This document shows, one piece after another, positions 1-64,000 of a stretch of 64,000 nucleotides of DNA. Positions within the stretch are counted from its first letter, which is position 1. Each line of letters begins with the position of its first letter. The translations under genes were made by a program, and so were the position numbers. The stretch covers positions 3,005,516-3,069,515 of the forward strand of contig NZ_CP133319.1 of the NCBI RefSeq assembly GCF_038811545.1. The letters run 5' to 3'. The notes under the pieces were generated by a model. It was not told where the DNA came from. It saw only the letters and a list, made by a program, of their open reading frames with translations, and did not search any database. This DNA is from Rhodoligotrophos sp. CJ14 (GTDB lineage Bacteria; Pseudomonadota; Alphaproteobacteria; Rhizobiales; Im1).

Positions 1-215
1 CCATCTATATCGACGCCTTCGACCACGGTGATCCCGGCACGCTGCAGACCATATGTCAGCCCACCGGCCCCGCAAAAAAGATCGACCGCCATCACGTCGT
101 CGCTCCCGGTCACGGGAAAGATCGAGTGGTCCTGCACAGAATTGGCGTTGCCCCGGGCGACTTCTCGTTCGGGTGCCGATTTTTTGACCGATACAGAGTT
201 CAAAGTACCTGACAT
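1..215 (-). CDS. C5-cytosine DNA methyltransferase, N-terminal part (runs off the window)
   Basis: The minus strand reads in frame from an ATG at 215-213 to the window edge. Near residue 44 it gives DLFCGAGGLTYGLQRAGI, the S-adenosylmethionine-binding motif I of C5-cytosine DNA methyltransferases, followed by a VDID acidic loop typical of the second strand. The family transfers a methyl group to C5 of cytosine, usually protecting DNA from a partner restriction enzyme or from host restriction. Only about 70 codons are in the window, so target, partner and completeness cannot be judged. An internal ATG at 86-84 just before motif I is a possible alternative start; neither has a strong ribosome binding site. 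It lies beside an AbiE toxin-antitoxin pair on the same strand, which fits a defence cluster at the edge of a mobile element. Confidence 0.85.
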   Translation of the reverse strand, partial: MSGTLNSVSVKKSAPEREVARGNANSVQDHSIFPVTGSDDVMAVDLFCGAGGLTYGLQRAGITVVEGVDID

Positions 216-335
216 GGCAAATTCTTGATAGATTCTTGCTTGAAACTCAATTCCCGCGAGCGACTTGACAGTATTGATCCACCCTTATCCCGCCCGTTGG
301 TCCTTCTCGCGGCACCGTTCGGGCAACACTTCTGG

Positions 336-1199
336 CTACCATAAGATTCCAAACCTTTCCTTCATGGCGGGGGTCTTCGCCCACGGCTCACCGGGGAGCC
401 GATCGACCAGTGCCGTGAACACGAGCCGAAACGATTCCGCCGTCGATGCTTCGGTCAGCGTCTCCACCTGAGCCGCCGGTAGCAGAGGCCGCATGTCGAG
501 CAGAAAGCGCGGGTTCGCCAGCTTGGCGAACATGCGTTGCTGGGCCTCGGCGCGGGAGATCGCCTCGCCGGCAAGGGCGAGATAGCGACCGAACATCTCG
601 ACGATGCGATCGATGGCGAGATCCTCGAAGACTTCGAGAGCATGGGCAATGTCGTAAAGATCGCGTCCCTTGTCCCGCTGCAGCAACGCCCGCAGCTTGG
701 TCGCCAGCATCTCCTCGCGGGAGAATGTCGGAATGGCGGCCTCGCCGGAGAACCAGGGATTGGTGACCTCGAGCGATAACGCCGCCGGCGCATCGAACAC
801 CTCGATCTCGCGGGTGTTGATCTCGATCTTCAGACGGATCGGCACGCCGCTGCCGTCCTCGGCCTCGACCCGGAAGCGAAACTTCGGCGCGACGGGGCTC
901 TGGTCGAACCGCGCCTGCCCGAGCCATGGCTCCAGAAGTGCGCGCAGTCGGTCGAGGATCGGACCGATCGGACCGCCGGAGGTGCGGACCAGATCGATGT
1001 CCTCCGAATAGCGCAGCGGCGCCGGAAAATGCAGCTTGTTAAGCGCCGTTCCGCCTCGGAACCGCAATGCGTCGCGCAGCATGTCGTCGGAGAAGATGTC
1101 GACGAGGGCGCGGCTGATGATGAGGTCCTGCTCGACCTGGCGCTGATCCGCCCACGGAACGACATTGCCCCAGGCGACGATGTTCTGGGCCGGGATCAT
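336..1199 (-). CDS. AbiEii/AbiGii-family nucleotidyltransferase toxin
   Basis: 287 aa, the usual size for AbiEii toxins of type IV toxin-antitoxin (abortive infection) systems. The nucleotidyltransferase signature is clear: RGGTALNKLHF around residue 48, then YSEDIDLV around residue 64, giving the G-G-T and D-x-D catalytic elements of the DNA polymerase beta-like fold. A conserved EEMLATKLRALLQRDKGRDLYDI segment (motif III/IV region) follows near residue 160. The family is thought to inactivate a cytoplasmic target by nucleotidyl transfer, stopping growth of phage-infected cells. Its start overlaps the stop of the upstream abiEi-like gene by four bases (1196-1199), indicating translational coupling, so toxin is made only with antitoxin. 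No frameshift or missing motif is visible. Confidence 0.9.
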   Translation of the reverse strand: MIPAQNIVAWGNVVPWADQRQVEQDLIISRALVDIFSDDMLRDALRFRGGTALNKLHFPAPLRYSEDIDLVRTSGGPIGPILDRLRALLEPWLGQARFDQSPVAPKFRFRVEAEDGSGVPIRLKIEINTREIEVFDAPAALSLEVTNPWFSGEAAIPTFSREEMLATKLRALLQRDKGRDLYDIAHALEVFEDLAIDRIVEMFGRYLALAGEAISRAEAQQRMFAKLANPRFLLDMRPLLPAAQVETLTEASTAESFRLVFTALVDRLPGEPWAKTPAMKERFGILW

Positions 1200-2023
1200 T
1201 CGTCGAGCTCCGGCACGCGCCGCACGATCACACGCCAGCGGGAATCGCGTTCCTGTGGTTCGGGCGCGAAGTCCGGATCCCGTGCCTCCTGCCGGTCGAG
1301 TTCGGCCCAGGGAACAGCCCCTCGTTCCTGCAGCGCCTCCAGCATCGGCGTCGTCAGGGCCTCGCGGCCGAGGCGATCCAGAAGATGTCCGAGGCGTTGC
1401 ACGACCGGCCGCTCAAAGGTTGCCGACAGGGTGGCGAGTTGCTGGGGATCGATCTTCTCCGCGAGGTCGGAGAGCACCGTGGCGACATTGTCGATGCCGC
1501 CGGACGCCTTCGGATAGCGCAGCAGATCGAGAGCCGTCAGAGCTGCTGACGAGATATTCATTGTACCGGTATCGGTCTTGCGGCCCTCAATCCCTGCGGT
1601 CACCGCTTCCATGTCCTTGCGGAAATAGAAGACGATCAGGTTGCGGCCGGCACGGATCTTCGGAAGGCGCTTGGCCGAAACGACCTGGAACTCCATGACC
1701 GCCTGGTGCGTCGCGCCATGCAATTCTGCGGCCTTGAGAAGCCCGACATAGTAGGCCTGACGCTCATAACGCATGAGCGCGTCGATGTACCAGGCCGGCG
1801 GTGGCGCTCCCCAGGATGCAAACTGCGGCGGGACGACGACATAAAACCCTTGCCGCGGGTTCAGCAGGGCCTTGCGACGCTGCAAGCGCTCGGCGGCATC
1901 CAGGAACGCGCCGCGCCCGACGCCGAGCGCCGCCTCGGCTTCCTCGGCGGTGAAAACCGTCCGGCCCGCGGAGAGCAGGCCGCTGACATAGCTCGACAGG
2001 GCGGATCGCTGATCGTGAACCAT
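1196..2023 (-). CDS. AbiEi-family type IV antitoxin / transcriptional repressor
   Basis: 275 aa. The N-terminal ~60 residues look like a winged helix (SSYVSGLLSAGRTVFTAEEAEAALG...FLDAAERLQRRKALLNPRQGFYVVVP). The rest matches the AbiEi antitoxin core, including YYVGLLKAAELHGATHQAVMEFQVV, a landmark of the family. AbiEi neutralises AbiEii without a stable protein complex and represses its own operon by binding inverted repeats with the winged helix. Here two matching inverted repeats flank a promoter directly upstream (see 2031-2112). First gene of a two-gene operon with the AbiEii toxin. ATG chosen because it lies just downstream of the operator region and opens the conserved helix. Confidence 0.88.
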   Translation of the reverse strand: MVHDQRSALSSYVSGLLSAGRTVFTAEEAEAALGVGRGAFLDAAERLQRRKALLNPRQGFYVVVPPQFASWGAPPPAWYIDALMRYERQAYYVGLLKAAELHGATHQAVMEFQVVSAKRLPKIRAGRNLIVFYFRKDMEAVTAGIEGRKTDTGTMNISSAALTALDLLRYPKASGGIDNVATVLSDLAEKIDPQQLATLSATFERPVVQRLGHLLDRLGREALTTPMLEALQERGAVPWAELDRQEARDPDFAPEPQERDSRWRVIVRRVPELDE

Positions 2024-2030
2024 GCTCTCT

Positions 2031-2112
2031 TATCCGCTTTTAGCGCGGATATTTCAACACGGATTGTAACAGAGCCGCGATTCACCTCAAAAAATCCGCA
2101 CTATCAGCGGAT
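2031..2112 (-). promoter_or_regulatory. AbiE operon promoter flanked by two AbiEi-type operators
   Basis: Two inverted repeats with the same arms and the same 7-base spacer lie here: TATCCGC-N7-GCGGATA at 2031-2051 and ATCCGC-N7-GCGGAT at 2094-2112, with centres 62 bp apart. Between them, on the minus strand, TTGAGG (2090-2085) and TACAAT (2068-2063) are separated by 16 bases, a credible sigma70 promoter. AbiEi proteins are known to autorepress by binding inverted repeats around their promoter, so this arrangement supports a working repression circuit. The repeats and spacing are seen directly; binding is inferred. Confidence 0.65.
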
Positions 2113-2118
2113 ATTTTG

Positions 2119-2401
2119 ACATGATTTATCCAGGGTGAACTGGCCTCGGTTGCCTTGAGAACTCTCGCCTTGTCCCCAATGCTTGGCTGACCGAATCAGG
2201 CATGGCGTCGCCCTTCGGGCCGGGCTCTCGGCTGGCGCTGAAGCCCCGCTTGCGCGGTCTTCACCCTGCGGGCGTCGATCCCTGACGCGTCGTGGTGCTG
2301 CTGCGGTCGGTGGATGTCGGGAAGGCGGCTTTGCGCCTTCACGGTTCTGCGCCCTTGCGGGCCTCCGGCCCGGCGAGAGTCAGAGTGCGGACGGGGGTTT
2401 G
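2119..2401. other. Intergenic region between the abiE operator and the ardC leader
   Basis: About 280 bases with no convincing gene. Short open frames exist on both strands, but their translations are arginine/glycine-rich without recognisable motifs. The sequence is very GC-rich and has several small self-complementary stretches. It must contain the promoter of the rightward ardC operon, but no clear -35/-10 pair was found. Confidence 0.4.
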
Positions 2402-2448
2402 CCGTGACGGGTTGAGGTCGAGAGAGAGGCTCTCGGCGCCCGTCGCGG
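2402..2448 (+). ncRNA. Structured leader, copy A (upstream of ardC)
   Basis: CCGTGACGGG (2402-2411) can pair with CCCGTCGCGG (2439-2448), with one G-U pair, enclosing an inner hairpin CGAGAG-AGAGG-CTCTCG (2419-2435). The outer 3' strand runs into GGAG, the ribosome binding site of ardC (ATG 2458), so the folded form should hide it. The same architecture and core sequence recur at 4538-4583, 8791-8839 and, more divergent, at 12531-12585, each directly before a gene start. By location (5' of antirestriction, ParB-like and methylase/helicase genes) it resembles the published radC RNA motif; I could not compare it with the covariance model. Confidence 0.6.
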
Positions 2449-2457
2449 AGAACCGCG

Positions 2458-3417
2458 ATGTCCAGATATGACCGCACCCCACGCGCCGGCCCGGACCGGA
2501 CGAACCTGTACGATGAAATCACCAACAAGATCATCGCCGAGCTGGAAGCCGGCCGCGTGCCCTGGGTGCAGCCCTGGGGCACGTCTGCGGCGAAAGCCCC
2601 GCTCGGCCTGCCGAAGAATGCCAGCACGGGCCGAAGCTACAGCGGCATCAACATCCTTCTCCTCTGGGGCGCCGTCGTCCAGCACGGCTTCCCCGGCCAG
2701 GGCTGGCTCACTTTCCGGCAGGCCCTTTCCCTTGGCGGCAATGTGCGCAAGGGCGAGCGCGGCACCACCGTCGTCTATGCCGACCGCTTCGTTCCCGAGG
2801 ACGAGAAGAAGCGCGCCACCGAGACTGGAGAAGAGGCGCAGGCCGTTCCGTTCCTCAAACGGTTCACCGTGTTCAACACGGCGCAATGCGAGGGGCTGCC
2901 CGACGATATCGCCGTCACCATCCCGCCGCCACCCGGCCTGATCGAGCCGAAGGTCGAGGCGCTCATCAAGGCGACCGGCATCGACTTCCGCATCGGCGGC
3001 GACAAGGCGTTCTACGTTCCCGCCCACGACTATGTGGTCGTGCCGCCGCCGCAAGCCTACTACGAGCCGATCAACTGGCATCGGACCGCACTGCACGAAA
3101 TCGGTCACGCCAGCGGTCATCACAGCCGGCTCAACCGCGATCTTTCCGGATCCGTCGGCTCGAAGAAATACGCCTTCGAAGAAATGATCGCTGAACAGAT
3201 TTCGGCTTTCTGCTGCGCTTCGCTCGGCATCGTCCCGACCGTGCGCCATGCAGATTACATCGGCTCCTGGCTCGACGTCATGCGCGAGGATTCCCGCGCC
3301 ATCGTCCGTGCCGCCTCGCAGGCCAGCAAAGCGGCGGACTGGATCCTGTCCTTCCTTCCGGATGCTGACAGCCCCGCCGTCGATGCCGAGATCATCGACA
3401 GGAGGGCAGCGGCATGA
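2458..3417 (+). CDS. ardC: ArdC-like antirestriction protein
   Basis: 319 aa. The N-terminal ~125 residues are the ArdC single-stranded-DNA-binding domain (LYDEITNKIIAELEAGRVPW...YSGINILLLW...TVVYADRF). The C-terminal half is a zincin-like metallopeptidase domain with HEIGHASGH at residues 213-221, an intact HExxH zinc site. ArdC proteins enter the recipient with, or are made early on, conjugating DNA and protect it from host restriction. It opens a plus-strand operon and overlaps the next gene by an ATGA. The start is fixed by the structured leader, which ends nine bases upstream and contains GGAG. Confidence 0.93.
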   Translation: MSRYDRTPRAGPDRTNLYDEITNKIIAELEAGRVPWVQPWGTSAAKAPLGLPKNASTGRSYSGINILLLWGAVVQHGFPGQGWLTFRQALSLGGNVRKGERGTTVVYADRFVPEDEKKRATETGEEAQAVPFLKRFTVFNTAQCEGLPDDIAVTIPPPPGLIEPKVEALIKATGIDFRIGGDKAFYVPAHDYVVVPPPQAYYEPINWHRTALHEIGHASGHHSRLNRDLSGSVGSKKYAFEEMIAEQISAFCCASLGIVPTVRHADYIGSWLDVMREDSRAIVRAASQASKAADWILSFLPDADSPAVDAEIIDRRAAA

Positions 3418-3815
3418 TCCTCCTGACACCCGAACTGCGCGTTCGCCTGCTCGCCAATGGCCGTCAGCGCGACGTCGACCATGTGCCGGTCGTGAAATTC
3501 TACAATCCGTTCGGCGAAGGCGTCTGGCTCGCGACCGAGCTGGATCCGGACGGCGACATCATGTTCGGCCTCGCCGATATCGGCTATCCGGAGCTTGGCA
3601 GCTTCTCGCTGGAGGAAATGGAGTCCATCCGGTTGCCCTTCGGCATGGGGATCGAGCGGGACCTGCTCTTTACCGGGGATTTCCCGATCTCGGTCTGGGC
3701 TGACGCGGCAAGAGAGGCTGGCAGCATACGTGCGGCCGAGCGCATTCTTTACGCCCGCGCCCGCGGCGCCGCGTCCAACCTCACTCCCCCTGATACGGAA
3801 ACCCGGAAAGCCTGA
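3414..3815 (+). CDS. DUF2958-domain protein
   Basis: 133 aa with the DUF2958 signature: LLTPELRVRLLANG near the start, then PVVKFYNPFGEGVWLATELDPDGDIMFGLADIG and a conserved ELGSFSLEEME. The family is found almost only on conjugative plasmids and ICEs and has no established biochemical role. The start overlaps the ardC stop (ATGA at 3414-3417), so the two are translationally coupled; a role accessory to antirestriction is inferred from that. The last ~30 residues are less conserved in appearance. Confidence 0.88.
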   Translation: MILLTPELRVRLLANGRQRDVDHVPVVKFYNPFGEGVWLATELDPDGDIMFGLADIGYPELGSFSLEEMESIRLPFGMGIERDLLFTGDFPISVWADAAREAGSIRAAERILYARARGAASNLTPPDTETRKA

Positions 3816-3934
3816 TTTCCGGCTCTCCGGCTTGCGATCCTGCGCCGCTCTCTCCGAGGCAGAGGGCGGCGCGTCTCGCCGTGACGCGGTGAAAGTCCCG
3901 GCACCCGGCCGGCTGCCCGTCGGGGAATCCGAAC
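3816..3934. other. Intergenic gap before radC with a GC-rich hairpin
   Basis: The 119-base gap contains GCCGCTCTC (3843-3851) facing GAGGGCGGC (3861-3869), a strong hairpin without a T-tract. It could be an attenuator or RNA-stability element between DUF2958 and radC. No separate promoter was identified. Confidence 0.35.
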
Positions 3935-4423
3935 ATGACGCGACATCACAGAAAACTCACCATCGAGCCGCAGCCTCTCCGGTTCTCGGCCCAGGAGCAG
4001 GCCGTCGTCTACGAGGCCCGCCAGATCCTGCTGCGCCACCTCAACCAGAACCCGGTCCTGTCCTCCTGGCAGGCGGTTCTTGACTATTGTGCCATCACCA
4101 TCCGTGGAGAGGTAGAGCGCTTCCATGTCCTCTATCTCGACCGAAAGAACCGGCTCATCTCGGACGAATGCCTCGCCATCGGCACGGTCGATCATGTCCC
4201 GGTCTATCCCCGGGAAGTGCTGCGGCGGAGCCTGGCGCTCAACGCGACCGCGCTGATCATCGTGCACAATCATCCGGCCGGCGATCCCGAACCCTCGGCC
4301 GCCGACCTCGCTATGACGAAGGAAATCCAGAAGGGCTGCAAGGTTCTGGGCGTAACGCTGCATGACCACATCATCGTCGGTATCGGCCGGGAGGTCAGTC
4401 TGCGCGCCCGAGGCGAAATCTGA
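3935..4423 (+). CDS. radC: RadC-family JAB/MPN-domain protein
   Basis: 162 aa. It has the JAB (MPN) metalloprotease-like fold of RadC proteins: a catalytic-type glutamate in GEVERFHVLYLDRKNRL (around residue 60), then HNHPAGDPEPSAAD at residues 111-124, matching the H-x-H-P-x-G...P-S-x-x-D metal site. The protein is shorter than chromosomal RadC (~220 aa) because the N-terminal helix-hairpin-helix region is missing, which is normal for the mobile-element version. Despite the name, a direct repair role is doubtful; mobile copies accompany antirestriction genes. It is followed by a ~170-base leader region and the ParB-like gene. Confidence 0.92.
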   Translation: MTRHHRKLTIEPQPLRFSAQEQAVVYEARQILLRHLNQNPVLSSWQAVLDYCAITIRGEVERFHVLYLDRKNRLISDECLAIGTVDHVPVYPREVLRRSLALNATALIIVHNHPAGDPEPSAADLAMTKEIQKGCKVLGVTLHDHIIVGIGREVSLRARGEI

Positions 4424-4537
4424 TTGCTTGTCGGACAGCCTGACGGGCTCGGCTTCTCCGCACGCGGTTTCCCGGTGGCTTCCAGTCACAGGAAGCCGAC
4501 CGCGCTGCCCGCAGAGTCAGAGGAGGGAAGGTGTTTT

Positions 4538-4583
4538 CGCGACGGGTCGGAAGCGGAGAGAGAGGCTCTCGGCGCCCGTCGCG
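4538..4583 (+). ncRNA. Structured leader, copy B (upstream of the ParB-like gene)
   Basis: CGCGACGGG (4538-4546) pairs perfectly with CCCGTCGCG (4575-4583) around the inner hairpin GAGAG-AGAGG-CTCTC. The 27 bases from GAGAGAGAGGCTC through CGTCGCGGAGA are nearly identical to copy A. The GGAG that follows is the ribosome binding site for the ATG at 4596 and begins inside the outer stem. Compared with copy A, the stem base pair G-U (T at 2405) is C-G here, a pairing-preserving change. Confidence 0.6.
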
Positions 4584-4595
4584 GAGACTACCCTG

Positions 4596-6740
4596 ATGGC
4601 TACTGCCGCTCAGAAACTCACCCTGTCGCCCTCGCGCGACATTCCCTTCAACAAGCTCGTTCTCAGCCAGTCGAATGTCCGGCGCGTCAAGGCCGGCGTT
4701 TCAGTCGAGGAACTGGCTGAGGACATCGCCCGCCGCGGCACGCTCCTCCAGAGCCTCAATGTCCGCCCCGTGCTCGATGCCGACGGCAACGAGACCGGCA
4801 TGTACGAAGTGCCGGCCGGCGGCCGCCGCTATCAGGCCCTGGCGATCCTCGTGAAGCAGAAGCGTCTCGCGAAGACCGCGCCGGTGCCCTGCGTCGTTCG
4901 CGATCCCTCGACGCAGATCCTCGCCGAGGACGACAGCCTGGCCGAAAACACCCAGCGCGTGGCTCTGCATCCCCTCGACCAGTTCCGCGCCTTCCTCGAC
5001 ATGCGCAACAAGGGCATGACCGAAGAGGAGATCGCGGCCGCCTTCTTTACCACGGTTCAGGTCGTCAGGCAGCGGCTTCGCCTCGCCACCGTCTCTCCCG
5101 TGCTGCTCGACGTCTATGCCGAGGACGGCATGACGCTGGAGATGCTGATGGCCTTCACCGTCAATCCCGACCATGCCCGTCAGGAACAGGTCTGGGAGAG
5201 CATCCGCAATTCCTGGCAGAAGGAGCCGTGGCAGATCCGGCGCATGCTGACCGAAACCACCGTCCCGGCGTCCGACAAGCGCGCCCGCTTCATCGGCCTC
5301 GAAGCCTATGAGGCGGCGGGCGGCGCGATTCTGCGCGATCTCTTCTCCCACGACAATGACGGCTGGCTGCAGGACGTCTCCCTGCTCGACCGCCTGGTTG
5401 ACGAGAAGCTGAAGGTGATGGCCGACGAGATTGCCGACCAGGGCTGGAAGTGGATCGACGCTTCGGTCGAACTCCCCTACGGCCATGCCAGCGGCCTGCG
5501 CAAGCTGACCGGCACGGCGCAGGACCTCACCGAAGACGAACGGGCGGCCCGCGAGGCTCTCCGCAATGAGTATGACGATCTCGAATCGGAATATGCGGAG
5601 GCCGACGATCTGCCCGAAGAGGTGGATCAGCGTCTCGCCGAGATCGAGGCCGCCCTCGACGCCTTCGAGAACCGCCCCGTCAGCTTCGATCCGGACGAGA
5701 TCGCCCGCGCCGGCGTTTTCCTCAGTATCGACCGGGACGGCCAACTCGTCGTCGATCGCGGCTATGTCCGTCCCGAGGACGAGCCCGAAGCCGCCGTCGA
5801 GGGCGACGACTCCGGGACCGGTGACGAGGCCGACATCGACCGCGTTGACGCCGATGTCGATCCTTCGGCTCGGCGCGCCGCAATCACCATCGGCAGCCAG
5901 CCGACGGACACGGATGACGACGAAGGCGACGTCATCAAGCCGCTGCCGGAACGCCTGGTGACGGAGCTGACGGCCGAGCGGACACTTGCGCTGCGCGACA
6001 GGCTGGCGAACAACCCGTCCGTCGCGTTCCTGGCCGTGCTGCACAAGTTCTGCCGGGACGTCTTCTCCCGCTACACCTCCTACAGCCCGGCCATGGAAGT
6101 CTCGGTGCGCAACACCGGCTTCTCCCTGCAAGCGCCGGGCCTGAAGGACACCCCGGCGGCGCAGGCCATCGAGGAGCGCCACAAGGCATGGGAGGCGCGC
6201 ATGCCGACCGACGAGGCCTCCCTCTGGGATTGGCTGATCTCTCTCGAAGGCACCGAGCAGGCGGCGCTCTTTGCGCATTGCGCGGCTTTCGGGGTCAACG
6301 CCCTTTACGAGAAGGCCGATCGCTACGGCGGCGGCACCGTCACCGTGCACGGCATCCAGCAGCGTCTTGCCGAGGCCGATCGTCTCGCACGCGCTGTCGA
6401 ACTCGACATGGTGGAAGCAGGCTGGAGGCCGACGGTCGAGAACTATCTCGGCCGCGTCACCAAGCCTCGCATCCTCGAAGCCGTGCGCGAGGGGGCGGGC
6501 GAGCGCGCGGCCGAGCTGATCGACCATCTCAAGAAGGGCGACATGGCCAGGGAGGCCGAACGCCTGCTGGCCGATACCGGCTGGCTTCCCGAGCCGCTGC
6601 GCCTGGTCGCGGAAGAGCCAGCGGAGCTTTCGGCCGAGCACGACGACGGTGAGGCATTGCCAGACTTCCTCGCTGGCGACGACGAGCACGATGCGACTGA
6701 CGGCACCGACGAGCCGGCGGTTCTCGTCGCCGCTGAGTGA
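4596..6740 (+). CDS. ParB/RepB/Spo0J-family nuclease-domain protein
   Basis: 714 aa from the ATG at 4596. The reading frame is open further upstream, but this start sits right after the conserved leader and opens the ParB-like domain. Residues ~15-140 form a ParB N-terminal domain: IPFNKLVLSQSNVR, then GTLLQSLNVRPV, VPAGGRRYQAL, and LAENTQRVALHPLDQFRAF. A helix-turn-helix follows (TEEEIAAAFFTTVQVVRQRL). The long C-terminal part has acidic linkers and no recognised domain. It is much longer than chromosomal ParB (~300 aa), as is typical of this ICE-borne group. The likely role is DNA binding linked to element stability or transfer; a centromere role is not shown, since parA lies 25 kb away. 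A terminator follows. Confidence 0.88.
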   Translation: MATAAQKLTLSPSRDIPFNKLVLSQSNVRRVKAGVSVEELAEDIARRGTLLQSLNVRPVLDADGNETGMYEVPAGGRRYQALAILVKQKRLAKTAPVPCVVRDPSTQILAEDDSLAENTQRVALHPLDQFRAFLDMRNKGMTEEEIAAAFFTTVQVVRQRLRLATVSPVLLDVYAEDGMTLEMLMAFTVNPDHARQEQVWESIRNSWQKEPWQIRRMLTETTVPASDKRARFIGLEAYEAAGGAILRDLFSHDNDGWLQDVSLLDRLVDEKLKVMADEIADQGWKWIDASVELPYGHASGLRKLTGTAQDLTEDERAAREALRNEYDDLESEYAEADDLPEEVDQRLAEIEAALDAFENRPVSFDPDEIARAGVFLSIDRDGQLVVDRGYVRPEDEPEAAVEGDDSGTGDEADIDRVDADVDPSARRAAITIGSQPTDTDDDEGDVIKPLPERLVTELTAERTLALRDRLANNPSVAFLAVLHKFCRDVFSRYTSYSPAMEVSVRNTGFSLQAPGLKDTPAAQAIEERHKAWEARMPTDEASLWDWLISLEGTEQAALFAHCAAFGVNALYEKADRYGGGTVTVHGIQQRLAEADRLARAVELDMVEAGWRPTVENYLGRVTKPRILEAVREGAGERAAELIDHLKKGDMAREAERLLADTGWLPEPLRLVAEEPAELSAEHDDGEALPDFLAGDDEHDATDGTDEPAVLVAAE

Positions 6741-6750
6741 CACGCATCTG

Positions 6751-6780
6751 CGGGGCGGCTCCGGTCGCCCCGTCTTTTTC
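6751..6780 (+). terminator. Rho-independent terminator after the ParB-like gene
   Basis: CGGGGCG (6751-6757) pairs with CGCCCCG (6766-6772) around an 8-base loop and is followed directly by TCTTTTTC. It lies ten bases after the ParB-like stop codon, so it should end the ardC-radC-parB transcript or attenuate read-through. Confidence 0.75.
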
Positions 6781-6799
6781 CTCACTTTCCACTCGCTAG

Positions 6800-6835
6800 G
6801 CCCGGCATTCCGCTGGGCTGGTTTCGTTTCAGGAG
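6800..6835 (+). promoter_or_regulatory. Hairpin plus strong ribosome binding site before the 6843 gene
   Basis: GCCCGGC-ATTCC-GCTGGGC (6800-6818) is followed by the pyrimidine-rich stretch TGGTTTCGTTTC and AGGAG (6831-6835), eight bases before the ATG. Closely similar hairpin/TTTCGTTTTC/AGGAG leaders precede the genes at 7392 and 10099, and a related one precedes 9473, so this looks like a repeated expression cassette. Confidence 0.45.
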
Positions 6836-6842
6836 ACCAACA

Positions 6843-7319
6843 ATGTCCGCTTCCCTTGTCCTCGACATAGCTCCGCTCGGCTCGCTGATTGCCTATGCCG
6901 ACGGAGAGCCCAAGCCACCCGCCCGCTTCACGAAGAAGCTGGCAGCCTGGGAACGTCGCAACGGTGTCGGCCGTCTCGTGCGCAAGGAGCCCGCGCGCGA
7001 GCGCCCGACCTACACAACCCCGCCATGCTTCACCCTGCATGAAGGCAATTTCGGTCAGGGCGGCATCATCCTCGTTACGGTCATGCGCACCTATGGCATC
7101 GACAGCGACCTGACCTTCCGGGTCGTCGAGCGCCCGAGGGTCGGTCAGGTCCGCGTCGTGCAGGATGTCGGCGACAACGTCGAACTGCTGCATCTGGCGG
7201 AGAGTCGTGAAGCTGCCGAACTCTGGCTGGCGAAGACCGGATACAGCCGTGCCCGGCTTGAGGACGTCACGGCCGATGAGGTCGGTGCCGATGTCGTCGA
7301 GGGCCGCGCTGCCGCCTGA
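6843..7319 (+). CDS. ICE-associated protein of unknown function
   Basis: 158 aa with no domain that I recognise. The composition is that of a genuine soluble protein with alternating strands (GGIILVTVMRTYGIDSDLTFRVVERPRVGQVRVVQ) in the middle and a basic N-terminal third (RFTKKLAAWERRNGVGRLVRKEPARERP). No signal peptide or membrane segment is seen. The start is supported by AGGAG eight bases upstream. It is the first of a run of small plus-strand genes between the ParB-like gene and the strawberry-notch gene; this position suggests an accessory role in the ICE. Confidence 0.75.
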   Translation: MSASLVLDIAPLGSLIAYADGEPKPPARFTKKLAAWERRNGVGRLVRKEPARERPTYTTPPCFTLHEGNFGQGGIILVTVMRTYGIDSDLTFRVVERPRVGQVRVVQDVGDNVELLHLAESREAAELWLAKTGYSRARLEDVTADEVGADVVEGRAAA

Positions 7320-7341
7320 CCGTCGCTCAATCCCGTCTACC

Positions 7342-7385
7342 TGGCCCGCCGTCGAACGACCGCGGGCCATTTTCGTTTTCAGGAG
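7342..7385 (+). promoter_or_regulatory. Hairpin plus ribosome binding site before the 7392 gene
   Basis: TGGCCCGC (7342-7349) pairs with GCGGGCCA (7362-7369) and is followed by TTTTCGTTTTC and AGGAG (7381-7385), six bases before the ATG at 7392. The hairpin followed by T-rich sequence could act as a weak terminator or attenuator. Confidence 0.45.
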
Positions 7386-7391
7386 AAACCC

Positions 7392-7661
7392 ATGGCCATT
7401 CCCGATTACGCCCGCACCAACTTCAACACCCTGCTGCGCGCGGCGGGCGACGGCAATCTCGCACTCATGAAGTGCCTGGATGCCGTCACCCGCGAGCCGC
7501 GCTATGTCCTGTGCGCCGTGGGGCGCGCGGACGACGGCGATTACGTCATGACGCCGTTCGGCCATCTTGCAGACGGCGATCCCTATGACGCCTACCTGCC
7601 GCCCGACCCTGACGATCCAACCGGCTTTCTGCCGAACAGCGAAGGCGGGGGCGCAGCATGA
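7392..7661 (+). CDS. Small ICE protein, DUF6117-like
   Basis: 89 aa. The sequence MAIPDYARTNFNTLLRA, with CLDAVTREPRYVLCAVGR and DYVMTPFGHLADGDPYDAY, matches my memory of the DUF6117 family, small proteins on alphaproteobacterial plasmids and ICEs with unknown role. It ends overlapping the start of the next gene (ATGA at 7658-7661), so the two are coupled. No membrane segment or catalytic motif is visible. The start is supported by AGGAG at 7381-7385. Confidence 0.78.
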   Translation: MAIPDYARTNFNTLLRAAGDGNLALMKCLDAVTREPRYVLCAVGRADDGDYVMTPFGHLADGDPYDAYLPPDPDDPTGFLPNSEGGGAA

Positions 7662-7954
7662 TGACGGTGGAGGAGATATTCGCCGAGGACCGCCGCAATC
7701 CTCCCCCGGAGCGCTCGCTTCCGTGGGCGGAAACCCGTGGTGGCGTCACCGTCGTTGTGGAGCCGAAGCCGCATTGGGCCGGCGACATGCGGGCTTTTCG
7801 GCTCGATGCCCGTGAATACTGCCACTATGCCGACTGGAGTGCGAACGGCGGCCGGGCGCGGTTCTACGGCCATATCGATACCTGCGGCGGCGATCTGCTT
7901 CTGAAGGCTCGCGTTATGGTCGCCCGAGAGATCGCGGACCGGCTTTGGGGCTGA
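7658..7954 (+). CDS. Small ICE protein of unknown function
   Basis: 98 aa, coupled to the preceding DUF6117-like gene by an ATGATG overlap (7658 or 7661 could be used). Aromatic-rich middle (HWAGDMRAFRLDAREYCHYADWSANGGRARFYGHIDTCGGDLL) and a C-terminal helix (KARVMVAREIADRLWG). No recognised domain. The coupling and codon use support a real gene. Confidence 0.65.
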   Translation: MMTVEEIFAEDRRNPPPERSLPWAETRGGVTVVVEPKPHWAGDMRAFRLDAREYCHYADWSANGGRARFYGHIDTCGGDLLLKARVMVAREIADRLWG

Positions 7955-8338
7955 TCCGTTTCGGCCCGTTTGGCTATGTCAGGCCCTATCGTGCTGAGTA
8001 CAGCCGTTAATCCTGCCAGAGGTCGCGTTCCAGTTTGCATGGGCCGCCATCGTTTGTCCGGGCGCGGGACGGCTTCCGCGGCCTGCAACACCGATCTGAT
8101 AAGACCGGCCTGGGGGAGGCTGGCAGCGAAGGCGCTGGCACCTGCGACGGGTGCCGGCTTCCAGTCAGATGCAAAGCACCACCCCCGCTTCCATTCGCGA
8201 ACCTTGGTCCGAACCGTCTCTTCGTCAATCAACCCCGGAGGGGTCGGCTTACGCGAGCGTGCCGCCCTCGCGGATTCGGACGAGCCGAACGCGCGAGGGT
8301 GATTGCAGATCCGGTCAGACACTTCGGGCGCCTGTCGC
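7955..8338. other. Non-coding gap in the small-gene region
   Basis: About 385 bases without a supported gene. Overlapping open frames on both strands encode arginine/proline-rich strings with no motif. Nothing repeat-like or structured stood out apart from the hairpin at its right end. Confidence 0.4.
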
Positions 8339-8357
8339 GCGGGGGATGGTCCCCCGC
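8339..8357 (+). promoter_or_regulatory. Perfect GC hairpin before the 8381 gene
   Basis: GCGGGGGA-TGG-TCCCCCGC is a perfect 8-bp stem with a 3-base loop, ending 23 bases before the ATG at 8381; CAGGAG (8368-8373) follows as the ribosome binding site. It resembles the other hairpin-plus-AGGAG leaders in this region in position, but not in sequence. Confidence 0.45.
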
Positions 8358-8380
8358 CTCCAAAGACAGGAGCCGGAACA

Positions 8381-8545
8381 ATGTCCTATGCAGATGCCAC
8401 CGCTTTCGCCGCCAGCCTCGCCGAAACCCTGATGGTCTCGATCGTCGTGTTCCAGGCCGGGGACGGAACCCACGGCGTTTGCCCCGCCGGCGAATTCGAC
8501 GGCGATGAGGACATGGTCGAATTTGAGATCGATCCCTGGCAGTGA
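8381..8545 (+). CDS. Very small acidic protein of unknown function
   Basis: 54 aa starting MSYADATAFAASLAETLMVSIVVFQAGDG and ending in an acidic tail (GEFDGDEDMVEFEIDPWQ). An upstream in-frame start at 8303 would add 26 residues of poor composition; ATG 8381 is preferred because CAGGAG lies seven bases before it. No known domain. It is immediately followed by a 20-bp palindrome. Confidence 0.6.
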   Translation: MSYADATAFAASLAETLMVSIVVFQAGDGTHGVCPAGEFDGDEDMVEFEIDPWQ

Positions 8546-8561
8546 GGCGCATGCGCCTCAC
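8542..8561. repeat. 20-bp perfect palindrome at the end of the 54-aa gene
   Basis: GTGAGGCGCATGCGCCTCAC equals its own reverse complement and includes the stop codon (TGA 8543-8545) of the small gene. It could fold into a hairpin that ends or stabilises the transcript, or be a dimeric protein binding site. No T-tract follows. Confidence 0.5.
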
Positions 8562-8790
8562 ATCAACGGCCCAAAGCAACCTGCGCCCGGGCCTTGGGCA
8601 CAGCCGCGCCGGCGCGGGGTGCGATCCCAATCAGCCGGATTTGCTGCCGCGACATGCGCTCACGTTGCCATCGATGCCCGTGCGAACGCGCCCGGCGTCA
8701 CGCCCAAATGGCGTCGGAACGATCAAATGGCTCCGATCGAAGAAACCGACTCTCACGCCGGATTAAAGAGCGAGAGGACGGTTGCGAGGG
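8562..8790. other. Non-coding gap before leader copy C
   Basis: About 230 bases without a supported gene; short open frames on the plus strand have no motif and poor starts. It probably contains the promoter for the 8851 gene, but no clear boxes were found. Confidence 0.35.
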
Positions 8791-8839
8791 CCATGACGGG
8801 TTGGTTGCCGGAGAGAGAGGCTCCCGGCGCTCGTCACGG
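8791..8839 (+). ncRNA. Structured leader, copy C (upstream of the 8851 gene)
   Basis: CCATGACGGG (8791-8800) faces CTCGTCACGG (8830-8839): eight or nine of ten positions pair, counting one G-U. The conserved GAGAGAGAGGCTC core lies between them. Where copies A and B have CTCTCGG, this copy has CTCCCGG, matched on the other side by CCGGAG, a compensatory-looking change that keeps the inner stem. GGAG at 8838-8841 precedes the ATG at 8851. Confidence 0.55.
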
Positions 8840-8850
8840 AGCGTCAGCCG

Positions 8851-9408
8851 ATGGCCCTTGCACATCAAACCACCTTCGCCCCAATCGGAAAAATTCTTGC
8901 CGAACGGGTGCTTCCCAGACTTGAGCACACGCAGAAGCGCCCCTTGCGTGTCGCCTGCCTCGGCACGGTCAGCTATGACGGCGCCACCGAAGCAGATTGC
9001 GTCGACCGCAGCATCCCGATCGGTGAAGCCTCATCGCCGCAGGATGCCATGGCCGTTGCCGCAATGCGGGTCTCGCACGGTGACATCCGGGTCACACCGG
9101 ACAATACGCTACGCTTCAGGCCACGGCTGATCGTTATTCAAGACAGCGGGTTTGGCCTCGTCATCGCCGGCGAAATCCGCGCCGGCATAATCCTCTGGCA
9201 GCAGCCTGTCGCCAGCAAGGCCGAAGCTACACTCGTTGTCGTCGAAGCCAGCCACCTGCGCGGCAGGGCCTTCGCCGCCGCCGGCCACGGAGATCACCCA
9301 GCGGCCCGCGATTTCCGCTTCCAGGCTACCCTACTCGAAGCGAGGCTGGTCGATCCCCGCTGGCGCGAGACTGCCTGCGAGCTGCTGCGGCTCCCGCAGG
9401 CCGCGTGA
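8851..9408 (+). CDS. Unknown ICE protein sharing the ardC/parB leader
   Basis: 185 aa, no domain recognised. The sequence has a hydrophobic strand-rich centre (RPRLIVIQDSGFGLVIAGEIRAGIILWQQ) and an N-terminal basic region. The gene starts right after copy C of the structured leader that also precedes ardC, the ParB-like gene and the strawberry-notch gene, which is the best clue that it acts in the same transfer-linked programme. ATG 8851 chosen from leader spacing. Confidence 0.68.
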   Translation: MALAHQTTFAPIGKILAERVLPRLEHTQKRPLRVACLGTVSYDGATEADCVDRSIPIGEASSPQDAMAVAAMRVSHGDIRVTPDNTLRFRPRLIVIQDSGFGLVIAGEIRAGIILWQQPVASKAEATLVVVEASHLRGRAFAAAGHGDHPAARDFRFQATLLEARLVDPRWRETACELLRLPQAA

Positions 9409-9434
9409 TTTCCCCTCCCACGATCACCATTCAT

Positions 9435-9451
9435 CCCGGCCTCCTGCCGGG
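9435..9451 (+). promoter_or_regulatory. Hairpin before the 9473 gene
   Basis: CCCGGC-CTCCT-GCCGGG, followed by CATTCACCTACGGAG and the ATG at 9473. Nearly the same hairpin (CCCGGC-CTCGC-GCCGGG) lies before the gene at 10099. Confidence 0.45.
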
Positions 9452-9472
9452 CATTCACCTACGGAGTCTCCC

Positions 9473-9823
9473 ATGCCGAAATTTGTCGTCAGCAAAGGCC
9501 ATGACGCCTTTGTCTACTACGAAACCATCGTCGAGGGCGAATGGCTAGCCACCCGCTACGTGCAGGAATTCGATGACTACGAAATCGACGAGCATAACGG
9601 CGTTCGTCCGCTCGAAGATGGCGAGACCGTCGAGGCGTTTCTGTTCATCAGCGTCACCTCTCAGGAGCGCGATGCCCTGCTGGCGGGCCTTCGCCTCCTT
9701 CAACTCGCACTCGCCGGCGAACACATCGACCCGCAGCTGAGAAGCATCCTCACCAATGACGGTGCTCACGCCGGCCTCGATCTCACCCAGATCGACGCCC
9801 TGTGCGAACGCACCAACATCTAG
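9473..9823 (+). CDS. Small ICE protein of unknown function
   Basis: 116 aa, starting MPKFVVSKGHDAFVYYETIVEGEWLATRYVQEFDDYEIDEHNG. Acidic, soluble, no recognised domain; the second half is helical and leucine-rich (ALLAGLRLLQLALAGEHIDPQLRSIL). The open frame extends upstream, but ATG 9473 follows a GGAG (9462-9465) and a hairpin, as for its neighbours. The next gene starts ten bases after its stop. Confidence 0.68.
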   Translation: MPKFVVSKGHDAFVYYETIVEGEWLATRYVQEFDDYEIDEHNGVRPLEDGETVEAFLFISVTSQERDALLAGLRLLQLALAGEHIDPQLRSILTNDGAHAGLDLTQIDALCERTNI

Positions 9824-9833
9824 GAGGCGCCCG

Positions 9834-10028
9834 ATGTATGCCACTTATCTGCGCCTCGATGTCCTCGTGTGGGACAGCGATCGCACGGTGATCCGCGCGG
9901 CACGCCGAAAGCTGGCTCAATCGGCCCAGCGCGATCCGGCCGTGCGGGATGCGCGCAAGCGCTTCTATCGCAAGATGCTTCGCGACCATGCCGATGCCCA
10001 GCAGCTGGTGGTGCATTGTCGCCTCTGA
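9834..10028 (+). CDS. Small basic protein of unknown function
   Basis: 64 aa, very basic (VIRAARRKLAQSAQRDPAVRDARKRFYRKMLRDHADAQQLV). It starts just after the preceding gene with AGGAGG (9822-9827) upstream of ATG 9834, so it is probably co-transcribed. The basic helical character could suit nucleic-acid binding, but no motif confirms this. Confidence 0.62.
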   Translation: MYATYLRLDVLVWDSDRTVIRAARRKLAQSAQRDPAVRDARKRFYRKMLRDHADAQQLVVHCRL

Positions 10029-10058
10029 CCCACCCGCACCGCAATTCCCGATCCCCGC

Positions 10059-10092
10059 CCCGGCCTCGCGCCGGGCTTTCTCGTTTCAGGAG
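10059..10092 (+). promoter_or_regulatory. Hairpin plus ribosome binding site before the 10099 gene
   Basis: CCCGGC-CTCGC-GCCGGG (10059-10075), then CTTTCTCGTTTC and AGGAG (10088-10092), seven bases before ATG 10099. Same layout as at 6800 and 7342. Confidence 0.45.
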
Positions 10093-10098
10093 CCTGTC

Positions 10099-10515
10099 AT
10101 GGCCGACTATTTCACGCACTTCTCCTGCCTGCTCAACGTCCGCACGCCCAAAAACGCAGCGCGCGCGCTCGAGCTCTACAATCGCATGCAGGAGGAAGGC
10201 GCCTCAGAAGATCCGCCATCCGAAAGCTTCCTCGTGTCGATCCAGCCCGAATATGGCGGCACACAGCTCTGGATGCGTGATGACGTCACCGGCGATCCCG
10301 AACGCCTGATCCAGTTCGTCAAGCTTTGCGCCAAGGAGTTCAGGCTGACAGGCCGCTGGGGCTTTCAGTACGCCAACACCTGCTCGAAACCCTGCATCAA
10401 CGCCTTTGGTGGCGGCGCGCATGTGCTCGACCTTGCAACCGGTGAGACGGTCGCCTGGACCTATACCGACGGTTGGCTCGCCGAGGTTCTGGACGGAGGC
10501 GATCCCGATGCCTGA
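10099..10515 (+). CDS. ICE-associated protein of unknown function
   Basis: 138 aa (MADYFTHFSCLLNVRTPKNAARALELYNRMQEEG...). The middle alternates strands and acidic turns (FLVSIQPEYGGTQLWMRDDVTGDPERLIQFVKLCAKEF). The C-terminal part (GGGAHVLDLATGETVAWTYTDGWLAEVLDGG) looks like a beta structure. No family name can be assigned with confidence; similar proteins accompany this ICE module. ATG chosen for the AGGAG and hairpin leader. Confidence 0.68.
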   Translation: MADYFTHFSCLLNVRTPKNAARALELYNRMQEEGASEDPPSESFLVSIQPEYGGTQLWMRDDVTGDPERLIQFVKLCAKEFRLTGRWGFQYANTCSKPCINAFGGGAHVLDLATGETVAWTYTDGWLAEVLDGGDPDA

Positions 10516-10556
10516 GGTAATCGAAACAGGACCGCCTTGAAGGACAGTGCAAGAGC

Positions 10557-10760
10557 GTGCGCGACCAGCATGTTGAAAGGTGCTCGCGTCTTTTCCCCTC
10601 CAATGCGCACGAACGGCTCCAGCAACATGCCAAACAATTGTGCGGACAAGCCCTGTTACTTCTCACCTGGGCACGAACAGGATATATCAGCCCCGAGGAA
10701 GACAAGGCCGCCTTGTTCCAGTGGTACAAGGATCGGCAGAGCGCTTCCGCCGAAGACTGA
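10557..10760 (+). CDS. Possible small protein (GTG start)
   Basis: 67 codons from a GTG at 10557. The second half (LQQHAKQLCGQALLLLTWARTGYISPEEDKAALFQWYKDRQ) looks like a real helical protein. No good ribosome binding site precedes the GTG, and two other frames are also open here, so coding status is uncertain. If real, it closes the run of small ICE genes before the leftward EamA gene. Confidence 0.35.
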   Translation: MRDQHVERCSRLFPSNAHERLQQHAKQLCGQALLLLTWARTGYISPEEDKAALFQWYKDRQSASAED

Positions 10761-10846
10761 TCCACGAGCAGCCACAATTCATGCCATTGTGAGCAGGCGC
10801 CGCTCGACTGCATCGAGCAACTGAACTGGTCGCGAAACTACCGCCT

Positions 10847-11776
10847 TCACGAACCGGGGCGCGGCCGACTTCGGACCAGCAGCACCATCGTCACCATCAG
10901 CAAGATGGCACCGGCTATGGCGGACGGCCCGAGTGTCTCGCCAAACAGAGCGAAGGCGAGCGTCGTCGCCGTGAGCGGCTCGGCCAGCGCAATGATGCTG
11001 GCAGGCGTGGCCTGCGTCGCCTTCATCCCGCGGAAATAGAGCACATAGGCCAAGCCTGTCGGAACCAGGCCCATATAGAGAAGTGCGGCCCAGACCTGTC
11101 CTGTCCAAACGCCCGGCGTCATCCCGGCCGCAATGGCGAGCGGCAGCAGCATCACCGCACCCGCGCCGAATCCTGTGACGATGATCTTTCCGGGATCGTG
11201 TCGACCGGCAAGGCTTCGGCTCAGCAGCACGAAGCCGGAATAGGAGAGCGCGGAGCCACATGCCCATAAGATGCCCGCCGGATCGGCGTCTTCGGCTGGC
11301 GGCGTGCCGATCAGCAGAATGGTGCCGATCAGGCCAAGCCCCAGCGCGGTGACAACCGTGCGGGATACCTTCTCGCGTAACAGGATGATCGCCAGAATGC
11401 CGACGATCACAGGCGCCGAGCAAATGGTGATAAGGGTTGCCAGGGCAACGCCGACATCGGCGACGGCCTGGAAATAACACGCCTGATAGGCCGCCATGGT
11501 GAGCCCGATTCCGGCGATGCGCAGGCGGTCGCTGCCGTCGAAGCGGAAGGTCTCCGGACCGAGCCGCCACCAGCACCAGAGACCCAGTAGCGGGACGGCC
11601 AGCGCGAGGCGGAAGAAGCCGACGACCAGCGGCGGGATGTCCTCGATCCCGTAGAGCAGCCGCGAAGCGATGCCGACTGTCCCCCATAGAACGGCCGCGG
11701 CAAGCACCAAAGCCGGGCCGGAAACGGGCGACGGATGAGAGCGCACTCCGCTCGGCTGTCCGCCGGCAGCAGTCAC
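10847..11776 (-). CDS. EamA/DMT-family transporter
   Basis: 309 aa from a GTG at 11776, the usual size of the ten-helix drug/metabolite transporter superfamily (RhtA/EamA type). Two EamA halves are visible: ALVLAAAVLWGTVGIASRLL...PPLVVGFFRLALAVPLLGLW and, from mid-protein, GILWACGSALSYSGFVLLSRSL...LLYMGLVPTGLAYVLYFRGMKATQATPASIIALAEPLTATTLAFALFGE, the typical end of the second half. Predicted inner-membrane exporter of amino acids or small metabolites; substrate unknown. The GTG start overlaps the stop of the upstream PIN gene, and the frame can be extended upstream only in antisense-like sequence. It forms an operon with the PIN/AbrB pair. Confidence 0.87.
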   Translation of the reverse strand: MTAAGGQPSGVRSHPSPVSGPALVLAAAVLWGTVGIASRLLYGIEDIPPLVVGFFRLALAVPLLGLWCWWRLGPETFRFDGSDRLRIAGIGLTMAAYQACYFQAVADVGVALATLITICSAPVIVGILAIILLREKVSRTVVTALGLGLIGTILLIGTPPAEDADPAGILWACGSALSYSGFVLLSRSLAGRHDPGKIIVTGFGAGAVMLLPLAIAAGMTPGVWTGQVWAALLYMGLVPTGLAYVLYFRGMKATQATPASIIALAEPLTATTLAFALFGETLGPSAIAGAILLMVTMVLLVRSRPRPGS

Positions 11777-12162
11777 GCTTCCCGCACGCTCTCGTGGCCG
11801 CTCGCCCTGGCCGCCTTGACGAACTTCCGGTCGAAGGTCGCGAAGCCCGAGCAATGCGTGGATTTGCCGAGATGCAGCGCGTCCGCGAAGTCCATGCCTT
11901 TCTCGGCCAGATCGAGCGCGGTTGCGACGACGGCTCCATCCTCGATCGTTACCGTGGGGAGTCCTGCGAACGCGCGCAATGCGCGTGCGACGTCCGCCGG
12001 CCGGTAGGCATAGGTGCTGCGCAACACCCATTCCGTTTCAAGGATGACCGTGGCCGCAACGAAGATGGGTTCGCCATCGATGAGTGCGCGTGCGCGTGGG
12101 GATTGCTTCGGATGATCGCCGGTCAGGTAGCGGACGATCAGGTTCGTATCAACCGCGAGCAT
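11773..12162 (-). CDS. PIN-domain ribonuclease toxin (VapC-like)
   Basis: 129 aa starting MLAVDTNLIVRYLTGD, the first catalytic Asp motif of PIN domains. It continues with TEWVLRS (Glu), an acidic DFADALHLG around residue 95, and FATFDRKF near the end, so the four-acidic-residue metal site looks complete. VapC-type toxins cleave tRNA or rRNA. Its start overlaps the antitoxin gene by 14 bases (12149-12162), a common toxin-antitoxin arrangement. The frame is open upstream, but this ATG opens the conserved domain. Confidence 0.88.
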   Translation of the reverse strand: MLAVDTNLIVRYLTGDHPKQSPRARALIDGEPIFVAATVILETEWVLRSTYAYRPADVARALRAFAGLPTVTIEDGAVVATALDLAEKGMDFADALHLGKSTHCSGFATFDRKFVKAARASGHESVREA

Positions 12163-12424
12163 GCCGGCGCCTGGCCTCGGCGAGCACGCCAGCATCCATC
12201 TCTTCGAGGCTCTTCGGCTTGCCTTTGTGAGGCAGCACGCCAAAGACGTCTTCAGGCCGCGTCTCCGCGAAGGCTGGCGCAGGCTTCAACAGCACGCCCT
12301 CGGCCGTCTCCTCGACGGTCAGCCGTGTTCCCGCCTGCCATTCCCGCCGCTGGCGAATGGCGCTCGGCAGAATGACCTGTCCCTTGGTGGAAACCGTGGT
12401 GATGAGCTTCTCTGCGTTGGCCAT
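12149..12424 (-). CDS. AbrB/MazE-type antitoxin
   Basis: 91 aa. N-terminal SpoVT-AbrB swapped-hairpin domain: LITTVSTKGQVILPSAIRQRREWQAGTRLTVEETAEGVLLKP. The C-terminal tail (DVFGVLPHKGKPKSLEEMDAGVLAEARRRHARG) is the kind that wraps the PIN toxin. Predicted to neutralise the toxin and repress the operon. Upstream, on the other side of the ATG, GTAAGA occurs twice, 11 bases apart (12444-12449 and 12455-12460), a candidate operator. Confidence 0.88.
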   Translation of the reverse strand: MANAEKLITTVSTKGQVILPSAIRQRREWQAGTRLTVEETAEGVLLKPAPAFAETRPEDVFGVLPHKGKPKSLEEMDAGVLAEARRRHARG

Positions 12425-12443
12425 AGGCCCGAACCTTTCAGAT

Positions 12444-12460
12444 GTAAGACAAACGTAAGA
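12444..12460 (-). promoter_or_regulatory. Direct repeat upstream of the AbrB/PIN operon
   Basis: GTAAGA at 12444-12449 and 12455-12460, one helical turn apart, 20-36 bases before the antitoxin ATG. Plausible site for AbrB-antitoxin autorepression; no clear -10/-35 pair was assigned. Confidence 0.3.
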
Positions 12461-12530
12461 TACTCCTTGCTGGCCTCCGGTTCAAGCGGCGCGGACTCCG
12501 ACGCCGTTCCTAGAGCCAGAGGAAGGCCGG

Positions 12531-12585
12531 GACGGGTTTGAGCCTGTGCGGTCGAGAGAGAGCGCTGCGCGGGCTCGATCCCGTT
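12531..12585 (+). ncRNA. Structured leader, copy D (divergent; upstream of the strawberry-notch gene)
   Basis: GACGGG (12531-12536) pairs with CCCGTT (12580-12585), using one G-U, and inside it GAGCC (12540-12544) pairs with GGCTC (12572-12576). The inner part keeps the TCGAGAGAGAG sequence of copies A and B but is longer. It ends 22 bases before the ATG at 12608. The assignment to the same family rests on the shared GACGGG...GAGAGAGAG...CCCGT order and the equivalent position before a DNA-modifying protein. Confidence 0.45.
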
Positions 12586-12607
12586 CTGCTCTCCCGAGGT
12601 CTTCTTC

Positions 12608-15190
12608 ATGAACATGATTTCTCCATTCGCCGCGGCTTCGGCCGCCGCGCTGCTTCCGCTCGCCTCCGACGCTGACACATCCGCTCCCGTCTTCGCGGCG
12701 GCGGGCCTGTTGCTCCCCCATCTTGAACGCGGCCAGCGCATCGACGCCGCCACGCTGCGCGCCGCGATGGAAAGCGCCTTCGGCGCATCCGACGCCACCG
12801 GCGCCTGGGACTGGAAAACGGCATACGAGGCCTGCGAGGCCGCAACCGTCCTCTTCCTGCGCAAGTACGGAACGGCGCTTTTCCGTAAAGCCGCGTCTCC
12901 GGCTGCTCGCCTTTCCGCTTTGACGAAAATCGCCAGCCTCCTTCCGACGCACACGCGCCGCTCCGAGGAAGCTCAGACCTTCCAGCAATTCTCCACCCCG
13001 ATCCCGCTCGGCCTGGTCGCGGCAAATGCCGCCGCCATCACACCGGCCGACCGTGTGCTGGAGCCTTCGGCCGGCACCGGCCTGCTCGCCATCCTCGCCG
13101 AGATCGCCGGCGCCACCCTCATGCTCAACGAGCTCGGCGAGATGCGCGGCGGTCTTCTCTCTTCTCTCTTTCCGGCCGTTTCCGTCACGCGCTTCGACGC
13201 CGCCCAGATCGACGATCATCTCGATCCGGCCGTGGCGCCAAGCGTGGTGCTGATGAATCCGCCATTCTCCGTCATGGCCAATGTCGAGGGTCGCGTCGCG
13301 GATGCCGCCTTCCGCCATGTGGCCTCGGCGCTCGCGCGTCTCGCTCCCGGCGGACGGCTTGTGACGATCACCGGCGCCGGCTTCGCGCCCGACAATCCGG
13401 CCTGGGCTTCCGCTTTCGCCCGTCTGCAGGAGCGCGGCCGCATCGTCTTCTCGGCGGCAATCGACGGCTCGGTCTATGCCAAGCACGGCACGACCATCGA
13501 CACGCGCCTGACCGTCATCGACAAGCTGCCCGCCGACGACCCGTCATCTTTTCCAGCTTCCCCCGGCGTCGCCTCCGACACCGCCACGCTGATGGGCTGG
13601 TTGGACGAGCTCCTGCCGGCACGGCCTCCGGTCGCTCCGTCCGTTGTCGTTCCTGTACCGGCCGTGTCTACGCCCCGCAGTGTACGCGGCTATCTGAACC
13701 GTGCTGCCAAAGCCGCTCCAGCCGCGCCGATGGCGGAGCCCGAGGGTCTGCCGCTTGCCTATGAGACCGTCGACTGGCAGGACGGCGAAGCAGGCCGGCT
13801 CTCCGATGCCATCTATGAGGAATACGGACTTCAAGCGATCCGTATCGCCGGCTCTCAGGCGCACCCGACCAAGCTCGTGCAGTCGGCGGCCATGGCCAGC
13901 GTCGCGCCGCCGAAGCCGAGCTACCGCCCGCGGCTCCCTGCCAATGTCCATGAGCTGCTCTCCGACGCCCAGCTTGAGACCGTGGTTTATGCCGGCGAGG
14001 CCCATTCCAACTATCTCGCCGGGTCCTGGACCATCGACGACACCTTCGATGTCGTCACCGCCGCGCGCGAGGATGCGAAGAACGCCGTCCGCTTCCGCCG
14101 CGGTTTCATGATCGGTGACGGCACCGGCGTCGGCAAGGGCCGTCAGTCCGCCGCGATCATTCTCGACAACTGGCTCCAGGGCCGCCGCAGGGCGGTGTGG
14201 ATTTCGAAGTCGGACAAGCTTCTGGAGGACGCGCAGCGCGACTGGTCGGCGCTCGGCATGGAGCGATTGCTGGTCACGCCGCTGTCGCGCTTCCCGCAAG
14301 GCAAGCAAATCTCGCTGGCGGAAGGCGTCCTATTTACAACCTACGCCACGCTACGCTCCGACGATCGCGGAGAGAGGGTTTCGCGCGTCAAGCAGATCGT
14401 CGAATGGTTGGGCTCCGACTTCGATGGAGTGATCATTTTCGACGAGGCGCATTCGATGCAGAACGCCGGTGGCGGCAAGGGAGAACGCGGTGACATCGCC
14501 GCCTCGCAGCAGGGCCGTGCGGGCCTACGGCTCCAGCACGCACTTCCGAACGCGCGCGTCGTCTATGTCTCGGCGACCGGCGCCACCACGGTTCACAATC
14601 TCGCCTATGCCCAGCGGCTCGGGCTGTGGGGCGGCGAGGATTTTCCGTTCTCGACGCGCGCCGAGTTCGTCGAGGCGATCGAAGCTGGCGGTGTCGCCGC
14701 CATGGAGGTGCTGGCACGCGACCTGCGTGCGCTCGGCCTCTATACCGCCCGCTCGCTCTCCTTCGATGGCGTCGAATATGAGCTGGTCGAGCACACGCTG
14801 ACGCCGGAGCAGACCCGCATCTACGACGCCTATGCCGGGGCCTTCGCGGTCATCCATAACAATCTCGACGCGGCCATGGAGGCGGCCAACATCACCGGTA
14901 CCGAGGGCACGCTGAACAGGCAGGCGAAGTCGGCAGCCCGCTCGGCCTTCGAGAGCGCCAAGCAGCGTTTCTTCGGCCATCTGCTGACGTCGATGAAGAC
15001 GCCGACCCTGATCCGGTCGATCAAGCACGATCTGGAGGAAGGCTATGCCGGCGTCATCCAGATCGTCTCCACCGGCGAAGCGCTGATGGAGCGACGGCTC
15101 GCCGAGCTTCCGACCGAGGAGTGGAACGACGTCCGCGTCGACATCACGCCGAGGGAATACGTATTATCCGGAACTCCGGATAAGACGTAA
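12608..15190 (+). pseudogene. Strawberry-notch-like methylase/helicase, 5' part, interrupted by the RIT element
   Basis: The N-terminal ~850 codons of a large protein of this ICE family. Residues ~150-220 form a methyltransferase-like domain (VLEPSAGTGLLA, motif I; VVLMNPPFS around 215, motif IV). Residues ~500 on form the first RecA-like lobe of a strawberry-notch helicase: GDGTGVGKGRQSA (Walker A, ~503), FDEAHSMQNA (DEAH, ~612) and VYVSATGATT (motif III). The frame runs into the inserted element after REYVL and stops within nine codons at 15188-15190. The remainder, including the second helicase lobe, resumes at 21467. The intact product would be about 1,450 aa. Preceded by leader copy D. 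Unless the element excises precisely, the helicase is inactive. Confidence 0.9.
15164..15183. repeat. Palindromic site at the left end of the RIT element
   Basis: TTATCCGGA-AC-TCCGGATAA, nine-base perfect arms with a two-base centre, lying between the interrupted codon and the left 158-bp repeat. It has no counterpart at the right end, so the element is asymmetric here. It is a good candidate for the recombinase core/binding site left at one end after integration. Confidence 0.6.
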
Positions 15191-15345
15191 TATGCCGCGT
15201 CGGCGTTATGCTGAGTTCGGGGTTTCAAGGTGTTGTTCTTCTGATTCATTTTCGGGTTTCCGCTTTGGATAATCATGATGCCTCTGCTCTCAACCGCAGA
15301 AGGACATCCCCTCATGAACTCCCCCTCGAACTCTCCGCTCGGCGG
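15188..15345 (+). repeat. Left terminal inverted repeat of the RIT element (158 bp)
   Basis: Base-for-base reverse complement of 21308-21465; compared through its whole length by eye, with no mismatch found, and three further bases match after one mismatch. The first recombinase starts inside it (ATG 15314), so the first ~10 codons of that protein are encoded by the repeat. Confidence 0.92.
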
Positions 15346-16840
15346 CCATCTCGAAGCCGACGACCGCACTCTCGTCCGCACCTATTGCGCGGACAATCCC
15401 CGACTTTCGGCGGGCGCGCTGAGCGCCGCCCGGCATTTCCTGAAGTGGGCACGCGCGCGGAAGATCCCGATCAGAGACCTCGACGCATCGGCCGTTGATC
15501 GGTTCTTGCGCCATCGCTGCCGCTGCGACCGCTACAGCCCTACCCAGTTGAAGTGCCCCGTGTATGCGGCCGACACGCGCCGGTTTCTTCGATATCTGGA
15601 AGATTCCGGGGTGGTCATGATTGCCGATGATGTCGCACGGCTCGGGCAATATCTGCAGGCCTATGCCGGGAAGCTCAGCGCCGCCCGTTACAGCGAAGTG
15701 ACTTATTCGATGCGACTGAGCCAGGCCCGCCATTTCGCGGAATGGGCGCTGCAGATGCGTGTTCCGGCCCACGGGATCGACGATGCCATTGGCGACCAAT
15801 TCGCACATCATGATTGTCGCTGCGGGATCAAGACCAAGCGCGGCAAACGGGTCGAAGGTTCCGGCATCAGGGATCGTCGTCGTGGCGCTCGTGCTTTTGT
15901 CCGGTTCCTGCGGGAGCAGAGTTTGATCCCGCCCGCAGCGCCTGACTGTGTCACCGCCTGCGATCCGCGCCTGACCGAGTTCTCGGAATGGCTACGCCGC
16001 GAACGTGGGGTAACGTCCGAGACCGTGCGGCGCTATGTGAACGAAGCGGGCCGCTGGCTGGATCGCCTTGTGGCAGCCCAGAAGGATTACGACGCGGCGG
16101 CAATCCGGTCGATCGTTCTGGATCAGGGCGAAGAGCGCTCCCGATCATCCGTGCGCATGACGGTCACCGTGCTGCGCTCCTTCCTGCGCTTCACCATCAT
16201 TCAAGGTGAATGCGCCCCGTCGCTCCTCCATGCGGTGCCACCCGCTGTTCGTCGCAGGCTTTCGACCGTCCCGCGCACCATACCCACCGCAAAGATCGAA
16301 GAGATCATAGCCTCCTGTCGCACCGATACGCCGGTCGAGATACGGGACCGCGCTATTCTTCTCCTCCTCGCCCGGCTGGCCCTGCGCGCGGGAGATATCT
16401 GGCAGCTGCGCCTGTCCGACATCGACTGGCGCGCGAGCCGGTTGCGATTGCATGGCAAGGACAGACGGGGTGTCTTGATGCCCCTGCCGCAGGATGCAGG
16501 CGATGCGCTGCTGGCCTATATCGAGAATGCGCGTCCGGTGGTCGCCACGGACAGGGTTTTTCTCCGAACCCAGGCCCCTTTCACCCCGCTGCGATCCGCC
16601 GCCGAGATCGCCGGGATCGTTTCCCGTGTACTTAACCGGGGCGGCTTCGCTGGCTTGCCGACCGGCTCACATGTATTTCGCCATTCACTGGCGTCGGCCT
16701 GGTTGCGCGGCGGTGCGGATCTCGACCAGATCGGTGTCGCGCTGCGCCACACCTCGCGCGATACGACATCGATCTATGCGAAGGTAGATGTGGAGATGCT
16801 GGCAGACGTGGCTCAGCCATGGCCGGGGTGTGCATCATGA
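15314..16840 (+). CDS. RIT tyrosine recombinase 1
   Basis: 508 aa, the longest of the trio. It has two core-binding-like N-terminal regions (with Cys/His-containing insertions HRCRCDRYSPTQLKCP and HHDCRCGIKTKRG) and a C-terminal catalytic domain with Arg in ARLALRAGDIWQLRLSDID, HVFRHSLAS (HxxR), LRHTSRDTTSIYAKV (His...Tyr nucleophile). The Cys/His clusters are unusual and might bind zinc. ATG 15314 lies in the inverted repeat; an in-frame start at 15275 is also possible. Its stop overlaps the second recombinase start. Confidence 0.9.
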   Translation: MNSPSNSPLGGHLEADDRTLVRTYCADNPRLSAGALSAARHFLKWARARKIPIRDLDASAVDRFLRHRCRCDRYSPTQLKCPVYAADTRRFLRYLEDSGVVMIADDVARLGQYLQAYAGKLSAARYSEVTYSMRLSQARHFAEWALQMRVPAHGIDDAIGDQFAHHDCRCGIKTKRGKRVEGSGIRDRRRGARAFVRFLREQSLIPPAAPDCVTACDPRLTEFSEWLRRERGVTSETVRRYVNEAGRWLDRLVAAQKDYDAAAIRSIVLDQGEERSRSSVRMTVTVLRSFLRFTIIQGECAPSLLHAVPPAVRRRLSTVPRTIPTAKIEEIIASCRTDTPVEIRDRAILLLLARLALRAGDIWQLRLSDIDWRASRLRLHGKDRRGVLMPLPQDAGDALLAYIENARPVVATDRVFLRTQAPFTPLRSAAEIAGIVSRVLNRGGFAGLPTGSHVFRHSLASAWLRGGADLDQIGVALRHTSRDTTSIYAKVDVEMLADVAQPWPGCAS

Positions 16841-17748
16841 TGCATCACCATGTCGACCGCTTCGTCCGTCTCAACCGCGCCCTCGGAATGAAGTTTGCCG
16901 CGCAGGAGACATCCCTGCACGCTTTTGCGGATTTTACCGCAGAACGATCCATCACGCACGTGACGGCCGCGCTGATACTGGAATGGGCCGGTGGCGCATC
17001 GACGCCGGATGCCGCGCAGGCCCGGTTTGATCGCGCTCGCGCGCTCGCGGTGTTCCTGCATGCGGAAGATGCGCAGCACGAGATTCCGGCGATGGGCCTG
17101 CTGGGCCGTTCACGACGACGGCGACCCGCCCCGCATATTCTGAGGCGGGACCAGATCAGTCGGATCATGCAGGAAGCGCTTCTGGTGCCCGGTCTGACGC
17201 CGATCAGCCCGCTGACATACCACAACCTGTTCGGGCTGCTTGCTTCGACAGGCTTGCGGATTTCGGAAGCCTTGTCCCTGCAGCGCGATGACCTGACAGA
17301 GGACGGTCTCATGATCCGCAAAGGCAAGTTCGGCAAAAGCCGCCTCGTGCCGATACATCCTTCAACCCGCGCCGCTCTGGACCGGTATCTCGATGCCCGC
17401 AACAGCATGCGCAATGCGAGTGATGACCTCTTCGTTCTGGGCCATGGCCGTGCCCCGACGGCGACCAGGGTTTACGTGGTCTTTGTTCAGATCGTGCGCA
17501 AGCTCGGCTATCGCAACCCGACAGGTCCTGGCCCCCGTGTGCACGATCTGCGCCATACATTCGCGGTGCGGTCTCTCGAAGCTTGCGGGACCGATCCACA
17601 GGCGGTCTTGCGGCACATGAAGGCTCTGAGCACCTATCTCGGCCATGTCGATATCGCCAATACCTACTGGTATCTTGAGGCCACGCCGGTCCTGCTGAAG
17701 ATAATCGCGTCGACTGCCGAAGAGACCTGGATCGGAGGTGTGGCATGA
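16837..17748 (+). CDS. RIT tyrosine recombinase 2
   Basis: 303 aa from ATG 16837 (ATG 16840 or 16819 also possible). Phage-integrase-type catalytic domain: LLASTGLRISEALSLQRDDL (catalytic Arg), KSRLVPIHPSTRAALDRYL (Lys on the beta hairpin), VHDLRHTFAV (HxxR), STYLGHVDIANTYWYLEA (His and Tyr nucleophile). Overlaps recombinase 1 by four bases and recombinase 3 by four bases, showing one translationally coupled unit. Probably acts with the other two on the element ends. Confidence 0.9.
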   Translation: MMHHHVDRFVRLNRALGMKFAAQETSLHAFADFTAERSITHVTAALILEWAGGASTPDAAQARFDRARALAVFLHAEDAQHEIPAMGLLGRSRRRRPAPHILRRDQISRIMQEALLVPGLTPISPLTYHNLFGLLASTGLRISEALSLQRDDLTEDGLMIRKGKFGKSRLVPIHPSTRAALDRYLDARNSMRNASDDLFVLGHGRAPTATRVYVVFVQIVRKLGYRNPTGPGPRVHDLRHTFAVRSLEACGTDPQAVLRHMKALSTYLGHVDIANTYWYLEATPVLLKIIASTAEETWIGGVA

Positions 17749-18749
17749 CCCCGCTCGCTCCCGACCTTTCAGCCTTCCTGCAAACCCACCTCCCGGGCGA
17801 ATGCGGAGCAAGCCGACATACCATCGCGGCCTATGCCCATGCATTCACCCTCCTATTGCGTTTCGCCGCCGGGCGGCTCAAGCGAACCCCTTCCGAACTT
17901 GCCATCGAGGACCTCGACGTTCAGATGGTCAGGGCGTTCCTCGAACACATCGAAGAAGGGCGTGCCAATTCAGTCCGGTCTCGCAACGCGCGACTGGCGG
18001 CGATCAAATCGTTCTTCCGCTTCGTCGAGCACCGGCACGCGGTATGCCTTGAGCAGGCGATGATGATCCGGGCCATGCCGATCAAGCGGACAGAAGCCAA
18101 GCTGATCGACTATCTCACCAAGGAAGAAGTCCGAGCCTTGCTTGCGGCACCGAACCGCCACACGCCAGGTGGATTGCGGGACCGGGCCATGCTGCATCTG
18201 GCCTACGCAGCAGGGTTGAGGGCCTCCGAGTTGCTCGCGGTGCGGATGAATGACTTTCCCGAGGGGTCGTTTTCCAGCGTGCGGATTCTGGGCAAGGGGC
18301 GACGCGAGCGCATCCTGCCTCTCTGGAAAGAGACCCAGTCTACCATTCGCGCTTGGCTGGCCGTCCGCCTAAGCAATGTGGGGCCTGAACTGTTCCTGAA
18401 CCGTGATGGCCGTCAGATGACGCGGGACGGGTTCGCCTACAGGCTCAGGCAGCATGTGGCGACAGCAGAACGCTCGGCCCCGTCGATCGCCGCAAAGCGC
18501 GTCACCCCGCATGTGTTGCGGCACAGCTGCGCCATGCATACGCTTCAGGCCACGGGCGATATCCGCAAGGTCGCGCTCTGGCTCGGTCATGCCAGCATCC
18601 AGACGACGGAGATATATCTGCGCGCGGATCCGACCGAGAAGCTCGCGCTTCTGGATGCGCATCATGCTCCGCTGATCAAACCCGGCAAGTTCCGGGAACC
18701 CTCGGACAAGCTGATGCAGATATTGGCCGTCGCCACACAGAGATCCTGA
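17745..18749 (+). CDS. RIT tyrosine recombinase 3
   Basis: 334 aa. SAM-like N-terminal core-binding domain (HTIAAYAHAFTLLLRFAAG...RNARLAAIKSFFRFVEHR), then the catalytic domain with YAAGLRASELLAVRMNDF (Arg), KGRRERILPLWKET (Lys), TPHVLRHSCAMHTL (HxxR), LGHASIQTTEIYLRA (His, Tyr). Closest in appearance to XerC/D-type integrases. ATGA overlap with recombinase 2. Ends 40 bases before the convergent primase-helicase gene. Confidence 0.9.
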   Translation: MTPLAPDLSAFLQTHLPGECGASRHTIAAYAHAFTLLLRFAAGRLKRTPSELAIEDLDVQMVRAFLEHIEEGRANSVRSRNARLAAIKSFFRFVEHRHAVCLEQAMMIRAMPIKRTEAKLIDYLTKEEVRALLAAPNRHTPGGLRDRAMLHLAYAAGLRASELLAVRMNDFPEGSFSSVRILGKGRRERILPLWKETQSTIRAWLAVRLSNVGPELFLNRDGRQMTRDGFAYRLRQHVATAERSAPSIAAKRVTPHVLRHSCAMHTLQATGDIRKVALWLGHASIQTTEIYLRADPTEKLALLDAHHAPLIKPGKFREPSDKLMQILAVATQRS

Positions 18750-18766
18750 CTGATCGGGCAGAATTG

Positions 18767-18789
18767 GCGTCCCGCTTTCGGCGGGGCGC
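18767..18789. terminator. Hairpin between convergent recombinase and primase-helicase genes
   Basis: GCGTCCCGC (18767-18775) and GCGGGGCGC (18781-18789) form a strong stem with loop TTTCG, touching the stop codon of the minus-strand gene. It lacks a T-tract, so termination is only inferred from the position between convergent genes. Confidence 0.4.
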
Positions 18790-21230
18790 TATTCCATCAC
18801 ATAGCCGAGCGCCCGATAACCGGTTCTTCGTTTGGCGGCCATCTTGGCAAGGACCGGGACCGAACTGTCGACATAGTCAACCACCAGCACGTCTTTCTTT
18901 TCGTCGTGCCGCCGATGCAACCTGCCGACATATTGCGCCAACGTGCCTTTCCAGGCGATCGGCATGGTCAGGAACAGGGCATCGAGCCGGGCGTCATCAA
19001 AGCCCTCGCCGATATAGCGCCCTGTCGCGAGGATCAGCCGTTCCTCATCGTCATCGACATTCAGCGCCGCATGCGCGGCCTTCCGGTCCTTTGCGGACAT
19101 GCCGCCACGGAGTACGACAATGTTCTTCGCAAATCGGGAGAACCGCTGCTTGAGATACTCAAGGTGATCCTTCCGCTCAGTCAGTACGATCGGTGAGCGT
19201 TTGGCCTCAAGCGATTTCAGCACGTCATTGAAGATCAGATCGTTTCGGGCTTCGTCCTCCGCCAAAGCGGCATAGATCGCGGGCATGGACGGGCGTTCGG
19301 CCATGGCGAGGGCCTCCGGCAATCTAAATCTCGTGTGACGTTCCCGCGCCCGATGGTGAATGCCGCTTTCTGCGGCCTGTGATTTGGCACTCACTTGATG
19401 GCGCACCGGACCGCATTGCATGAAGATGATCGGGTGATGCCCGTCTTTTCGGGCGACCGTTGCCGACAATCCCGTGACATAGCGCGCCTTCGATCTGCGG
19501 GCGACAAGCTCAAAGCTTGCAGCGGACAGGTGATGGCACTCATCAACGACAAGATGGCCGTAATCGGCAACGATATCGTCAACTTCGCCCTTGCGAACCA
19601 GGCTCTGGATCAGCGCCACGTCGATCACACCGGTGGGTTTGCGCTTTCCGGCGCCAATGGTGCCGATCTGCTTCGGGTCGATCTGCAGAAAGGACCGAAG
19701 GCGCTCAACCCATTGGCTAAGGAGTTCGCGACGGTGAACCAGAACCAGCGTACCGCGGCCACGATGTGCGATCAGCGCCGAGGCCACGACCGTCTTGCCG
19801 AATGCGGTCGTGGCGGCAAGCACGCCGGTATCGTGTTCGGCCAATGCGTCAAACGCTCGCGATTGCGGCTGGCGAAGTTCGCCACGGAAGCGGACCGTCG
19901 CCGGCAAGCGGGTTCCGTCTTCGCGCAAATCGTCCAGATCGGCTGTCGCACCGTGATCGGACAGGAATCCGATCGCTTCGTCGAAGCTGCCGCGCGGCAG
20001 GGCGACGTGTCGGGGATGCAGTTCGGCACAGGACACAATTCGCGGCTTGCCGAATGTCGGCAGTCGCATCGCCTGCGCGCGATAGAATTCAGGGTTCTGG
20101 AACGCGGCCAACCGCACCAGTTGGGCAATCATGGCCGAAGGCAGCTCCGAACGGTCGATATAGACCTGGTCTGCGAGCGTCACCTTGATGGTCGGTGGAA
20201 CGGGAACATCGAGGCGGCGCGCCGTGCTGCGACGTGACGGAGACATCTTCCAGGGTTCGTCTGCCTGTTCGTCATCCACCGGCATGCGCACGCCCAGCAC
20301 CCGCCCGGAAAGCTCGGCGGCTTCGACGAGCTTGGTCACCGCTGCCGCCGACAATCTCGGCAGAGAGGACAAATAGGCCCACTGATCGTCATATGGCCGC
20401 ATGCCCGCGTCCACAAAGACGCTGTTGCCAGCCTTGCGCGCAGTGCTCTGGAGCGGCAGTGCGATCAGGTTTCCGAAGCCGCCAAGCGGCATGATATCCT
20501 GGTTTGGAAACAGCCGGTCATAGGAAGCAAAGCCGATTTCCGGCCGCCGTTCCATCGTTTCCGTGATCAGAACCGACCCAAGCTGGCGTGCCAGACGGGC
20601 GGCTACCGGTTCGGAGAAGAAGATCCAGATATGACCGCCGTTCCCAGACCTCGATCGTTCCAGCGCTGCAGGAACTCCCTTTGCCCGACAGGTTTCGAGC
20701 AGCGCATTGGCGTCTTCCGCCCAGGATGCCTTGTCAAAATCCGCCGCCAGGAACCAGCACGTATCACCCGATAGCAGCGGATAGACGCCGGCGACAAAAT
20801 CTCCGCTTCGGCCATCATCACCGCGCAGGTGTTTTTCAATGGCGCTTTCGTCCAGCGGGATGAACTTCTGATGGGGGCATTCGCCACATTTGACCTTCGG
20901 CTTGCCGCATATGCCCTTCACCCATTCGTTGGCACAAGCAGGCGAATATCCTGAGCGACCGGTCTTCCTGTTTTCCCATCGCACCGGGAATACGTCAGGC
21001 CGACCGGTGAACAGGCGGCGGAACAGATCAACCTTTTCGTGCGACGGCGAGGCATTCGTGACGGGGGCGTTCTCGAAGGAGGGCTGTTTCACAGTTGGCA
21101 CGGGCTCTGCAACGAGACGAACCTCAAGTGCCTCCATCTCGCGCTGAAGCTCACGCCGCTCGGCATCCAGATCGGCCAGGCGCGCTCGAACCCGCGCCAG
21201 GTTCGCCTCAATATCGCTCTTGTCGGTCAC
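18789..21230 (-). CDS. TOTE-type archaeo-eukaryotic primase fused to SF2 helicase
   Basis: About 813 aa from GTG 21230 (GGTGGA upstream); starts at 21269 or 21305 would add up to 25 residues reaching the inverted repeat. Order: a short coiled coil (DIEANLARVRARLADLDAERRELQREMEAL); a cysteine-containing segment (CANEWVKGICGKPKVKCGECPH), probably zinc-binding; an archaeo-eukaryotic primase domain with FLAADFDK (catalytic D-x-D), SRSGNGGHIWIFF and LFPNQDIMP; then an SF2 helicase with TAFGKTVVASALI (Walker A), VVDECHHLS (DECH), GLSATVAR and ATGRYIGEGFDDARLD...YVGRLHRR. This matches primase-helicases described in TOTE conflict systems, thought to act against invading DNA or transcripts. It occupies the RIT element, convergent with its recombinases. 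No nuclease domain is present. Confidence 0.85.
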   Translation of the reverse strand: MTDKSDIEANLARVRARLADLDAERRELQREMEALEVRLVAEPVPTVKQPSFENAPVTNASPSHEKVDLFRRLFTGRPDVFPVRWENRKTGRSGYSPACANEWVKGICGKPKVKCGECPHQKFIPLDESAIEKHLRGDDGRSGDFVAGVYPLLSGDTCWFLAADFDKASWAEDANALLETCRAKGVPAALERSRSGNGGHIWIFFSEPVAARLARQLGSVLITETMERRPEIGFASYDRLFPNQDIMPLGGFGNLIALPLQSTARKAGNSVFVDAGMRPYDDQWAYLSSLPRLSAAAVTKLVEAAELSGRVLGVRMPVDDEQADEPWKMSPSRRSTARRLDVPVPPTIKVTLADQVYIDRSELPSAMIAQLVRLAAFQNPEFYRAQAMRLPTFGKPRIVSCAELHPRHVALPRGSFDEAIGFLSDHGATADLDDLREDGTRLPATVRFRGELRQPQSRAFDALAEHDTGVLAATTAFGKTVVASALIAHRGRGTLVLVHRRELLSQWVERLRSFLQIDPKQIGTIGAGKRKPTGVIDVALIQSLVRKGEVDDIVADYGHLVVDECHHLSAASFELVARRSKARYVTGLSATVARKDGHHPIIFMQCGPVRHQVSAKSQAAESGIHHRARERHTRFRLPEALAMAERPSMPAIYAALAEDEARNDLIFNDVLKSLEAKRSPIVLTERKDHLEYLKQRFSRFAKNIVVLRGGMSAKDRKAAHAALNVDDDEERLILATGRYIGEGFDDARLDALFLTMPIAWKGTLAQYVGRLHRRHDEKKDVLVVDYVDSSVPVLAKMAAKRRTGYRALGYVME

Positions 21231-21307
21231 TCGTGATTTCCACCCAGTCTCTTCCGTCCCGCCCAGCATAATGCGCGGAAGAGACTGGCGTAAGAAGGTT
21301 GGCATGA

Positions 21308-21465
21308 CCGCCGAGCGGAGAGTTCGAGGGGGAGTTCATGAGGGGATGTCCTTCTGCGGTTGAGAGCAGAGGCATCATGATTATCCAAAGCGGAAACCCG
21401 AAAATGAATCAGAAGAACAACACCTTGAAACCCCGAACTCAGCATAACGCCGACGCGGCATATTA
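21308..21465 (-). repeat. Right terminal inverted repeat of the RIT element (158 bp)
   Basis: Reverse complement of the left repeat. It probably contains, on the minus strand, the promoter of the primase-helicase gene, and on the plus strand an ATG (21404) in frame with the 3' half of the strawberry-notch gene, so the repeat could give that fragment a new start. Confidence 0.92.
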
Positions 21466-21466
21466 T

Positions 21467-23257
21467 GTCCTTGACTACCTTGCCCATTCCTTCCCGGTGC
21501 AGCTCTACGAGCCCTTCACCGACAGCGAGGGCAATCTATCGTCGCGTCCGGTCTATCGTGATGGCCAGCCCGTCGAAAGTCGTGAGGCGGTCGCCCGGCG
21601 CAACGCGCTGATCGAGAAGCTCGCCAGCCTGCCACCCGTGCCGGGCGCGCTCGACCAGATCGTCCAGCATTTCGGGATTGATACCGTCGCCGAGGTCACC
21701 GGCCGATCGCGCCGGATCATCCGAAAAACGAGCCCGGGCGGTGTCGATCGACTCGTGGTCGAGAACCGTGCGGCGGCCGCCAATCTCGCCGAGACGCAGG
21801 CCTTCATGGATGATCAGAAGCGCATCCTGATCTTCTCGGACGCCGGCGGGACCGGCCGCAGCTACCACGCCGAATTGTCAGCGCGGAATACGCGGCTGCG
21901 CGTCCATTATCTGCTCGAACCCGGCTGGAAAGCGGATGCCGCCATTCAGGGGCTCGGCCGAACGCACCGGACGAACCAGGCGCAGCCGCCCTTGTTCCGG
22001 CCGATCGCGACCGACGTGAAGGCCGAAAAGCGCTTCTTCTCGACCATCGCCCGCCGCCTGGACACGCTGGGCGCGATCACGCGCGGCCAGCGCCAGACCG
22101 GCGGCCAGGGTCTCTTCCGGCCCGAGGACAATCTGGAGTCGCACTATGCCCGCGATGCGCTGCGCCAGCTCTATCTGCTGCTGGTGCGCGGCAAGGTCGA
22201 GGGCTGCTCGCTCGACCGTTTCGAAGCCGCCACCGGCCTGAAGCTGATGGATTCCACCGGCATCAAGGACGATCTGCCGCCGATCACGACCTTCCTCAAT
22301 CGACTGCTCGCACTCACCATCGAGCTTCAGGGCATCCTCTTCACCGCTTTCGAGCAATTGCTCAATGCGAAGATCGAGGGCGCTATCGCGTCTGGAACCT
22401 ATGATGTCGGACTGGAGACGCTGACGGCGGAGCGGTTCACGGTGACCGACCGTCAGACCATCTACACGCATCCGGGCACCGGCGCGCAGACGCAGCTCCT
22501 CACCATCACACAGCGCGAGCGCAACCATCCGGTCACGCTCACTGCCGCTCTGGATCACCTCGGCGATCCCCGCGCGAAGCTCCTGATCAACGAGCGATCC
22601 GGGCGCGCAGCCGTCCAGATCCCGACCACCAGCGTCATGCTCGACGATGGCGAGGTCGAACGCCGCGTTCGTCTGCTCCGTCCGATGGAGGCGCACAATG
22701 TCCCGGTCCGGATGATGGGCGAGACCCATTGGATCGAAGCGGGCAATGATGTCTTCGCCGAGGCCTGGAATGCCGAGGTCGCGGAGGTGCCGGAATTCTC
22801 CGACTCGACCATCCATATCGTCACCGGCCTGCTGCTGCCGATCTGGAAGCGGCTGCCCAACGAATCCACCCGCGTCTATCGGCTCCAAACCGATGAAGGC
22901 GAGCGGATCATCGGTCGCAAGGTCTCGCCGGCCTGGGCCGCCAATGCAACCGCGACCGGAACGACTTCGCTCGCGCCGGACGATGCGTTCATGGCACTGA
23001 TGGATGGCCGCACGATCCTCGACCTCGCCGAGGGTCTGCAGCTTCGCCGCAGCCGCGTCATGGGCGCCAACCGGATCGAGCTCACCGGCTTCGACGACAC
23101 CATGCGCGAGCGTCTCACCGCCTATGGCCTCTTCCACGAGATCATCTCCTGGAAGCTGCGCATGTTCGTTCCGGTCGCTGACAACGGACCGGTTGTCCTC
23201 GCCAGGCTGCTCGACCGCTATCCGGTCGAGCGCGTCGGCGAACGGGAGGCCGCGTAA
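21467..23257 (+). pseudogene. Strawberry-notch-like helicase, 3' part after the RIT element
   Basis: Resumes with VLDYLAHSFPVQLYEPFTDSEG, directly continuing the frame broken at 15160. Contains the second helicase lobe and the SNO C-terminal domain: RRIIRKTSPGG, ILIFSDAGGTGRSYHAELS, VHYLLEPGWKADAAIQGLGRTHRTNQAQPPLFRP (motif VI region), then KRFFSTIARRLDTLGAITRGQRQTGGQGLF. It ends overlapping the Toprim gene by one base (TAATG). Read from ATG 21404 in the repeat, a 617-residue product (MNQKNNTLKP...) is possible, so a truncated protein may still be made. Confidence 0.9.
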
Positions 23258-24297
23258 TGGTGCGTCACGATGCCTCGGACCTCGCGATCCGTCTCGGCCG
23301 GCAGGCCGAGGCGGTGTGCCGCTATTACCTGTCCTCGGGCAACCGTGCCGGTCGCTACTGGGTAGTGGGCGATGTCCGCAACGCGCCCGGCCGCTCCATG
23401 TTCGTCCGTCTTACCGGCCCGGAAACCGGCAAAGGCGCGGCCGGTAAGTTCACCGATGCCGCAACCGGCGAACATGGCGACCTGCTCGACGTCATCCGCG
23501 AGACGCTGGGCCTGGTAGACTTCAAGGACGTGGCCGAAGAAGCACGGCGTTTCCTCTCTCTCCCGCATCCCGAACCGCAGGAAAGACCACGGAACGCTCA
23601 TATCCATCCCGCAGCATCTGGGTCGCCGGAAGCGTCGCGGCGGCTTTTCGCCATGTCGCAGCCGATCAGCGGCACACTTGCAGAAACGTATTTCCGCAAT
23701 CGCGGCATTACGGCTTTGCACGGAACCGGAAGTCTGCGCTTCCATCCGCGCTGCTATTATCGGCCTGACGAGCATTCGCCCACTGAGACCTGGCCGGCGA
23801 TCGTCGCTGCCGTCACCGATCTTGCCGGGCGACAGACCGGCGCGCATCGCACCTGGCTCAACCCGGACGGCTTGGACAAGGCGCCTGTCGAGACACCGCG
23901 GCGGGCGATGGGCGATCTTCTCGGCCATGCGGTCCGTTTCGGGATCACCGGTGAGGTGCTCGCCGCCGGCGAAGGGATCGAGACCGTGCTATCACCCCGC
24001 ATGGTCTTGCCCCATATGCCGATGCTGGCAGCACTCTCGGCCGCACACCTCGCCGCCATCCTGTTCCCGACGTCGCTGCGGAGGCTCTATGTCCTCAGAG
24101 ATCGCGACCCGGCGGGGGACGTTGCGAGAGACAGCCTGATCGCCAGAGCTGAAAGCGTCGGCATCGAAGCCGTTGGATTGTCGCCAATGCGTGGGGACTT
24201 CAACCAGGATCTGCGCGAAGCCGGCGCCGATGCCTTGCGGGCGGCCTTGAAGGACCAGCTTCTTCCTGAGGATGTCGCCCGGTTCATGGAGGGCTGA
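23257..24297 (+). CDS. Toprim-domain protein (plasmid primase-like)
   Basis: 346 aa. The N-terminal part (LAIRLGRQAEAVCRYYLSSGNRAGRYWVVGDV...SMFVRLTG...GKFTDAATGEHGDLLDVI) resembles the zinc-less primase-associated N-domain in mobile Toprim proteins. The C-terminal Toprim core has GEGIETVLS (catalytic Glu) and LYVLRDRDPAGDVARD (D-x-D). It likely works on DNA ends or in priming of the transferred strand; the activity cannot be proven from sequence. Overlaps the preceding helicase frame by one base, so the two are meant to be co-expressed; the RIT insertion may have polar effects on it. Confidence 0.85.
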   Translation: MVRHDASDLAIRLGRQAEAVCRYYLSSGNRAGRYWVVGDVRNAPGRSMFVRLTGPETGKGAAGKFTDAATGEHGDLLDVIRETLGLVDFKDVAEEARRFLSLPHPEPQERPRNAHIHPAASGSPEASRRLFAMSQPISGTLAETYFRNRGITALHGTGSLRFHPRCYYRPDEHSPTETWPAIVAAVTDLAGRQTGAHRTWLNPDGLDKAPVETPRRAMGDLLGHAVRFGITGEVLAAGEGIETVLSPRMVLPHMPMLAALSAAHLAAILFPTSLRRLYVLRDRDPAGDVARDSLIARAESVGIEAVGLSPMRGDFNQDLREAGADALRAALKDQLLPEDVARFMEG

Positions 24298-24627
24298 GGG
24301 AGATCGGCAGGAGAAGACGCGCGCCGACCGTCCATCTTCACCTGCCGTCTTCGGACATCGGTGCGATTCCTGCCTGTCGTGGAGGCAGCGCCCACGGCCT
24401 TCTCGAGAGGGCGATCGGCCCACAAACGCGCCGGTCAGGCAATGGCCGCGTCCGGCTAATTTCCGCCGGCGAGGACGAGCCTCGCCTTTGCATCGCGAAG
24501 CAAATTAGCCGGACACGGCCATCAAGACCCTCGCGCGAGCGCGAGGACTGCCAGCCCGTCCCGCCCGTGGGCTTTCGACGCCTGCGAAGGCCGCGATGGG
24601 CGCGGCTTCAAACGAAGGAAGCACCCG
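24298..24627. other. Intergenic region between Toprim and DUF2493 genes
   Basis: 330 bases with no supported gene. It holds the long inverted repeat at 24442-24522 and, nearer the next gene, GCCCGTCCCGCCCGTGGGC (24553-24571), a GCCC/GGGC hairpin followed by TTTCG, similar in layout to leaders at 6.8-10.1 kb. Confidence 0.4.
24442..24522. repeat. Long inverted repeat (21-bp arms) with an inner hairpin
   Basis: Arms 24442-24462 and 24502-24522 are reverse complements with one mismatch in 21. Within the 39-base spacer, GGCGAGG (24468-24474) pairs with CCTCGCC (24480-24486). The arms contain the AT-rich run GGCTAATTT/AAATTAGCC in otherwise GC-rich DNA. It lies in the 330-base gap between the Toprim and DUF2493 genes. 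Possible roles include a transcription stop, a single-strand origin or another replication/transfer site; the sequence alone does not decide. Confidence 0.7.
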
Positions 24628-25563
24628 ATGTTGCACGAAGACGAAGATGCAGGTTTCGAACCGGTCCACACCTCTTCCCCCACCGATCATGTCCTCACCG
24701 AACTCCAGCTCTATGGCTGGCGCCCGTTTCAGGACGAAGCCGATCCGAGGCCGCTTCCCGAAGGCAATGCCGTCGCCGGCGCGGTCGCCGACATCTTCGA
24801 TGCCCTGATCGTCACGCTGTGCGACACCCGCCTCGAACCCGACCTCGACGAATTGCTCTGGTCGACCGTCAATCTCTTCCACCGCGCCGCCAACCGGGTA
24901 GAACGCGAGCTCGACGACAACGAGCAGGCACAGCGCCGCCTTCAACGAGAACAGGATGGCAGCGAGGTGAAGTCCGTCGATCTGGAGCGCGTAACGGCAG
25001 AGGGCCAGACCCTGATCGAGCGGCGCAACAGCATGGAGCTCTTCCGCGATGTCGCCGCCGAGCAGTTCGAGCGCCACACCGGCACGCCCTGGCGTCCGCG
25101 CTCCGGCTCGATGGTCAACCATCGCAATCTGACCGCCGCGATGATCGACAGCCGCGACTTCCTTGCCGCAAAGCGCCGGGCGGAAACCGAGGTGATGCTG
25201 CCGGCCGGTCCCAAGGTCGCCGTCACCGGTGGGCTCGACTTCAACGATCACCGGCTGATCTGGGCGAGGCTCGATCAGGTCCATGCCAAGCACCCCGACA
25301 TGGTGCTTCTGCACGGCGGTTCGCCCAAGGGCGCCGAACTGATTGCCGCGAAATGGGCGGATAACCGCAAGGTGCCGCAGGTCGCCTTCAAGCCCGACTG
25401 GACCAAGCACGGCAAGGCCGCGCCCTTCAAGCGCAACGACCAGATGCTGGAGGTCCTGCCGATCGGCGTCCTCGTCTTCCCCGGCACCGGGATCCAGGAG
25501 AACCTCGCGGACAAAGCCCGCAAGCTCGGCATCCCAGTGATGAAATTCGACGGCGGCGCTTAG
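24628..25563 (+). CDS. DUF2493 (YspA/SLOG-like) protein
   Basis: 311 aa. The last ~120 residues form a DUF2493 Rossmann-like domain: KVAVTGGLDFNDHRLIWARLDQVH, MVLLHGGSPKGAELIAAKWA, VAFKPDWTKHGKAAPFKRNDQML, GVLVFPGTGIQENLADKARKLGIPV. This fold belongs to the SLOG/CPP1 superfamily of nucleotide-derivative-binding proteins. The N-terminal ~180 residues are acidic and helical, with no known domain. Common in this ICE family, role unknown; a nucleotide-signalling or conflict-related function is a family-level inference. ATG supported by GAAGGAAG upstream. Confidence 0.87.
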   Translation: MLHEDEDAGFEPVHTSSPTDHVLTELQLYGWRPFQDEADPRPLPEGNAVAGAVADIFDALIVTLCDTRLEPDLDELLWSTVNLFHRAANRVERELDDNEQAQRRLQREQDGSEVKSVDLERVTAEGQTLIERRNSMELFRDVAAEQFERHTGTPWRPRSGSMVNHRNLTAAMIDSRDFLAAKRRAETEVMLPAGPKVAVTGGLDFNDHRLIWARLDQVHAKHPDMVLLHGGSPKGAELIAAKWADNRKVPQVAFKPDWTKHGKAAPFKRNDQMLEVLPIGVLVFPGTGIQENLADKARKLGIPVMKFDGGA

Positions 25564-25725
25564 AGCGCCGCCGCTCGGCGGTAGTTTAAGCCGCCGATAC
25601 TTGACGGCGTAGGTCCCTCAGCCCAAGAATATCGTCTTGCAGAACCGGTTCGAAGCATAGTCGCAGGCGGAGCGATTCATCGGGCAGCCTGTCGTGATCT
25701 TTCCATTGATCATGTGGAGGTTCCC

Positions 25726-26142
25726 ATGACGCTCATCCTGCTCGCCATCTCCCTCTCGATTGCGCTCTGCGTAATCGCTTTCAATTTCGCAACCTACGCT
25801 TTGCCCGTGATGGTCGGGATTGCGGCCTTCCAGCACGTCTACGCGACCGATGCCGGTTTCGTCATGTCGGGCTTGGCTGCCATCGGAGCCGCATTGCTCT
25901 CCGTCGGCCTGGTCATCGCCATTCTCGGCTTTGCCAAGAACCCGTTTCTGCGTCTCATTGCGCTTGCCGCCTTCGCCATACCAGCCTTCATCGCCGGCTA
26001 TGCTCTTTTCCATGGCGTCGCCAAAAACGCCATCGACTCCGCCATCCTTCTCAACATGCTGTGTGGTACCAGCGGGCTGATCGTCGGCGTGGCGGCGATG
26101 GCCAATCTCAACGCCCTCGGCACGGTCGTCCTTTCGCGCTGA
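25726..26142 (+). CDS. Small integral membrane protein
   Basis: 138 aa with about four hydrophobic segments (LILLAISLSIALCVIAF; the YALPVMVGIAAF region; SGLAAIGAALLSVGLVIAIL; LIALAAFAIPAFIAGYAL; MLCGTSGLIVGVAAMA). Predicted inner-membrane protein; no family recognised. ATG 25726 is preferred over the in-frame GTG at 25714 because GTGGAGG (25714-25720) is its ribosome binding site. It stands alone between the DUF2493 gene and a ~700-base gap before ssb. Confidence 0.72.
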   Translation: MTLILLAISLSIALCVIAFNFATYALPVMVGIAAFQHVYATDAGFVMSGLAAIGAALLSVGLVIAILGFAKNPFLRLIALAAFAIPAFIAGYALFHGVAKNAIDSAILLNMLCGTSGLIVGVAAMANLNALGTVVLSR

Positions 26143-26848
26143 CCCAACTGGATAGCTGATCCAGGTGGCCGGCACACAGACGCCAACGGTGCCAGGACAC
26201 AGACGGGCAGCATCGTCGGCCAGCCCACGCTTTCGCCGCTTGTGAACCGCACACTCGGATTCCCTTGTCTGTTTCACAGGAATGACGACCCTCGCGACAG
26301 GTCCCAGCCGAGCTCTTGGTCAATCGGCAGCAATCGACCGTCTTGGAATAGGTGGTAACCGAGGCGGCTGGCGATCCCTCATACTTCACGGGCAAGCTGC
26401 CCCGATGCTCCGGCCGTTTAGGGATGCCGGTTCTCTTCAACCGGTGCCACCCGATAGCCCTTCGCGCTGAAGGCTCGGCCACGGACGAGTGATGGCCGCG
26501 AAGGGGACAGGCCGCGTGATGAATGTGGTGCTGCCGCCAGGGTAGTGGGGGGCGGATCCTTCGCAGTCCGTGTTGCGGATGAAGAGGAAGGTTCTGCTGG
26601 CTGTCCCCGTTCCAGTGGCTTCTTCTGAAGGACCAATCCCTCCTCCTGACTGATCCCCTAAGCCCGTTCGGTTTCTGACCGCAACCCGCGCGGCTCCGGA
26701 CCGTGTTGGCGCTGAAGCGCCTGCCCGCTCCACTCCGGGCCTTACGGGTCAAGCTGACGCTCCGGCGTCAGTGCAGGCATCTCCCGACGGTCTTGGCCGG
26801 GCATCATCGGAGGGACGGTCCTTCCGAATGAAGCAACGGAGAACTACC
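26143..26848. other. Long untranslated region upstream of ssb
   Basis: About 700 bases with no supported gene. The last part has two near-perfect hairpins in a row: GGCGC-TGAA-GCGCC (26708-26721) and CTGACGC-TCCG-GCGTCAG (26754-26771), the latter with a UNCG-type tetraloop, followed by a further pairing option of GACGGTC with the region before the start. This suggests a long structured ssb leader. Open frames here are short and motif-less. Confidence 0.45.
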
Positions 26849-27250
26849 ATGCAGAACATCGTCATCCTCGCTGGCAACATCGGCCAGGACCCGGAAACCC
26901 GCACCACCCAAGGCGGCACCAGCATCACCCACTTCACGCTGGCCACCTCGCGCCCCCGCTACTCGGAAGGCCGTGTCGTCCGCGACGAGAATGGCTACCG
27001 GGTGCAGGACACCGAATGGCACCGCATCACCTGCTTCAACGGCCTCGGCAAGACGGTCCAGGAGCACTGCGAGAAGGGCATGAAGGTCCTGATCCGCGGC
27101 CGCATCCACTACACCAAGTGGACCGATCAGCAGGGCGTTGACCGCTACGGCTGCGAGATCATCGCCGAGACGGTCGACTTCCTCAGCCGGGCGAAGCAGA
27201 CCCAGAACGACGACGGCAAGGTCATTGACGACGACGAAATTCCGTTCTGA
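26849..27250 (+). CDS. ssb: Single-stranded DNA-binding protein
   Basis: 133 aa. One OB fold (MQNIVILAGNIGQDPETRTTQGG, ITHFTLATS, EWHRITCFNGLGKTVQEHCEKGMKVLIRGRIHYTKWTDQQGVDRYGCEIIAE) and the acidic C-terminal tip DDDEIPF used to recruit partner enzymes. Shorter than chromosomal SSB (~170 aa) because the linker is reduced, as in mobile-element copies. It would coat the single-stranded DNA formed during conjugative transfer. ATG 26849 is set by the conserved first strand and ACGGAGA upstream; an in-frame start at 26771 would give an unrelated extension. Confidence 0.95.
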   Translation: MQNIVILAGNIGQDPETRTTQGGTSITHFTLATSRPRYSEGRVVRDENGYRVQDTEWHRITCFNGLGKTVQEHCEKGMKVLIRGRIHYTKWTDQQGVDRYGCEIIAETVDFLSRAKQTQNDDGKVIDDDEIPF

Positions 27251-27304
27251 GCGGGCGTCGAAGGCCCGGCGGCAACAGCCGCCGGGCAATCCTCATGGTC
27301 GCGG

Positions 27305-27625
27305 CTAGTGATCGGCACTAACGCAAGAGATTTCGGTGATCGCCCGCGTTTCCTCGTCGTAGGCCAAATTCATCCGATCCCGACCGAGATCCGACATCAC
27401 GGCGCAGGTCAGCCTCACGATCCAGAAGATCGAGAAGAGCAGCACCACGCGCATAGCGGGCGCCAGCGACAGGCCGACGATGCGCGCCCTGTTGCGCTGA
27501 TGGGACGGCAGCTTGTCCGCCAGCATCGCGATGAAGACCAGGTTGTTGATGCCGAGAACGACTTCGAGAACGATGAGGGTGACAAGGCCGATCCAGATAC
27601 TTGAATCTGCCGTCGGCGCGATCAT
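27305..27625 (-). pseudogene. Truncated TerC-family membrane protein remnant
   Basis: From ATG 27625: [40 protein letters not shown], then [28 protein letters not shown]. This is the first two membrane segments of TerC (metal/tellurite-related transporters), including the acidic E-x3-GINN motif. Family members are ≥200 aa; here the similarity ends after about 70 residues and an unrelated tail follows. Probably a gene fragment fused to other sequence. Confidence 0.65.
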
Positions 27626-27731
27626 CGTGCGCGGGGCTCGCTTGGCGTGCGACCGAATCAGTCGGGGTTCATTTTCTTGCTGACAGGGCCTCAAACGCCG
27701 ATTCTGGGTCGCTTTCCCAATCAACTCCGAC

Positions 27732-27737
27732 TATAAT
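27732..27737 (+). promoter_or_regulatory. Probable -10 box of the XRE regulator
   Basis: A perfect TATAAT in the sequence ACTATAATAG, ~50 bases upstream of the regulator start and ~38 upstream of the palindrome. A matching -35 was not convincing. Confidence 0.4.
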
Positions 27738-27774
27738 AGCCGTAGTTCTGGCGTGACGGTTGGTGCCGGTGGGA

Positions 27775-27794
27775 GGTGATCATGCATGATCACC
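27775..27794. promoter_or_regulatory. 20-bp perfect palindrome over the XRE regulator start
   Basis: GGTGATCATGCATGATCACC is its own reverse complement and includes the start codon (ATG 27786; an out-of-frame ATG lies at 27782). A dimeric HTH protein such as the XRE regulator encoded here could bind it and block its own expression. Confidence 0.6.
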
Positions 27795-28037
27795 GCCCGA
27801 CAAACACGGGCCGCGCGCGCATTGCTTGGGTGGACACAGGAGATGCTCGCGGACAAGGCCAAGGTTTCGCTGACCGCGCTCAAACGCATGGAGTCGGCAA
27901 GCGGCCTTCGTGTGTATGAAAGCACCAGTGATCAAGTGCGCAGAGCCTTGGAAACCGAAGGCATCGCCTTCATCAATTCGGGTCGGAACGAAGGGGTGAT
28001 GATCGTCGATGCGCAAGAATCCGCTGAACGCAAATAG
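27786..28037 (+). CDS. XRE-family transcriptional regulator (QseC-like position)
   Basis: 83 aa. Helix-turn-helix in RQTRAARALLGWTQEMLADKAKVSLTALKRMESASG, followed by a short tail (LETEGIAFINSGRNEGVMIVDA) typical of small alphaproteobacterial XRE regulators. In ICEMlSym elements a small HTH regulator, QseC, lies beside the DUF2285 antiactivator gene qseM and controls the transfer switch; here an XRE gene precedes a DUF2285 gene on the same strand, not divergently, so the parallel is partial. The palindrome over its start suggests autoregulation. Confidence 0.8.
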   Translation: MITARQTRAARALLGWTQEMLADKAKVSLTALKRMESASGLRVYESTSDQVRRALETEGIAFINSGRNEGVMIVDAQESAERK

Positions 28038-28146
28038 TTTCACTCAGCCGGACGGACGCACTGCCGCCCCATTGTCACCTTCGGCCTGTAGATATGGTTA
28101 AGGAAGCCTAGTCCGATCAAAGGATGCTACGTGCTTTTTACTGACG

Positions 28147-28404
28147 ATGATTGATTACCTCGACGAAGCCCCCACGAGCCTGGCGCTCACCGAGTATGAC
28201 CGCCAGCATATCAAACTCTACGCCCGCTTGCTCGACGCGGAGGCCGACGGCGCCGACTGGCAGGAAGCCGTGCAGGTTCTTTTCAGGATCTGTCCGATCG
28301 CGGAACCCGAGCGTGCCCGCCGCGTCCATGACAGCCATCTGGCGCGCGCTCACTGGATGACCGAACACGGCTACCGGCAGCTCAGGCGCGAGCGCCCGCA
28401 CTGA
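28147..28404 (+). CDS. Small DUF2285-type protein (QseM-like)
   Basis: 85 aa: YLDEAPTSLALTEYDRQHIKLYARLLDAEADGADWQEAVQVLFRI...RARRVHDSHLARAHWMTEHGYRQL, which resembles the DUF2285 DNA-binding domain also seen at the C-terminus of the FseA-like protein 700 bases downstream. In the Mesorhizobium symbiosis ICE, the small DUF2285 protein QseM is an antiactivator that keeps excision and transfer off. Position next to the XRE regulator and FseA-like genes supports that role here by analogy; no quorum-sensing TraR gene is in the window. Confidence 0.7.
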   Translation: MIDYLDEAPTSLALTEYDRQHIKLYARLLDAEADGADWQEAVQVLFRICPIAEPERARRVHDSHLARAHWMTEHGYRQLRRERPH

Positions 28405-28518
28405 ACGCCTCCGTTGTTCTGCAAGCAACAGGCGTTGCCACTCGCATCCTTCCAAAGCAATTGAATTCGCGGAATCAATTCGCTCTTAACGCGCATTCGC
28501 TGCACAGGAAGGATCATC

Positions 28519-29290
28519 ATGACGCCAGATACGAGAGAATGGCGCTCATCAATTCCATATGACTATTGGGACGACGCCGATATAGACGCGCTTGCCTGGG
28601 AATGCCTGCGCCGCAATCCAAAATACCAGCGGGACTATGCAAATATCGCTAAGACTCCCGTGAGAGGGGACAACGAAACCGAAGCGATCGGCAATCGCTG
28701 GGGCCTGCGATTTCCCCGCCCGCCCAAGCCTAAGCGCCCTTGAGCAACCCGTCTTCTGGACCCCGGAAACCGACACAAGCGTGCTGCATATCGGTCCCGC
28801 ACCAGAACTGGTTCAGATCGGCCCGCTCGTTCTCGGAGATATTGACATGGAATTCCAGCAAACCGCGTTCGAAGGTCTGCATTTGTCGGCTTTCACCGAG
28901 AGCGGCCGCCTCCATTTGATCGCGCTGAACAAACTCAGGCCTGACCAGCCGATTGCCGCCATCATACCGCTCGATGCTCATAGCCTCGATCGGATCCAGG
29001 CCCTGACGCGCCTGTGGCGCAGTCTCCATGGCCTCTCTGTTCCGCGGGATATGCGCATGACAGCCCAACAACGCCGCCGCCTCAAGAACATGCTACGCGC
29101 CGTCGACGCGCGCATGCACAATGCCGACTACCGCGAGATCGCCGAAGCCATCTTCGGCGTCGAGCGCGTCGCCAGCGACCCCTGGAAGACCTCCCCGCTG
29201 CGCGACGCCGTGCTCGATCTCGTCAAGGACGGCTTCGCCATGATCGAAGGCGGCTATCGCAAGCTGCTTCGCCACCGCCGCCGCAAATAG
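28519..29290 (+). CDS. FseA-like transfer/excision activator made by +1 frameshift (DUF6499 + DUF2285)
   Basis: Frame A (28519-28743) encodes a 74-aa DUF6499-type protein (SIPYDYWDDADIDALAWECLRRNPKYQRDYA). Frame B, +1 relative to A, is open from 28664 to 29290 with no good early start and encodes a DUF2285 domain (WTPETDTSVL…AHSLDRIQALTRLWRSL…DYREIAEAIFG). A slip on the CCCC run at 28714-28717 (Phe-Pro CCC, then GCC) joins WGLRFP to ARPSLSALEQPVFW, giving one ~256-aa protein. This is the layout of the Mesorhizobium excision activator FseA, which is made by programmed +1 frameshifting of two genes and turns on the excisionase gene; an rdfS-like gene follows here. The slip site is inferred from where the two frames join best. 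Confidence 0.72.
28714..28717 (+). other. Candidate +1 ribosomal frameshift site
   Basis: Frame A reads TTT CCC CGC; the CCC in the P site can re-pair one base downstream on the same CCC because a fourth C follows, after which GCC is read in frame B. The two frames overlap over 28664-28743. Confidence 0.55.
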
Positions 29291-29425
29291 CCGGCACTAC
29301 GATCACGGGTGTGCGTTTTTAGCACCCTTAAGTTCGCACTCCCCCCTCGCAATTCTTCTTCGCCAACGTGGCCTTCGTCCCGCCGCTAAGCGCCAGCGGC
29401 TCCAGCGAACGCCACGGAGGCCCCC
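29291..29425 (+). promoter_or_regulatory. Upstream region of the RdfS-like gene
   Basis: Contains GGGTG (29309-29313) and CACCC (29325-29329) around a T-rich centre, a possible activator site or small terminator. By analogy FseA would act here to switch on the excisionase; no clear promoter boxes were found. Confidence 0.3.
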
Positions 29426-29704
29426 ATGACCACCAATCTCGCGACCCTGCCGCCGCGCTTCCTGCGCACCAAGGAAGCGGCCGAATTCCTCAGCCTGTCG
29501 GCACGCACCCTCGAAAAGCACCGCACGTACGGCACCGGGCCGGCCTATCGCAAACTCGGCGGCCGCGTCGTCTACGCCATCGACGATCTCGAAGCCTGGG
29601 CCGAGCGCGGCGTCGTCACCTCGACCTCCGATCCGCGCGGCCGCGTCCTGCCCGCAAAGCGGCATGAGCCCGTACCGGCCCATGCCGGCCGTCACGCCCG
29701 CTGA
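29426..29704 (+). CDS. AlpA/RdfS-like excisionase (recombination directionality factor)
   Basis: 92 aa. Winged HTH of the AlpA/HTH_17 type: RFLRTKEAAEFLSLSARTLEKHRTYGTGPAYRKLGGRVVYAIDDLEAWAE, followed by a basic disordered tail. In the Mesorhizobium ICE the equivalent protein, RdfS, directs the integrase to excise the element and its gene is activated by FseA. Here it lies directly after the FseA-like frameshift gene and before repA, matching that order. Its integrase partner is not in the window. Confidence 0.82.
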   Translation: MTTNLATLPPRFLRTKEAAEFLSLSARTLEKHRTYGTGPAYRKLGGRVVYAIDDLEAWAERGVVTSTSDPRGRVLPAKRHEPVPAHAGRHAR

Positions 29705-29721
29705 TCCTTGCGGTTTCCTCA

Positions 29722-30885
29722 ATGACGGCGCGGCATCGCCCATCTCAGGAGCGAGGGCAGCTTGATCTGTTCCATGCGCTCCCGGGCGATTTCGCGCCCC
29801 GCGACGCGCAGGATCTCATGGCCTATCCGTTCTTCTCCCTCTCCAAGAGCCACCGCACGGCCCCGATCGATTTCGTGGCGGGCGACGTCACCATCCGCGT
29901 CGAGGCGGTGCCCGATCACGGCATGGCCACGATCTGGGACGCAGATATCCTGATCTGGGCAGCAAGCCAGATCGTCGAGGCGCGCGACAAGGGTCTGCGC
30001 ACCTCGCGCCTGATGGCCGCCACGCCCTATGAGATCCTCAACTTCATCGGCCGCGGCGTGTCGCTGCGCGACTATCAGCGCCTGAAGGCAGCGCTCGACC
30101 GGCTCCAGTCGACCACCGTCGCCACCTCGCTCCGCCAGCCGGCCGAGCGCCGCCGTCACCGCTTCTCCTGGATCAATGAATGGCAGGAGCGCACCGATCG
30201 ATACGGCAAGCCCGCCGGGATCGAGCTGATCGTGCCGGACTGGTTCTATCGTGCCGTCCTCGACGATGCGCTCGTGCTCACCATCGACCGGGCCTATTTC
30301 GACCTGACAGGTGGGCTCGATCGCTGGCTCTACCGCCTAGTGCGCAAGCACGGCGGCAGGCAGCGCCATGGCTGGCGTTTCGACTTCCGGCATCTGCACC
30401 AGAAATCCGGCAGCCTATCGCCATTCAAGCGCTTCGCCTTCGAGCTGCGCAGCATCATCCAGCGCCAACCCTTGCCGGGCTACACGCTGTTTCTGGAGGT
30501 CGAAGTCGGCGGCCGCCTGCTGCTCGCTTTTGAGCCGTCCGGCGCCTGTGCAAAACCTGTGGATGGCCTCGTGCTATCGGGAACCCGGGATATCGTGCTA
30601 TCAGGAACCGGAGGCTCGTGCTATCGGGAACCCAAACAGGGTCTAAGCTCTGGAAAGAAAAGACATAGTCGCGCCCCTAACTTAGAGTCTAACAAAGAGT
30701 CTAACGTTGAAGAGCGCGCGCGCGATGTGGAAAACATCGCCGGAAGGTCCGAAAGGGACCGCAAATCATCATCTGAAAGTAATGATACACGTCTTACGTC
30801 TTTCCGTAAATCCGTAAACGGCTCCACTTCATCTTCGGACGTCCAGCGACCGTCTTTCGGCGATGACCCGGGAGGCGCGCAATGA
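29722..30885 (+). CDS. Replication initiator protein RepA (plasmid/ICE type)
   Basis: 387 aa. The first ~290 residues match the RepA/RPA replication-initiator family: LMAYPFFSLSKSHRTAPIDF, TIWDADILIWAASQIVEARDKGLRTSRLMAATPYEILNFIGRG, YQRLKAALDRLQSTTVATS, SWINEWQERTDRYGKPAGIELIVPDWFYRAVL, then a second winged-helix-like part. After residue ~280 the sequence becomes repetitive and serine-rich; this stretch coincides with DNA repeats (30569-30632) that look like iterons, so the coding and origin functions overlap. Extrachromosomal replication of the excised ICE would be the expected role. ATGA overlap with parA. Confidence 0.87.
   Translation: MTARHRPSQERGQLDLFHALPGDFAPRDAQDLMAYPFFSLSKSHRTAPIDFVAGDVTIRVEAVPDHGMATIWDADILIWAASQIVEARDKGLRTSRLMAATPYEILNFIGRGVSLRDYQRLKAALDRLQSTTVATSLRQPAERRRHRFSWINEWQERTDRYGKPAGIELIVPDWFYRAVLDDALVLTIDRAYFDLTGGLDRWLYRLVRKHGGRQRHGWRFDFRHLHQKSGSLSPFKRFAFELRSIIQRQPLPGYTLFLEVEVGGRLLLAFEPSGACAKPVDGLVLSGTRDIVLSGTGGSCYREPKQGLSSGKKRHSRAPNLESNKESNVEERARDVENIAGRSERDRKSSSESNDTRLTSFRKSVNGSTSSSDVQRPSFGDDPGGAQ
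30549..30705. other. Candidate replication origin (iterons, DnaA-like box, AT-rich repeats)
   Basis: Three copies of the 17-mer TCGTGCTATCRGGAACC start at 30569, 30593 and 30616, i.e. every 23-24 bp, about two helical turns, on the same strand. CCTGTGGAT (30557-30565) just before them matches most of a DnaA box. After them the DNA turns AT-richer and AGAGTCTAAC is repeated (30684-30693, 30696-30705), 12 bp apart, like the unwinding repeats of iteron origins. All lie inside the 3' end of repA. Confidence 0.68.
30569..30632 (+). repeat. Three 17-bp iterons
   Basis: Copies at 30569-30585, 30593-30609 and 30616-30632; the first and third are identical and the second differs at one position (A for G). 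Spacings of 24 and 23 bp keep them on one face of the helix. Confidence 0.85.
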
Positions 30886-31520
30886 TCGTCGCGCTCCTCA
30901 ACCAGAAGGGAGGCGTCGGCAAGACGACGCTGGCCCTGCACCTCGCCGGCCAATGGGCGGCTGAAGGCAAGCGCGTCATCCTGATCGACGCGGACCCGCA
31001 AGGCTCGGCTCTGGACTGGTCGCAGCAGCGCAGCCGCGAGGGCCTGCCGCGCCTGTTCGGCGTGGTCGGCCTGGCACGCGATACCCTGCATCGCGAAGCG
31101 CCCGAACTCGCCCGTGATGCCGATCATGTCGTCATCGACGGCCCGCCACGTGTGGCCGGCCTCATGCGCTCGGCGCTGCTTGCAGCCGACCTCGTGCTAA
31201 TCCCGGTGCAGCCGTCACCGCTCGATGGCTGGGCGTCAGCCGAGATGCTGGCGCTGCTCACCGAGGCGCGCATCTATCGGCCTGAGCTCATCGCCCGGTT
31301 CGTGCTGAACCGCTGCGGCGCCCGCACCGTCATCACCCGCGAGACGGCCGAGACGCTCGCCGACCACGATCCGCCGTTGCTCTCGGCGACCATCGGCCAG
31401 CGTGCCGCCTTCGCCGACCTGGCGCAGTCGGGCCGCCTCGTGTTCGAGGCCGAGCACGACAGTATGGCTGCCCGCGAGATTGCTGCCTTCGCCGCGAAAG
31501 TGGGGAGGCTGGCGCCATGA
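30882..31520 (+). CDS. parA: ParA-family partition ATPase
   Basis: 212 aa. Deviant Walker A KGGVGKTT at residues 9-16, the Walker A' aspartate in ILIDADPQGSALDW (~40), and Walker B VVIDGPPRV (~80). Short ParA type without an N-terminal HTH, as in ParA proteins of many plasmids and ICEs. It should help keep the excised or replicating element in daughter cells. Overlaps repA by four bases and the methyltransferase gene by four bases, within a tightly packed operon. The small RHH protein two genes downstream may be its partner. Confidence 0.93.
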   Translation: MIVALLNQKGGVGKTTLALHLAGQWAAEGKRVILIDADPQGSALDWSQQRSREGLPRLFGVVGLARDTLHREAPELARDADHVVIDGPPRVAGLMRSALLAADLVLIPVQPSPLDGWASAEMLALLTEARIYRPELIARFVLNRCGARTVITRETAETLADHDPPLLSATIGQRAAFADLAQSGRLVFEAEHDSMAAREIAAFAAKVGRLAP

Positions 31521-32275
31521 AGCTTCCCGCACATTCCATCCTGACCGGTGACTGCCGCGTCCTCATGCCGGCGCATGGGCCGTTCGACATGATCTTCGCC
31601 GATCCGCCCTATGGCGACACGTCGCTCGCCTGGGATCGCCGTGTCGAGGGCTGGCTTCCGCTCGCTCGGGGGGCATTGCGGCCGTCCGGCTCAATGTGGG
31701 TATTCGGCTCGCTGCGCTGCTTCATGGCGACCGCCGCGGCGTTCGATGACGCCGGCTGGAAATACGCCCAAGAGATCGTCTGGGAGAAGCAGAACGGCTC
31801 CGGCTTTCACGCCGATCGCTTCAAGCGCGTCCATGAACTCGTCGCCCAGTTCTATCGCAGCGATGCGCGATGGAGCGCGGTCTACAACGTCGTGCAGACG
31901 ACGCCGGACGCCACAGCGCGCACTGTGCGCCGCAAGAAGCGACCCCCTCATACCGGCCATATCGATGCCGGCCACTATGTCAGCGAGGATGGCGGGCCAC
32001 GCCTGATGCGTTCGGTCATCCATGCCCGCAACGCCCATGGCCGCGCCATCCATCCGACCGAAAAGCCGTCCGGTCTGATCGAAATCCTCATCCGCACGAG
32101 TTGCCCGGAAGGCGGCCTGGTCGGTGACTGGTTCGCCGGATCGGGCGCGGCCGGCGAAGCCTGCCGCTTCTCCGGCCGCCGCTATCTCGGCTGCGAGCTC
32201 GACCCGGTGATGGCGCGCAAAGCCGCCGACCGCATCGCCGCGCTTCTGCCGCTCGCCACGGGAGACAGGTCATGA
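31517..32275 (+). CDS. Site-specific DNA methyltransferase (N4-C/N6-A, beta class)
   Basis: 252 aa. Motif IV DPPYGD (residues 29-34) comes before motif I DWFAGSGAAGEAC (~205), the beta-class order. HPTEKPSGLIEILI (motif X region) and CELDPVMARKA complete the fold. No restriction partner is adjacent, so it is probably an orphan enzyme that marks or protects the element, or affects its gene expression. Coupled to parA and to the next gene by overlapping start/stop codons. Confidence 0.9.
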   Translation: MKLPAHSILTGDCRVLMPAHGPFDMIFADPPYGDTSLAWDRRVEGWLPLARGALRPSGSMWVFGSLRCFMATAAAFDDAGWKYAQEIVWEKQNGSGFHADRFKRVHELVAQFYRSDARWSAVYNVVQTTPDATARTVRRKKRPPHTGHIDAGHYVSEDGGPRLMRSVIHARNAHGRAIHPTEKPSGLIEILIRTSCPEGGLVGDWFAGSGAAGEACRFSGRRYLGCELDPVMARKAADRIAALLPLATGDRS

Positions 32276-32538
32276 TGAAGCCGCCGCACAAGCGCGGCTT
32301 CGCCGCCCGCCCGACAGATCCCGACGACTGGATCAAGGCCGCCGATCGGCTCCCGTCGGCCTCTTCATCCGCGCCACCATCCGGCTCCGGCTTCACCGCC
32401 CGGCTGACCATCGACGTCACGCCGGACCTGCGCGGCCGCATCAAGATCGCCGCCTTCCAACGCGGCGTCACCGTCGCCGACATGCTGCGCGAGCTGCTCG
32501 CGCGCGAATTCCCAAAATCACCAGGAGACCCGTCATGA
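32272..32538 (+). CDS. Small ribbon-helix-helix-like protein (possible partition partner)
   Basis: 88 aa. Disordered N-terminal half and a C-terminal LTIDVTPDLRGRIKIAAFQRGVTVADMLRELLAREF, a ribbon-helix-helix DNA-binding pattern. The distance to parA and the coupled operon suggest it may act as a ParB-like centromere binder or operon repressor. ATG 32272 overlaps the methyltransferase stop; a second ATG at 32275 is equally possible. Confidence 0.68.
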   Translation: MMKPPHKRGFAARPTDPDDWIKAADRLPSASSSAPPSGSGFTARLTIDVTPDLRGRIKIAAFQRGVTVADMLRELLAREFPKSPGDPS

Positions 32539-33056
32539 CAGGCATCGCGGCACCCCGCATGCGCGGCGGCCCGATGCCGTCGCCCGCACCATCCGACCGT
32601 CTCACCCATGTCGAGCTCACATGGGTGGAGAAGAAGATCGAATACTGGATCAGGTTCGGCCAGCCCACCTACGAAACGATCCTCGACCGTCGTTGCCGTG
32701 TCCTTTCCTTCCGGCCGAACACGATCTTTGCCTTCGTCCGCTGGGCCTCCAACGACTTCGGCACGATCATCTCGCGCATCGACATCGTGCGCGCAGTCGA
32801 GCCCGGCGAAGCCTATCAAACGCTGCCTTTCGTGCGCCCCGGCGGCGACATCCTGCTCAAGATCGAGAGCTGGCCGAAGGCCGAACGGGTGCTGCAACTG
32901 GTCGACGCCATCGAAGCGCTGACGCTCGATCCGGCCGACGCAGCGCCCGACTACTGGCGACACGTTCACAATCGGCTGACGGCCGGACACGAGCCGCGCA
33001 GCTACACGCGCGAGCAGCATCAGGCGTGGCTCAAGCGCCGGAGGATCGGGCCATGA
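32535..33056 (+). CDS. DUF2840-domain protein
   Basis: 173 aa. RLTHVELTWVEKKIEYWIRFG, RCRVLSFRPNTIFAFVRWASNDFGTIISRIDIVRAV and QTLPFVRPGGDILLKIESWPKAERVLQ are the signature of DUF2840, found next to traF in conjugative elements of Alphaproteobacteria. Function unknown. Coupled on both sides (ATGA at 32535; stop overlaps the traF start at 33053). Confidence 0.9.
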   Translation: MTGIAAPRMRGGPMPSPAPSDRLTHVELTWVEKKIEYWIRFGQPTYETILDRRCRVLSFRPNTIFAFVRWASNDFGTIISRIDIVRAVEPGEAYQTLPFVRPGGDILLKIESWPKAERVLQLVDAIEALTLDPADAAPDYWRHVHNRLTAGHEPRSYTREQHQAWLKRRRIGP

Positions 33057-33598
33057 CCCGCATCGGATGGGCGATGGCGACCTTCGTAGCGACCAGCGCC
33101 GTCGCGGTTTCGACCTGGATCGATGCGCCGATCAAACTCATCTGGAACGCCTCGGCCAGCGCGCCGATCGGCTTCTACTTCGTTGAACCGGCAGGACGTC
33201 TGGAGGTCACCGATCTGGTCGCGGTCGATGCGCCCGAACCGATCGCCAGTTTCCTCGCCAATGGCCGATATCTGCCGCCCGATACGCCGCTCCTGAAGCG
33301 CGTACTGGGTCTTCCAGGACAGACCGTCTGCCGCGTCGGTGTCCTCATCACAGTCGACAGCGTGGAGATGGGAGCAGCGCTCGAGCACGACCGCCTCGGC
33401 CGCCCGCTGCCCGATTGGCAGGGCTGCCGGGTGATCGCCGAGGGCGAAATCTTCCTGATGAACTGGGACGTCCCTGACAGTCTCGACGGGCGCTATTTCG
33501 GCCCGGTCCCAGCCGGTTCGGTCATCGGCCGCGCGGTCCCCTTGTGGATCGACGAGAAGGGCGAAGGCCGCTTCGAATGGCGGGCGGCGACGCGGTGA
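33053..33598 (+). CDS. traF: TraF-like S26 signal peptidase (conjugal pilus processing)
   Basis: 181 aa with one N-terminal membrane anchor (IGWAMATFVATSAVAVSTW), then SASAPIGFYFVEP (catalytic Ser region), PLLKRVLGLPGQTVC (catalytic Lys region) and a C-terminal GRYFGPVPAGSVIGRAVPLW box. TraF proteins of RP4/Ti-type systems process and cyclise the TrbC pilin. The matching trbC lies 12 kb downstream in the trb block. The start is internal to a longer open frame but overlaps the DUF2840 stop, fitting operon coupling. Confidence 0.9.
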   Translation: MTRIGWAMATFVATSAVAVSTWIDAPIKLIWNASASAPIGFYFVEPAGRLEVTDLVAVDAPEPIASFLANGRYLPPDTPLLKRVLGLPGQTVCRVGVLITVDSVEMGAALEHDRLGRPLPDWQGCRVIAEGEIFLMNWDVPDSLDGRYFGPVPAGSVIGRAVPLWIDEKGEGRFEWRAATR

Positions 33599-33666
33599 AC
33601 GCCCTGCCTACGGCGGGCGCGCTGCTCGCCGATCTTCATCCCACCGCACGTTGAAAGGAACTAGTC

Positions 33667-34005
33667 ATGCCGCAGATTGGCGAATTCACCCGTGAGAAAA
33701 CCGGCTTCATCGGCCGCATCCATACCATCGCAATCCAGTGCGAAATCAGCATCGTTCCGGTCGAACCGTCCGAGGTCGAGAATGCGCCGAACTATCGCAT
33801 CCATCTCGGCCCGGATGACAATGGACCGGAGATCGGTGTGGCCTGGACGGAGTCCAGCGAGAAGGCCGGTGAATATCTGTCGCTGACGATCGATGACCCC
33901 AGCTTCCCCCAGCCGGTCCGCGCCCGCCTGTTCCAGAACGGCGCGGACGCGACGTCATGGTCGCTGCACTGGAGCCGCCCGCAAAAGCGCGGCGAACGGA
34001 AATAG
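33667..34005 (+). CDS. DUF736-domain protein
   Basis: 112 aa: IGEFTREKTGFIGRIHTIAIQCEISIVP, NAPNYRIHLGPDDNGPEIGVAWTESSEKAGEYLSLTIDDPSFPQPVRARLF, the DUF736 pattern of a single small domain abundant on rhizobial plasmids and ICEs. Function unknown. GAAAGGAA upstream gives the start. It is separated from traF by ~68 bases and followed after three bases by the transglycosylase gene. Confidence 0.9.
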   Translation: MPQIGEFTREKTGFIGRIHTIAIQCEISIVPVEPSEVENAPNYRIHLGPDDNGPEIGVAWTESSEKAGEYLSLTIDDPSFPQPVRARLFQNGADATSWSLHWSRPQKRGERK

Positions 34006-34008
34006 GTC

Positions 34009-34794
34009 ATGCGGATCGTTCGTTTGAGCCCCGCATCACCGATGTCACCCGGGCGGCCTCGCGCTGCCCGGCGCATCCTCCTCCTTCTCCTTTCCGGCCT
34101 GACCTTGGCCGCCGCGCCGCCGCCCGCCGTTCTTGCGCAGAGCGCGCCATCGGCTGAGCAGCCATCGCGCGATCCCCATGCCGCCTATGTGACGGAAGCC
34201 TCGCAGCGTTTCGGCATTCCCGAGCGCTGGATCAGGGCGGTGCGTCGCGTCGAAAGCGCCGACGACGTGCATGCTGTGTCATCGGCGGGCGCGATGGGCC
34301 TGATGCAGGTCATGCCCGATACCTGGGCCGAACTGCGCATCCGCCATCGCCTCGGCAGCGATCCTTTCGACCCGCGCGACAACATTCTCGCGGGCACGGC
34401 CTACCTGCGTGAGATGTACGATCTCTTCGGTTCACCGGGCTTCCTCGCCGCCTACAATGCCGGTCCCAGGCGCTACGAGGAATATCTCGCGGGCCGCCCC
34501 CTGCCTGCCGAAACCCGCGCCTATGTCGCTACACTCGCGCCGCTGATAGGCGCTGGAAACGTGACGCCCGGCCAGCCAGGAAATGTCGCCGTCGCTGCCG
34601 CCGATCCGCATGCCTGGCGCCGATCGCCGCTCTTCGTGACGCCATCCGCGCATCGTCTGCAGGCCGGTCAGCCGACATACGATGTGCAGTCCGGCGATAC
34701 TTCGGCTGCGCCTTCGTTGCACGACCAAACCACCATTTCACTGCAGTCCGGCAGCCTCTTCGTCGCCCGTGCCGGAGAAGGGGACCGGTCATGA
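34009..34794 (+). CDS. Lytic transglycosylase (conjugation-associated)
   Basis: 261 aa. Signal peptide near the N-terminus ([26 protein letters not shown]), then an SLT domain: [24 protein letters not shown] (catalytic Glu), [46 protein letters not shown]. Equivalent to VirB1/TraL-type enzymes that open the peptidoglycan for the secretion channel. Overlaps the next small frame by ATGA. Confidence 0.92.
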
Positions 34795-35048
34795 GGGAAT
34801 TCGCAGCATGGCGCAGCGTGGCGTGGTCTGGAGAAGGCTGTGCGGGAAGGAGGGAGGAGCGGAGAGCAACGACAGCAGGACGGCGAGATAAAAGGGCCTC
34901 GCCAAATTCGCACAAGCCATTGACATGGCTTGGCTTTTGGCGTGCCGGTCGGTCGGGTCGCGTGCCGCTTTTTCTGATTTATGTCACGTTTTCAACGCTA
35001 TTTCCGGCACTGTGCCGGGATTGCCTGCCTCTAAGGGCCTGCTCATGA
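34791..35048 (+). CDS. Coupled small open frame across the candidate oriT
   Basis: 85 codons with an ATGA overlap at both ends (with the transglycosylase stop at 34791-34794 and the relaxase start at 35045-35048). This suggests that ribosomes pass through it into the relaxase gene. The predicted protein is basic at first and then hydrophobic ([19 protein letters not shown]), with no known relative. It may serve mainly to couple translation across a DNA site. Confidence 0.4.
34880..35044. other. Candidate origin of transfer (oriT) next to the relaxase
   Basis: The 250 bases before the relaxase start are locally less GC-rich and hold CAAGCCAT-TGAC-ATGGCTTG (34913-34932), an 8-bp stem. A repeated GCGTGCCG with a GGTC-rich stretch follows at 34940-34968, then CCGGCAC-T-GTGCCGG (35007-35021). 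Relaxase genes commonly lie next to their oriT and such inverted repeats bind relaxases. The nic site cannot be placed from sequence alone. Confidence 0.45.
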
Positions 35049-36805
35049 GCGAAGGCGACAGCGAGTTTCGTATCCGTCCGGGACGCATCAGATCGACCCG
35101 CGCCCCCAAGCCCAAGAGCTTTATCAACCAGGTGCTGCGGGCCGCGAAGAAGGCGGGGCACAGCTCAGGCGAGGTGCGCGCCAAACGCGCCCCCCGCCGT
35201 GGTCACTCGACCTTCGGCAGGGGCCGTGTCAGGTTCAGCCGCTCGCGCATCTTCAGCGCCTCGCGCCGCGTCGTCGTCAAGGCGCGTGTCGTGCGCCACC
35301 AAGGCAAGTCGTTCCGCTCTGCCCCGCTCTCGGCCCATCTCTCATACCTGAAGCGCGAGGGCGTCAGCCGGGATGGAGAGAAGGGCGTGATGTTCGACGC
35401 GACCAACGAGCGCGCCGACGATCTCGCCTTCTCCGATCGCTGCAAGGATGACCGGCACCACTTTCGCTTCATCGTCTCGCCCGAGGATGCCGGCGAGATG
35501 ACCGACCTGCGCGAATTCACCCGCGATCTCGTCAGCCAGATGGAATCGGATCTCGGCACTAGGCTCGACTGGGTCGCCGTCGATCACTGGAACACCGACA
35601 ATCCCCACGTCCATCTTCTCGTGCGTGGGGTCGATGAGACTGGCGCCGATCTGGTCATCTCGCGCGACTATATCAGCCGCGGCCTGCGCTCGCGCGCCGA
35701 AGATCTGGTCTCGCTCGAGCTCGGCCCCAAGCCCGAACACGAGATCCGCAATGCGCTGGAGAAGGAGGTCACGGCCGAACGCTGGACGCGGCTCGATGTC
35801 GAGATCCGCATCGCCGCCGACGAGACCGGCTTCATCGACCTGCGCCCCGAAGCCACCGGCAAGTCCGATCCCTCGCTGCGCCGCCTGATGATTGGCCGCC
35901 TCCAGCATCTCGAAAAGATGGGGCTTGCCGACCAGGGCTCTCCCGGCGAATGGACCGTCGGGCTCCAGGCCGAACGCACCTTGCGCGATCTCGGCATGCG
36001 CGGCGACATCATCAAGACCATGCACCGCGCCTTCACCGAACGCGGGCAGGATCGCGGCTTCAGCGACTATGTGATCGACGGCGGCGGCGCGGGCTCTCCC
36101 ATCATCGGCCGCCTGGTCGATCGCGGCCTGCATGACGAGCTGACCGGCGAAGCCTACGCGGTGATCGACGGCACGGACGGCCGCGCCCATCACGTCCGCT
36201 TCCGCGGCATCGAAGCCTTCAAACACTCCCCGCCGATCGGCGGCATCGTGGAGGTGCGCCGCTTTGGCGGTGAGGACGACAAGCGCCCGACGCTCATGCT
36301 CGCCAACCGGTCCGACTTCGATCTCAATCGGCAGATCACCGCGCCGGGCGCGACCTGGCTCGATCACCGCCTGGTCGAGCGCGAGCCGATGCCGATGTCG
36401 GCGGGCGGCTTCGGCGCCGAGGTCCGCGACGCCATGAAGGCCCGTGCCGAGCATCTGGCCGAGGAAGGCCTCGCGCGACGTCAGGGCCAGCGTATCATCC
36501 TGCAGCGCAATCTCCTTAACACCCTGCGCCAGCGCGAGATCGATGCCGTCGGCGCCAAGCTTCAGGCGGAAACAGGTTTGCCGTTCCAGAAGGCTCAGAC
36601 CGGCGAGCATGTCGCTGGCCTCTACCGCCAGCGCGTCACGCTGACCTCAGGCCGCTTCGCCATGATCGACAATGGTCTCGGCTTCCAGCTCGTGCCCTGG
36701 ACGCCACCGCTCGAGAAGAAGCTCGGCCAGCACATCGCCGGCGTCGCCAAGGGAAACGGCGGAATCGAATGGAGCCTGGGCCGCCAGCGCGGGCTCGGGC
36801 TCTAA
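35045..36805 (+). CDS. Conjugative relaxase (DUF3363/VirD2-like, RlxS type)
   Basis: 586 aa from ATG 35045. Basic N-terminal tail; relaxase core with YLKREGVSRDGEKG, HHFRFIVSPEDAGEMTDLREFTRDLVSQMESDLG, and VDHWNTDNPHVHLLVRGVDE (the histidine cluster that holds the metal at the nicking site); then the long DUF3363 part through IDGTDGRAHHVRFRGIEAF to the C-terminus. Relaxases of this type (RlxS of ICEMlSym) nick oriT and lead the strand through TraG and the Trb channel. The frame is open further upstream, but this start is coupled by ATGA to the preceding frame. Confidence 0.9.
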   Translation: MSEGDSEFRIRPGRIRSTRAPKPKSFINQVLRAAKKAGHSSGEVRAKRAPRRGHSTFGRGRVRFSRSRIFSASRRVVVKARVVRHQGKSFRSAPLSAHLSYLKREGVSRDGEKGVMFDATNERADDLAFSDRCKDDRHHFRFIVSPEDAGEMTDLREFTRDLVSQMESDLGTRLDWVAVDHWNTDNPHVHLLVRGVDETGADLVISRDYISRGLRSRAEDLVSLELGPKPEHEIRNALEKEVTAERWTRLDVEIRIAADETGFIDLRPEATGKSDPSLRRLMIGRLQHLEKMGLADQGSPGEWTVGLQAERTLRDLGMRGDIIKTMHRAFTERGQDRGFSDYVIDGGGAGSPIIGRLVDRGLHDELTGEAYAVIDGTDGRAHHVRFRGIEAFKHSPPIGGIVEVRRFGGEDDKRPTLMLANRSDFDLNRQITAPGATWLDHRLVEREPMPMSAGGFGAEVRDAMKARAEHLAEEGLARRQGQRIILQRNLLNTLRQREIDAVGAKLQAETGLPFQKAQTGEHVAGLYRQRVTLTSGRFAMIDNGLGFQLVPWTPPLEKKLGQHIAGVAKGNGGIEWSLGRQRGLGL

Positions 36806-36866
36806 TCCTTACGACCGAATGCTAGAGCTTTGTCCTGCCGGCTGCGAAATCGTAGCGCTTGCGTAA

Positions 36867-37469
36867 TCAAAGCGGCTGCGGTCGCAGGAACCGATCGATC
36901 ATCATCGTGATCAACTTGCGGCTTTCGTCAAAGTCGACGTCGGACGTCATCAGCGGCAGCATGGGAGCGGCGTCGAGCACGGCGACCAGCACAGCGCTCG
37001 CGTGCCTGGGGTCGAGACCCGGATCGACCTCGCCGCGCGCCTGGCCCGCCTTGAGCGTGTCGGCGAGAAGCTGACGGATGCCGTCGGTGTTGGCCTGCAA
37101 GATGGCGTGGATCTTCTCATTGCGTCCGGCCTCGGCCAGCAACTCAAACAGGATGCGACAGTGGGCGAGATCATCCCAGCCGCTCATGCTCCAGAGCTCG
37201 GACAGCAGGACCGTTGCCGTTGGCTCGTCCTTCGTATGGCGACCAAAGTGCCCGTGGAGCTGCACCAGGTAGTCGTCGGCCATCTGCTCGACGATCGCCT
37301 CCTTGCTGGGAAAGTAGTGATAGAGGTGGCCTGGGCTCATGCCCGCTTCCTTGCAGATCATCGAGATCGACGCGCCTTGCAGTCCATTGCGCAGGAAGCA
37401 GCGATGGGCGGCGGCCAGGATTTCCTGCCGTTTGCTCTCATGCTGTTCGGGGACGACCTTGCGGACCAT
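36867..37469 (-). CDS. TetR-family repressor
   Basis: 200 aa from ATG 37469. N-terminal TetR HTH: RQEILAAAHRCFLRNGLQGASISMICKEAGMSPGHLYHYFPSKEAIVEQMA; C-terminal ligand/dimer domain with the ending typical of AcrR/BetI-like members (LVAVLDAAPMLPLM). Divergent from the DoxX/MFS genes, with inverted repeats in between, so it likely represses both its own gene and the exporter. The upstream extension to 37544 overlaps the operator and is unlikely to be translated. Confidence 0.87.
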   Translation of the reverse strand: MVRKVVPEQHESKRQEILAAAHRCFLRNGLQGASISMICKEAGMSPGHLYHYFPSKEAIVEQMADDYLVQLHGHFGRHTKDEPTATVLLSELWSMSGWDDLAHCRILFELLAEAGRNEKIHAILQANTDGIRQLLADTLKAGQARGEVDPGLDPRHASAVLVAVLDAAPMLPLMTSDVDFDESRKLITMMIDRFLRPQPL

Positions 37470-37489
37470 GGGGGCTCCATAGAGATAGT

Positions 37490-37538
37490 ATGATCGCTCT
37501 ATTATAGCTTGACCACCGCGATCATTATTAGAATGATC
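37490..37538. promoter_or_regulatory. TetR operator region between divergent genes
   Basis: Two overlapping inverted repeats: ATGATCGC (37490-37497) with GCGATCAT (37518-37525), and GATCATT-N5-AATGATC (37520-37538). A TATAAT box on the minus strand (37506-37501) lies between the first pair, 32 bases before the TetR ATG. The AT-rich, symmetrical sequence is typical for TetR binding. Confidence 0.55.
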
Positions 37539-37610
37539 ACTCAAACTATGATGGAATGGCCACCGCGTCCAGTTGGATACGGCCGGCCGTTATCGATTTT
37601 GCGGGGCTCC

Positions 37611-37973
37611 ATGAACAAGACACTTCCAATCCTGACCGCCACCCTGGCGTGGTTGCTGGCGGCCTTCTTCCTCTTTGGCGCATACGGCAACACATTCCTT
37701 TCGGAAGAAAACGCGGCCGCCTATGCGGCCTGGGGCTATCCCGGCTGGTTCCATTACGTCACCGCCGCCCTTGAGCTGGCTGCCGCGCTGCTTCTGCTCC
37801 GCGCGATCACGAGACCTGTTGGTGCCGGGCTAGGCGCGATGGTGATGGCCGCGGCCGTCCTCACGACGCTGGTCAATGCGGACTATGACCATTCGACCGC
37901 TCCGAGCGTCGTGCTCCTCGTCTCGCTGACGGTGCTCGGCCTGTCCCTGTTCGTGCGACGCGCCAACGCCTGA
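37611..37973 (+). CDS. DoxX-like small membrane protein
   Basis: 120 aa, four hydrophobic segments (ILTATLAWLLAAFFLFGAYG; PGWFHYVTAALELAAALLLL; GAGLGAMVMAAAVLTTLVNA; APSVVLLVSLTVLGLSLFV) with the FHYVTAALELAAALLL pattern of DoxX-like proteins. Inner membrane; role unknown, perhaps redox-related. First gene of the divergently regulated cargo unit with the MFS exporter. An in-frame GTG/ATG upstream (37509) is less likely. Confidence 0.8.
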   Translation: MNKTLPILTATLAWLLAAFFLFGAYGNTFLSEENAAAYAAWGYPGWFHYVTAALELAAALLLLRAITRPVGAGLGAMVMAAAVLTTLVNADYDHSTAPSVVLLVSLTVLGLSLFVRRANA

Positions 37974-37999
37974 ATTCTTCCTCCCCGGAGTTCACTTCC

Positions 38000-39421
38000 A
38001 TGAACGATAGATCTTCGCCGGTCGGCACGGCCGAGCCAACCAACACGCCTGTAGCCTATGCCGACAGATGGTCCGACCTCCTGTCAGGAAGGCATCTCGC
38101 CATCGTCCTCGTCATGGCGAGCGGCGTGCTGCTCTACGCGATGAACCTCTATTTCACCGCAGCGCTCATGCCCTCCATCGTCGCCGATATCGGCGGGCAG
38201 CAATATTATGCGTGGGTGACGACAGGCTTCGTCATCTCGGCCATCGTGGCCTCCCTGTTCGTCAGCCGTATCCTCGACTGGAAGGGACCGGCGCTTGCCT
38301 ATGTGGCGGCCTTCGTCGTCTTCGCGCTCGGCGCGGCGGCCAATGCCGCCAGCCCGACAATGGAACTGCTGATCGTCGGCCGGGTGGTACAGGGCCTCGG
38401 CGGCGGCCTGCTGGCAGGGCTCGGCTACGCCGTGATCCGCTCAGCCCTTCCCGAACGGCATTGGGCGCGGGCAACCGGCGTCGTGTCGGCCATGTGGGGC
38501 TTGGGTACGCTCTTCGGTCCGGCGCTCGGCGGCCTGTTCGCCGAACTCGGCCTCTGGCGCTGGTCCTATGCCGGGCTCGCCCTCGTTTCACTGATCTTCG
38601 CCATCGTCGCGCAGCGTTCCTTCGCCGGGACAGCCGGTTCAGGGCATCGCTCGCCCGTGCCCGTCGCCTCGCTCATCCCGCTGGTTCTGGCGACCATCGC
38701 CATCAGCCTCAGCGCCATCGCGCCTATCGGCTGGCCAACCCTGGCGACGATCGGCATCGGTTTCGTGCTGCTTTGGCTCTTTGTCGTGGTGGAGCGACGC
38801 TCGCACAACACCATTCTTCCGCGCATCACCTATCGGCGCGGCAACGCCCTGAAATGGGTCTATCTGACCGTCGCCGCACTCAGCGCCGGAGTCATGGTCG
38901 AGAACTTCATTCCGCTCTTCGGCCAACAGCTCGCCGGCCTCAGCCCGTTGATCGCCGGCCTGCTCGGCGCGGTGCTGTCGCTCGCTTGGGTCATCGCACA
39001 ATTGTTCGTCGTCTCGGTTTCCTCCGAGAGCGGCCGCCGACGCGCCATACGCCTCGGGCCGTTGCTTCTGACGGCAGGCCTCATCGCCTATGGCCTGTTG
39101 CAGACGGAAAACGCCAGCCTGACCACGGTGGCGATCTGGACTGCGGTTCTCGCGCTCGCGGGCATCGGCATCGGCCTCGCCTGGCCGCTGCTCGGCGTGG
39201 CCGCCATGAGCAGCACGACCGATCCGGCCGAAGGCGGCAAGGCGGCGGCGGCGATCACCACCACCCAACTCATCGCCTTCTCCATCACCTCGGCTGTCGC
39301 CGGCACGTTGATGGCGGCGGGCGGGGACTCGGTCGCCGATGCGGCGCGCTATGTCAGCCTCGGCATCGCCCTGTTGACCCTGCTCGGCATCTTTGCAGCG
39401 GGGATCGCAACCCGGAAATAG
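38000..39421 (+). CDS. MFS transporter (DHA2-like exporter)
   Basis: 473 aa, about 14 hydrophobic segments. Family marks: AAALMPSIVADIGG-like entry (LYFTAALMPSIVADIGGQQYYAWVTTGFVISA), GRVVQGLGGGLLAGLGYAVI (motif C-like region near helix 4-5) and MWGLGTLFGPALGGLFAE (helix 5 antiporter motif). Predicted proton-driven drug or metabolite efflux. Control by the divergent TetR protein suggests induction by its substrate. Starts 26 bases after doxX with CCCGGAG upstream. Confidence 0.9.
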   Translation: MNDRSSPVGTAEPTNTPVAYADRWSDLLSGRHLAIVLVMASGVLLYAMNLYFTAALMPSIVADIGGQQYYAWVTTGFVISAIVASLFVSRILDWKGPALAYVAAFVVFALGAAANAASPTMELLIVGRVVQGLGGGLLAGLGYAVIRSALPERHWARATGVVSAMWGLGTLFGPALGGLFAELGLWRWSYAGLALVSLIFAIVAQRSFAGTAGSGHRSPVPVASLIPLVLATIAISLSAIAPIGWPTLATIGIGFVLLWLFVVVERRSHNTILPRITYRRGNALKWVYLTVAALSAGVMVENFIPLFGQQLAGLSPLIAGLLGAVLSLAWVIAQLFVVSVSSESGRRRAIRLGPLLLTAGLIAYGLLQTENASLTTVAIWTAVLALAGIGIGLAWPLLGVAAMSSTTDPAEGGKAAAAITTTQLIAFSITSAVAGTLMAAGGDSVADAARYVSLGIALLTLLGIFAAGIATRK

Positions 39422-39461
39422 CGAGGCGATCGGCGCGACCCGAATGTCCCTGAGGATGCAA

Positions 39462-39495
39462 GAACACCCCGCCAGATCGTCCAGACGGGGTGTTC
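39462..39495. terminator. Bidirectional terminator between MFS and alcohol dehydrogenase genes
   Basis: GAACACCCCG (39462-39471) and CGGGGTGTTC (39486-39495) form a perfect 10-bp stem between two convergent genes. There is no long T-tract, but the position suits termination from both sides. Confidence 0.6.
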
Positions 39496-39522
39496 ATCCA
39501 CAAAGCTGAAGAAAATAGCGCC

Positions 39523-40560
39523 TCAGGCCTGGAGGATTACCTTCATCGCCTTTTCGCGTGCGGCATTCGCAAAGACGTCATAGGCGTTCAGAATCTCATC
39601 CAGCGGGAAGCGATGGGTCACCAGCTTGCCTGGATTGACCTTACCGGATCCCAAGGTCTTCAGCAGCATGGGCGTGGTGTTGGTGCATACCAGCCCCATC
39701 GAGATGTTGATGTTCCTGATCCAGAGTTCTTCGATATGAAGCTGGACGGGTTTGCCGTGAACGCCGACGTTGGCGATGTTGCCGCCGGCCGAGACGATCT
39801 TCTGGCAGATATCGAAGGTCGCCGGAATGCCGACCGCCTCGATGGCGACGTCGACGCCTGCTCCGCCGGTGATCTCCAAAACGCGCGTAACAGCGTCTTC
39901 CGTTCCGACCTGGACCAGATCAGTGGCGCCGAACTGTTTGGCCAGTTCCAGCCGCGCCGGGTCCATGTCGATCATGATGATGCGGCCGGGCGAGTAGAAC
40001 TGCGAGGTCAGCAGCACCGACATGCCCACCGGGCCGGCGCCGATTATCGCGATGGTGTCGCCCGGCTTCACCCGACCGGCCTGGACGCCGATCTCAAGCC
40101 CGGTCGGCATAATGTCCGATAGCATCACCAGCGCCTCTTCGTCAGCGCCCTCCGGGATGGGGTAGAGCGAATTGTCGCCATAGGGGATGCGGACATATTC
40201 CGCCTGGGTGCCATCGATCTTATGGCCGAGGATCCAGCCCCCGTCCGAGCAATGCGCGTAAAGCTGGCGCTTGCAGTTCGGGCAGGTCCCGCAGGAGGTG
40301 ACGCAGGAAATCAGAACCGCGTCGCCCTTCTTGAAGTTGCGCACGGCTCCGCCGACTTCCTCAACCACGCCGACACCTTCATGGCCCAGCGTCCGGCCTT
40401 CGGTCACCGCGGGCACATCCCCCTTCAGGATATGAAGATCGGTGCCGCAAATCGTGGTCTTGGTCACCCGCACGATCACGTCGGTGGGTTTTTCAATGCC
40501 AGGTTTTGCCTTTTCGACCCAGTCTTTCTTGCCGGGTCCTTGATAGACGAGCGCTTTCAT
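39523..40560 (-). CDS. Zinc-dependent (secondary) alcohol dehydrogenase
   Basis: 345 aa from ATG 40560 (AAGGAGG nine bases upstream). Medium-chain dehydrogenase: catalytic zinc ligands in TTICGTDLHIL and TLGHEGVGVVEEVG, a structural-type Cys cluster SCGTCPNCKRQLYAHC, and the NAD(P)-binding IIGAGPVGMSVLL with a following MIDMDPARLELAKQFGATD. The sequence resembles secondary alcohol dehydrogenases. Because its operator is shared with the acetone carboxylase operon, oxidation of 2-propanol to acetone is the best guess. It is read leftward, just after the AcoR-like regulator gene. Confidence 0.85.
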   Translation of the reverse strand: MKALVYQGPGKKDWVEKAKPGIEKPTDVIVRVTKTTICGTDLHILKGDVPAVTEGRTLGHEGVGVVEEVGGAVRNFKKGDAVLISCVTSCGTCPNCKRQLYAHCSDGGWILGHKIDGTQAEYVRIPYGDNSLYPIPEGADEEALVMLSDIMPTGLEIGVQAGRVKPGDTIAIIGAGPVGMSVLLTSQFYSPGRIIMIDMDPARLELAKQFGATDLVQVGTEDAVTRVLEITGGAGVDVAIEAVGIPATFDICQKIVSAGGNIANVGVHGKPVQLHIEELWIRNINISMGLVCTNTTPMLLKTLGSGKVNPGKLVTHRFPLDEILNAYDVFANAAREKAMKVILQA

Positions 40561-40581
40561 TCTCGTTTCCTCCTTGGGCGC

Positions 40582-40643
40582 TGATTGTCCGATGTCTTTA
40601 CCCCGGGCCACGTCGACCCCGCCTGTCCGATTTTCGGACAGGC
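40582..40643. promoter_or_regulatory. Operator upstream of the alcohol dehydrogenase (shared with acxA)
   Basis: GCCTGTCCGA-TTT-TCGGACAGGC (40621-40643), perfect ten-base arms, 61-83 bases upstream of the start; a further half-site TTGTCCGAT lies at 40585-40593. The central GTCCGA-N3-TCGGAC also occurs at 56536-56550 before acxA. No consensus sigma54 -24/-12 element was found between it and the start. Confidence 0.65.
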
Positions 40644-40702
40644 GGGCCTGGCAGACGCGCGCCGAAGACGAACGAATTCATCCCTGAATCGTGGAGCCTG
40701 AT

Positions 40703-41812
40703 TCAGCGCCGACGCGAGACGCCATATTGCTCGAGCTTGAGATAGAGCGTCGAGCGTGAAATCCCGAGACGCCGCGCCGTCTCGCTCAGATTGCCGTCGC
40801 ATTCGGCGACCGTGTCGAGAACATGGGCCCGTTCGCGATCGCGCAGCGTTTCCCCGCTGTCAGACCGCTCTCGCTCGGTATGGCGCTGTCCCCCTCGGCG
40901 ATCCGCGAAAGAAATAATCAACCCCTGCACTTCGCCCTCCTCCGAGATCACCTCCACGTCGGCGTCGGGCAGGCCCTCGCGGATCCGTTCGGCAAGCACG
41001 CGGGCATCCTCATGGAGGCTCGCCTCATCCAGCAGATCGGCGACCGAGACGAGCCTTGCATCGATCCACCTGCTGTCGTGCGAAGCCCAGATCCTGCGGC
41101 CGTGGCGGTCAACCAGGATCCTGTCGCGGTCAAGGGACCCTGCCGCATCGAGCAGCCGTCTGATGAGCCGCTCGCGCTCCTGCAACATCGTTCCACGCAG
41201 CGTCTCCTCGATCTGCAGCGCGAGACCGACGGCGAGCGCCGCGCCCTGCCGCATGTGTTCATCGGACGGGGCCGAGACATCCACAACGCCTAGAACCCGC
41301 CCGTCCACCGGATCTCGCACGGGCGCCGCCGCACAGGACCAACGCTGGATCGCCTCGCAGAAATGCTCGACGCTGCCGATGGTGACAGGCGCGCCCAGAT
41401 GCAGCGCCGTGCCGATCGCATTGGTGCCGATCGCAGTTTCCGCCCACAGTCCGCCGGGATGGAGATGGTTCTCCTCGCCGCGCGACCGGATGCGCGCGTC
41501 GCCCGCCGCCTCGAGAATGACGCCGCCGCCATCGCAAAGCAGGAGCATGGCGCCGGCATCCTCAAGCATGTCGCCCGCCTGTCGCACCGCGCTCTCTGCC
41601 GCTCGGCGCAGGCGCCAGTTCCTCGACCGGCGCCGGTTCAGTTCATCCAGAGCCAAGGATGGCGCCTGCTGAAGCGAATACAGCCCTCCATCACTGCGCG
41701 ACCGGATCCATGATCCGAGCACGACTTCCCGAATCCCCTCCGGCACGCTCCCCAAGGCACGGAAGCGCTCCCAGTCCCCCTTTTGGAGGCCTTCACCCAT
41801 GGGCCGTTCCAT
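40703..41812 (-). CDS. AcoR-like regulator without AAA+ domain (GAF + Fis HTH)
   Basis: 369 aa (start at 41812 or ATG 41800). N-terminal sensor region of the AcoR type: VPEGIREVVLGSWIRS, GAMLLLCDGGGVILEAAGD, GGLWAETAIGTNAIGTALHLGAPVTIGSVEHFCEAIQRWSCAAAPVRDPVDGRVLGVVDVS. The C-terminus is a Fis-type HTH: ERAHVLDTVAECDGNLSETARRLGISRSTLYLKLEQYGV. The AAA+ domain that contacts sigma54 in AcoR/AcxR proteins is absent; about 90 residues of unclear fold take its place. It may bind the shared operator without activating sigma54. Lies just upstream of the alcohol dehydrogenase, same strand. Confidence 0.87.
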   Translation of the reverse strand: MERPMGEGLQKGDWERFRALGSVPEGIREVVLGSWIRSRSDGGLYSLQQAPSLALDELNRRRSRNWRLRRAAESAVRQAGDMLEDAGAMLLLCDGGGVILEAAGDARIRSRGEENHLHPGGLWAETAIGTNAIGTALHLGAPVTIGSVEHFCEAIQRWSCAAAPVRDPVDGRVLGVVDVSAPSDEHMRQGAALAVGLALQIEETLRGTMLQERERLIRRLLDAAGSLDRDRILVDRHGRRIWASHDSRWIDARLVSVADLLDEASLHEDARVLAERIREGLPDADVEVISEEGEVQGLIISFADRRGGQRHTERERSDSGETLRDRERAHVLDTVAECDGNLSETARRLGISRSTLYLKLEQYGVSRRR

Positions 41813-42080
41813 TCCCGATCAGCCAGCGAGCTTCATGCTTTCACCCTAACAAGGATCAGGATGACTCGGAACTCCGCGCACAGCCCCGTGGAGACTGAGA
41901 ACCGCCACCAACCAAAACTGCGCAATCCCAACATCTTTCTCGGCCCTATGCTACATCGCGAACGCACCAGCTTTTCCGATATGCACGCTATGCTATCCGT
42001 TTATTCGACAGTTCTATTCTCGCTCTTGTCATGGCGGTTTCGAGGCTCGATCTGCCGGGTATTTGCCCGGAAGCACACCC
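41813..42080. other. Intergenic region between the regulator and traG
   Basis: About 270 bases with no supported gene. Next to the traG start is a hairpin CCGGG-TATTTG-CCCGG (42055-42070). This is a cargo/backbone junction; no direct repeat marking an insertion was seen. Confidence 0.35.
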
Positions 42081-44072
42081 ATGTCCGCCACCAAAATACT
42101 CTGGGGCCAGATCCTCACCGTCTTCCTGATCGTCCTCGTCACGACGTGGGGCGCGACGCAGTATGTGGCCTGGCAGCTCGGCTATCAGGCGCAGCTCGGC
42201 ACGCCCTGGTTCGTACTCGCCGGCGCCCCGATCTATTATCCGCCGGCGATCTTCTGGTGGTGGTACTTCTTCGACGTCTACGCGCCGAACGTCTTCGCCA
42301 GAGGCGGCATTATCGCAGCATCCGGCGGCTTCATCGCCATTGCCGTCGCCATCGGCATGTCGATCTGGCGCGCCCGCGAACAGAAGAATGTCGAGACCTA
42401 TGGCTCCGCGCGATGGGCTAAGCGCGACGAGGTCAAGGCGGCAGGATTGCTCAACCCCGACGGCGTCGTGCTCGGAAAACTCGAGCGCGACTACCTGCGT
42501 CATGACGGTCCCGAGCACGTCCTGTGCTTCGCACCGACCCGATCCGGCAAGGGCGTGGGCTTGGTGGTTCCCTCACTGCTGACCTGGCCGGGCTCTGCCA
42601 TCGTTCACGACATCAAGGGGGAGAACTGGCAGCTCACCGCCGGCTTCCGGTCAAAGCACGGCCGCGTGCTGCTCTTCGATCCGACCAACCCTAAATCAGC
42701 CGCCTACAATCCGCTGCTCGAGGTGCGTCGCGGCGAATGGGAGGTGCGCGACGTCCAGAACGTCGCTGACGTGCTCGTCGATCCCGAAGGCTCGCTGGAA
42801 AAGCGCAATCATTGGGAAAAGACAAGCCACTCGCTGCTGGTCGGCGCGATCCTCCACGTTCTGTATGCCGAGAAGGACAAGACGCTGGCCGGCGTCGCCG
42901 GGTTCCTGTCCGATCCGAAACGTCCGATCGAGACGACGCTTGCGGCGATGATGACCACGCCGCATCTCGGCGAAGCCGGCCCACACCCGGTCATTGCGTC
43001 GACGGCGCGCGAACTCCTCAACAAATCCGACAACGAACGCTCCGGCGTGCTGTCGACGGCCATGTCGTTCCTCGGGCTCTATCGCGATCCGGTCGTTGCC
43101 GAAGTGACCCGACGCTGCGACTGGCGCATCGCCGATCTGATCGAAGATGCGCGCCCGGCCACCCTCTATCTCGTCGTGCCGCCCTCGGACATTTCGCGCA
43201 CCAAGCCGCTGATCCGTCTCGTGCTCAACCAGATCGGCCGGCGGTTGACCGAGGACCTACATGCCGAGACGCGCCGCCATCGCGTGCTGATGATGCTCGA
43301 CGAGTTTCCAGCGCTCGGCCGTCTCGACTTCTTCGAGAGCGCGCTCGCCTTCATGGCCGGCTACGGCATGAAGGCCTTCCTGATCGCCCAGTCCCTGAAC
43401 CAGATCGAGAAAGCCTACGGCGCCAACAACTCGATCCTCGACAACTGCCATGTGCGCGTCAGCTTCGCTACCAACGACGAGCGCACGGCGAAGCGCGTCT
43501 CGGACGCGCTCGGCACCGCGACCGAGATGAAGGCGATGAAGAACTATGCCGGCCATCGGCTGTCGCCGTGGCTAGGGCATTTGATGGTCTCGCGCTCCGA
43601 AACCGCCCGGCCGCTGCTGACGCCGGGCGAGATCATGCAGCTTCCGCCCACCGATGAGATCGTCATGCTGGCGGCCACGCCGCCGATCCGGGCCAAGAAG
43701 GCGCGCTATTTCGAGGACAAGCGCTTCGCCGAGCGGGTGCTACCACCGCCCGATCCGGCCAAGACAAGCCGAACCGCGCGAAAGGACCCCTGGACGGAGC
43801 TGAAGCCGCAAGCACCCGACGCGGCCTTGCTGGCCGAGATCCGAAAGGCCGAGCAGGACGCCGCCAACAGCGGCCTGCGACGCGAGCCCGAGCTGCCCGA
43901 GCACGTCGCGATCGTCAAGGAGACGACGGAGCAGAATCCGGCCGAAGAATTTACGGCCCTTCTCGACGACGAGCCGGAGGACGCCGCCCGCCAGCGCCAG
44001 GCGCTGCGACGCCGGATGAGCGGCATCGCTCGCCAGGTCGCCATGGACCCCAACGACAATATGGAGCTTTGA
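42081..44072 (+). CDS. traG: Conjugative coupling protein TraG/VirD4
   Basis: 663 aa. Two or three N-terminal membrane segments (ILTVFLIVLVTTWGATQYVAW; PPAIFWWWYFFDVYAP; GGFIAIAVAIGMSIW), then the VirD4-type ATPase: CFAPTRSGKGVGLVVPSLL (Walker A, ~152), IVHDIKGENW, LMMLDEFPALGRLDFFESALAFMAGYGMKAFLIAQSLNQI (Walker B) and NCHVRVSFATNDERTAKRVSDALG. It links the relaxase-DNA complex to the Trb channel at the inner membrane. The start opens the first membrane segment. Confidence 0.95.
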   Translation: MSATKILWGQILTVFLIVLVTTWGATQYVAWQLGYQAQLGTPWFVLAGAPIYYPPAIFWWWYFFDVYAPNVFARGGIIAASGGFIAIAVAIGMSIWRAREQKNVETYGSARWAKRDEVKAAGLLNPDGVVLGKLERDYLRHDGPEHVLCFAPTRSGKGVGLVVPSLLTWPGSAIVHDIKGENWQLTAGFRSKHGRVLLFDPTNPKSAAYNPLLEVRRGEWEVRDVQNVADVLVDPEGSLEKRNHWEKTSHSLLVGAILHVLYAEKDKTLAGVAGFLSDPKRPIETTLAAMMTTPHLGEAGPHPVIASTARELLNKSDNERSGVLSTAMSFLGLYRDPVVAEVTRRCDWRIADLIEDARPATLYLVVPPSDISRTKPLIRLVLNQIGRRLTEDLHAETRRHRVLMMLDEFPALGRLDFFESALAFMAGYGMKAFLIAQSLNQIEKAYGANNSILDNCHVRVSFATNDERTAKRVSDALGTATEMKAMKNYAGHRLSPWLGHLMVSRSETARPLLTPGEIMQLPPTDEIVMLAATPPIRAKKARYFEDKRFAERVLPPPDPAKTSRTARKDPWTELKPQAPDAALLAEIRKAEQDAANSGLRREPELPEHVAIVKETTEQNPAEEFTALLDDEPEDAARQRQALRRRMSGIARQVAMDPNDNMEL

Positions 44073-44075
44073 ACC

Positions 44076-44516
44076 ATGCGCGACCGCATGAATGTGTATT
44101 TCCCGCCCGACATGCTGCGCCAGATCGCCGACCTCGCCGATCGCAAGAAGATTTCGCGCTCCGCGATCGTCGAGGCGGCCGTTGCCTCCTTCCTGTCGCC
44201 GGATGGCGCCGACAAGCGCGAGGCCGCGCTCACCCGCCGTCTCGATCGGTTGACACGGCAAGTGCAGCGATTGGAGCGCGATCTCGGCGTCACCGCCGAG
44301 ACACTCGCCCTGTTCGTGCGCTTCTGGCTTTCCGTCACGCCGCCGCTCGCCGGTGAGGCGCAGGCCGCAGCTCAGGTGAAGGGGCGGGAACGCTACGAGG
44401 GGTTTATCGAAACGCTCGGCCGACGCCTGCAGCAGGGGCAAAGTTTCCTGCGCGAGATTCCGGACGATGTCGTTCCCGAATCTGAGGCAGGCTCGACCGA
44501 GGACATCGACCAATAG
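44076..44516 (+). CDS. CopG/ribbon-helix-helix protein
   Basis: 146 aa: MNVYFPPDMLRQIADLADRKKISRSAIVEAAVASFLSP forms a ribbon-helix-helix DNA-binding fold. A long helical, probably coiled-coil segment follows (LTRRLDRLTRQVQRLERDLGVTAETLALFVRFWLSV). It starts three bases after traG. Likely a regulator or auxiliary oriT/relaxosome protein; the usual companion of traG and trbB in this ICE family. Confidence 0.85.
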   Translation: MRDRMNVYFPPDMLRQIADLADRKKISRSAIVEAAVASFLSPDGADKREAALTRRLDRLTRQVQRLERDLGVTAETLALFVRFWLSVTPPLAGEAQAAAQVKGRERYEGFIETLGRRLQQGQSFLREIPDDVVPESEAGSTEDIDQ

Positions 44517-44682
44517 TCATGGTCATACACAGTTCAAACTTAAGGCTGCGCCGCCGTTCGCCTGTATTTGCACGCTAGGCTACTACTACGACAAAGACTT
44601 GTTGAAACAGCCCAATTTCAGGCTCTTTTAATCGTCCCCGATCCAGGGCCGGCTGAACGGTCCCTGACCACAAGGGGACGAC

Positions 44683-45672
44683 ATGGCGGCATCTCACCAC
44701 AAGTCGGAGGCGATCGCGCGCGGTGCGCGCATGCTGCGCACGGCCCTCGGGCCGGCGATCGCCCGGTTTCTGGAAGACCCGTCGATCGTCGAGGTGATGC
44801 TCAATCCCGACGGCCGGCTCTGGATCGACTGCCTGTCCGAAGGTCTCTCCGACACGGGCGAACGACTGGCGCCCGCCGATGGCGAGCGCATCGTCCGTCT
44901 CGTCGCACACCATGTCGGCGCCGAAGTTCATCCGGGTAGCCCGCGTGTCTCCGCCGAACTGCCCGAGACGGGGGAGCGGTTTGAAGGCTTGCTGCCACCC
45001 ATCGTTGCGGCGCCTGCCTTCGCCATCCGCAAGCCTGCCATCGCTGTCTTCACACTCGATCACTACGTTGCCGGCGGCATCATGTCGGCGGATCAGGCCG
45101 AGGCGCTGCGCGCGGCCATCGCCTCGCGCGCAAACATTCTCGTCGCCGGCGGCACCTCGACCGGCAAGACTACACTGACCAACGCACTGCTCGCCGAAGT
45201 GGCGAAGACCACGGACCGCGTCGTCATCATCGAGGATACGCGCGAGCTGCAATGCGCCGCGCCAAACCTCGTCGCCATGCGCACCAAGGACGGTGTGGCG
45301 ACGCTCTCCGATCTGGTCCGGTCCTCCCTGCGCCTGCGCCCCGACCGCATCCCGATCGGCGAGGTGCGCGGGTCCGAAGCCCTCGACCTCCTGAAAGCGT
45401 GGGGCACCGGCCATCCTGGCGGCATCGGCACCATTCACGCCGGCACCGGCATCGGCGCGCTGCGCCGTCTCGAGCAGCTCATCCAGGAAGCCGTCGTCAC
45501 CGTCCCGCGCGCGCTCATCGCCGAAACCATCGATCTCGTCGCAGTGCTTGCCGGGCGCGGATCGCAGCGCCGGCTCGTCGAGCTTGCCCGTGTCGAGGGT
45601 CTCGGCCCGGAGGACGACTACCGCATCACCCCCGCAACGCAAGCCCCCAACCCAGCAGGAGATCCCTCATGA
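44683..45672 (+). CDS. trbB: TrbB conjugal transfer ATPase (VirB11 family)
   Basis: 329 aa. N-terminal domain ([21 protein letters not shown]), then [21 protein letters not shown] (Walker A, ~156), [11 protein letters not shown] (Walker B-type), [36 protein letters not shown] (His box). Hexameric ATPase at the inner face of the T4SS. First gene of trbBCDEJKLFGI; overlaps trbC by four bases. About 166 bases precede it and should include a promoter, but no clear boxes are seen. Confidence 0.95.
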
Positions 45673-46001
45673 ACCGCCATGCACTTCGCATCCGCCGCCA
45701 TGTCGCGACGGCCGTCGCCGTTACCTATACCAGCCTAGTCCTCGCGCCCGCCGCCCACGCGTCTGGCTCGTCCATGCCGTGGGAAGCGCCGCTGCAATCA
45801 ATTCTTGAGTCGATCGAAGGACCGGTCGCCAAGATCATCGCCGTCATCATCATCATCGTCACCGGCCTGACGCTGGCCTTCGGCGACACCTCGGGCGGCT
45901 TCCGCCGGCTGATCCAGATCGTCTTCGGCCTGTCGATCGCATTCGCCGCGTCGAGCTTCTTCCTGTCATTCTTCTCGTTCGGCGGCGGGGCGCTGGTCTG
46001 A
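45669..46001 (+). CDS. trbC: TrbC conjugal pilin precursor
   Basis: 110 aa. Signal peptide region (HVATAVAVTYTSLVLAPAAHAS), then two hydrophobic segments (IIAVIIIIVTGLTLAFGD; LIQIVFGLSIAFAASSFFLSFFSFGGG), the VirB2/TrbC pilin layout. Expected to be processed and possibly cyclised by the TraF peptidase encoded at 33053. The start is coupled to trbB. Confidence 0.92.
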   Translation: MNRHALRIRRHVATAVAVTYTSLVLAPAAHASGSSMPWEAPLQSILESIEGPVAKIIAVIIIIVTGLTLAFGDTSGGFRRLIQIVFGLSIAFAASSFFLSFFSFGGGALV

Positions 46002-46282
46002 TGGCGGGCGGGTACGAACAGCTCGACGCGGTGCCAGGCTTCACCGTTCCGGTTCATCGCGCCTTGACCGAGCACATCCTGCTCGGCGGCGCTCCGCGCT
46101 CCATCGCCATCATGAACGGAACGCTGGCGGGGGCCGTAGGGCTCGGCCTGCGCCTCTGGCTGGTCGGTCTCGCGATCTGGGCCATCGGCCACTTCGCCGC
46201 CGTCTGGGCGGCCAAGCGCGATCCGCTCTTCGTCGAGGTCGGCCGGCGCCACCTGCGCATCCCCGGTCACCTGTCGGTCTGA
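46001..46282 (+). CDS. trbD: TrbD (VirB3-like) inner-membrane protein
   Basis: 93 aa: PGFTVPVHRALTEHILLGGAPRSIAIMNGTLAGAVGLGLRLWLVGLAIWAIGHFAAVWAAKRDPLFVEVGRRHL, the TrbD/VirB3 pattern, with hydrophobic segments and the conserved KRDP. Overlaps the trbC stop by one base; trbE follows 14 bases later. Confidence 0.92.
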   Translation: MAGGYEQLDAVPGFTVPVHRALTEHILLGGAPRSIAIMNGTLAGAVGLGLRLWLVGLAIWAIGHFAAVWAAKRDPLFVEVGRRHLRIPGHLSV

Positions 46283-46295
46283 GGACGGTGCCATC

Positions 46296-48734
46296 ATGAT
46301 GAACCTTGCCGAATATCGCCGCGCCGCCGCCCGCCTCGCCGACTACCTGCCCTGGGTCGCTCTCGTCGGTGAGGGCGCCGTCCTCAACAAGGACGGATCG
46401 TTCCAGCGCACGGCACGCTTCCGCGGCCCGGATCTCGACAGTGCCGTTGCCGCCGAGCTGGTCGCCGTTGCCGGGCGTCTCAACAACGCCTTCCGCCGTC
46501 TCGGCTCCGGCTGGGCGATCTTCGTCGAGGCGCAGCGCCACGAAGCCTCGACCTATCCGGAAAGCCGTTTTGCCGATCCTGCCTCGGCGCTCCTCGACGC
46601 CGAGCGCAAGGCGGCGTTTGAGGAAGCCGGGGCGCATTTCATCTCCAGCTATTTCCTGACCTTCACCTATCTGCCGCCGGCGGAAGAAGCCGCCCGCACC
46701 GAGACCTGGCTCTACGAAGGACGCGACCGCGCCGGCGTCGATCCGCACGAGATCCTACGCGGTTTCATCGATCGCACCGATCGCGTGCTGGCGCTGCTCG
46801 ACGGCTTCATGCCCGAATGCGCCTGGCTCGATGACAGCGAGACGCTGACCTACCTGCATTCGACCGTCTCGACCAACCGGCACCGGGTGCGCGTGTCGGA
46901 AACCCCGATCTATCTCGACGCGCTGCTCGCCGATCAGCCGCTGACCGGTGGGCTCGAGCCGCGTCTTGGCAATGCGCATCTGCGCATCCTCACGATCATC
47001 GGCTTCCCGACCGCGACCACACCCGGAATCCTCGACGATCTCAACCGCTTGGCGTTCCCATATCGGTGGTCGACGCGGGCGATCCTGCTCGACAAGACCG
47101 ACGCCACGAAGCTGCTGACGAAGATCCGCCGGCAGTGGTTCGCCAAGCGCAAATCGATCGGCGCGATCATCAAGGAGGTGATGACCAACGAGGCATCGGC
47201 GCTCGTCGACACCGATGCGGCCAACAAGGCCGCTGATGCCGATCTCGCCCTTCAGGAGCTCGGCGCCGACTATGCCGGGCAAGCCTACGTGACCGCCACC
47301 ATCACTGTCTGGGACGCCGATCCCCGTATCGCCGACGAGAAGCTGCGGCTGGTCGAGAAGGTTATTCAGGGCCGCGACTTCACGGCGATGGTCGAGACCA
47401 TCAATGCGGTGGACGCCTGGCTCGGTTCGCTGCCGGGCCATGTCTACGCCAATGTCCGCCAGCCGCCGATCTCGACGCTCAATCTCGCCCACATGATCCC
47501 CCTGAGCGCCGTGTGGGCGGGACCGGAACGGGATGAGCACTTCGGGTCGCCGCCCTTGCTGTACGGCAAAACCGAGGGAAGCACCCCGTTCCGGTTTTCC
47601 CTTCACGTCGGCGACGTCGGCCATACGCTTGTCGTCGGACCGACCGGCGCCGGCAAATCGGTCCTGCTCGCCCTCATGGCCCTGCAATTCCGCCGATATG
47701 AGAACTCGCAGGTTTTCGCCTTCGATTTCGGCGGCTCGATCCGGGCGGCCGCGCTCGCCATGGGTGGCGACTGGCACGACCTCGGCGGCGACCTGACCGA
47801 GGGATCGGACTTCTCCGTCTCACTCCAGCCGCTCGCCCGCGTCCATGAGATGCCCGAGCGGGCCTGGGCCGCCGACTGGCTCGTCGCCATCCTGATGCGC
47901 GAGGGCATCGCGATCACGCCCGAGGTCAAGGAGCATCTCTGGTCGGCGCTGACCTCGCTGGCCTCCGCGCCGGTCGAAGAGCGGACGATCACCGGCCTTT
48001 GCGTTCTCCTGCAATCGAACGATCTGAAGCAGGCGCTGCGCTCCTATTGCGTCGGCGGTCCCTACGGACGGCTGCTCGACGCCGAGACCGAGCATCTGGG
48101 CCAGGGCTCGGTGCAGGCGTTCGAGATCGAGGGCCTGGTCGGCACGGGCTCCGCGCCAGCCGTGCTCGCCTACCTCTTCCATCGCATCGGCGATCGTCTC
48201 GACGGCTCGCCCACGCTCCTGATCATCGACGAAGGATGGCTCGCGCTCGATGACGAAGGATTTGCGGGGCAATTGCGCGAATGGCTGAAAACACTGCGCA
48301 AGAAAAACGCCAGCGTCATCTTCGCCACCCAATCGCTCAGCGACATTGACGGTTCGGCGATCGCGCCGGCGATCATCGAAAGCTGCCCGACGCGGCTGCT
48401 GCTACCGAACGAGCGCGCTATCGAGCCGCAGATCACCGCGATCTATCGCCGCTTCGGTCTCAACGACCGGCAGATCGAGATCCTCGCGCGGGCCACGCCC
48501 AAGCGCGACTATTACTGCCAGTCGCGGCGCGGCAACCGCCTCTTCGAGCTCGGTCTCTCCGAAGTCGGACTGGCGCTCACCGCCGCATCCTCGAAATCCG
48601 ACCAGGCGGCCATCGCCCGCATCTTCGCCGAGCATGGTCGCGACGGCTTCCTCGCAGCCTGGCTGCGCCTGCGCGGCGTCGACTGGGCAGTCGACCTGAT
48701 CCCCGACCTCACCAACCTGGAGACACCATCATGA
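46296..48734 (+). CDS. trbE: TrbE conjugal transfer ATPase (VirB4 family)
   Basis: 812 aa. CagE/TrbE/VirB4 N-terminal domain (YLPWVALVGEGAVLNKDGSFQRTARFRGPDLD...), then HTLVVGPTGAGKSVLLALMALQF (Walker A, ~448), LLIIDEGWLALDDEGF (Walker B) and KKNASVIFATQSLSDIDGS. The largest T4SS ATPase. ATG 46296 or the adjacent ATG 46299. Overlaps trbJ by four bases. Confidence 0.95.
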   Translation: MMNLAEYRRAAARLADYLPWVALVGEGAVLNKDGSFQRTARFRGPDLDSAVAAELVAVAGRLNNAFRRLGSGWAIFVEAQRHEASTYPESRFADPASALLDAERKAAFEEAGAHFISSYFLTFTYLPPAEEAARTETWLYEGRDRAGVDPHEILRGFIDRTDRVLALLDGFMPECAWLDDSETLTYLHSTVSTNRHRVRVSETPIYLDALLADQPLTGGLEPRLGNAHLRILTIIGFPTATTPGILDDLNRLAFPYRWSTRAILLDKTDATKLLTKIRRQWFAKRKSIGAIIKEVMTNEASALVDTDAANKAADADLALQELGADYAGQAYVTATITVWDADPRIADEKLRLVEKVIQGRDFTAMVETINAVDAWLGSLPGHVYANVRQPPISTLNLAHMIPLSAVWAGPERDEHFGSPPLLYGKTEGSTPFRFSLHVGDVGHTLVVGPTGAGKSVLLALMALQFRRYENSQVFAFDFGGSIRAAALAMGGDWHDLGGDLTEGSDFSVSLQPLARVHEMPERAWAADWLVAILMREGIAITPEVKEHLWSALTSLASAPVEERTITGLCVLLQSNDLKQALRSYCVGGPYGRLLDAETEHLGQGSVQAFEIEGLVGTGSAPAVLAYLFHRIGDRLDGSPTLLIIDEGWLALDDEGFAGQLREWLKTLRKKNASVIFATQSLSDIDGSAIAPAIIESCPTRLLLPNERAIEPQITAIYRRFGLNDRQIEILARATPKRDYYCQSRRGNRLFELGLSEVGLALTAASSKSDQAAIARIFAEHGRDGFLAAWLRLRGVDWAVDLIPDLTNLETPS

Positions 48735-49489
48735 TCCGTCGCCCGCGCGCGGCCTTGCTTGCCGCAACATTCCTTTCATTCCCCATCGCTTTGTCGCCGG
48801 TGCTCGTCGCACCCGCCGCCGCGCAGTGGATCGTCTTCGATCCGAGGAACTACGTCGAAAACGTACTCTCGGCGGCGCGCGCCATGGAGCAGATCAACAA
48901 CCAGATTCAGAGCCTCCAGAACGAAGCGCAGATGCTCATCAACCAAGCCCGCAATCTCGCGAGCCTGCCGCATTCCTCACTCCAGCAGCTCCAGCAGAGT
49001 GTCCAGCGCACGCAGCAGCTTCTGAACCAGGCGCAGAACATCGCCTTCGATGTCCAACGCATCGACCAGATGTTTCAGCAGCAATACGGCAATGTCTCCA
49101 TGTCAATGACGGAGCAGCAACTCGTCGCCGACGCCCGCGCGCGCTGGCAGAACACCGTGGGCAGCCTGCAGGACGCCATGCGCGTGCAAGCCGGCGTGGT
49201 CGGCAACATCGACACGAACCGTGCCGAAATGGCGACGCTGGTCGGCCAGAGCCAGGGCGCGACGGGCGCGCTCCAGGCGACCCAGGCCGGCAACCAGCTC
49301 CTCGCGCTCCAGTCGCAGCAGCTCTCCGACCTGATCGCCCTGATCTCGGCGAATGGCCGAGCCGGCGCGCTGAGCGAAGCCGAACGCGCGGCTGCGGCCG
49401 AACAGGGACGCGAACAGCGCCGCCGCTTCCTGACGCCCGGTTCCGGCTATCAGCCGGGCAACGCGCAGATGTTCAACAACGGCAACTGA
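48731..49489 (+). CDS. trbJ: TrbJ (VirB5-like) periplasmic protein
   Basis: 252 aa with a signal peptide (ALLAATFLSFPIALSPVLVAPAAAQWIVFDPRNYVENVLSAARAMEQINNQIQ) and long glutamine-rich helices in between, the TrbJ family pattern. Predicted minor pilus/channel component in the periplasm. Coupled to trbE. Confidence 0.93.
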   Translation: MIRRPRAALLAATFLSFPIALSPVLVAPAAAQWIVFDPRNYVENVLSAARAMEQINNQIQSLQNEAQMLINQARNLASLPHSSLQQLQQSVQRTQQLLNQAQNIAFDVQRIDQMFQQQYGNVSMSMTEQQLVADARARWQNTVGSLQDAMRVQAGVVGNIDTNRAEMATLVGQSQGATGALQATQAGNQLLALQSQQLSDLIALISANGRAGALSEAERAAAAEQGREQRRRFLTPGSGYQPGNAQMFNNGN

Positions 49490-49509
49490 CACGGCGAAAG
49501 GGGGCGGCC

Positions 49510-49797
49510 ATGGATGGCAAGATGCTGGCCCGGCTGGGCGCCGTCGTCTTCGTCGCCGTCGCCATTACCGCGACGGCGATCGAGATGACCCGAAAAGAAG
49601 AAGCTCCGGGAACGGAGCCGGTGCGCCTCATCGAGCCCGCACGCGATCCGTTGCGCGAGGCGCAACGCCGGTGCCAACAGCTTGGGCAGAGTGCCGCCAA
49701 CGATCCCGACTGCCTGCGCGTCTGGGCCGAAACCCGCGACCGATTCCTCGGCCGTTCGCCGCAACCGGCTCCTTCGGCCGCGGGCGAGGGGAGATAG
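49510..49797 (+). CDS. trbK: TrbK-like entry exclusion protein
   Basis: 95 aa. One N-terminal hydrophobic segment (LGAVVFVAVAITATAIEMTRKEE), then RDPLREAQRRCQQLGQSAANDPDCLRVWAETRDRFLG, matching the TrbK-alt family seen at this place in trb operons. Thought to block redundant uptake of the same element. The open frame is longer upstream, but this ATG follows a GAAAGGGGG stretch and opens the membrane segment. Confidence 0.85.
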   Translation: MDGKMLARLGAVVFVAVAITATAIEMTRKEEAPGTEPVRLIEPARDPLREAQRRCQQLGQSAANDPDCLRVWAETRDRFLGRSPQPAPSAAGEGR

Positions 49798-49801
49798 GTC
49801 G

Positions 49802-51160
49802 ATGGGCGGAACAGGCGTTATCGATACATTCCTCGGGACATTCACCCGCTATATCGACTCTGGCTTTGGCCTGCTCGGCGACGAGGTGGCCTTCATCGCC
49901 ACCACGCTGATCGTCATCGACGTGACGCTCGCGGCTCTCTTCTGGTCCTGGGGCGCGGACGACGACATCATCGCGCGGCTGGTCAAGAAGACGCTGTTCG
50001 TCGGCGTCTTCGCCTACATCATCGGCAACTGGAACAACCTCGCCAAGATCGTCTTCGATAGCTTTGCCGGTCTCGGCCTGAGGGGCTCCGGCACCAGCTT
50101 CACGGTCGAGGATCTCCTGCGCCCCGGCAAGGTCGCTCAGACCGGCCTCGATGCCGCTCGCCCCTTGCTCGATTCCATCTCCGACCTGATGGGCTGGGTC
50201 GCCTTCTTCGAGAACTTCATCCAGATCGCCTGCTTGCTCTTCGCCTGGGCGCTGGTGCTGCTCGCCTTCTTCATCCTGGCCGTGCAGCTCTTCGTGACGC
50301 TTATCGAATTCAAGCTCACCACCTTGGCCGGCTTCGTGCTGATCCCCTTCGGACTGTTCGGCAAGACCGCTTTCATGGCCGAACGGGTCTTGGGCAACGT
50401 CGTCTCCTCCGGCATCAAGGTGCTGGTTCTGGCCGTCGTGATCGGCATCGGCTCGACCCTGTTCTCGCAGTTCACCGCCGGCTTCGGTGGCCAGACACCG
50501 TCCATCGATGACGCCATGGCCGTCGTGCTCGCAGCACTTTCCCTTCTGGGCCTCGGCATCTTCGGCCCCGGTATTGCCAATGGCCTCGTGTCGGGCGGGC
50601 CGCAGCTTGGCGCCGGCGCAGCTGTCGGTACTGGCCTTGCCGTCGGTGGCGCAGCGCTTGCTGCCGGGGGCGCCGCGGGCCTTGCCGTGAAGGGTGGAGG
50701 GGCAGCGATCTCCGGCGGCGGCGCTGCTGTTCGCGGCGGTGCGGCCGCGGCAGGTGCGGCTTCGTCGGCCTACAGCCTCGGCTCGCTGGGACAGTCCGGC
50801 GCCGCGGGCGTCGCATCCGGCCTCGGCGGCGTTGCGCGCGCCGCGGGATCGGCCGCTGTCTCGCCGCTCAAGCGCGCCGCCGCCCGCGCATCCGAGAGCG
50901 TCAAATCCAGCTTCTCCGATGGCGCCAAGGCCGGCTTCGGCGTGACCGGTGGCTCCTCGACCATGGGAACCATTGGCGGCGCGGATGCGGCTGCCGAATC
51001 CGTCAGTCCTCAGCGCGATGGAGCCCCTGACTGGGCAAAGCGCATGAAACGCAGCCAGGCCCTCAGCCACGGCATCTCAGCCGCCGCGCACGCCGTCCGG
51101 TCCGGCGACAGCCACGGCGGCGGCTCTTCCGTCAATCTTTCCGAAAGTGACCGCTCATGA
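49802..51160 (+). CDS. trbL: TrbL (VirB6-like) channel protein
   Basis: 452 aa from ATG 49802. Hydrophobic first ~310 residues with about six membrane segments (VAFIATTLIVIDVTLAALFWSWG; LFVGVFAYIIGNW; ACLLFAWALVLLAFFILAVQLFVTLIEFKLTTLAGFVLIPFGLFG), then a Gly/Ala/Ser-rich tail, characteristic of TrbL. Polytopic inner-membrane channel subunit. Four bases after trbK; overlaps trbF. Confidence 0.93.
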   Translation: MGGTGVIDTFLGTFTRYIDSGFGLLGDEVAFIATTLIVIDVTLAALFWSWGADDDIIARLVKKTLFVGVFAYIIGNWNNLAKIVFDSFAGLGLRGSGTSFTVEDLLRPGKVAQTGLDAARPLLDSISDLMGWVAFFENFIQIACLLFAWALVLLAFFILAVQLFVTLIEFKLTTLAGFVLIPFGLFGKTAFMAERVLGNVVSSGIKVLVLAVVIGIGSTLFSQFTAGFGGQTPSIDDAMAVVLAALSLLGLGIFGPGIANGLVSGGPQLGAGAAVGTGLAVGGAALAAGGAAGLAVKGGGAAISGGGAAVRGGAAAAGAASSAYSLGSLGQSGAAGVASGLGGVARAAGSAAVSPLKRAAARASESVKSSFSDGAKAGFGVTGGSSTMGTIGGADAAAESVSPQRDGAPDWAKRMKRSQALSHGISAAAHAVRSGDSHGGGSSVNLSESDRS

Positions 51161-51846
51161 GCCTCTTCAAACGACCCGCCACCCACTACGGCAAGACGCC
51201 GGAACCAGAAACGCCTTACCAAAAGGCCGCGCAAGTCTGGGACGAGCGCATCGGCTCGGCCCGCGTGCAGGCCAAGAACTGGCGCTATATGGCGTTCGGC
51301 AGCCTGATCCTCTCGGCCGGCTTTGCCGCAGCCCTTGTCTGGCAGTCGGCGCGCGGGACCGTAGTTCCCTGGGTGGTGCAGGTGGACAACCTCGGCCAGG
51401 CCCAGACCGTCGCCCCGGCATCGGCCGACTATCGGCCGACCGATCCCCAGATCGCCTGGCACCTCGCGCGCTTCATCGAGCAGACCCGCTCGATCCCGGC
51501 CGACGCCATCATCGTGCGGCAGAACTGGCTTCGGGCCTATGAGTGGACCACGGACCGCGGCGCAGCCGCTCTCAACGACTATGCCCGCGCCAATGACCCG
51601 TTCACCCGCGTCGGCCGCCAGCAGATCGCCGTCGAGGTATCGAGCGTCATACGTGCATCGCCGGACAGCTTCCGCGTCGCCTGGACCGAGCGCCATTACG
51701 AGAACGGCCAGCTCTCCACCACCGAACGTTGGACCGCGATCCTGACGATCGTGATCCAGACGCCGCGCGACGCCGAGCGGCTGCGCGCCAATCCGCTGGG
51801 GATCTACGTCAACGCCATCAATTGGTCGCGGGAGATGAGCCAATGA
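51157..51846 (+). CDS. trbF: TrbF (VirB8-like) protein
   Basis: 229 aa. N-terminal YQKAAQVWDERIGSARVQAKNWRYMAFGSLILSAGFAAALVWQSARGTVVPWVVQVD (one membrane anchor), then the VirB8-type periplasmic domain (IAWHLARFIEQTRSIPADAIIVRQNWLRAYEWTTDRGAAALNDYA, WTERHYE). Assembly factor of the T4SS. ATGA coupling on both sides. Confidence 0.94.
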   Translation: MSLFKRPATHYGKTPEPETPYQKAAQVWDERIGSARVQAKNWRYMAFGSLILSAGFAAALVWQSARGTVVPWVVQVDNLGQAQTVAPASADYRPTDPQIAWHLARFIEQTRSIPADAIIVRQNWLRAYEWTTDRGAAALNDYARANDPFTRVGRQQIAVEVSSVIRASPDSFRVAWTERHYENGQLSTTERWTAILTIVIQTPRDAERLRANPLGIYVNAINWSREMSQ

Positions 51847-52826
51847 GCCGCCCGACGATGAACAAACCCGCCTTTCAGCGTTTCCGTAAACCCGCATTGG
51901 CGATTGTCCTGCTTTCCGCCACCATGCTTGCGGGCTGTGCAACCAACCGGCCACCCCAGATCAGCTACGATGCCGACGTGCCGCCACTTCCGGCCGTGCC
52001 GGCGATCGTCACCGACCAGCGGCCGCGCCCATTGCATGTGCCGCCGGCCTGGACGCCGGCGCGCGGTGGTACCGCCGCCAGTACGCCGGAAGGTCGCGTC
52101 CAGAACGCCAATGCCGCCGCAAGGGTTCAGCCACGGCGCGAGGGATACTACAATTCCATCCAGATCTATCCCTGGAGCGAAGGGGCGCTCTATCAGGTCT
52201 ATGCCGCCCCCGGCCAGATCACCAATATTGCACTCGAGCCGGGCGAGAGCCTGACCGGCGCCGGCCCGATCGCCGCCGGCGACACGGCGCGCTGGATCAT
52301 CGGCGATACCGAGAGCGGCAGCGGCGCCGCCCGCCGCGTCCACATTCTCGTCAAGCCGACGCGCGCCGACATCACCACCAATCTCGTCGTCACGACCGAT
52401 CGCCGCGTCTACATGATCGAGCTGCAATCAGGCGAAAGCCCCTATATGCCTGCCGTCGCGTGGGCCTATCCGCAGCCGCCCGCCGGTCAGCGGCAGAGCG
52501 TTCCGGCCACGCCGGTTATTCCGGCCGTTGCGGCGAGGAACTATCGCTACGGCCTGACCGGCGACACGCCGCCATGGCGGCCGGTCTCGGTCTATGACGA
52601 CGGACGCCGGGTCTATGTCGAGTTCCCGCGCGGCATCGTGCAGGGCGAGATGCCACCGCTCTTCGTCATCGGATCGGACGGCGAGGCCCAGATCGTCAAC
52701 AGCCGCATCTACCAGAACATCCTGATCGTCGATCGCCTCTTCGGCGCGGCCGAGCTGCGTCTCGGCGGCGGCGACCGCCAGCAGACCGTCAGGATCGTTC
52801 GTACCGACGGAAGGCCAACGTCATGA
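51843..52826 (+). CDS. trbG: TrbG (VirB9-like) protein
   Basis: 327 aa. Lipoprotein-like signal (AIVLLSATMLAGCATNRPPQ with Cys at the lipobox), proline-rich linker, then the VirB9/TrbG beta domain (YPWSEGALYQVYAAPGQITNIALEPGESL, VHILVKPTRADITTNLVVTTDRRVYMIELQS, PVSVYDDGRRVYVEFPRGI). Outer part of the T4SS core complex. Start chosen for coupling with trbF. Confidence 0.94.
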   Translation: MSRPTMNKPAFQRFRKPALAIVLLSATMLAGCATNRPPQISYDADVPPLPAVPAIVTDQRPRPLHVPPAWTPARGGTAASTPEGRVQNANAAARVQPRREGYYNSIQIYPWSEGALYQVYAAPGQITNIALEPGESLTGAGPIAAGDTARWIIGDTESGSGAARRVHILVKPTRADITTNLVVTTDRRVYMIELQSGESPYMPAVAWAYPQPPAGQRQSVPATPVIPAVAARNYRYGLTGDTPPWRPVSVYDDGRRVYVEFPRGIVQGEMPPLFVIGSDGEAQIVNSRIYQNILIVDRLFGAAELRLGGGDRQQTVRIVRTDGRPTS

Positions 52827-54022
52827 GCAACCACGAAGAAAAAAGCGAAGAGAGCGCTCCGCTCACCGGCGTCGCCGTCGATTCCACATCCACCATGCGG
52901 CTGCGTGCGGAGCCGCCGCGCGTCACGCGCCTGTCGCGCAAAGTTCTGGCCAGCGTCGGCCTCATCGCCAGCATCGGCATCGCAGGTGCGCTGATGTATG
53001 CGCTCCAGACGCGCGATGCCGGTACGGAGAACGAGGAGCTCTACTCCATCGACAACAGGCCGACGGCCGATGGCCTCGCGGGCCTGCCGCGCGACTACAC
53101 CGGCCCGGTACTGGGCCCAGCTTTGCCCGGCGATCTCGGGCGGCCGATCCTCGACGCCCAGAACCGCGGCCGGCCGGTCGTGCCGCCGGCCATGGCGACA
53201 CCGCAGGTCGATCCCGAGGAACAGCGCCGTCTGGCCGAGGAAGAAGCGGCCCGGACCAGCCGCGTCTTCTTCCAGACCGGCCCGAGAACGGGAGCGGCTG
53301 CCGCAACCTCTCCAGGCGTCGCCAGTCCAAATCTTGCCGGCCTCGGGCTTGCAGGCCAGTTAGGTGCCCCAACTGCCCAGGACCGGCAAAACGCCTTCCT
53401 CAACGCCGCCGTCGACAGGCGCACCGTCGCCTCAGATCGCGTCATGCCGCCAGCATCGCCCTTTGTGCTGCAGGCCGGCGCGGTGATTCCAGCCGCGCTG
53501 ATCACCGGCATCCGCTCCGATCTGCCCGGTCAGATCACCGCCCAGGTGACGGAACACATCTACGACAGCCCCACCGGCCGGGTCCTGCTTGTGCCCCAGG
53601 GCACCCGAATCATCGGCGAATACAGCAACGATGTCGGTTTCGGGCAGCGCCGCGTGCTGCTCGTCTGGAATCGCCTGATCTTCCCGAACGGTCGCTCGAT
53701 CGTGCTGGAGCGTCAGCCCGGAGCGGACACGCAAGGCTATGCCGGACTCGAAGATGGCGTGGACTATCACTGGTGGGATCTGGCGAAGGCTGCTGGCCTC
53801 TCGACGCTGCTCGCCGTCGGCGCTGAGCTCGCCGTCGACGATGAGGACCGCCTGATCCGCGCCATTCGCGACGGCGCACAGGACACGATCAACGACGCCG
53901 GCCAGCAGATCATCCGTCGCCAGTTGCAGGTTGCTCCCACGCTGACCATCAGACCAGGCTTCCCGGTCCGCATTATCGTCACCCGCGATTTGGTCCTCGA
54001 GCCCTACGGAGCTGCGCAATGA
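52823..54022 (+). CDS. trbI: TrbI (VirB10-like) protein
   Basis: 399 aa. One membrane anchor (VLASVGLIASIGIAGALMYAL), proline-rich periplasmic linker, then the VirB10/TrbI domain (FVLQAGAVIPAALITGIRSDLPGQITAQVTEHIYDSPTGRVLLVPQGTRIIGEYSNDVGFGQRRVLLVWNRLIFPNGRSI..., FPVRIIVTRDLVL). Spans both membranes in the core complex. Its stop overlaps the DUF2274 fragment. Confidence 0.95.
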   Translation: MSNHEEKSEESAPLTGVAVDSTSTMRLRAEPPRVTRLSRKVLASVGLIASIGIAGALMYALQTRDAGTENEELYSIDNRPTADGLAGLPRDYTGPVLGPALPGDLGRPILDAQNRGRPVVPPAMATPQVDPEEQRRLAEEEAARTSRVFFQTGPRTGAAAATSPGVASPNLAGLGLAGQLGAPTAQDRQNAFLNAAVDRRTVASDRVMPPASPFVLQAGAVIPAALITGIRSDLPGQITAQVTEHIYDSPTGRVLLVPQGTRIIGEYSNDVGFGQRRVLLVWNRLIFPNGRSIVLERQPGADTQGYAGLEDGVDYHWWDLAKAAGLSTLLAVGAELAVDDEDRLIRAIRDGAQDTINDAGQQIIRRQLQVAPTLTIRPGFPVRIIVTRDLVLEPYGAAQ

Positions 54023-54147
54023 ACAAATCGACATTCGGCCCGATCATCGAAGACAAGCCCATCAAGCTAGCGTTCGAGCGGTCGGGGGCTCTCCATCGCG
54101 ATCTCGTCGCTCATGCCGATTTTCCGAACAGTCAGCATGTCTCTTAG
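54019..54147 (+). pseudogene. DUF2274 gene remnant directly after trbI
   Basis: 42 codons: MNKSTFGPIIEDKPIKLAFERSGALHRDLVAHADFPN, the first half of the small DUF2274 family that normally follows trbI (…DKPVKLTVELPAAVHRDLVAYAE… as I remember it), ending at a TAG where the family continues for about 30 more residues. It overlaps the trbI stop. A complete DUF2274-type gene starts 16 bases later, so this looks like a duplicated or decayed copy. Confidence 0.6.
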
Positions 54148-54162
54148 ACCAGGAGGTGAACC

Positions 54163-54450
54163 ATGCCGGAACTGAAGCTTGGCCGGCTGCCAAAGGTCGG
54201 TCTAACGCGTCTGACGATCACGTTGCCGGAACCGCTCAAGGAAGAACTCGACCAATATGCGGCCGAGCACAGTCGACTCTACGAACCCGTGGACACCGCA
54301 GCCCTGATCCCGCACATGCTGGAAGCCTTCATCCGCTCGGATCGTGGTTGGCGCAGCCGTAAGGCCAAGGCCGGCCGAGGCCGCCAACAAGGGGTTTCTC
54401 CAACCAGCGGCACGACGCGGAACGGCAATGAAGATGATGGCTCTGCCTGA
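54163..54450 (+). CDS. DUF2274-domain protein
   Basis: 95 aa: LKLGRLPKVGLTRLTITLPEPLKEELDQYAAEHSRLYEPVDTAALIPHMLEAFIRSDRGW, the DUF2274 pattern (ribbon-helix-helix-like) typical of the gene after trbI in Alphaproteobacteria and other Proteobacteria. AGGAGG (54150-54155) precedes the ATG. Function unknown; end of the trb operon. Confidence 0.88.
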   Translation: MPELKLGRLPKVGLTRLTITLPEPLKEELDQYAAEHSRLYEPVDTAALIPHMLEAFIRSDRGWRSRKAKAGRGRQQGVSPTSGTTRNGNEDDGSA

Positions 54451-54677
54451 CGTCGTCCTGGCCGCAGCTATAATCTTGACGCTTCTTTTGCTTCGTTCAG
54501 TAAAGGCATCAATTGCCTGCGGACTCCGCAAATCGCCGCATGGTAGGCTGGCGATCAGAGCGTTCGATCCCTGCCAGCTCTATTTGACCATGGTCGCATG
54601 AGGGCCAGAATACGCACTTACATCCCGCCCAATGCTACCCTATGATACCGCCGTCGCCATTTGCTCGGGAGGAACAG
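54451..54677. other. Junction between conjugation genes and acetone cargo
   Basis: About 230 bases with no supported gene, lower in GC than the flanks. It must contain the promoter of the AcoR-like regulator. No repeats or attachment sites were seen. Confidence 0.35.
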
Positions 54678-56505
54678 ATGGTAGCCAGCATTACGAAGCG
54701 GGACTGGGAAGAGTACATGGCCATCGGGCGTGTTCCTCTCAGCGTCCGCGAGCCTGTGCTGCAAAGCTGGCAGCGCAGTGCCAGCAGCGGCATCACCAGT
54801 CTCAAGAGCGCGCCGAAGCTCGGCGAAAGCGAACTCGTGGCCCATCGCCAGGAAGCCCGCCGGTTGCGCCTTGGCGCGCGCGCCGCGCTTCAGAAGGCCG
54901 GATATCTTCTGAACCACACCGGCAACATGCTGCTTCTGTGCAGCAATAGCGGCGTCGTGCTCGATGTCGCCGGCGACGAGGTCACGCAGGCAAGGGGCCG
55001 CGAGAATCATCTGCATGTCGGCGGGCGCTGGAGCGAGTCCTCGATTGGCACCAATGCCATTGGCACCGCCATCCATCTACGCCGGCCGATACAGGTGGAA
55101 CAGCGTCGAGCACTATTGCGAGGAAATCCACCGCTGGAACTGTGCCGCCACGCCGATCACCGATCCCGCCGACGGCAGACTGCTCGGCATTGTCGATATA
55201 TCCTGGCCGAACGACGTTGAACAGGCGAATGCGGCAGCGCTTTCGGCCACGCTGGCGCTGCAGATCGAGGCCGATCTCGGTCGGCACCACGCGATGGAGC
55301 GAGAAAAGCTGATGGAGCGGCTGCAAATGCGCCGGCGCCGGCTTGGCTCCGACCCCGTGCTGGTGCTCGATCGCTCGGCGCGCGAAGTCTTTGCCAACGA
55401 GGATTTCCGCCGTTTGTACGACGGCAACGAAGCGCTCAACTTCCTGCGCGCCTGCATTCCCAATCTGATGGGGCAAGCGCCGGAGGATATCGCCGAAGCG
55501 CTGTCGGGCTCCCTTCCAGGCGCCGATCTGGAAGTCATCGCCGAGGGCGAGGACGCTATCGGCGTCATGCTTTCGCTGCCGCGCAGGCGACCCGTGCCGG
55601 TCAGCCATGGAGCCGAGCTCGACAAGATCGGCCGCATCGGCGCGGTGACATTCGAGCTGTGCAGGCAGGCCCGGCGACTCGCCGGAACGCATATCCCGAT
55701 CCTCATCGAAGGAGAAACCGGAACCGGCAAGACCTTCCTTGCGCAGGCGATTCACCGCGCCGCCGCCCGGCCGCCCGGCAGCTTCGAGATGCTCGACTGC
55801 TCGACGCTCACCACACGAGCGCTGCGCGAGGATCTTGCACGCGAGACCCGGCGTTCCGCCATGCTGGAGCAGCTTGCGGAAAGCGGCGGCGCGCTATGCC
55901 TCGACCGGCCGGGATCCTTGCCGCCAGAGGCCCAAAAGCTGCTGCTCAGCCTGCTGGAACAGGTCAGCGCCCGCGCGTGCAACGGCATCAAGCTGTTGTC
56001 CCTGTCATCCACGCCACTTTACGACGCCATGCAGGGTGGCAGGTTCCGCGGGGATCTCTACTATCGGCTGGCCGGCGCACGGCTGATCATACCGCCTTTG
56101 CGCATGCGCCGACAGGAAATCATCCCCTCGCTGCGTATGGTAGCCGAGCGCCACGCACGCACTACGGGCAAGCGCGAACTGCGCTTCACTTCCGGCGCAC
56201 TCAGCCTGCTGGAGGCCTACCACTGGCCGGGGAATCTGCTTGAGATGTCCAATCTGGTTGCGATGCTCGATGCGCTGTCGCCGAGCGGCCTGATCGACGA
56301 GAAGAACCTGCCGGCCGAAATGCGTCGCCGGTCCGAGCGCAGGGAAGAGCATACGCTGCGCGGTTCTGAAAAAGCCGAGATCCTCGAAGCAATCGAGTTT
56401 GCGGACGGAAATCTCACCGAAGCCGCGCGCCGGCTGGGTATCGCCCGCTCCACGCTCTATCTCAAGCTCGACAGCTACGGCATCGCTCGCACGCGCAAGT
56501 CCTGA
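54678..56505 (+). pseudogene. AcoR/AcxR-type regulator with a frameshift
   Basis: From ATG 54678 (GGAGGA upstream) the GAF/AcoR sensor region reads in frame to GTAIHLRRPIQV, then the frame must skip one base in the GG at 55097-55098 to continue as NSVEHYCEEIHRWNCAATPITDPADGRLLGIVDIS. Restored length ~608 aa. AAA+ domain with GETGTGKTFLAQAIH (Walker A), but the Walker B site reads GGALCLDRPGSLP with Arg for the usual Glu, and no GAFTGA loop is visible. Ends with a Fis HTH (DGNLTEAARRLGIARSTLYLKLDSYGI). It lies just upstream of acxABC and is the expected activator. The extra base may be a real mutation or a sequencing error. Confidence 0.82.
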
Positions 56506-56535
56506 TCTTCGCGTCCGCAACATGTCCGTCAGGGC

Positions 56536-56550
56536 GTCCGAAAATCGGAC
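56536..56550. promoter_or_regulatory. Operator upstream of acxA (shared with the alcohol dehydrogenase)
   Basis: GTCCGA-AAA-TCGGAC, perfect inverted repeat, 85-100 bases before the acxA start, with an extra half-site GTCCGAT directly after it (56551-56557) and GTCCGTC before it. Same core as at 40621-40643. Confidence 0.65.
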
Positions 56551-56634
56551 GTCCGATGGTGCATTTCTGAATCCACATTTTCCCCTGCGGCCAATCCCGA
56601 TCTTGCGGGTCTGGCCATGAAGGGAGGAATCAGA

Positions 56635-58788
56635 ATGCAGTTGGACAAACAAACCAAACGAACGGTGCAGGTGCTCGGGATCGATGCCGGCGGCACCATG
56701 ACCGACACGTTCTTCGTCGATTCCAATGGCGAGTTCGTCGTTGGCAAGGCGCAATCGACACCTGAAAACGAAGCACTCGGGCTGATCGAAAGCTCGCGTG
56801 ACGGTCTGGGCCAATGGGGTCTCAATCTGCAGGAGGCGCTCTCGACCATCCAAACCGGCGTCTATTCCGGCACGGCGATGCTCAACCGCGTGGTACAGCG
56901 CAAAGGCCTGCGCACCGGCCTCATCGTCAATGCCGGCATGGAGGATTTCCATCGCATGGGGCGGGCGATCCAGGCGTATCTGGGCTTCGCCTATGAGGAC
57001 CGCATCCACCTTAATACCCACTATTACGACGAGCCGCTGGTTCCCCGCCACCTCACGCGCGGCGTGATGGAGCGCGTCGATATGTTCGGCAAGGTGGTCA
57101 TCCCACTGCGCGAGGACACCGCTCGGAAAGCCGCGCGAGACCTGATCGATCAGGACGTGGAGGGCATCGTCATCTCGTTGCTGCACAGCTACCGCAACCC
57201 TGCCCATGAGCGCCGGGTGCGGGACATCGTGCAGGAGGAAATCGAGAAATGGGGCAAGAAGATCCCGGTCTTCGCCTCGACCGACTACTATCCGGTGCGC
57301 AAGGAAACCCACCGCACCAACACTACCATCCTCGAGGCTTTCGCGGCCGAGCCTTCGCGCGAGACGTTGCGCAAGATCGGGAGCGCCTTCAAAGAGAACG
57401 GCTCCAAGTTCGACTTCCGCGTCATGGCCACCCACGGCGGTACCATCTCGTGGAAAGCCAAGGAGCTTGCCCGCACCATCGTCTCCGGTCCGATCGGGGG
57501 CGTCATCGGCGCCAAATATCTGGGAGAGGTGCTGGGCTACAAGAACATCGCCTGCTCCGATATCGGCGGCACCTCCTTCGACGTGGCACTGATCACGCAG
57601 GGCGAGCTCACCATCCGCAACGATCCCGACATGGCGCGTCTGGTTCTATCGCTGCCGCTGGTGGCGATGGACTCTGTTGGCGCAGGCGCCGGCTCCTTCA
57701 TCCGCCTCGACCCTTACACCAAGGCGATCAAGCTCGGACCGGACAGCGCCGGGTATCGCGTGGGCGTGTGTTGGGCCGAATCCGGCATTGAAACGGTGAC
57801 GATTTCCGACTGTCATGTCATTCTCGGCTATCTCAACCCCGACAACTTCCTCGGCGGACAGGTCAAGCTCGACCGCGAGCGCGCCTGGAACGCGATGAAA
57901 GAGCAGATCGCCGATCCGCTCGGCCTGTCGGTCGAAGAAGCGGCCGCCGGCGTGATCGAACTGCTGGACAGCGATCTGCGCGACTATCTGCGCTCCATGA
58001 TCTCGGGCAAGGGTTATTCGCCCACCTCCTTCACCTGCTTTTCCTATGGCGGCGCGGGTCCGGTCCACACCTATGGCTACACCGAAGGTCTGGGCTTTGA
58101 GGACGTCATCGTGCCGGCATGGGCGGCGGGCTTCTCGGCCTTCGGCTGCGCGGCGGCGGATTTTGAATACCGTTACGACAAATCGCTCGACATCAACATC
58201 GCCGAGGATGCTTCCGACAAGGCCAAGGCGGCAGAGGCGCGGGTGCTCAACGAGGCATGGGCCGAGCTGACGGAGCGCGTGCTGGAGGAGTTCGAACTCA
58301 ACGGCTACTCGCGTGACCAGGTGCAGCTCCAGCCGGGCTACCGCATGCAGTATCGCGGCCAGCTCAACGACCTCGAGATCGAAAGCCCGATCAAGAGCGC
58401 TTCCACGCCCGATGATTGGGACGCACTGGTTGATGCCTTCAACGACACTTATGGCCGCGTCTATGCCGCTTCGGCCCGCTCGCCGGAGCTCGGCTATTCG
58501 GTCACCGGCGCGATCATGCGCGGCACCGTGCCGATCCCGCGCCCCAGGATCCCGAAGGAACCCGAGGGTGAGTCGACGCCACCCGAGAGCGCAAAGCTCG
58601 GAACGCGCAAGTTCTACCGCAAGGGCAAATGGGTCGACGCGCAGATCTACCAGATGGAGACGCTGCGGCCCGGCAACCGCATCGCCGGCCCCGCCATCAT
58701 CGAATCCGACGCCACGACCTTCGTCGTGCCCGGCGGCTTCGAGACCTGGCTCGACGGCCACCGGCTGTTCCATCTCAAGGAAGTGTAA
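56635..58788 (+). CDS. acxA: Acetone carboxylase beta subunit
   Basis: 717 aa from ATG 56635 (GGGAGGA upstream; an in-frame start at 56617 is also open). HyuA/hydantoinase-oxoprolinase family: VLGIDAGGTMTDTFFVDSNGEFVVGKAQSTPENE (N-terminal ATP/acyl-phosphate region), TGLIVNAGMEDFHRMGRA, SGPIGGVIGAKYLG, IACSDIGGTSFDVALIT, FSYGGAGPVHTYGYTEGLGFEDVIVP. With AcxB and AcxC it carboxylates acetone to acetoacetate with ATP. The gene set beta-alpha-gamma in this order and size is diagnostic. Expressed from the shared-operator promoter region upstream. Confidence 0.92.
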   Translation: MQLDKQTKRTVQVLGIDAGGTMTDTFFVDSNGEFVVGKAQSTPENEALGLIESSRDGLGQWGLNLQEALSTIQTGVYSGTAMLNRVVQRKGLRTGLIVNAGMEDFHRMGRAIQAYLGFAYEDRIHLNTHYYDEPLVPRHLTRGVMERVDMFGKVVIPLREDTARKAARDLIDQDVEGIVISLLHSYRNPAHERRVRDIVQEEIEKWGKKIPVFASTDYYPVRKETHRTNTTILEAFAAEPSRETLRKIGSAFKENGSKFDFRVMATHGGTISWKAKELARTIVSGPIGGVIGAKYLGEVLGYKNIACSDIGGTSFDVALITQGELTIRNDPDMARLVLSLPLVAMDSVGAGAGSFIRLDPYTKAIKLGPDSAGYRVGVCWAESGIETVTISDCHVILGYLNPDNFLGGQVKLDRERAWNAMKEQIADPLGLSVEEAAAGVIELLDSDLRDYLRSMISGKGYSPTSFTCFSYGGAGPVHTYGYTEGLGFEDVIVPAWAAGFSAFGCAAADFEYRYDKSLDINIAEDASDKAKAAEARVLNEAWAELTERVLEEFELNGYSRDQVQLQPGYRMQYRGQLNDLEIESPIKSASTPDDWDALVDAFNDTYGRVYAASARSPELGYSVTGAIMRGTVPIPRPRIPKEPEGESTPPESAKLGTRKFYRKGKWVDAQIYQMETLRPGNRIAGPAIIESDATTFVVPGGFETWLDGHRLFHLKEV

Positions 58789-58812
58789 CGGCCTGAAGGG
58801 AGGAGAACCCAC

Positions 58813-61122
58813 ATGAACATCCAGACCAAGATCCGCGGCATCGTGCGCGGCGGCCAGACCCTCAAGCAACATCGCGACGAGGTGCTGGCGAAGACCAAGT
58901 CCACCGGACATTACGCAGGCCTCAAGGAAAGAGCGCTGCAGAAGTCCAACCCGATCCTCTATAACAAGCTGTTCTCACGACTTCGCGCCGGCGTCGTCGA
59001 TGCCCGCGAGACGGCCAAGAAGATCGCGGCGAGTCCGATCGTGGAGCAGGAGGGCGAGCTGTGCTTCACCCTCTACAACGCGGCGGGCGATGCAATCCTC
59101 ACCTCCACCGGCATCATCATCCATGTCGGCACCATGGGCGCGGCGATCAAATACATGATCGAGAACGGCTGGGAGGAGAATCCAGGCATCAAGGACCGGG
59201 ACATCTTCTGCAACAACGACTCGCTCATCGGTAATGTGCACCCCTGCGACATTCATACCATCGTGCCGATCTTCCACGAGGGCGAGCTGATCGGCTGGGT
59301 CGGCGGCGTCACCCACGTCATCGACACCGGCGCGGTCGGTCCCGGCTCCATGTGCACAGGCCAGGTGCAGCGCTTCGGCGACGGCTATTCTGTGACCTGC
59401 CGCAAGATCGGCGAAAACGACACGCTGTTCCGCGACTGGTTGCACGAATCGCAGCGCATGGTGCGCACCACGCGCTACTGGATGCTGGATGAACGTACCC
59501 GTGTCGCGGGCTGTCACATGATCCGCAAGCTGGTCGAGGAGGTGGTTGCCGACGAGGGCATCGAAGCCTTCTGGAAGTTTGCCTACGAGGCGGTGGAGCA
59601 TGGCCGTGTCGGCCTGCAGAACCGCATCAAGGCGATGACCATCCCCGGCAAGTACCGTCAGGTGGGCTTCGTCGACGTGCCCTACGCGCATGAGGACGTG
59701 CGCGTGCCGTCCGACTTCGCCAAGGTCGACACGATCATGCACACGCCCTCCGAGATGACCATCCGTCCGGACGGCACATGGCGTCTCGACTTCGAGGGAT
59801 CGAGCCGGTGGGGCTGGCACACCTATAACGCCCATGCCGTCTCCTTCACCTCGGGGATCTGGGTAATGATGACCCAGACACTGATCCCGACCGAGATGAT
59901 CAATGACGGCGCGGCCTACGGCACCGAGTTCCGGCTGCCCAAAGGCACCTGGATGAACCCGGACGACCGGCGCGTGGCCTTCGCCTATAGCTGGCACTTC
60001 CTCGTTTCGTCGTGGACCTCGCTGTGGCGGGGCCTGAGCCGTGCCTATTTCGGGCGCGGCTATCTGGAAGAGGTCAATGCCGGCAACGCCAACACCTCGA
60101 ACTGGCTGCAGGGTGGCGGCTTCAACCAGTATGACGAGATCCATGCCGTCAACTCGTTCGAATGCGCGGCCAATGGCGTTGGCGCCTCTGCCATCGGCGA
60201 CGGCATCAGCCACGCCGCCGCGATCTGGAACCCGGAAGGCGACATGGGCGACATGGAGATTTGGGAACTGGCCGAGCCACTCATCTATCTCGGCCGCGAG
60301 ATCAAGGCGTCGTCAGGCGGTGCCGGCAAGTATCGCGGCGGCTGCGGCTTCCAGTCTCTGCGCATGGTTTGGAACGCCAAGGACTGGACCATGTTCTTCA
60401 TGGGCAATGGCCACATCAGCTCCGACTGGGGCCTGATGGGCGGTTATCCTGCTGCCTCCGGCTACCGCTTCGCCGCGCATGATACTGGCCTGAAGAAGAT
60501 CATCGAGGAGGGTGGAGCCATCCCACATGGTGGCGATGCCGATCCGGAGAACCCGGTCTGGGATGCACTGCTGCCGGAAGCGAAGATCAAACGCGACAAG
60601 CAGGCCATTACCACCGAGGAGATGTTCAAGGACTACGACCTCTACCTCAACTACATGCGTGGCGGCCCCGGCTTCGGCGACCCGCTCGACCGCGAGCCGC
60701 AGAAGGTGGCCGATGACGTCAACGGCGGCTATCTGCTCGAACGCTTCGCCGACAGCGTCTACGGCGTGGTGCTGGTGAAGTCGGCCGACGGGCTGCTGGG
60801 TATGGACGAGGCCCGTACCGAGGCGAGACGCGCCGAAATCCGCAAGGAGCGTCTGGCCAAAGCCGTGCCCACCAAGGCGTGGATGGCGAAAGAGCGCGAG
60901 CGCATCCTGGCCAAGGACGCGGGCGTGCATGTCCAGCAGATGTATGCCGCCTCTTTCAAGCTGGGGCCGCGCTGGGAGGAAGGATTCCGCGAGTTCTGGG
61001 ATCTGCCGGTCGACTGGCAGCTTCTGGAGGCCGACCTGCCGATCCCGTCTTACGGCCGGGAATACTCCATGGACCTGTCCGAACTGCCGGACGTCAAGAC
61101 TGTCCAGTTCGTCGAGGAATGA
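58813..61122 (+). CDS. acxB: Acetone carboxylase alpha subunit
   Basis: 769 aa, HyuB family: NPILYNKLFSRLRAGVVDARETAKKIAASPIVEQEGELCFTLYNAAGDAILTSTGIIIHVGTMG, FCNNDSLIGNVHPCDIHTIVPIFHEGELIGWVGGVTHVIDTG, and SSGGAGKYRGGCGFQSLRMVW, the standard hydantoinase B marks. In acetone carboxylase this is the large subunit that binds manganese. 24 bases after acxA with GGGAGGAG before the ATG. Confidence 0.92.
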   Translation: MNIQTKIRGIVRGGQTLKQHRDEVLAKTKSTGHYAGLKERALQKSNPILYNKLFSRLRAGVVDARETAKKIAASPIVEQEGELCFTLYNAAGDAILTSTGIIIHVGTMGAAIKYMIENGWEENPGIKDRDIFCNNDSLIGNVHPCDIHTIVPIFHEGELIGWVGGVTHVIDTGAVGPGSMCTGQVQRFGDGYSVTCRKIGENDTLFRDWLHESQRMVRTTRYWMLDERTRVAGCHMIRKLVEEVVADEGIEAFWKFAYEAVEHGRVGLQNRIKAMTIPGKYRQVGFVDVPYAHEDVRVPSDFAKVDTIMHTPSEMTIRPDGTWRLDFEGSSRWGWHTYNAHAVSFTSGIWVMMTQTLIPTEMINDGAAYGTEFRLPKGTWMNPDDRRVAFAYSWHFLVSSWTSLWRGLSRAYFGRGYLEEVNAGNANTSNWLQGGGFNQYDEIHAVNSFECAANGVGASAIGDGISHAAAIWNPEGDMGDMEIWELAEPLIYLGREIKASSGGAGKYRGGCGFQSLRMVWNAKDWTMFFMGNGHISSDWGLMGGYPAASGYRFAAHDTGLKKIIEEGGAIPHGGDADPENPVWDALLPEAKIKRDKQAITTEEMFKDYDLYLNYMRGGPGFGDPLDREPQKVADDVNGGYLLERFADSVYGVVLVKSADGLLGMDEARTEARRAEIRKERLAKAVPTKAWMAKERERILAKDAGVHVQQMYAASFKLGPRWEEGFREFWDLPVDWQLLEADLPIPSYGREYSMDLSELPDVKTVQFVEE

Positions 61123-61280
61123 TGCGCTGCTGGCGCTCCGCAAGGGGCGCCCAGCACCCACCTGGAGCGCCGTGCGTCCGGCCGGACGCACCAAGGACGC
61201 TCTGAGATTTTGATCGAGCATCGAAGCAATCCCAAAACCGCACGCACTTTTCGGTTCGATGCTCCCAGGGAGGAACGGAA

Positions 61281-61790
61281 ATGGCTTACACAAAAGCGAA
61301 GATCAAGGACCTCGTCCACGGCAAGATCGACCGCGACACGCTGCACACCATGCTCTCCACCCCAAAGGATCGGGAGCGCTTCCAGATGTATCTGGAGATC
61401 CTGCAGGAGCAGGTGCCGTGGGACGACAGGATCGTCCTGCCACTCGGCCCCAAGCTCTACATCGTGCAGCGCCCGAGCGACAAACGCTGGGTCGTCAAGA
61501 GCCATGCGGGGCATGAGTTCTGTGACTGGCGTGAGAACTGGAAGCTGCACGCGGTGATGCGGGTGCGCGAGACACCGGAAGAGATGGAGGAACTCTATCC
61601 GAAGCTGATGGCCCCCACCAGCACCTGGCAGGTCATCCGCGAATATTACTGCCCGAAATCGGGCGACTTGCTCGACGTCGAGGCGCCGACGCCTTGGTAT
61701 CCAGTGATCCACGATTTCGAGCCGGACATCGACACTTTCTACCAGGAATGGCTCGGGCTGGCACTCCCTGAGCGAGTAGAGGCCGTATAG
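61281..61790 (+). CDS. acxC: Acetone carboxylase gamma subunit
   Basis: 169 aa: AKIKDLVHGKIDRDTLHTMLSTPKDRERFQMYLEILQEQVPWDDRIVLPLGPKLYIVQRPSDKRWVVKSHAGHEFCDWRENWKLHAVMRVRETPEEMEELYPKLMAPTSTWQVIREYYCPKSGDLLDVEAPTPWYPVIHDFEPDID, the acetone carboxylase gamma pattern including the YYCPxSG cysteine. CAGGGAGG precedes the ATG. A 160-base gap separates it from acxB. Confidence 0.92.
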   Translation: MAYTKAKIKDLVHGKIDRDTLHTMLSTPKDRERFQMYLEILQEQVPWDDRIVLPLGPKLYIVQRPSDKRWVVKSHAGHEFCDWRENWKLHAVMRVRETPEEMEELYPKLMAPTSTWQVIREYYCPKSGDLLDVEAPTPWYPVIHDFEPDIDTFYQEWLGLALPERVEAV

Positions 61791-62033
61791 CAGCCGCCTC
61801 ATCCACTACAGCGGGCACGGCTTTCACGTGCCGTGCCCGCTGCAACAAATCTGGCGCGATCATGCCCTCCGGCTGGAGCCATGCCTGCCTTTGCGGGTGC
61901 GGTTCTCACAACGGCGCAGCGGGGCGTCCTGAAGGTGGCAATCACGCCGTAACTGGCAGCATACCTTCCGAACAATTCTATGTGGCGGCTCTTCAAGGGT
62001 CCCCTCCCGGTCAAGTTTCGATTGGAACGCTCG
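61791..62033. other. Intergenic gap between acxC and the CoA transferase
   Basis: About 240 bases, no gene. GCGGGCACGG (61811-61820) faces CCGTGCCCGC (61832-61841) as a perfect ten-base stem, a likely end to the acx transcript or an mRNA stabiliser. Confidence 0.5.
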
Positions 62034-62750
62034 ATGAGAAAGGTCTTTCAAAACGCGGTCGAAGCACTCGCGGACATCCTGACCGACGGCATGACGATCA
62101 TGTCTGGCGGCTTCGGCCTTTGCGGCATTCCCATGACTCTCATCGAGGCGATCCGCGCTTCCGGCGTGCGCGACCTCACCGTCGTTTCCAACAATGCCGG
62201 CGTCGACGGCTACGGCCTCGGCATCCTGCTGGAGACGCGTCAGATCAGGAAGATGATCTCCTCTTATGTCGGCGAGAACAAGCTGTTCGCCGAGCAGTAT
62301 CTTGCAGGCGATCTTGAGCTTGAATTCAATCCGCAAGGCACGCTTGCCGAGCGCATTCGCGCCGGCGGGGCGGGCATTCCCGCCTTCTTCACCCGCACCG
62401 GCGTTGGCACGCTCGTGGCTGAAGGCAAGGAGGTACGCGCCTTCGGCGGGATCGACCATGTGATGGAGACCGGCCTGTTCGCGGACCTCGCCATCGTCCA
62501 TGCGTACAAGGCCGACACCGAAGGCAATCTGGTGTTCCGCAAGACGGCCCGTAACTTCAATCCGGTGATGGCGACGGCCGCCCGCGTCACCGTGGCGGAG
62601 GTCGAGCATCTGGTTGAAGCGGGTGAGATCGATCCCGACCATGTCCATACGCCCGGCATTTATGTGCAGCGCATCGTGCAAGTGCCGAACCCTGAAAAGC
62701 GCATCGAGCAGCGCACGGTGCGCCCGGTACGCCAGACGGAAGACGCCTGA
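62034..62750 (+). CDS. Acetoacetate/3-oxoacid CoA-transferase subunit A
   Basis: 238 aa from ATG 62034: [102 protein letters not shown], family I CoA transferase A. With subunit B it activates acetoacetate from acetone carboxylation to acetoacetyl-CoA. Overlaps nothing upstream; followed directly by subunit B. Confidence 0.92.
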
Positions 62751-62751
62751 C

Positions 62752-63396
<645 letters not shown>

Positions 63397-63439
63397 CCAG
63401 GCTGTTTGGGGAGCGAGCAACGATGCTCGCGGCGCTCGG

Positions 63440-63937
63440 CTTAGTCGTTACGCCGCCGCGCCAAACGATACGTACCTCGGCCCGGTCGCGGGCGCTGCGG
63501 TGCCCGGTCGCGAGGTTGTATTGGCCCGCTTGCTGGAGGTTTTGCTGATCGAGGCCTTGCGATCAACCACGGGACCGGCTTCGGTACCTGGCCTGCTGCG
63601 CGGACTTTGCGACGATCGGCTTGCCGTCGCGCCGCGGGAGATGCACGAACGCCCGGGCAAGAGTTGGTCAGTCATGAATCTCGCGAAGGCGGCCGCGCTT
63701 TCACGCTCGACATTTTTCGACCGGTTCCGGCGCGAAGTCGGCGTTGCGCCGATGGAATACCTCCTGGGCTGGCGCATGGCCCTGGCGAAGGACCTGCTGA
63801 GGCGGGAAAGACTCAGCGTAACCCAAGTGGCCGAACGCGTGGGTTATAGCTCGGCAAGCACGTTCAGCGTCGCGTTCTCGCGACACGCTGGAACGCCGCC
63901 AGCGTACTACGCGATGGTGTTCCACCGCGTGGTGTAG
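63440..63937 (+). pseudogene. AraC-family regulator, N-terminally truncated
   Basis: The readable part begins at GREVVLARLLEVLLIEALRS and continues into a complete AraC-type double HTH: MNLAKAAALSRSTFFDRFRREVGVAPMEYLLGWRMALAKDLLRRERLSVTQVAERVGYSSASTFSVAFSRHAGTPPAYYAM. Relatives carry a cupin-type N-terminal domain of ~150 residues, not seen here; the frame upstream runs back into the CoA-transferase gene. Probably a 5'-truncated remnant marking a rearrangement after the cargo. The start is not defined. Confidence 0.7.
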
Positions 63938-64000
63938 CTGGCGGCATTGGTGGCCGCGCTTTCCGGCTTGGCCGGGTTGATCAGCGCGCCACGGCTGGCA

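What the first reader, a model, noticed from the sequence alone, without database searches (positions are those of the whole stretch)
15161..21466. RIT element carrying a TOTE-type primase-helicase as a fourth gene
Seen: three coupled tyrosine recombinases plus a convergent archaeo-eukaryotic primase/SF2 helicase (with F-x-x-DFD and DECH motifs), all between perfect 158-bp inverted repeats, cleanly interrupting another gene. Known: RIT elements are described as recombinase-only; TOTE-type primase-helicases are linked to conflict with invading DNA. Inference: this is a mobile unit that spreads a defence or replication module, or an element that uses its own primase-helicase for mobility, which would be a new kind of RIT.
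Basis: partly seen in the sequence, partly recalled or inferred. Interest (0 to 1): 0.85.

Follow-up and report, generated by a model that had tools for sequence, protein, structure and literature searches.

The report
Four-gene jumping element splitting plasmid helicase
A mobile DNA element with three recombinase genes and a primase-helicase gene inserts at one fixed spot in a helicase gene found on many bacterial plasmids, and its ends seem to supply the stop and start signals that would let both halves of the split gene still be made.

Summary
Observation confirmed. The element (15164-21463) is a RIT trio plus a convergent AEP-TOTE primase-helicase (PH) between repeats with 158 perfect bp. 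It is a family: PH matches in 25 of 30 close relatives found in genome contigs; 5 lack it. In four strains the same 6.3-kb unit (99.98-100% identical) sits in two plasmids in opposite orientations, so the four genes move together. Targeting is narrow: one codon position of the strawberry-notch (SNO) helicase gene, 17 co-directional and 13 opposite insertions. A 20-bp palindrome beside one repeat travels along; 6-bp cores obey a circle-integration model in 8 of 8 predictions (25% in controls). Trio-only relatives use the same site, so PH is not needed for targeting. PH has been exchanged between RITs and sits beside Tni and Tn3 genes, so I read it as exchangeable cargo, perhaps defence. New reading: the repeats carry a Shine-Dalgarno-like site and ATG in frame with the downstream SNO half (28 of 29 loci) and the other junction supplies a stop, so the gene may be split rather than destroyed. 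Circle, split-gene expression (no outward promoter was found) and PH function are untested.

The parts
12608..15190 (+). 5' half of the split SNO gene (AAA_34 domain); ends ...REYV LSGTPDKT*, the last residues and stop TAA (15188-15190) being supplied by palindrome, core and repeat
15158..15163 (+). core c1 (TACGTA) at the SNO 5' junction
15164..15183 (.). 20-bp palindrome P TTATCCGGAACTCCGGATAA; belongs to the element
   Evidence: P turns with the element in L065/L066
15184..15189 (.). second core, GACGTA, inverted
15190..15345 (.). left terminal inverted repeat; holds the likely RitA start (ATG 15314)
   Evidence: start from the length annotated in D. shibae
15314..16840 (+). RitA tyrosine recombinase (open frame from 15275)
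16837..17748 (+). RitB tyrosine recombinase (open frame from 16819)
17745..18749 (+). RitC tyrosine recombinase
18789..21230 (-). PH: AEP-TOTE primase domain plus XPB-like SF2 helicase (open frame to 21305)
   Evidence: start from the length annotated in D. shibae; stops at residues 8-23 in five relatives lie upstream of this start
21308..21463 (.). right terminal inverted repeat
21404..21463 (+). restart leader inside the right repeat: SD-like GGAAACC and ATG, encodes MNQKNNTLKPRTQHNADAAY, in frame with SNO
21464..21469 (+). core c3 (TATGTC) at the SNO 3' junction
21404..23257 (+). 3' half of the SNO gene with element-supplied start (open frame from 21338); Helicase_C_4

Best explanation
A site-specific four-gene RIT transposon. 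Three tyrosine recombinases excise a circle whose joint is repeat-core-palindrome-core-repeat, so it is nearly symmetrical. One of the two 6-bp cores recombines with the matching codons (TAYGTN, Tyr-Val) of the SNO gene of a plasmid or integrated conjugative element; either core can be used, so either orientation results and the palindrome ends up on the SNO 5' side. SNO is cut between its two helicase domains, but the junction on one side supplies a stop codon and the repeat on the other side supplies a ribosome-binding-like site, an ATG and about 20 codons in frame, so that two polypeptides could be made and the carrier is spared. The primase-helicase is a conserved, exchangeable passenger, most likely giving the carrier or host a benefit in DNA conflict or repair. 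Shown: unit, target, orientations, core pattern, open leader frame, purifying selection on PH. Inferred: circle, split-gene expression, PH role.
For: Unit: PH matched in 25 of 30 loci with RitC at 79% or more; 17 of 17 listed plasmid records with RitC at 83% or more also hold PH. Mobility: four strains, each with two copies, 6291-6341 bp at 99.98-100%, opposite orientation, in SNO alleles 82-91% identical. Target: 17 co-directional and 13 opposite insertions at the SNO site; palindrome on the SNO 5' side in 27 of 27 junctions where it was found (20, 4 more, 3). Cores: 8 of 8 predictions met within the four pairs, against 25% of single predictions and 4% of pairs in 48 cross-strain controls. 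Restart: ATG in 28 of 29 loci, frame open in 22 of 22 distinct leaders while both other forward frames hold stops in 22 of 22; also in L095 and L098, whose repeats look quite different. SNO halves uninterrupted: 5' half 23 of 26, 3' half 29 of 30. The only locus without ATG, L023, has a 3' half in two pieces. PH: median dN/dS 0.096 in 39 pairs, like RitC 0.085; key motifs kept in 48 of 48 loci, one motif unread in one locus. PH exchange: L030's trio groups with trio-only elements (99/94) but its PH lies in the window's PH clade (100/99).
Against: No reads, so no circle was seen; the joint pattern found 0 matches in viral contigs, a collection not made for it. The scan of 15100-15420 found no outward promoter-like site, so expression of the 3' half is unproven. 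The restart signal alone arises in 7.5-16% of shuffled repeats of the SNO clade and 3.5-4% for L095 and L098, and pN/pS of the leader is only mildly low (0.72 against 1.29 and 0.97). The restart is not a general RIT trait: 0 of 3 junctions in other target genes have it (L069, L084, L096). PH is split over two frames or pieces in 2 of 31 PH-bearing loci (L016, L029).
Confidence: 0.75

Rival explanations
1. PH is part of the transposition machinery: it primes and unwinds DNA during replicative (copy-out) movement, for example making the second strand of a single-stranded circle.
For: PH evolves under constraint like the recombinases and sits inside the repeats. A RIT-like element class, SE, is described as moving by possible copy-out copy-in (passages of PMC10214605). 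PH also lies in line with transposition genes elsewhere: TniB-TniQ-PH in L079, resolvase-PH-Tn3 transposase in L081, TniQ-PH in L083.
Against: Trio-only relatives with intact trios sit at the same site. PH occurs with unrelated recombination chemistries and also without any of them near (L067, L080, L082, L086). Some copies keep PH after losing the trio (L068, L101, L102).
Confidence: 0.2
2. PH is a plain anti-invader (conflict) system that uses RITs and other transposons as vehicles.
For: Pfam names the domain a TOTE conflict-system primase; PADLOC matches are to CRISPR-associated PrimPol models; distant homologues lie beside AbiE, RES or HigB toxin-antitoxin genes or a YhcG nuclease (L092, L094, L082, L088).
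Against: No defence assay is available here; PADLOC gives no complete named system; such neighbours are also common on plasmids in general.
Confidence: 0.45
3. The insertion simply inactivates SNO, and the ATG and open frame in the repeats are by-products of recombinase-binding constraints.
For: No outward promoter was found; leader pN/pS is only mildly low; shuffles give such a restart in up to 16%; insertions into DUF932 and DUF736 genes lack a restart.
Against: Frame and ATG kept over 22 distinct leaders and in two elements with very different repeats; SNO halves mostly uninterrupted, though recent insertion could also explain that.
Confidence: 0.25
4. Opposite orientations arise by homologous inversion between the repeats, not by separate integrations.
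For: Long near-identical repeats could recombine.
Against: In the L065/L066 pair the off-centre palindrome turns with the element, and in all four pairs the cores stay with the repeat ends as the integration model predicts; the copies are also in different plasmids.
Confidence: 0.05

Closest known systems
RIT (recombinase in trio) elements, Van Houdt et al. 2012, PMC3414803 (RIT section read)
   Same: Three overlapping tyrosine recombinase genes in fixed order; inverted repeat and palindrome at the ends; identical copies within strains; D. shibae is named there as having two identical RIT copies.
   Different: There about 3.5 kb with a 28-29 bp repeat; a fourth gene and a fixed target codon are not mentioned in that section. 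Here 6.3 kb, repeats of about 158 bp, PH, SNO target, in-frame restart.
SE and GInt elements (PMC10214605 and PMC5385486, passages seen)
   Same: Several tyrosine recombinases, site-specific, circles that can carry a few flanking bases (6 bp for SE).
   Different: SE and GInt have a small fourth protein (GinD/Srap), long cargo; their fourth gene is not a primase-helicase and no terminal repeats of this kind are described in the passages seen.
AEP-TOTE primase / CRISPR-associated PrimPol
   Same: PF22548 E 3.5e-98; NCBIfam PrimPol_Msp 1.1e-22 but 80 bits against a cut-off of 200; PDB 7nqd E 4.9e-9.
   Different: Carried in a RIT, fused to an XPB-like helicase (PDB 6p4f E 3.3e-18), no Cas genes seen in the element.
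Conjugative transposon Tn916 (recalled, not read here)
   Same: 6-bp coupling sequences carried from donor to target.
   Different: One recombinase; no palindrome between two cores.

Membership tests
RIT element | three adjacent tyrosine recombinase genes, same direction, short overlaps | tested here: met
   RitB/RitC share 4 bp; RitA/RitB share 4 bp with the start at 16837 (lengths)
RIT element | terminal inverted repeats with a palindrome | tested here: met
   repeats far longer than the published 28-34 bp
RIT element | size about 3.5 kb, recombinases only | tested here: not met
   6.3 kb with PH; filed therefore as a variant, since trio-only relatives share site and ends
RIT element | multiple identical copies as a sign of mobility | tested here: met
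   four strains with two copies each; single copy in the window's genome
RIT element | excision or transposition shown by experiment | not testable with these tools
   needs PCR or reads
AEP-TOTE primase-helicase | AEP domain above Pfam cut-off with DxD and H motifs; SF2 motifs | tested here: met
   (motif names recalled)
TOTE conflict system | activity against invading DNA; any further system genes | not testable with these tools
   the name comes from Pfam; no paper explaining it was found
GInt / SE | small GinD/Srap-like fourth protein | tested here: not met
   the fourth gene is PH; no other ORF of the element was tested for it

The most novel reading that the evidence does not exclude
A transposon that rebuilds its target: its ends work as recombination site, stop signal and translation restart, turning an SNO helicase gene into a functional two-polypeptide gene, while its primase-helicase makes the second strand of a single-stranded, copy-out circle folded at the long palindromic joint (repeat-core-P-core-repeat, roughly 340 bp).
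Probability: 0.13. Interest if true: 0.88.

Novelty: new variant of a known kind. Interest (0 to 1): 0.72.

Why it matters
How RIT elements move is an open question in the sources seen here (one search says mobility is not shown by experiment). Pairs of identical copies in known strains, with cores and palindrome that obey one rule, make a concrete, testable model. A transposon that appears to spare its target gene by supplying stop and start would be a new way of living with the carrier plasmid. A primase-helicase that passes between unrelated transposons points to a shared need that could be defence or DNA repair.

Tried and rejected
Rejected: PH as a chance neighbour. Homologous inversion as the source of both orientations. 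A restart codon as a general RIT rule: absent at DUF736 (L069, L084) and DUF932 (L096) targets. PH as always tied to RIT: of the homologues opened, several have no trio nearby. Led nowhere: circle joint in viral contigs, 0 matches; outward promoter in the left repeat, none; survey by pattern in a family of genomes, failed. Papers on TOTE with primase: nothing useful; papers with strawberry notch and tyrosine recombinase: 0, wider searches nothing relevant in the rows listed. Ricker 2013 and Nielsen 2017 are not held, so whether either mentions a fourth gene is unknown to me.

Dropped rows: L035 (both flanks are SNO 3' halves) was left out of the orientation count. L095 and L098 were left out of the leader statistics. 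L039-L044 (RitC 23-30%) were not analysed further. The dN/dS used 11 chosen loci (55 pairs; 42, 48, 47 and 39 pairs kept by the dS limits).
Full report
What is there. The window lies at 3,005,516-3,069,515 of a genome held as one contig of 4.81 Mb. At 15164-21463 it carries three overlapping tyrosine recombinase genes and, convergent to them, a protein with an AEP-TOTE primase domain and an SF2 helicase, all between inverted repeats of 166 nt with two mismatches. The element interrupts a strawberry-notch-like (SNO) gene between the AAA_34 and Helicase_C_4 domains. Surrounding genes include a RepA-like initiator, a DUF3363 protein, a T4SS coupling protein and CagX, so the carrier looks like an integrated conjugative element or plasmid (inference).

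It is a family. A scan of genome contigs with RitC gave 38 loci. Of the 30 with RitC at 79% identity or more, 25 have a PH match and 5 do not (L031, L032, L033, L034, L038). Repeats at the element ends enclosing trio and PH were found in 18 of the 25; the rest are mostly cut contigs, and one, L035, is rearranged. Among plasmids, the 17 listed records with RitC at 83% or more all appear in the PH list too.

It moves as a unit. In Dinoroseobacter shibae, Pukyongiella, Sagittula and Gemmobacter the element lies on two plasmids of the same strain: 6295, 6291, 6292 and 6341 bp aligned at 99.984, 100, 99.984 and 99.984% identity, while the surrounding SNO genes are 82-91% identical and in inverted order. 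So the copies are recent, separate insertions in opposite orientations.

It has one target. Flanks of these and many other loci are the same SNO codons...REYV | LDYLAHSF.... Over 30 loci that could be scored, RitC runs with SNO in 17 and against it in 13 (L035 left out). Trio-only relatives use the same place, including Methylocystis L095 (RitC 67%) and Sphingopyxis L098 (62%). Uninterrupted SNO genes are common: 489 of 531 plasmid records with a match cover 80% or more of the joined peptide in one place.

The junction rule. Read along SNO the order is SNO 5', core (usually TAYGTN), 20-bp palindrome, inverted core, repeat, element, repeat, core, SNO 3'. The palindrome is on the SNO 5' side in all 27 junctions where it was seen (20, four more, L031, L095 and L098); it was not found in L020, L023, L035 and L038. 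If a circle with joint repeat-core-palindrome-core-repeat recombines by either core with the target, this order and both orientations follow. The model predicts which cores the second copy of a pair must carry: 8 of 8 predictions hold in the four pairs, in either direction of movement, against 25% of single predictions and 4% of both together in 48 cross-strain comparisons. In the L065/L066 pair the off-centre palindrome turns with the element. Circles themselves were not observed.

Split rather than destroyed? In 29 SNO-clade junctions the repeat carries, 60 nt before the core, an ATG (28 of 29; ATA in L023) after a GGAG/GGAA-type site, in frame with the SNO 3' half. The 22 distinct leaders are all open in that frame and all have stops in the other two forward frames; pN/pS is 0.72 in frame against 1.29 and 0.97. 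L095 and L098, with very different repeats, also have a start in frame. On the other side palindrome, core and repeat give a stop codon after a short tail (up to 25 or so extra residues, none in L098). SNO 5' halves are uninterrupted in 23 of 26 and 3' halves in 29 of 30. Against this: dinucleotide shuffles give such a restart in 7.5-16% of cases for SNO-clade repeats and 3.5-4% for L095 and L098; no outward promoter-like site was seen; and elements in other genes, DUF736 (L069, L084) and DUF932 (L096), have no restart. L069 instead carries two identical intact DUF736 genes inside the element, similar to the DUF736 gene it interrupts, which could be another way of sparing the target (inference).

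The primase-helicase. Key motifs are kept in 48 of 48 loci (one motif unread in one), and dN/dS is low (median 0.096). Its helicase half is nearest to XPB in solved structures and its primase half to 7nqd/7nqf, which I recall as CRISPR-associated PrimPol. It is in 9 of 385 class genomes at E 1e-60 or better. It is not bound to one trio: L030's RitC groups with trio-only elements (99/94) and its palindrome and leader look like theirs, yet its PH falls in the window's PH clade (100/99). Other RITs with PH are L096 (DUF932 target) and L069, L070, L084 (with DUF736). PH also lies with TniB-TniQ (L079), TniQ (L083) and resolvase and Tn3 transposase (L081). L068, L101 and L102 keep an annotated PH gene and one repeat after loss of most of the trio; these were found by PH, so they are biased towards intact PH. 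I therefore favour a passenger role over a mobility role, with defence or repair as the likely benefit; that is inference.

Known and new. RIT elements, their trios, a short repeat and a palindrome are published (PMC3414803, RIT section read), and D. shibae is listed there with two copies. That section gives about 3.5 kb and no fourth gene. In the held library I found no account of a PH-bearing RIT or of insertion in strawberry-notch genes, but Ricker 2013 was not available. I file it as a new variant of RIT.

Noticed in passing
L069 10360-11012 and 14458-15110; L084: A RIT in a DUF736 gene that carries PH and two identical intact DUF736 genes in a 653-bp inverted repeat, as if bringing spare copies of its target.
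   Followed up: partly
L096 4416-10694: Trio plus convergent PH with its own palindrome, near the 3' end of a DUF932 gene, which it truncates.
   Followed up: partly
L079, L081, L083: PH homologues beside TniB-TniQ, in line with resolvase and Tn3 transposase, and after TniQ.
   Followed up: partly
L063 / L064: The two repeats of this identical element differ from each other, so its two orientations put two different leaders before SNO, both in frame.
   Followed up: no
L035: Both flanks are SNO 3' halves in inverted order; looks like a recombination product of two copies.
   Followed up: no
L009, L014, L015, L016, L024: Contigs of 6.0-6.3 kb that end inside both repeats, as expected when an assembler breaks at long inverted repeats or multiple copies.
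   Followed up: no
window 29722-52826: Replication initiator, coupling protein and T4SS genes: the carrier looks like an integrated conjugative element.
   Followed up: partly
L063 12554-14508: A second, different recombinase cluster lies next to the four-gene element, apparently in the SNO 5' half; the same stretch occurs on the other plasmid (L064 1657-3717, 100%).
   Followed up: no
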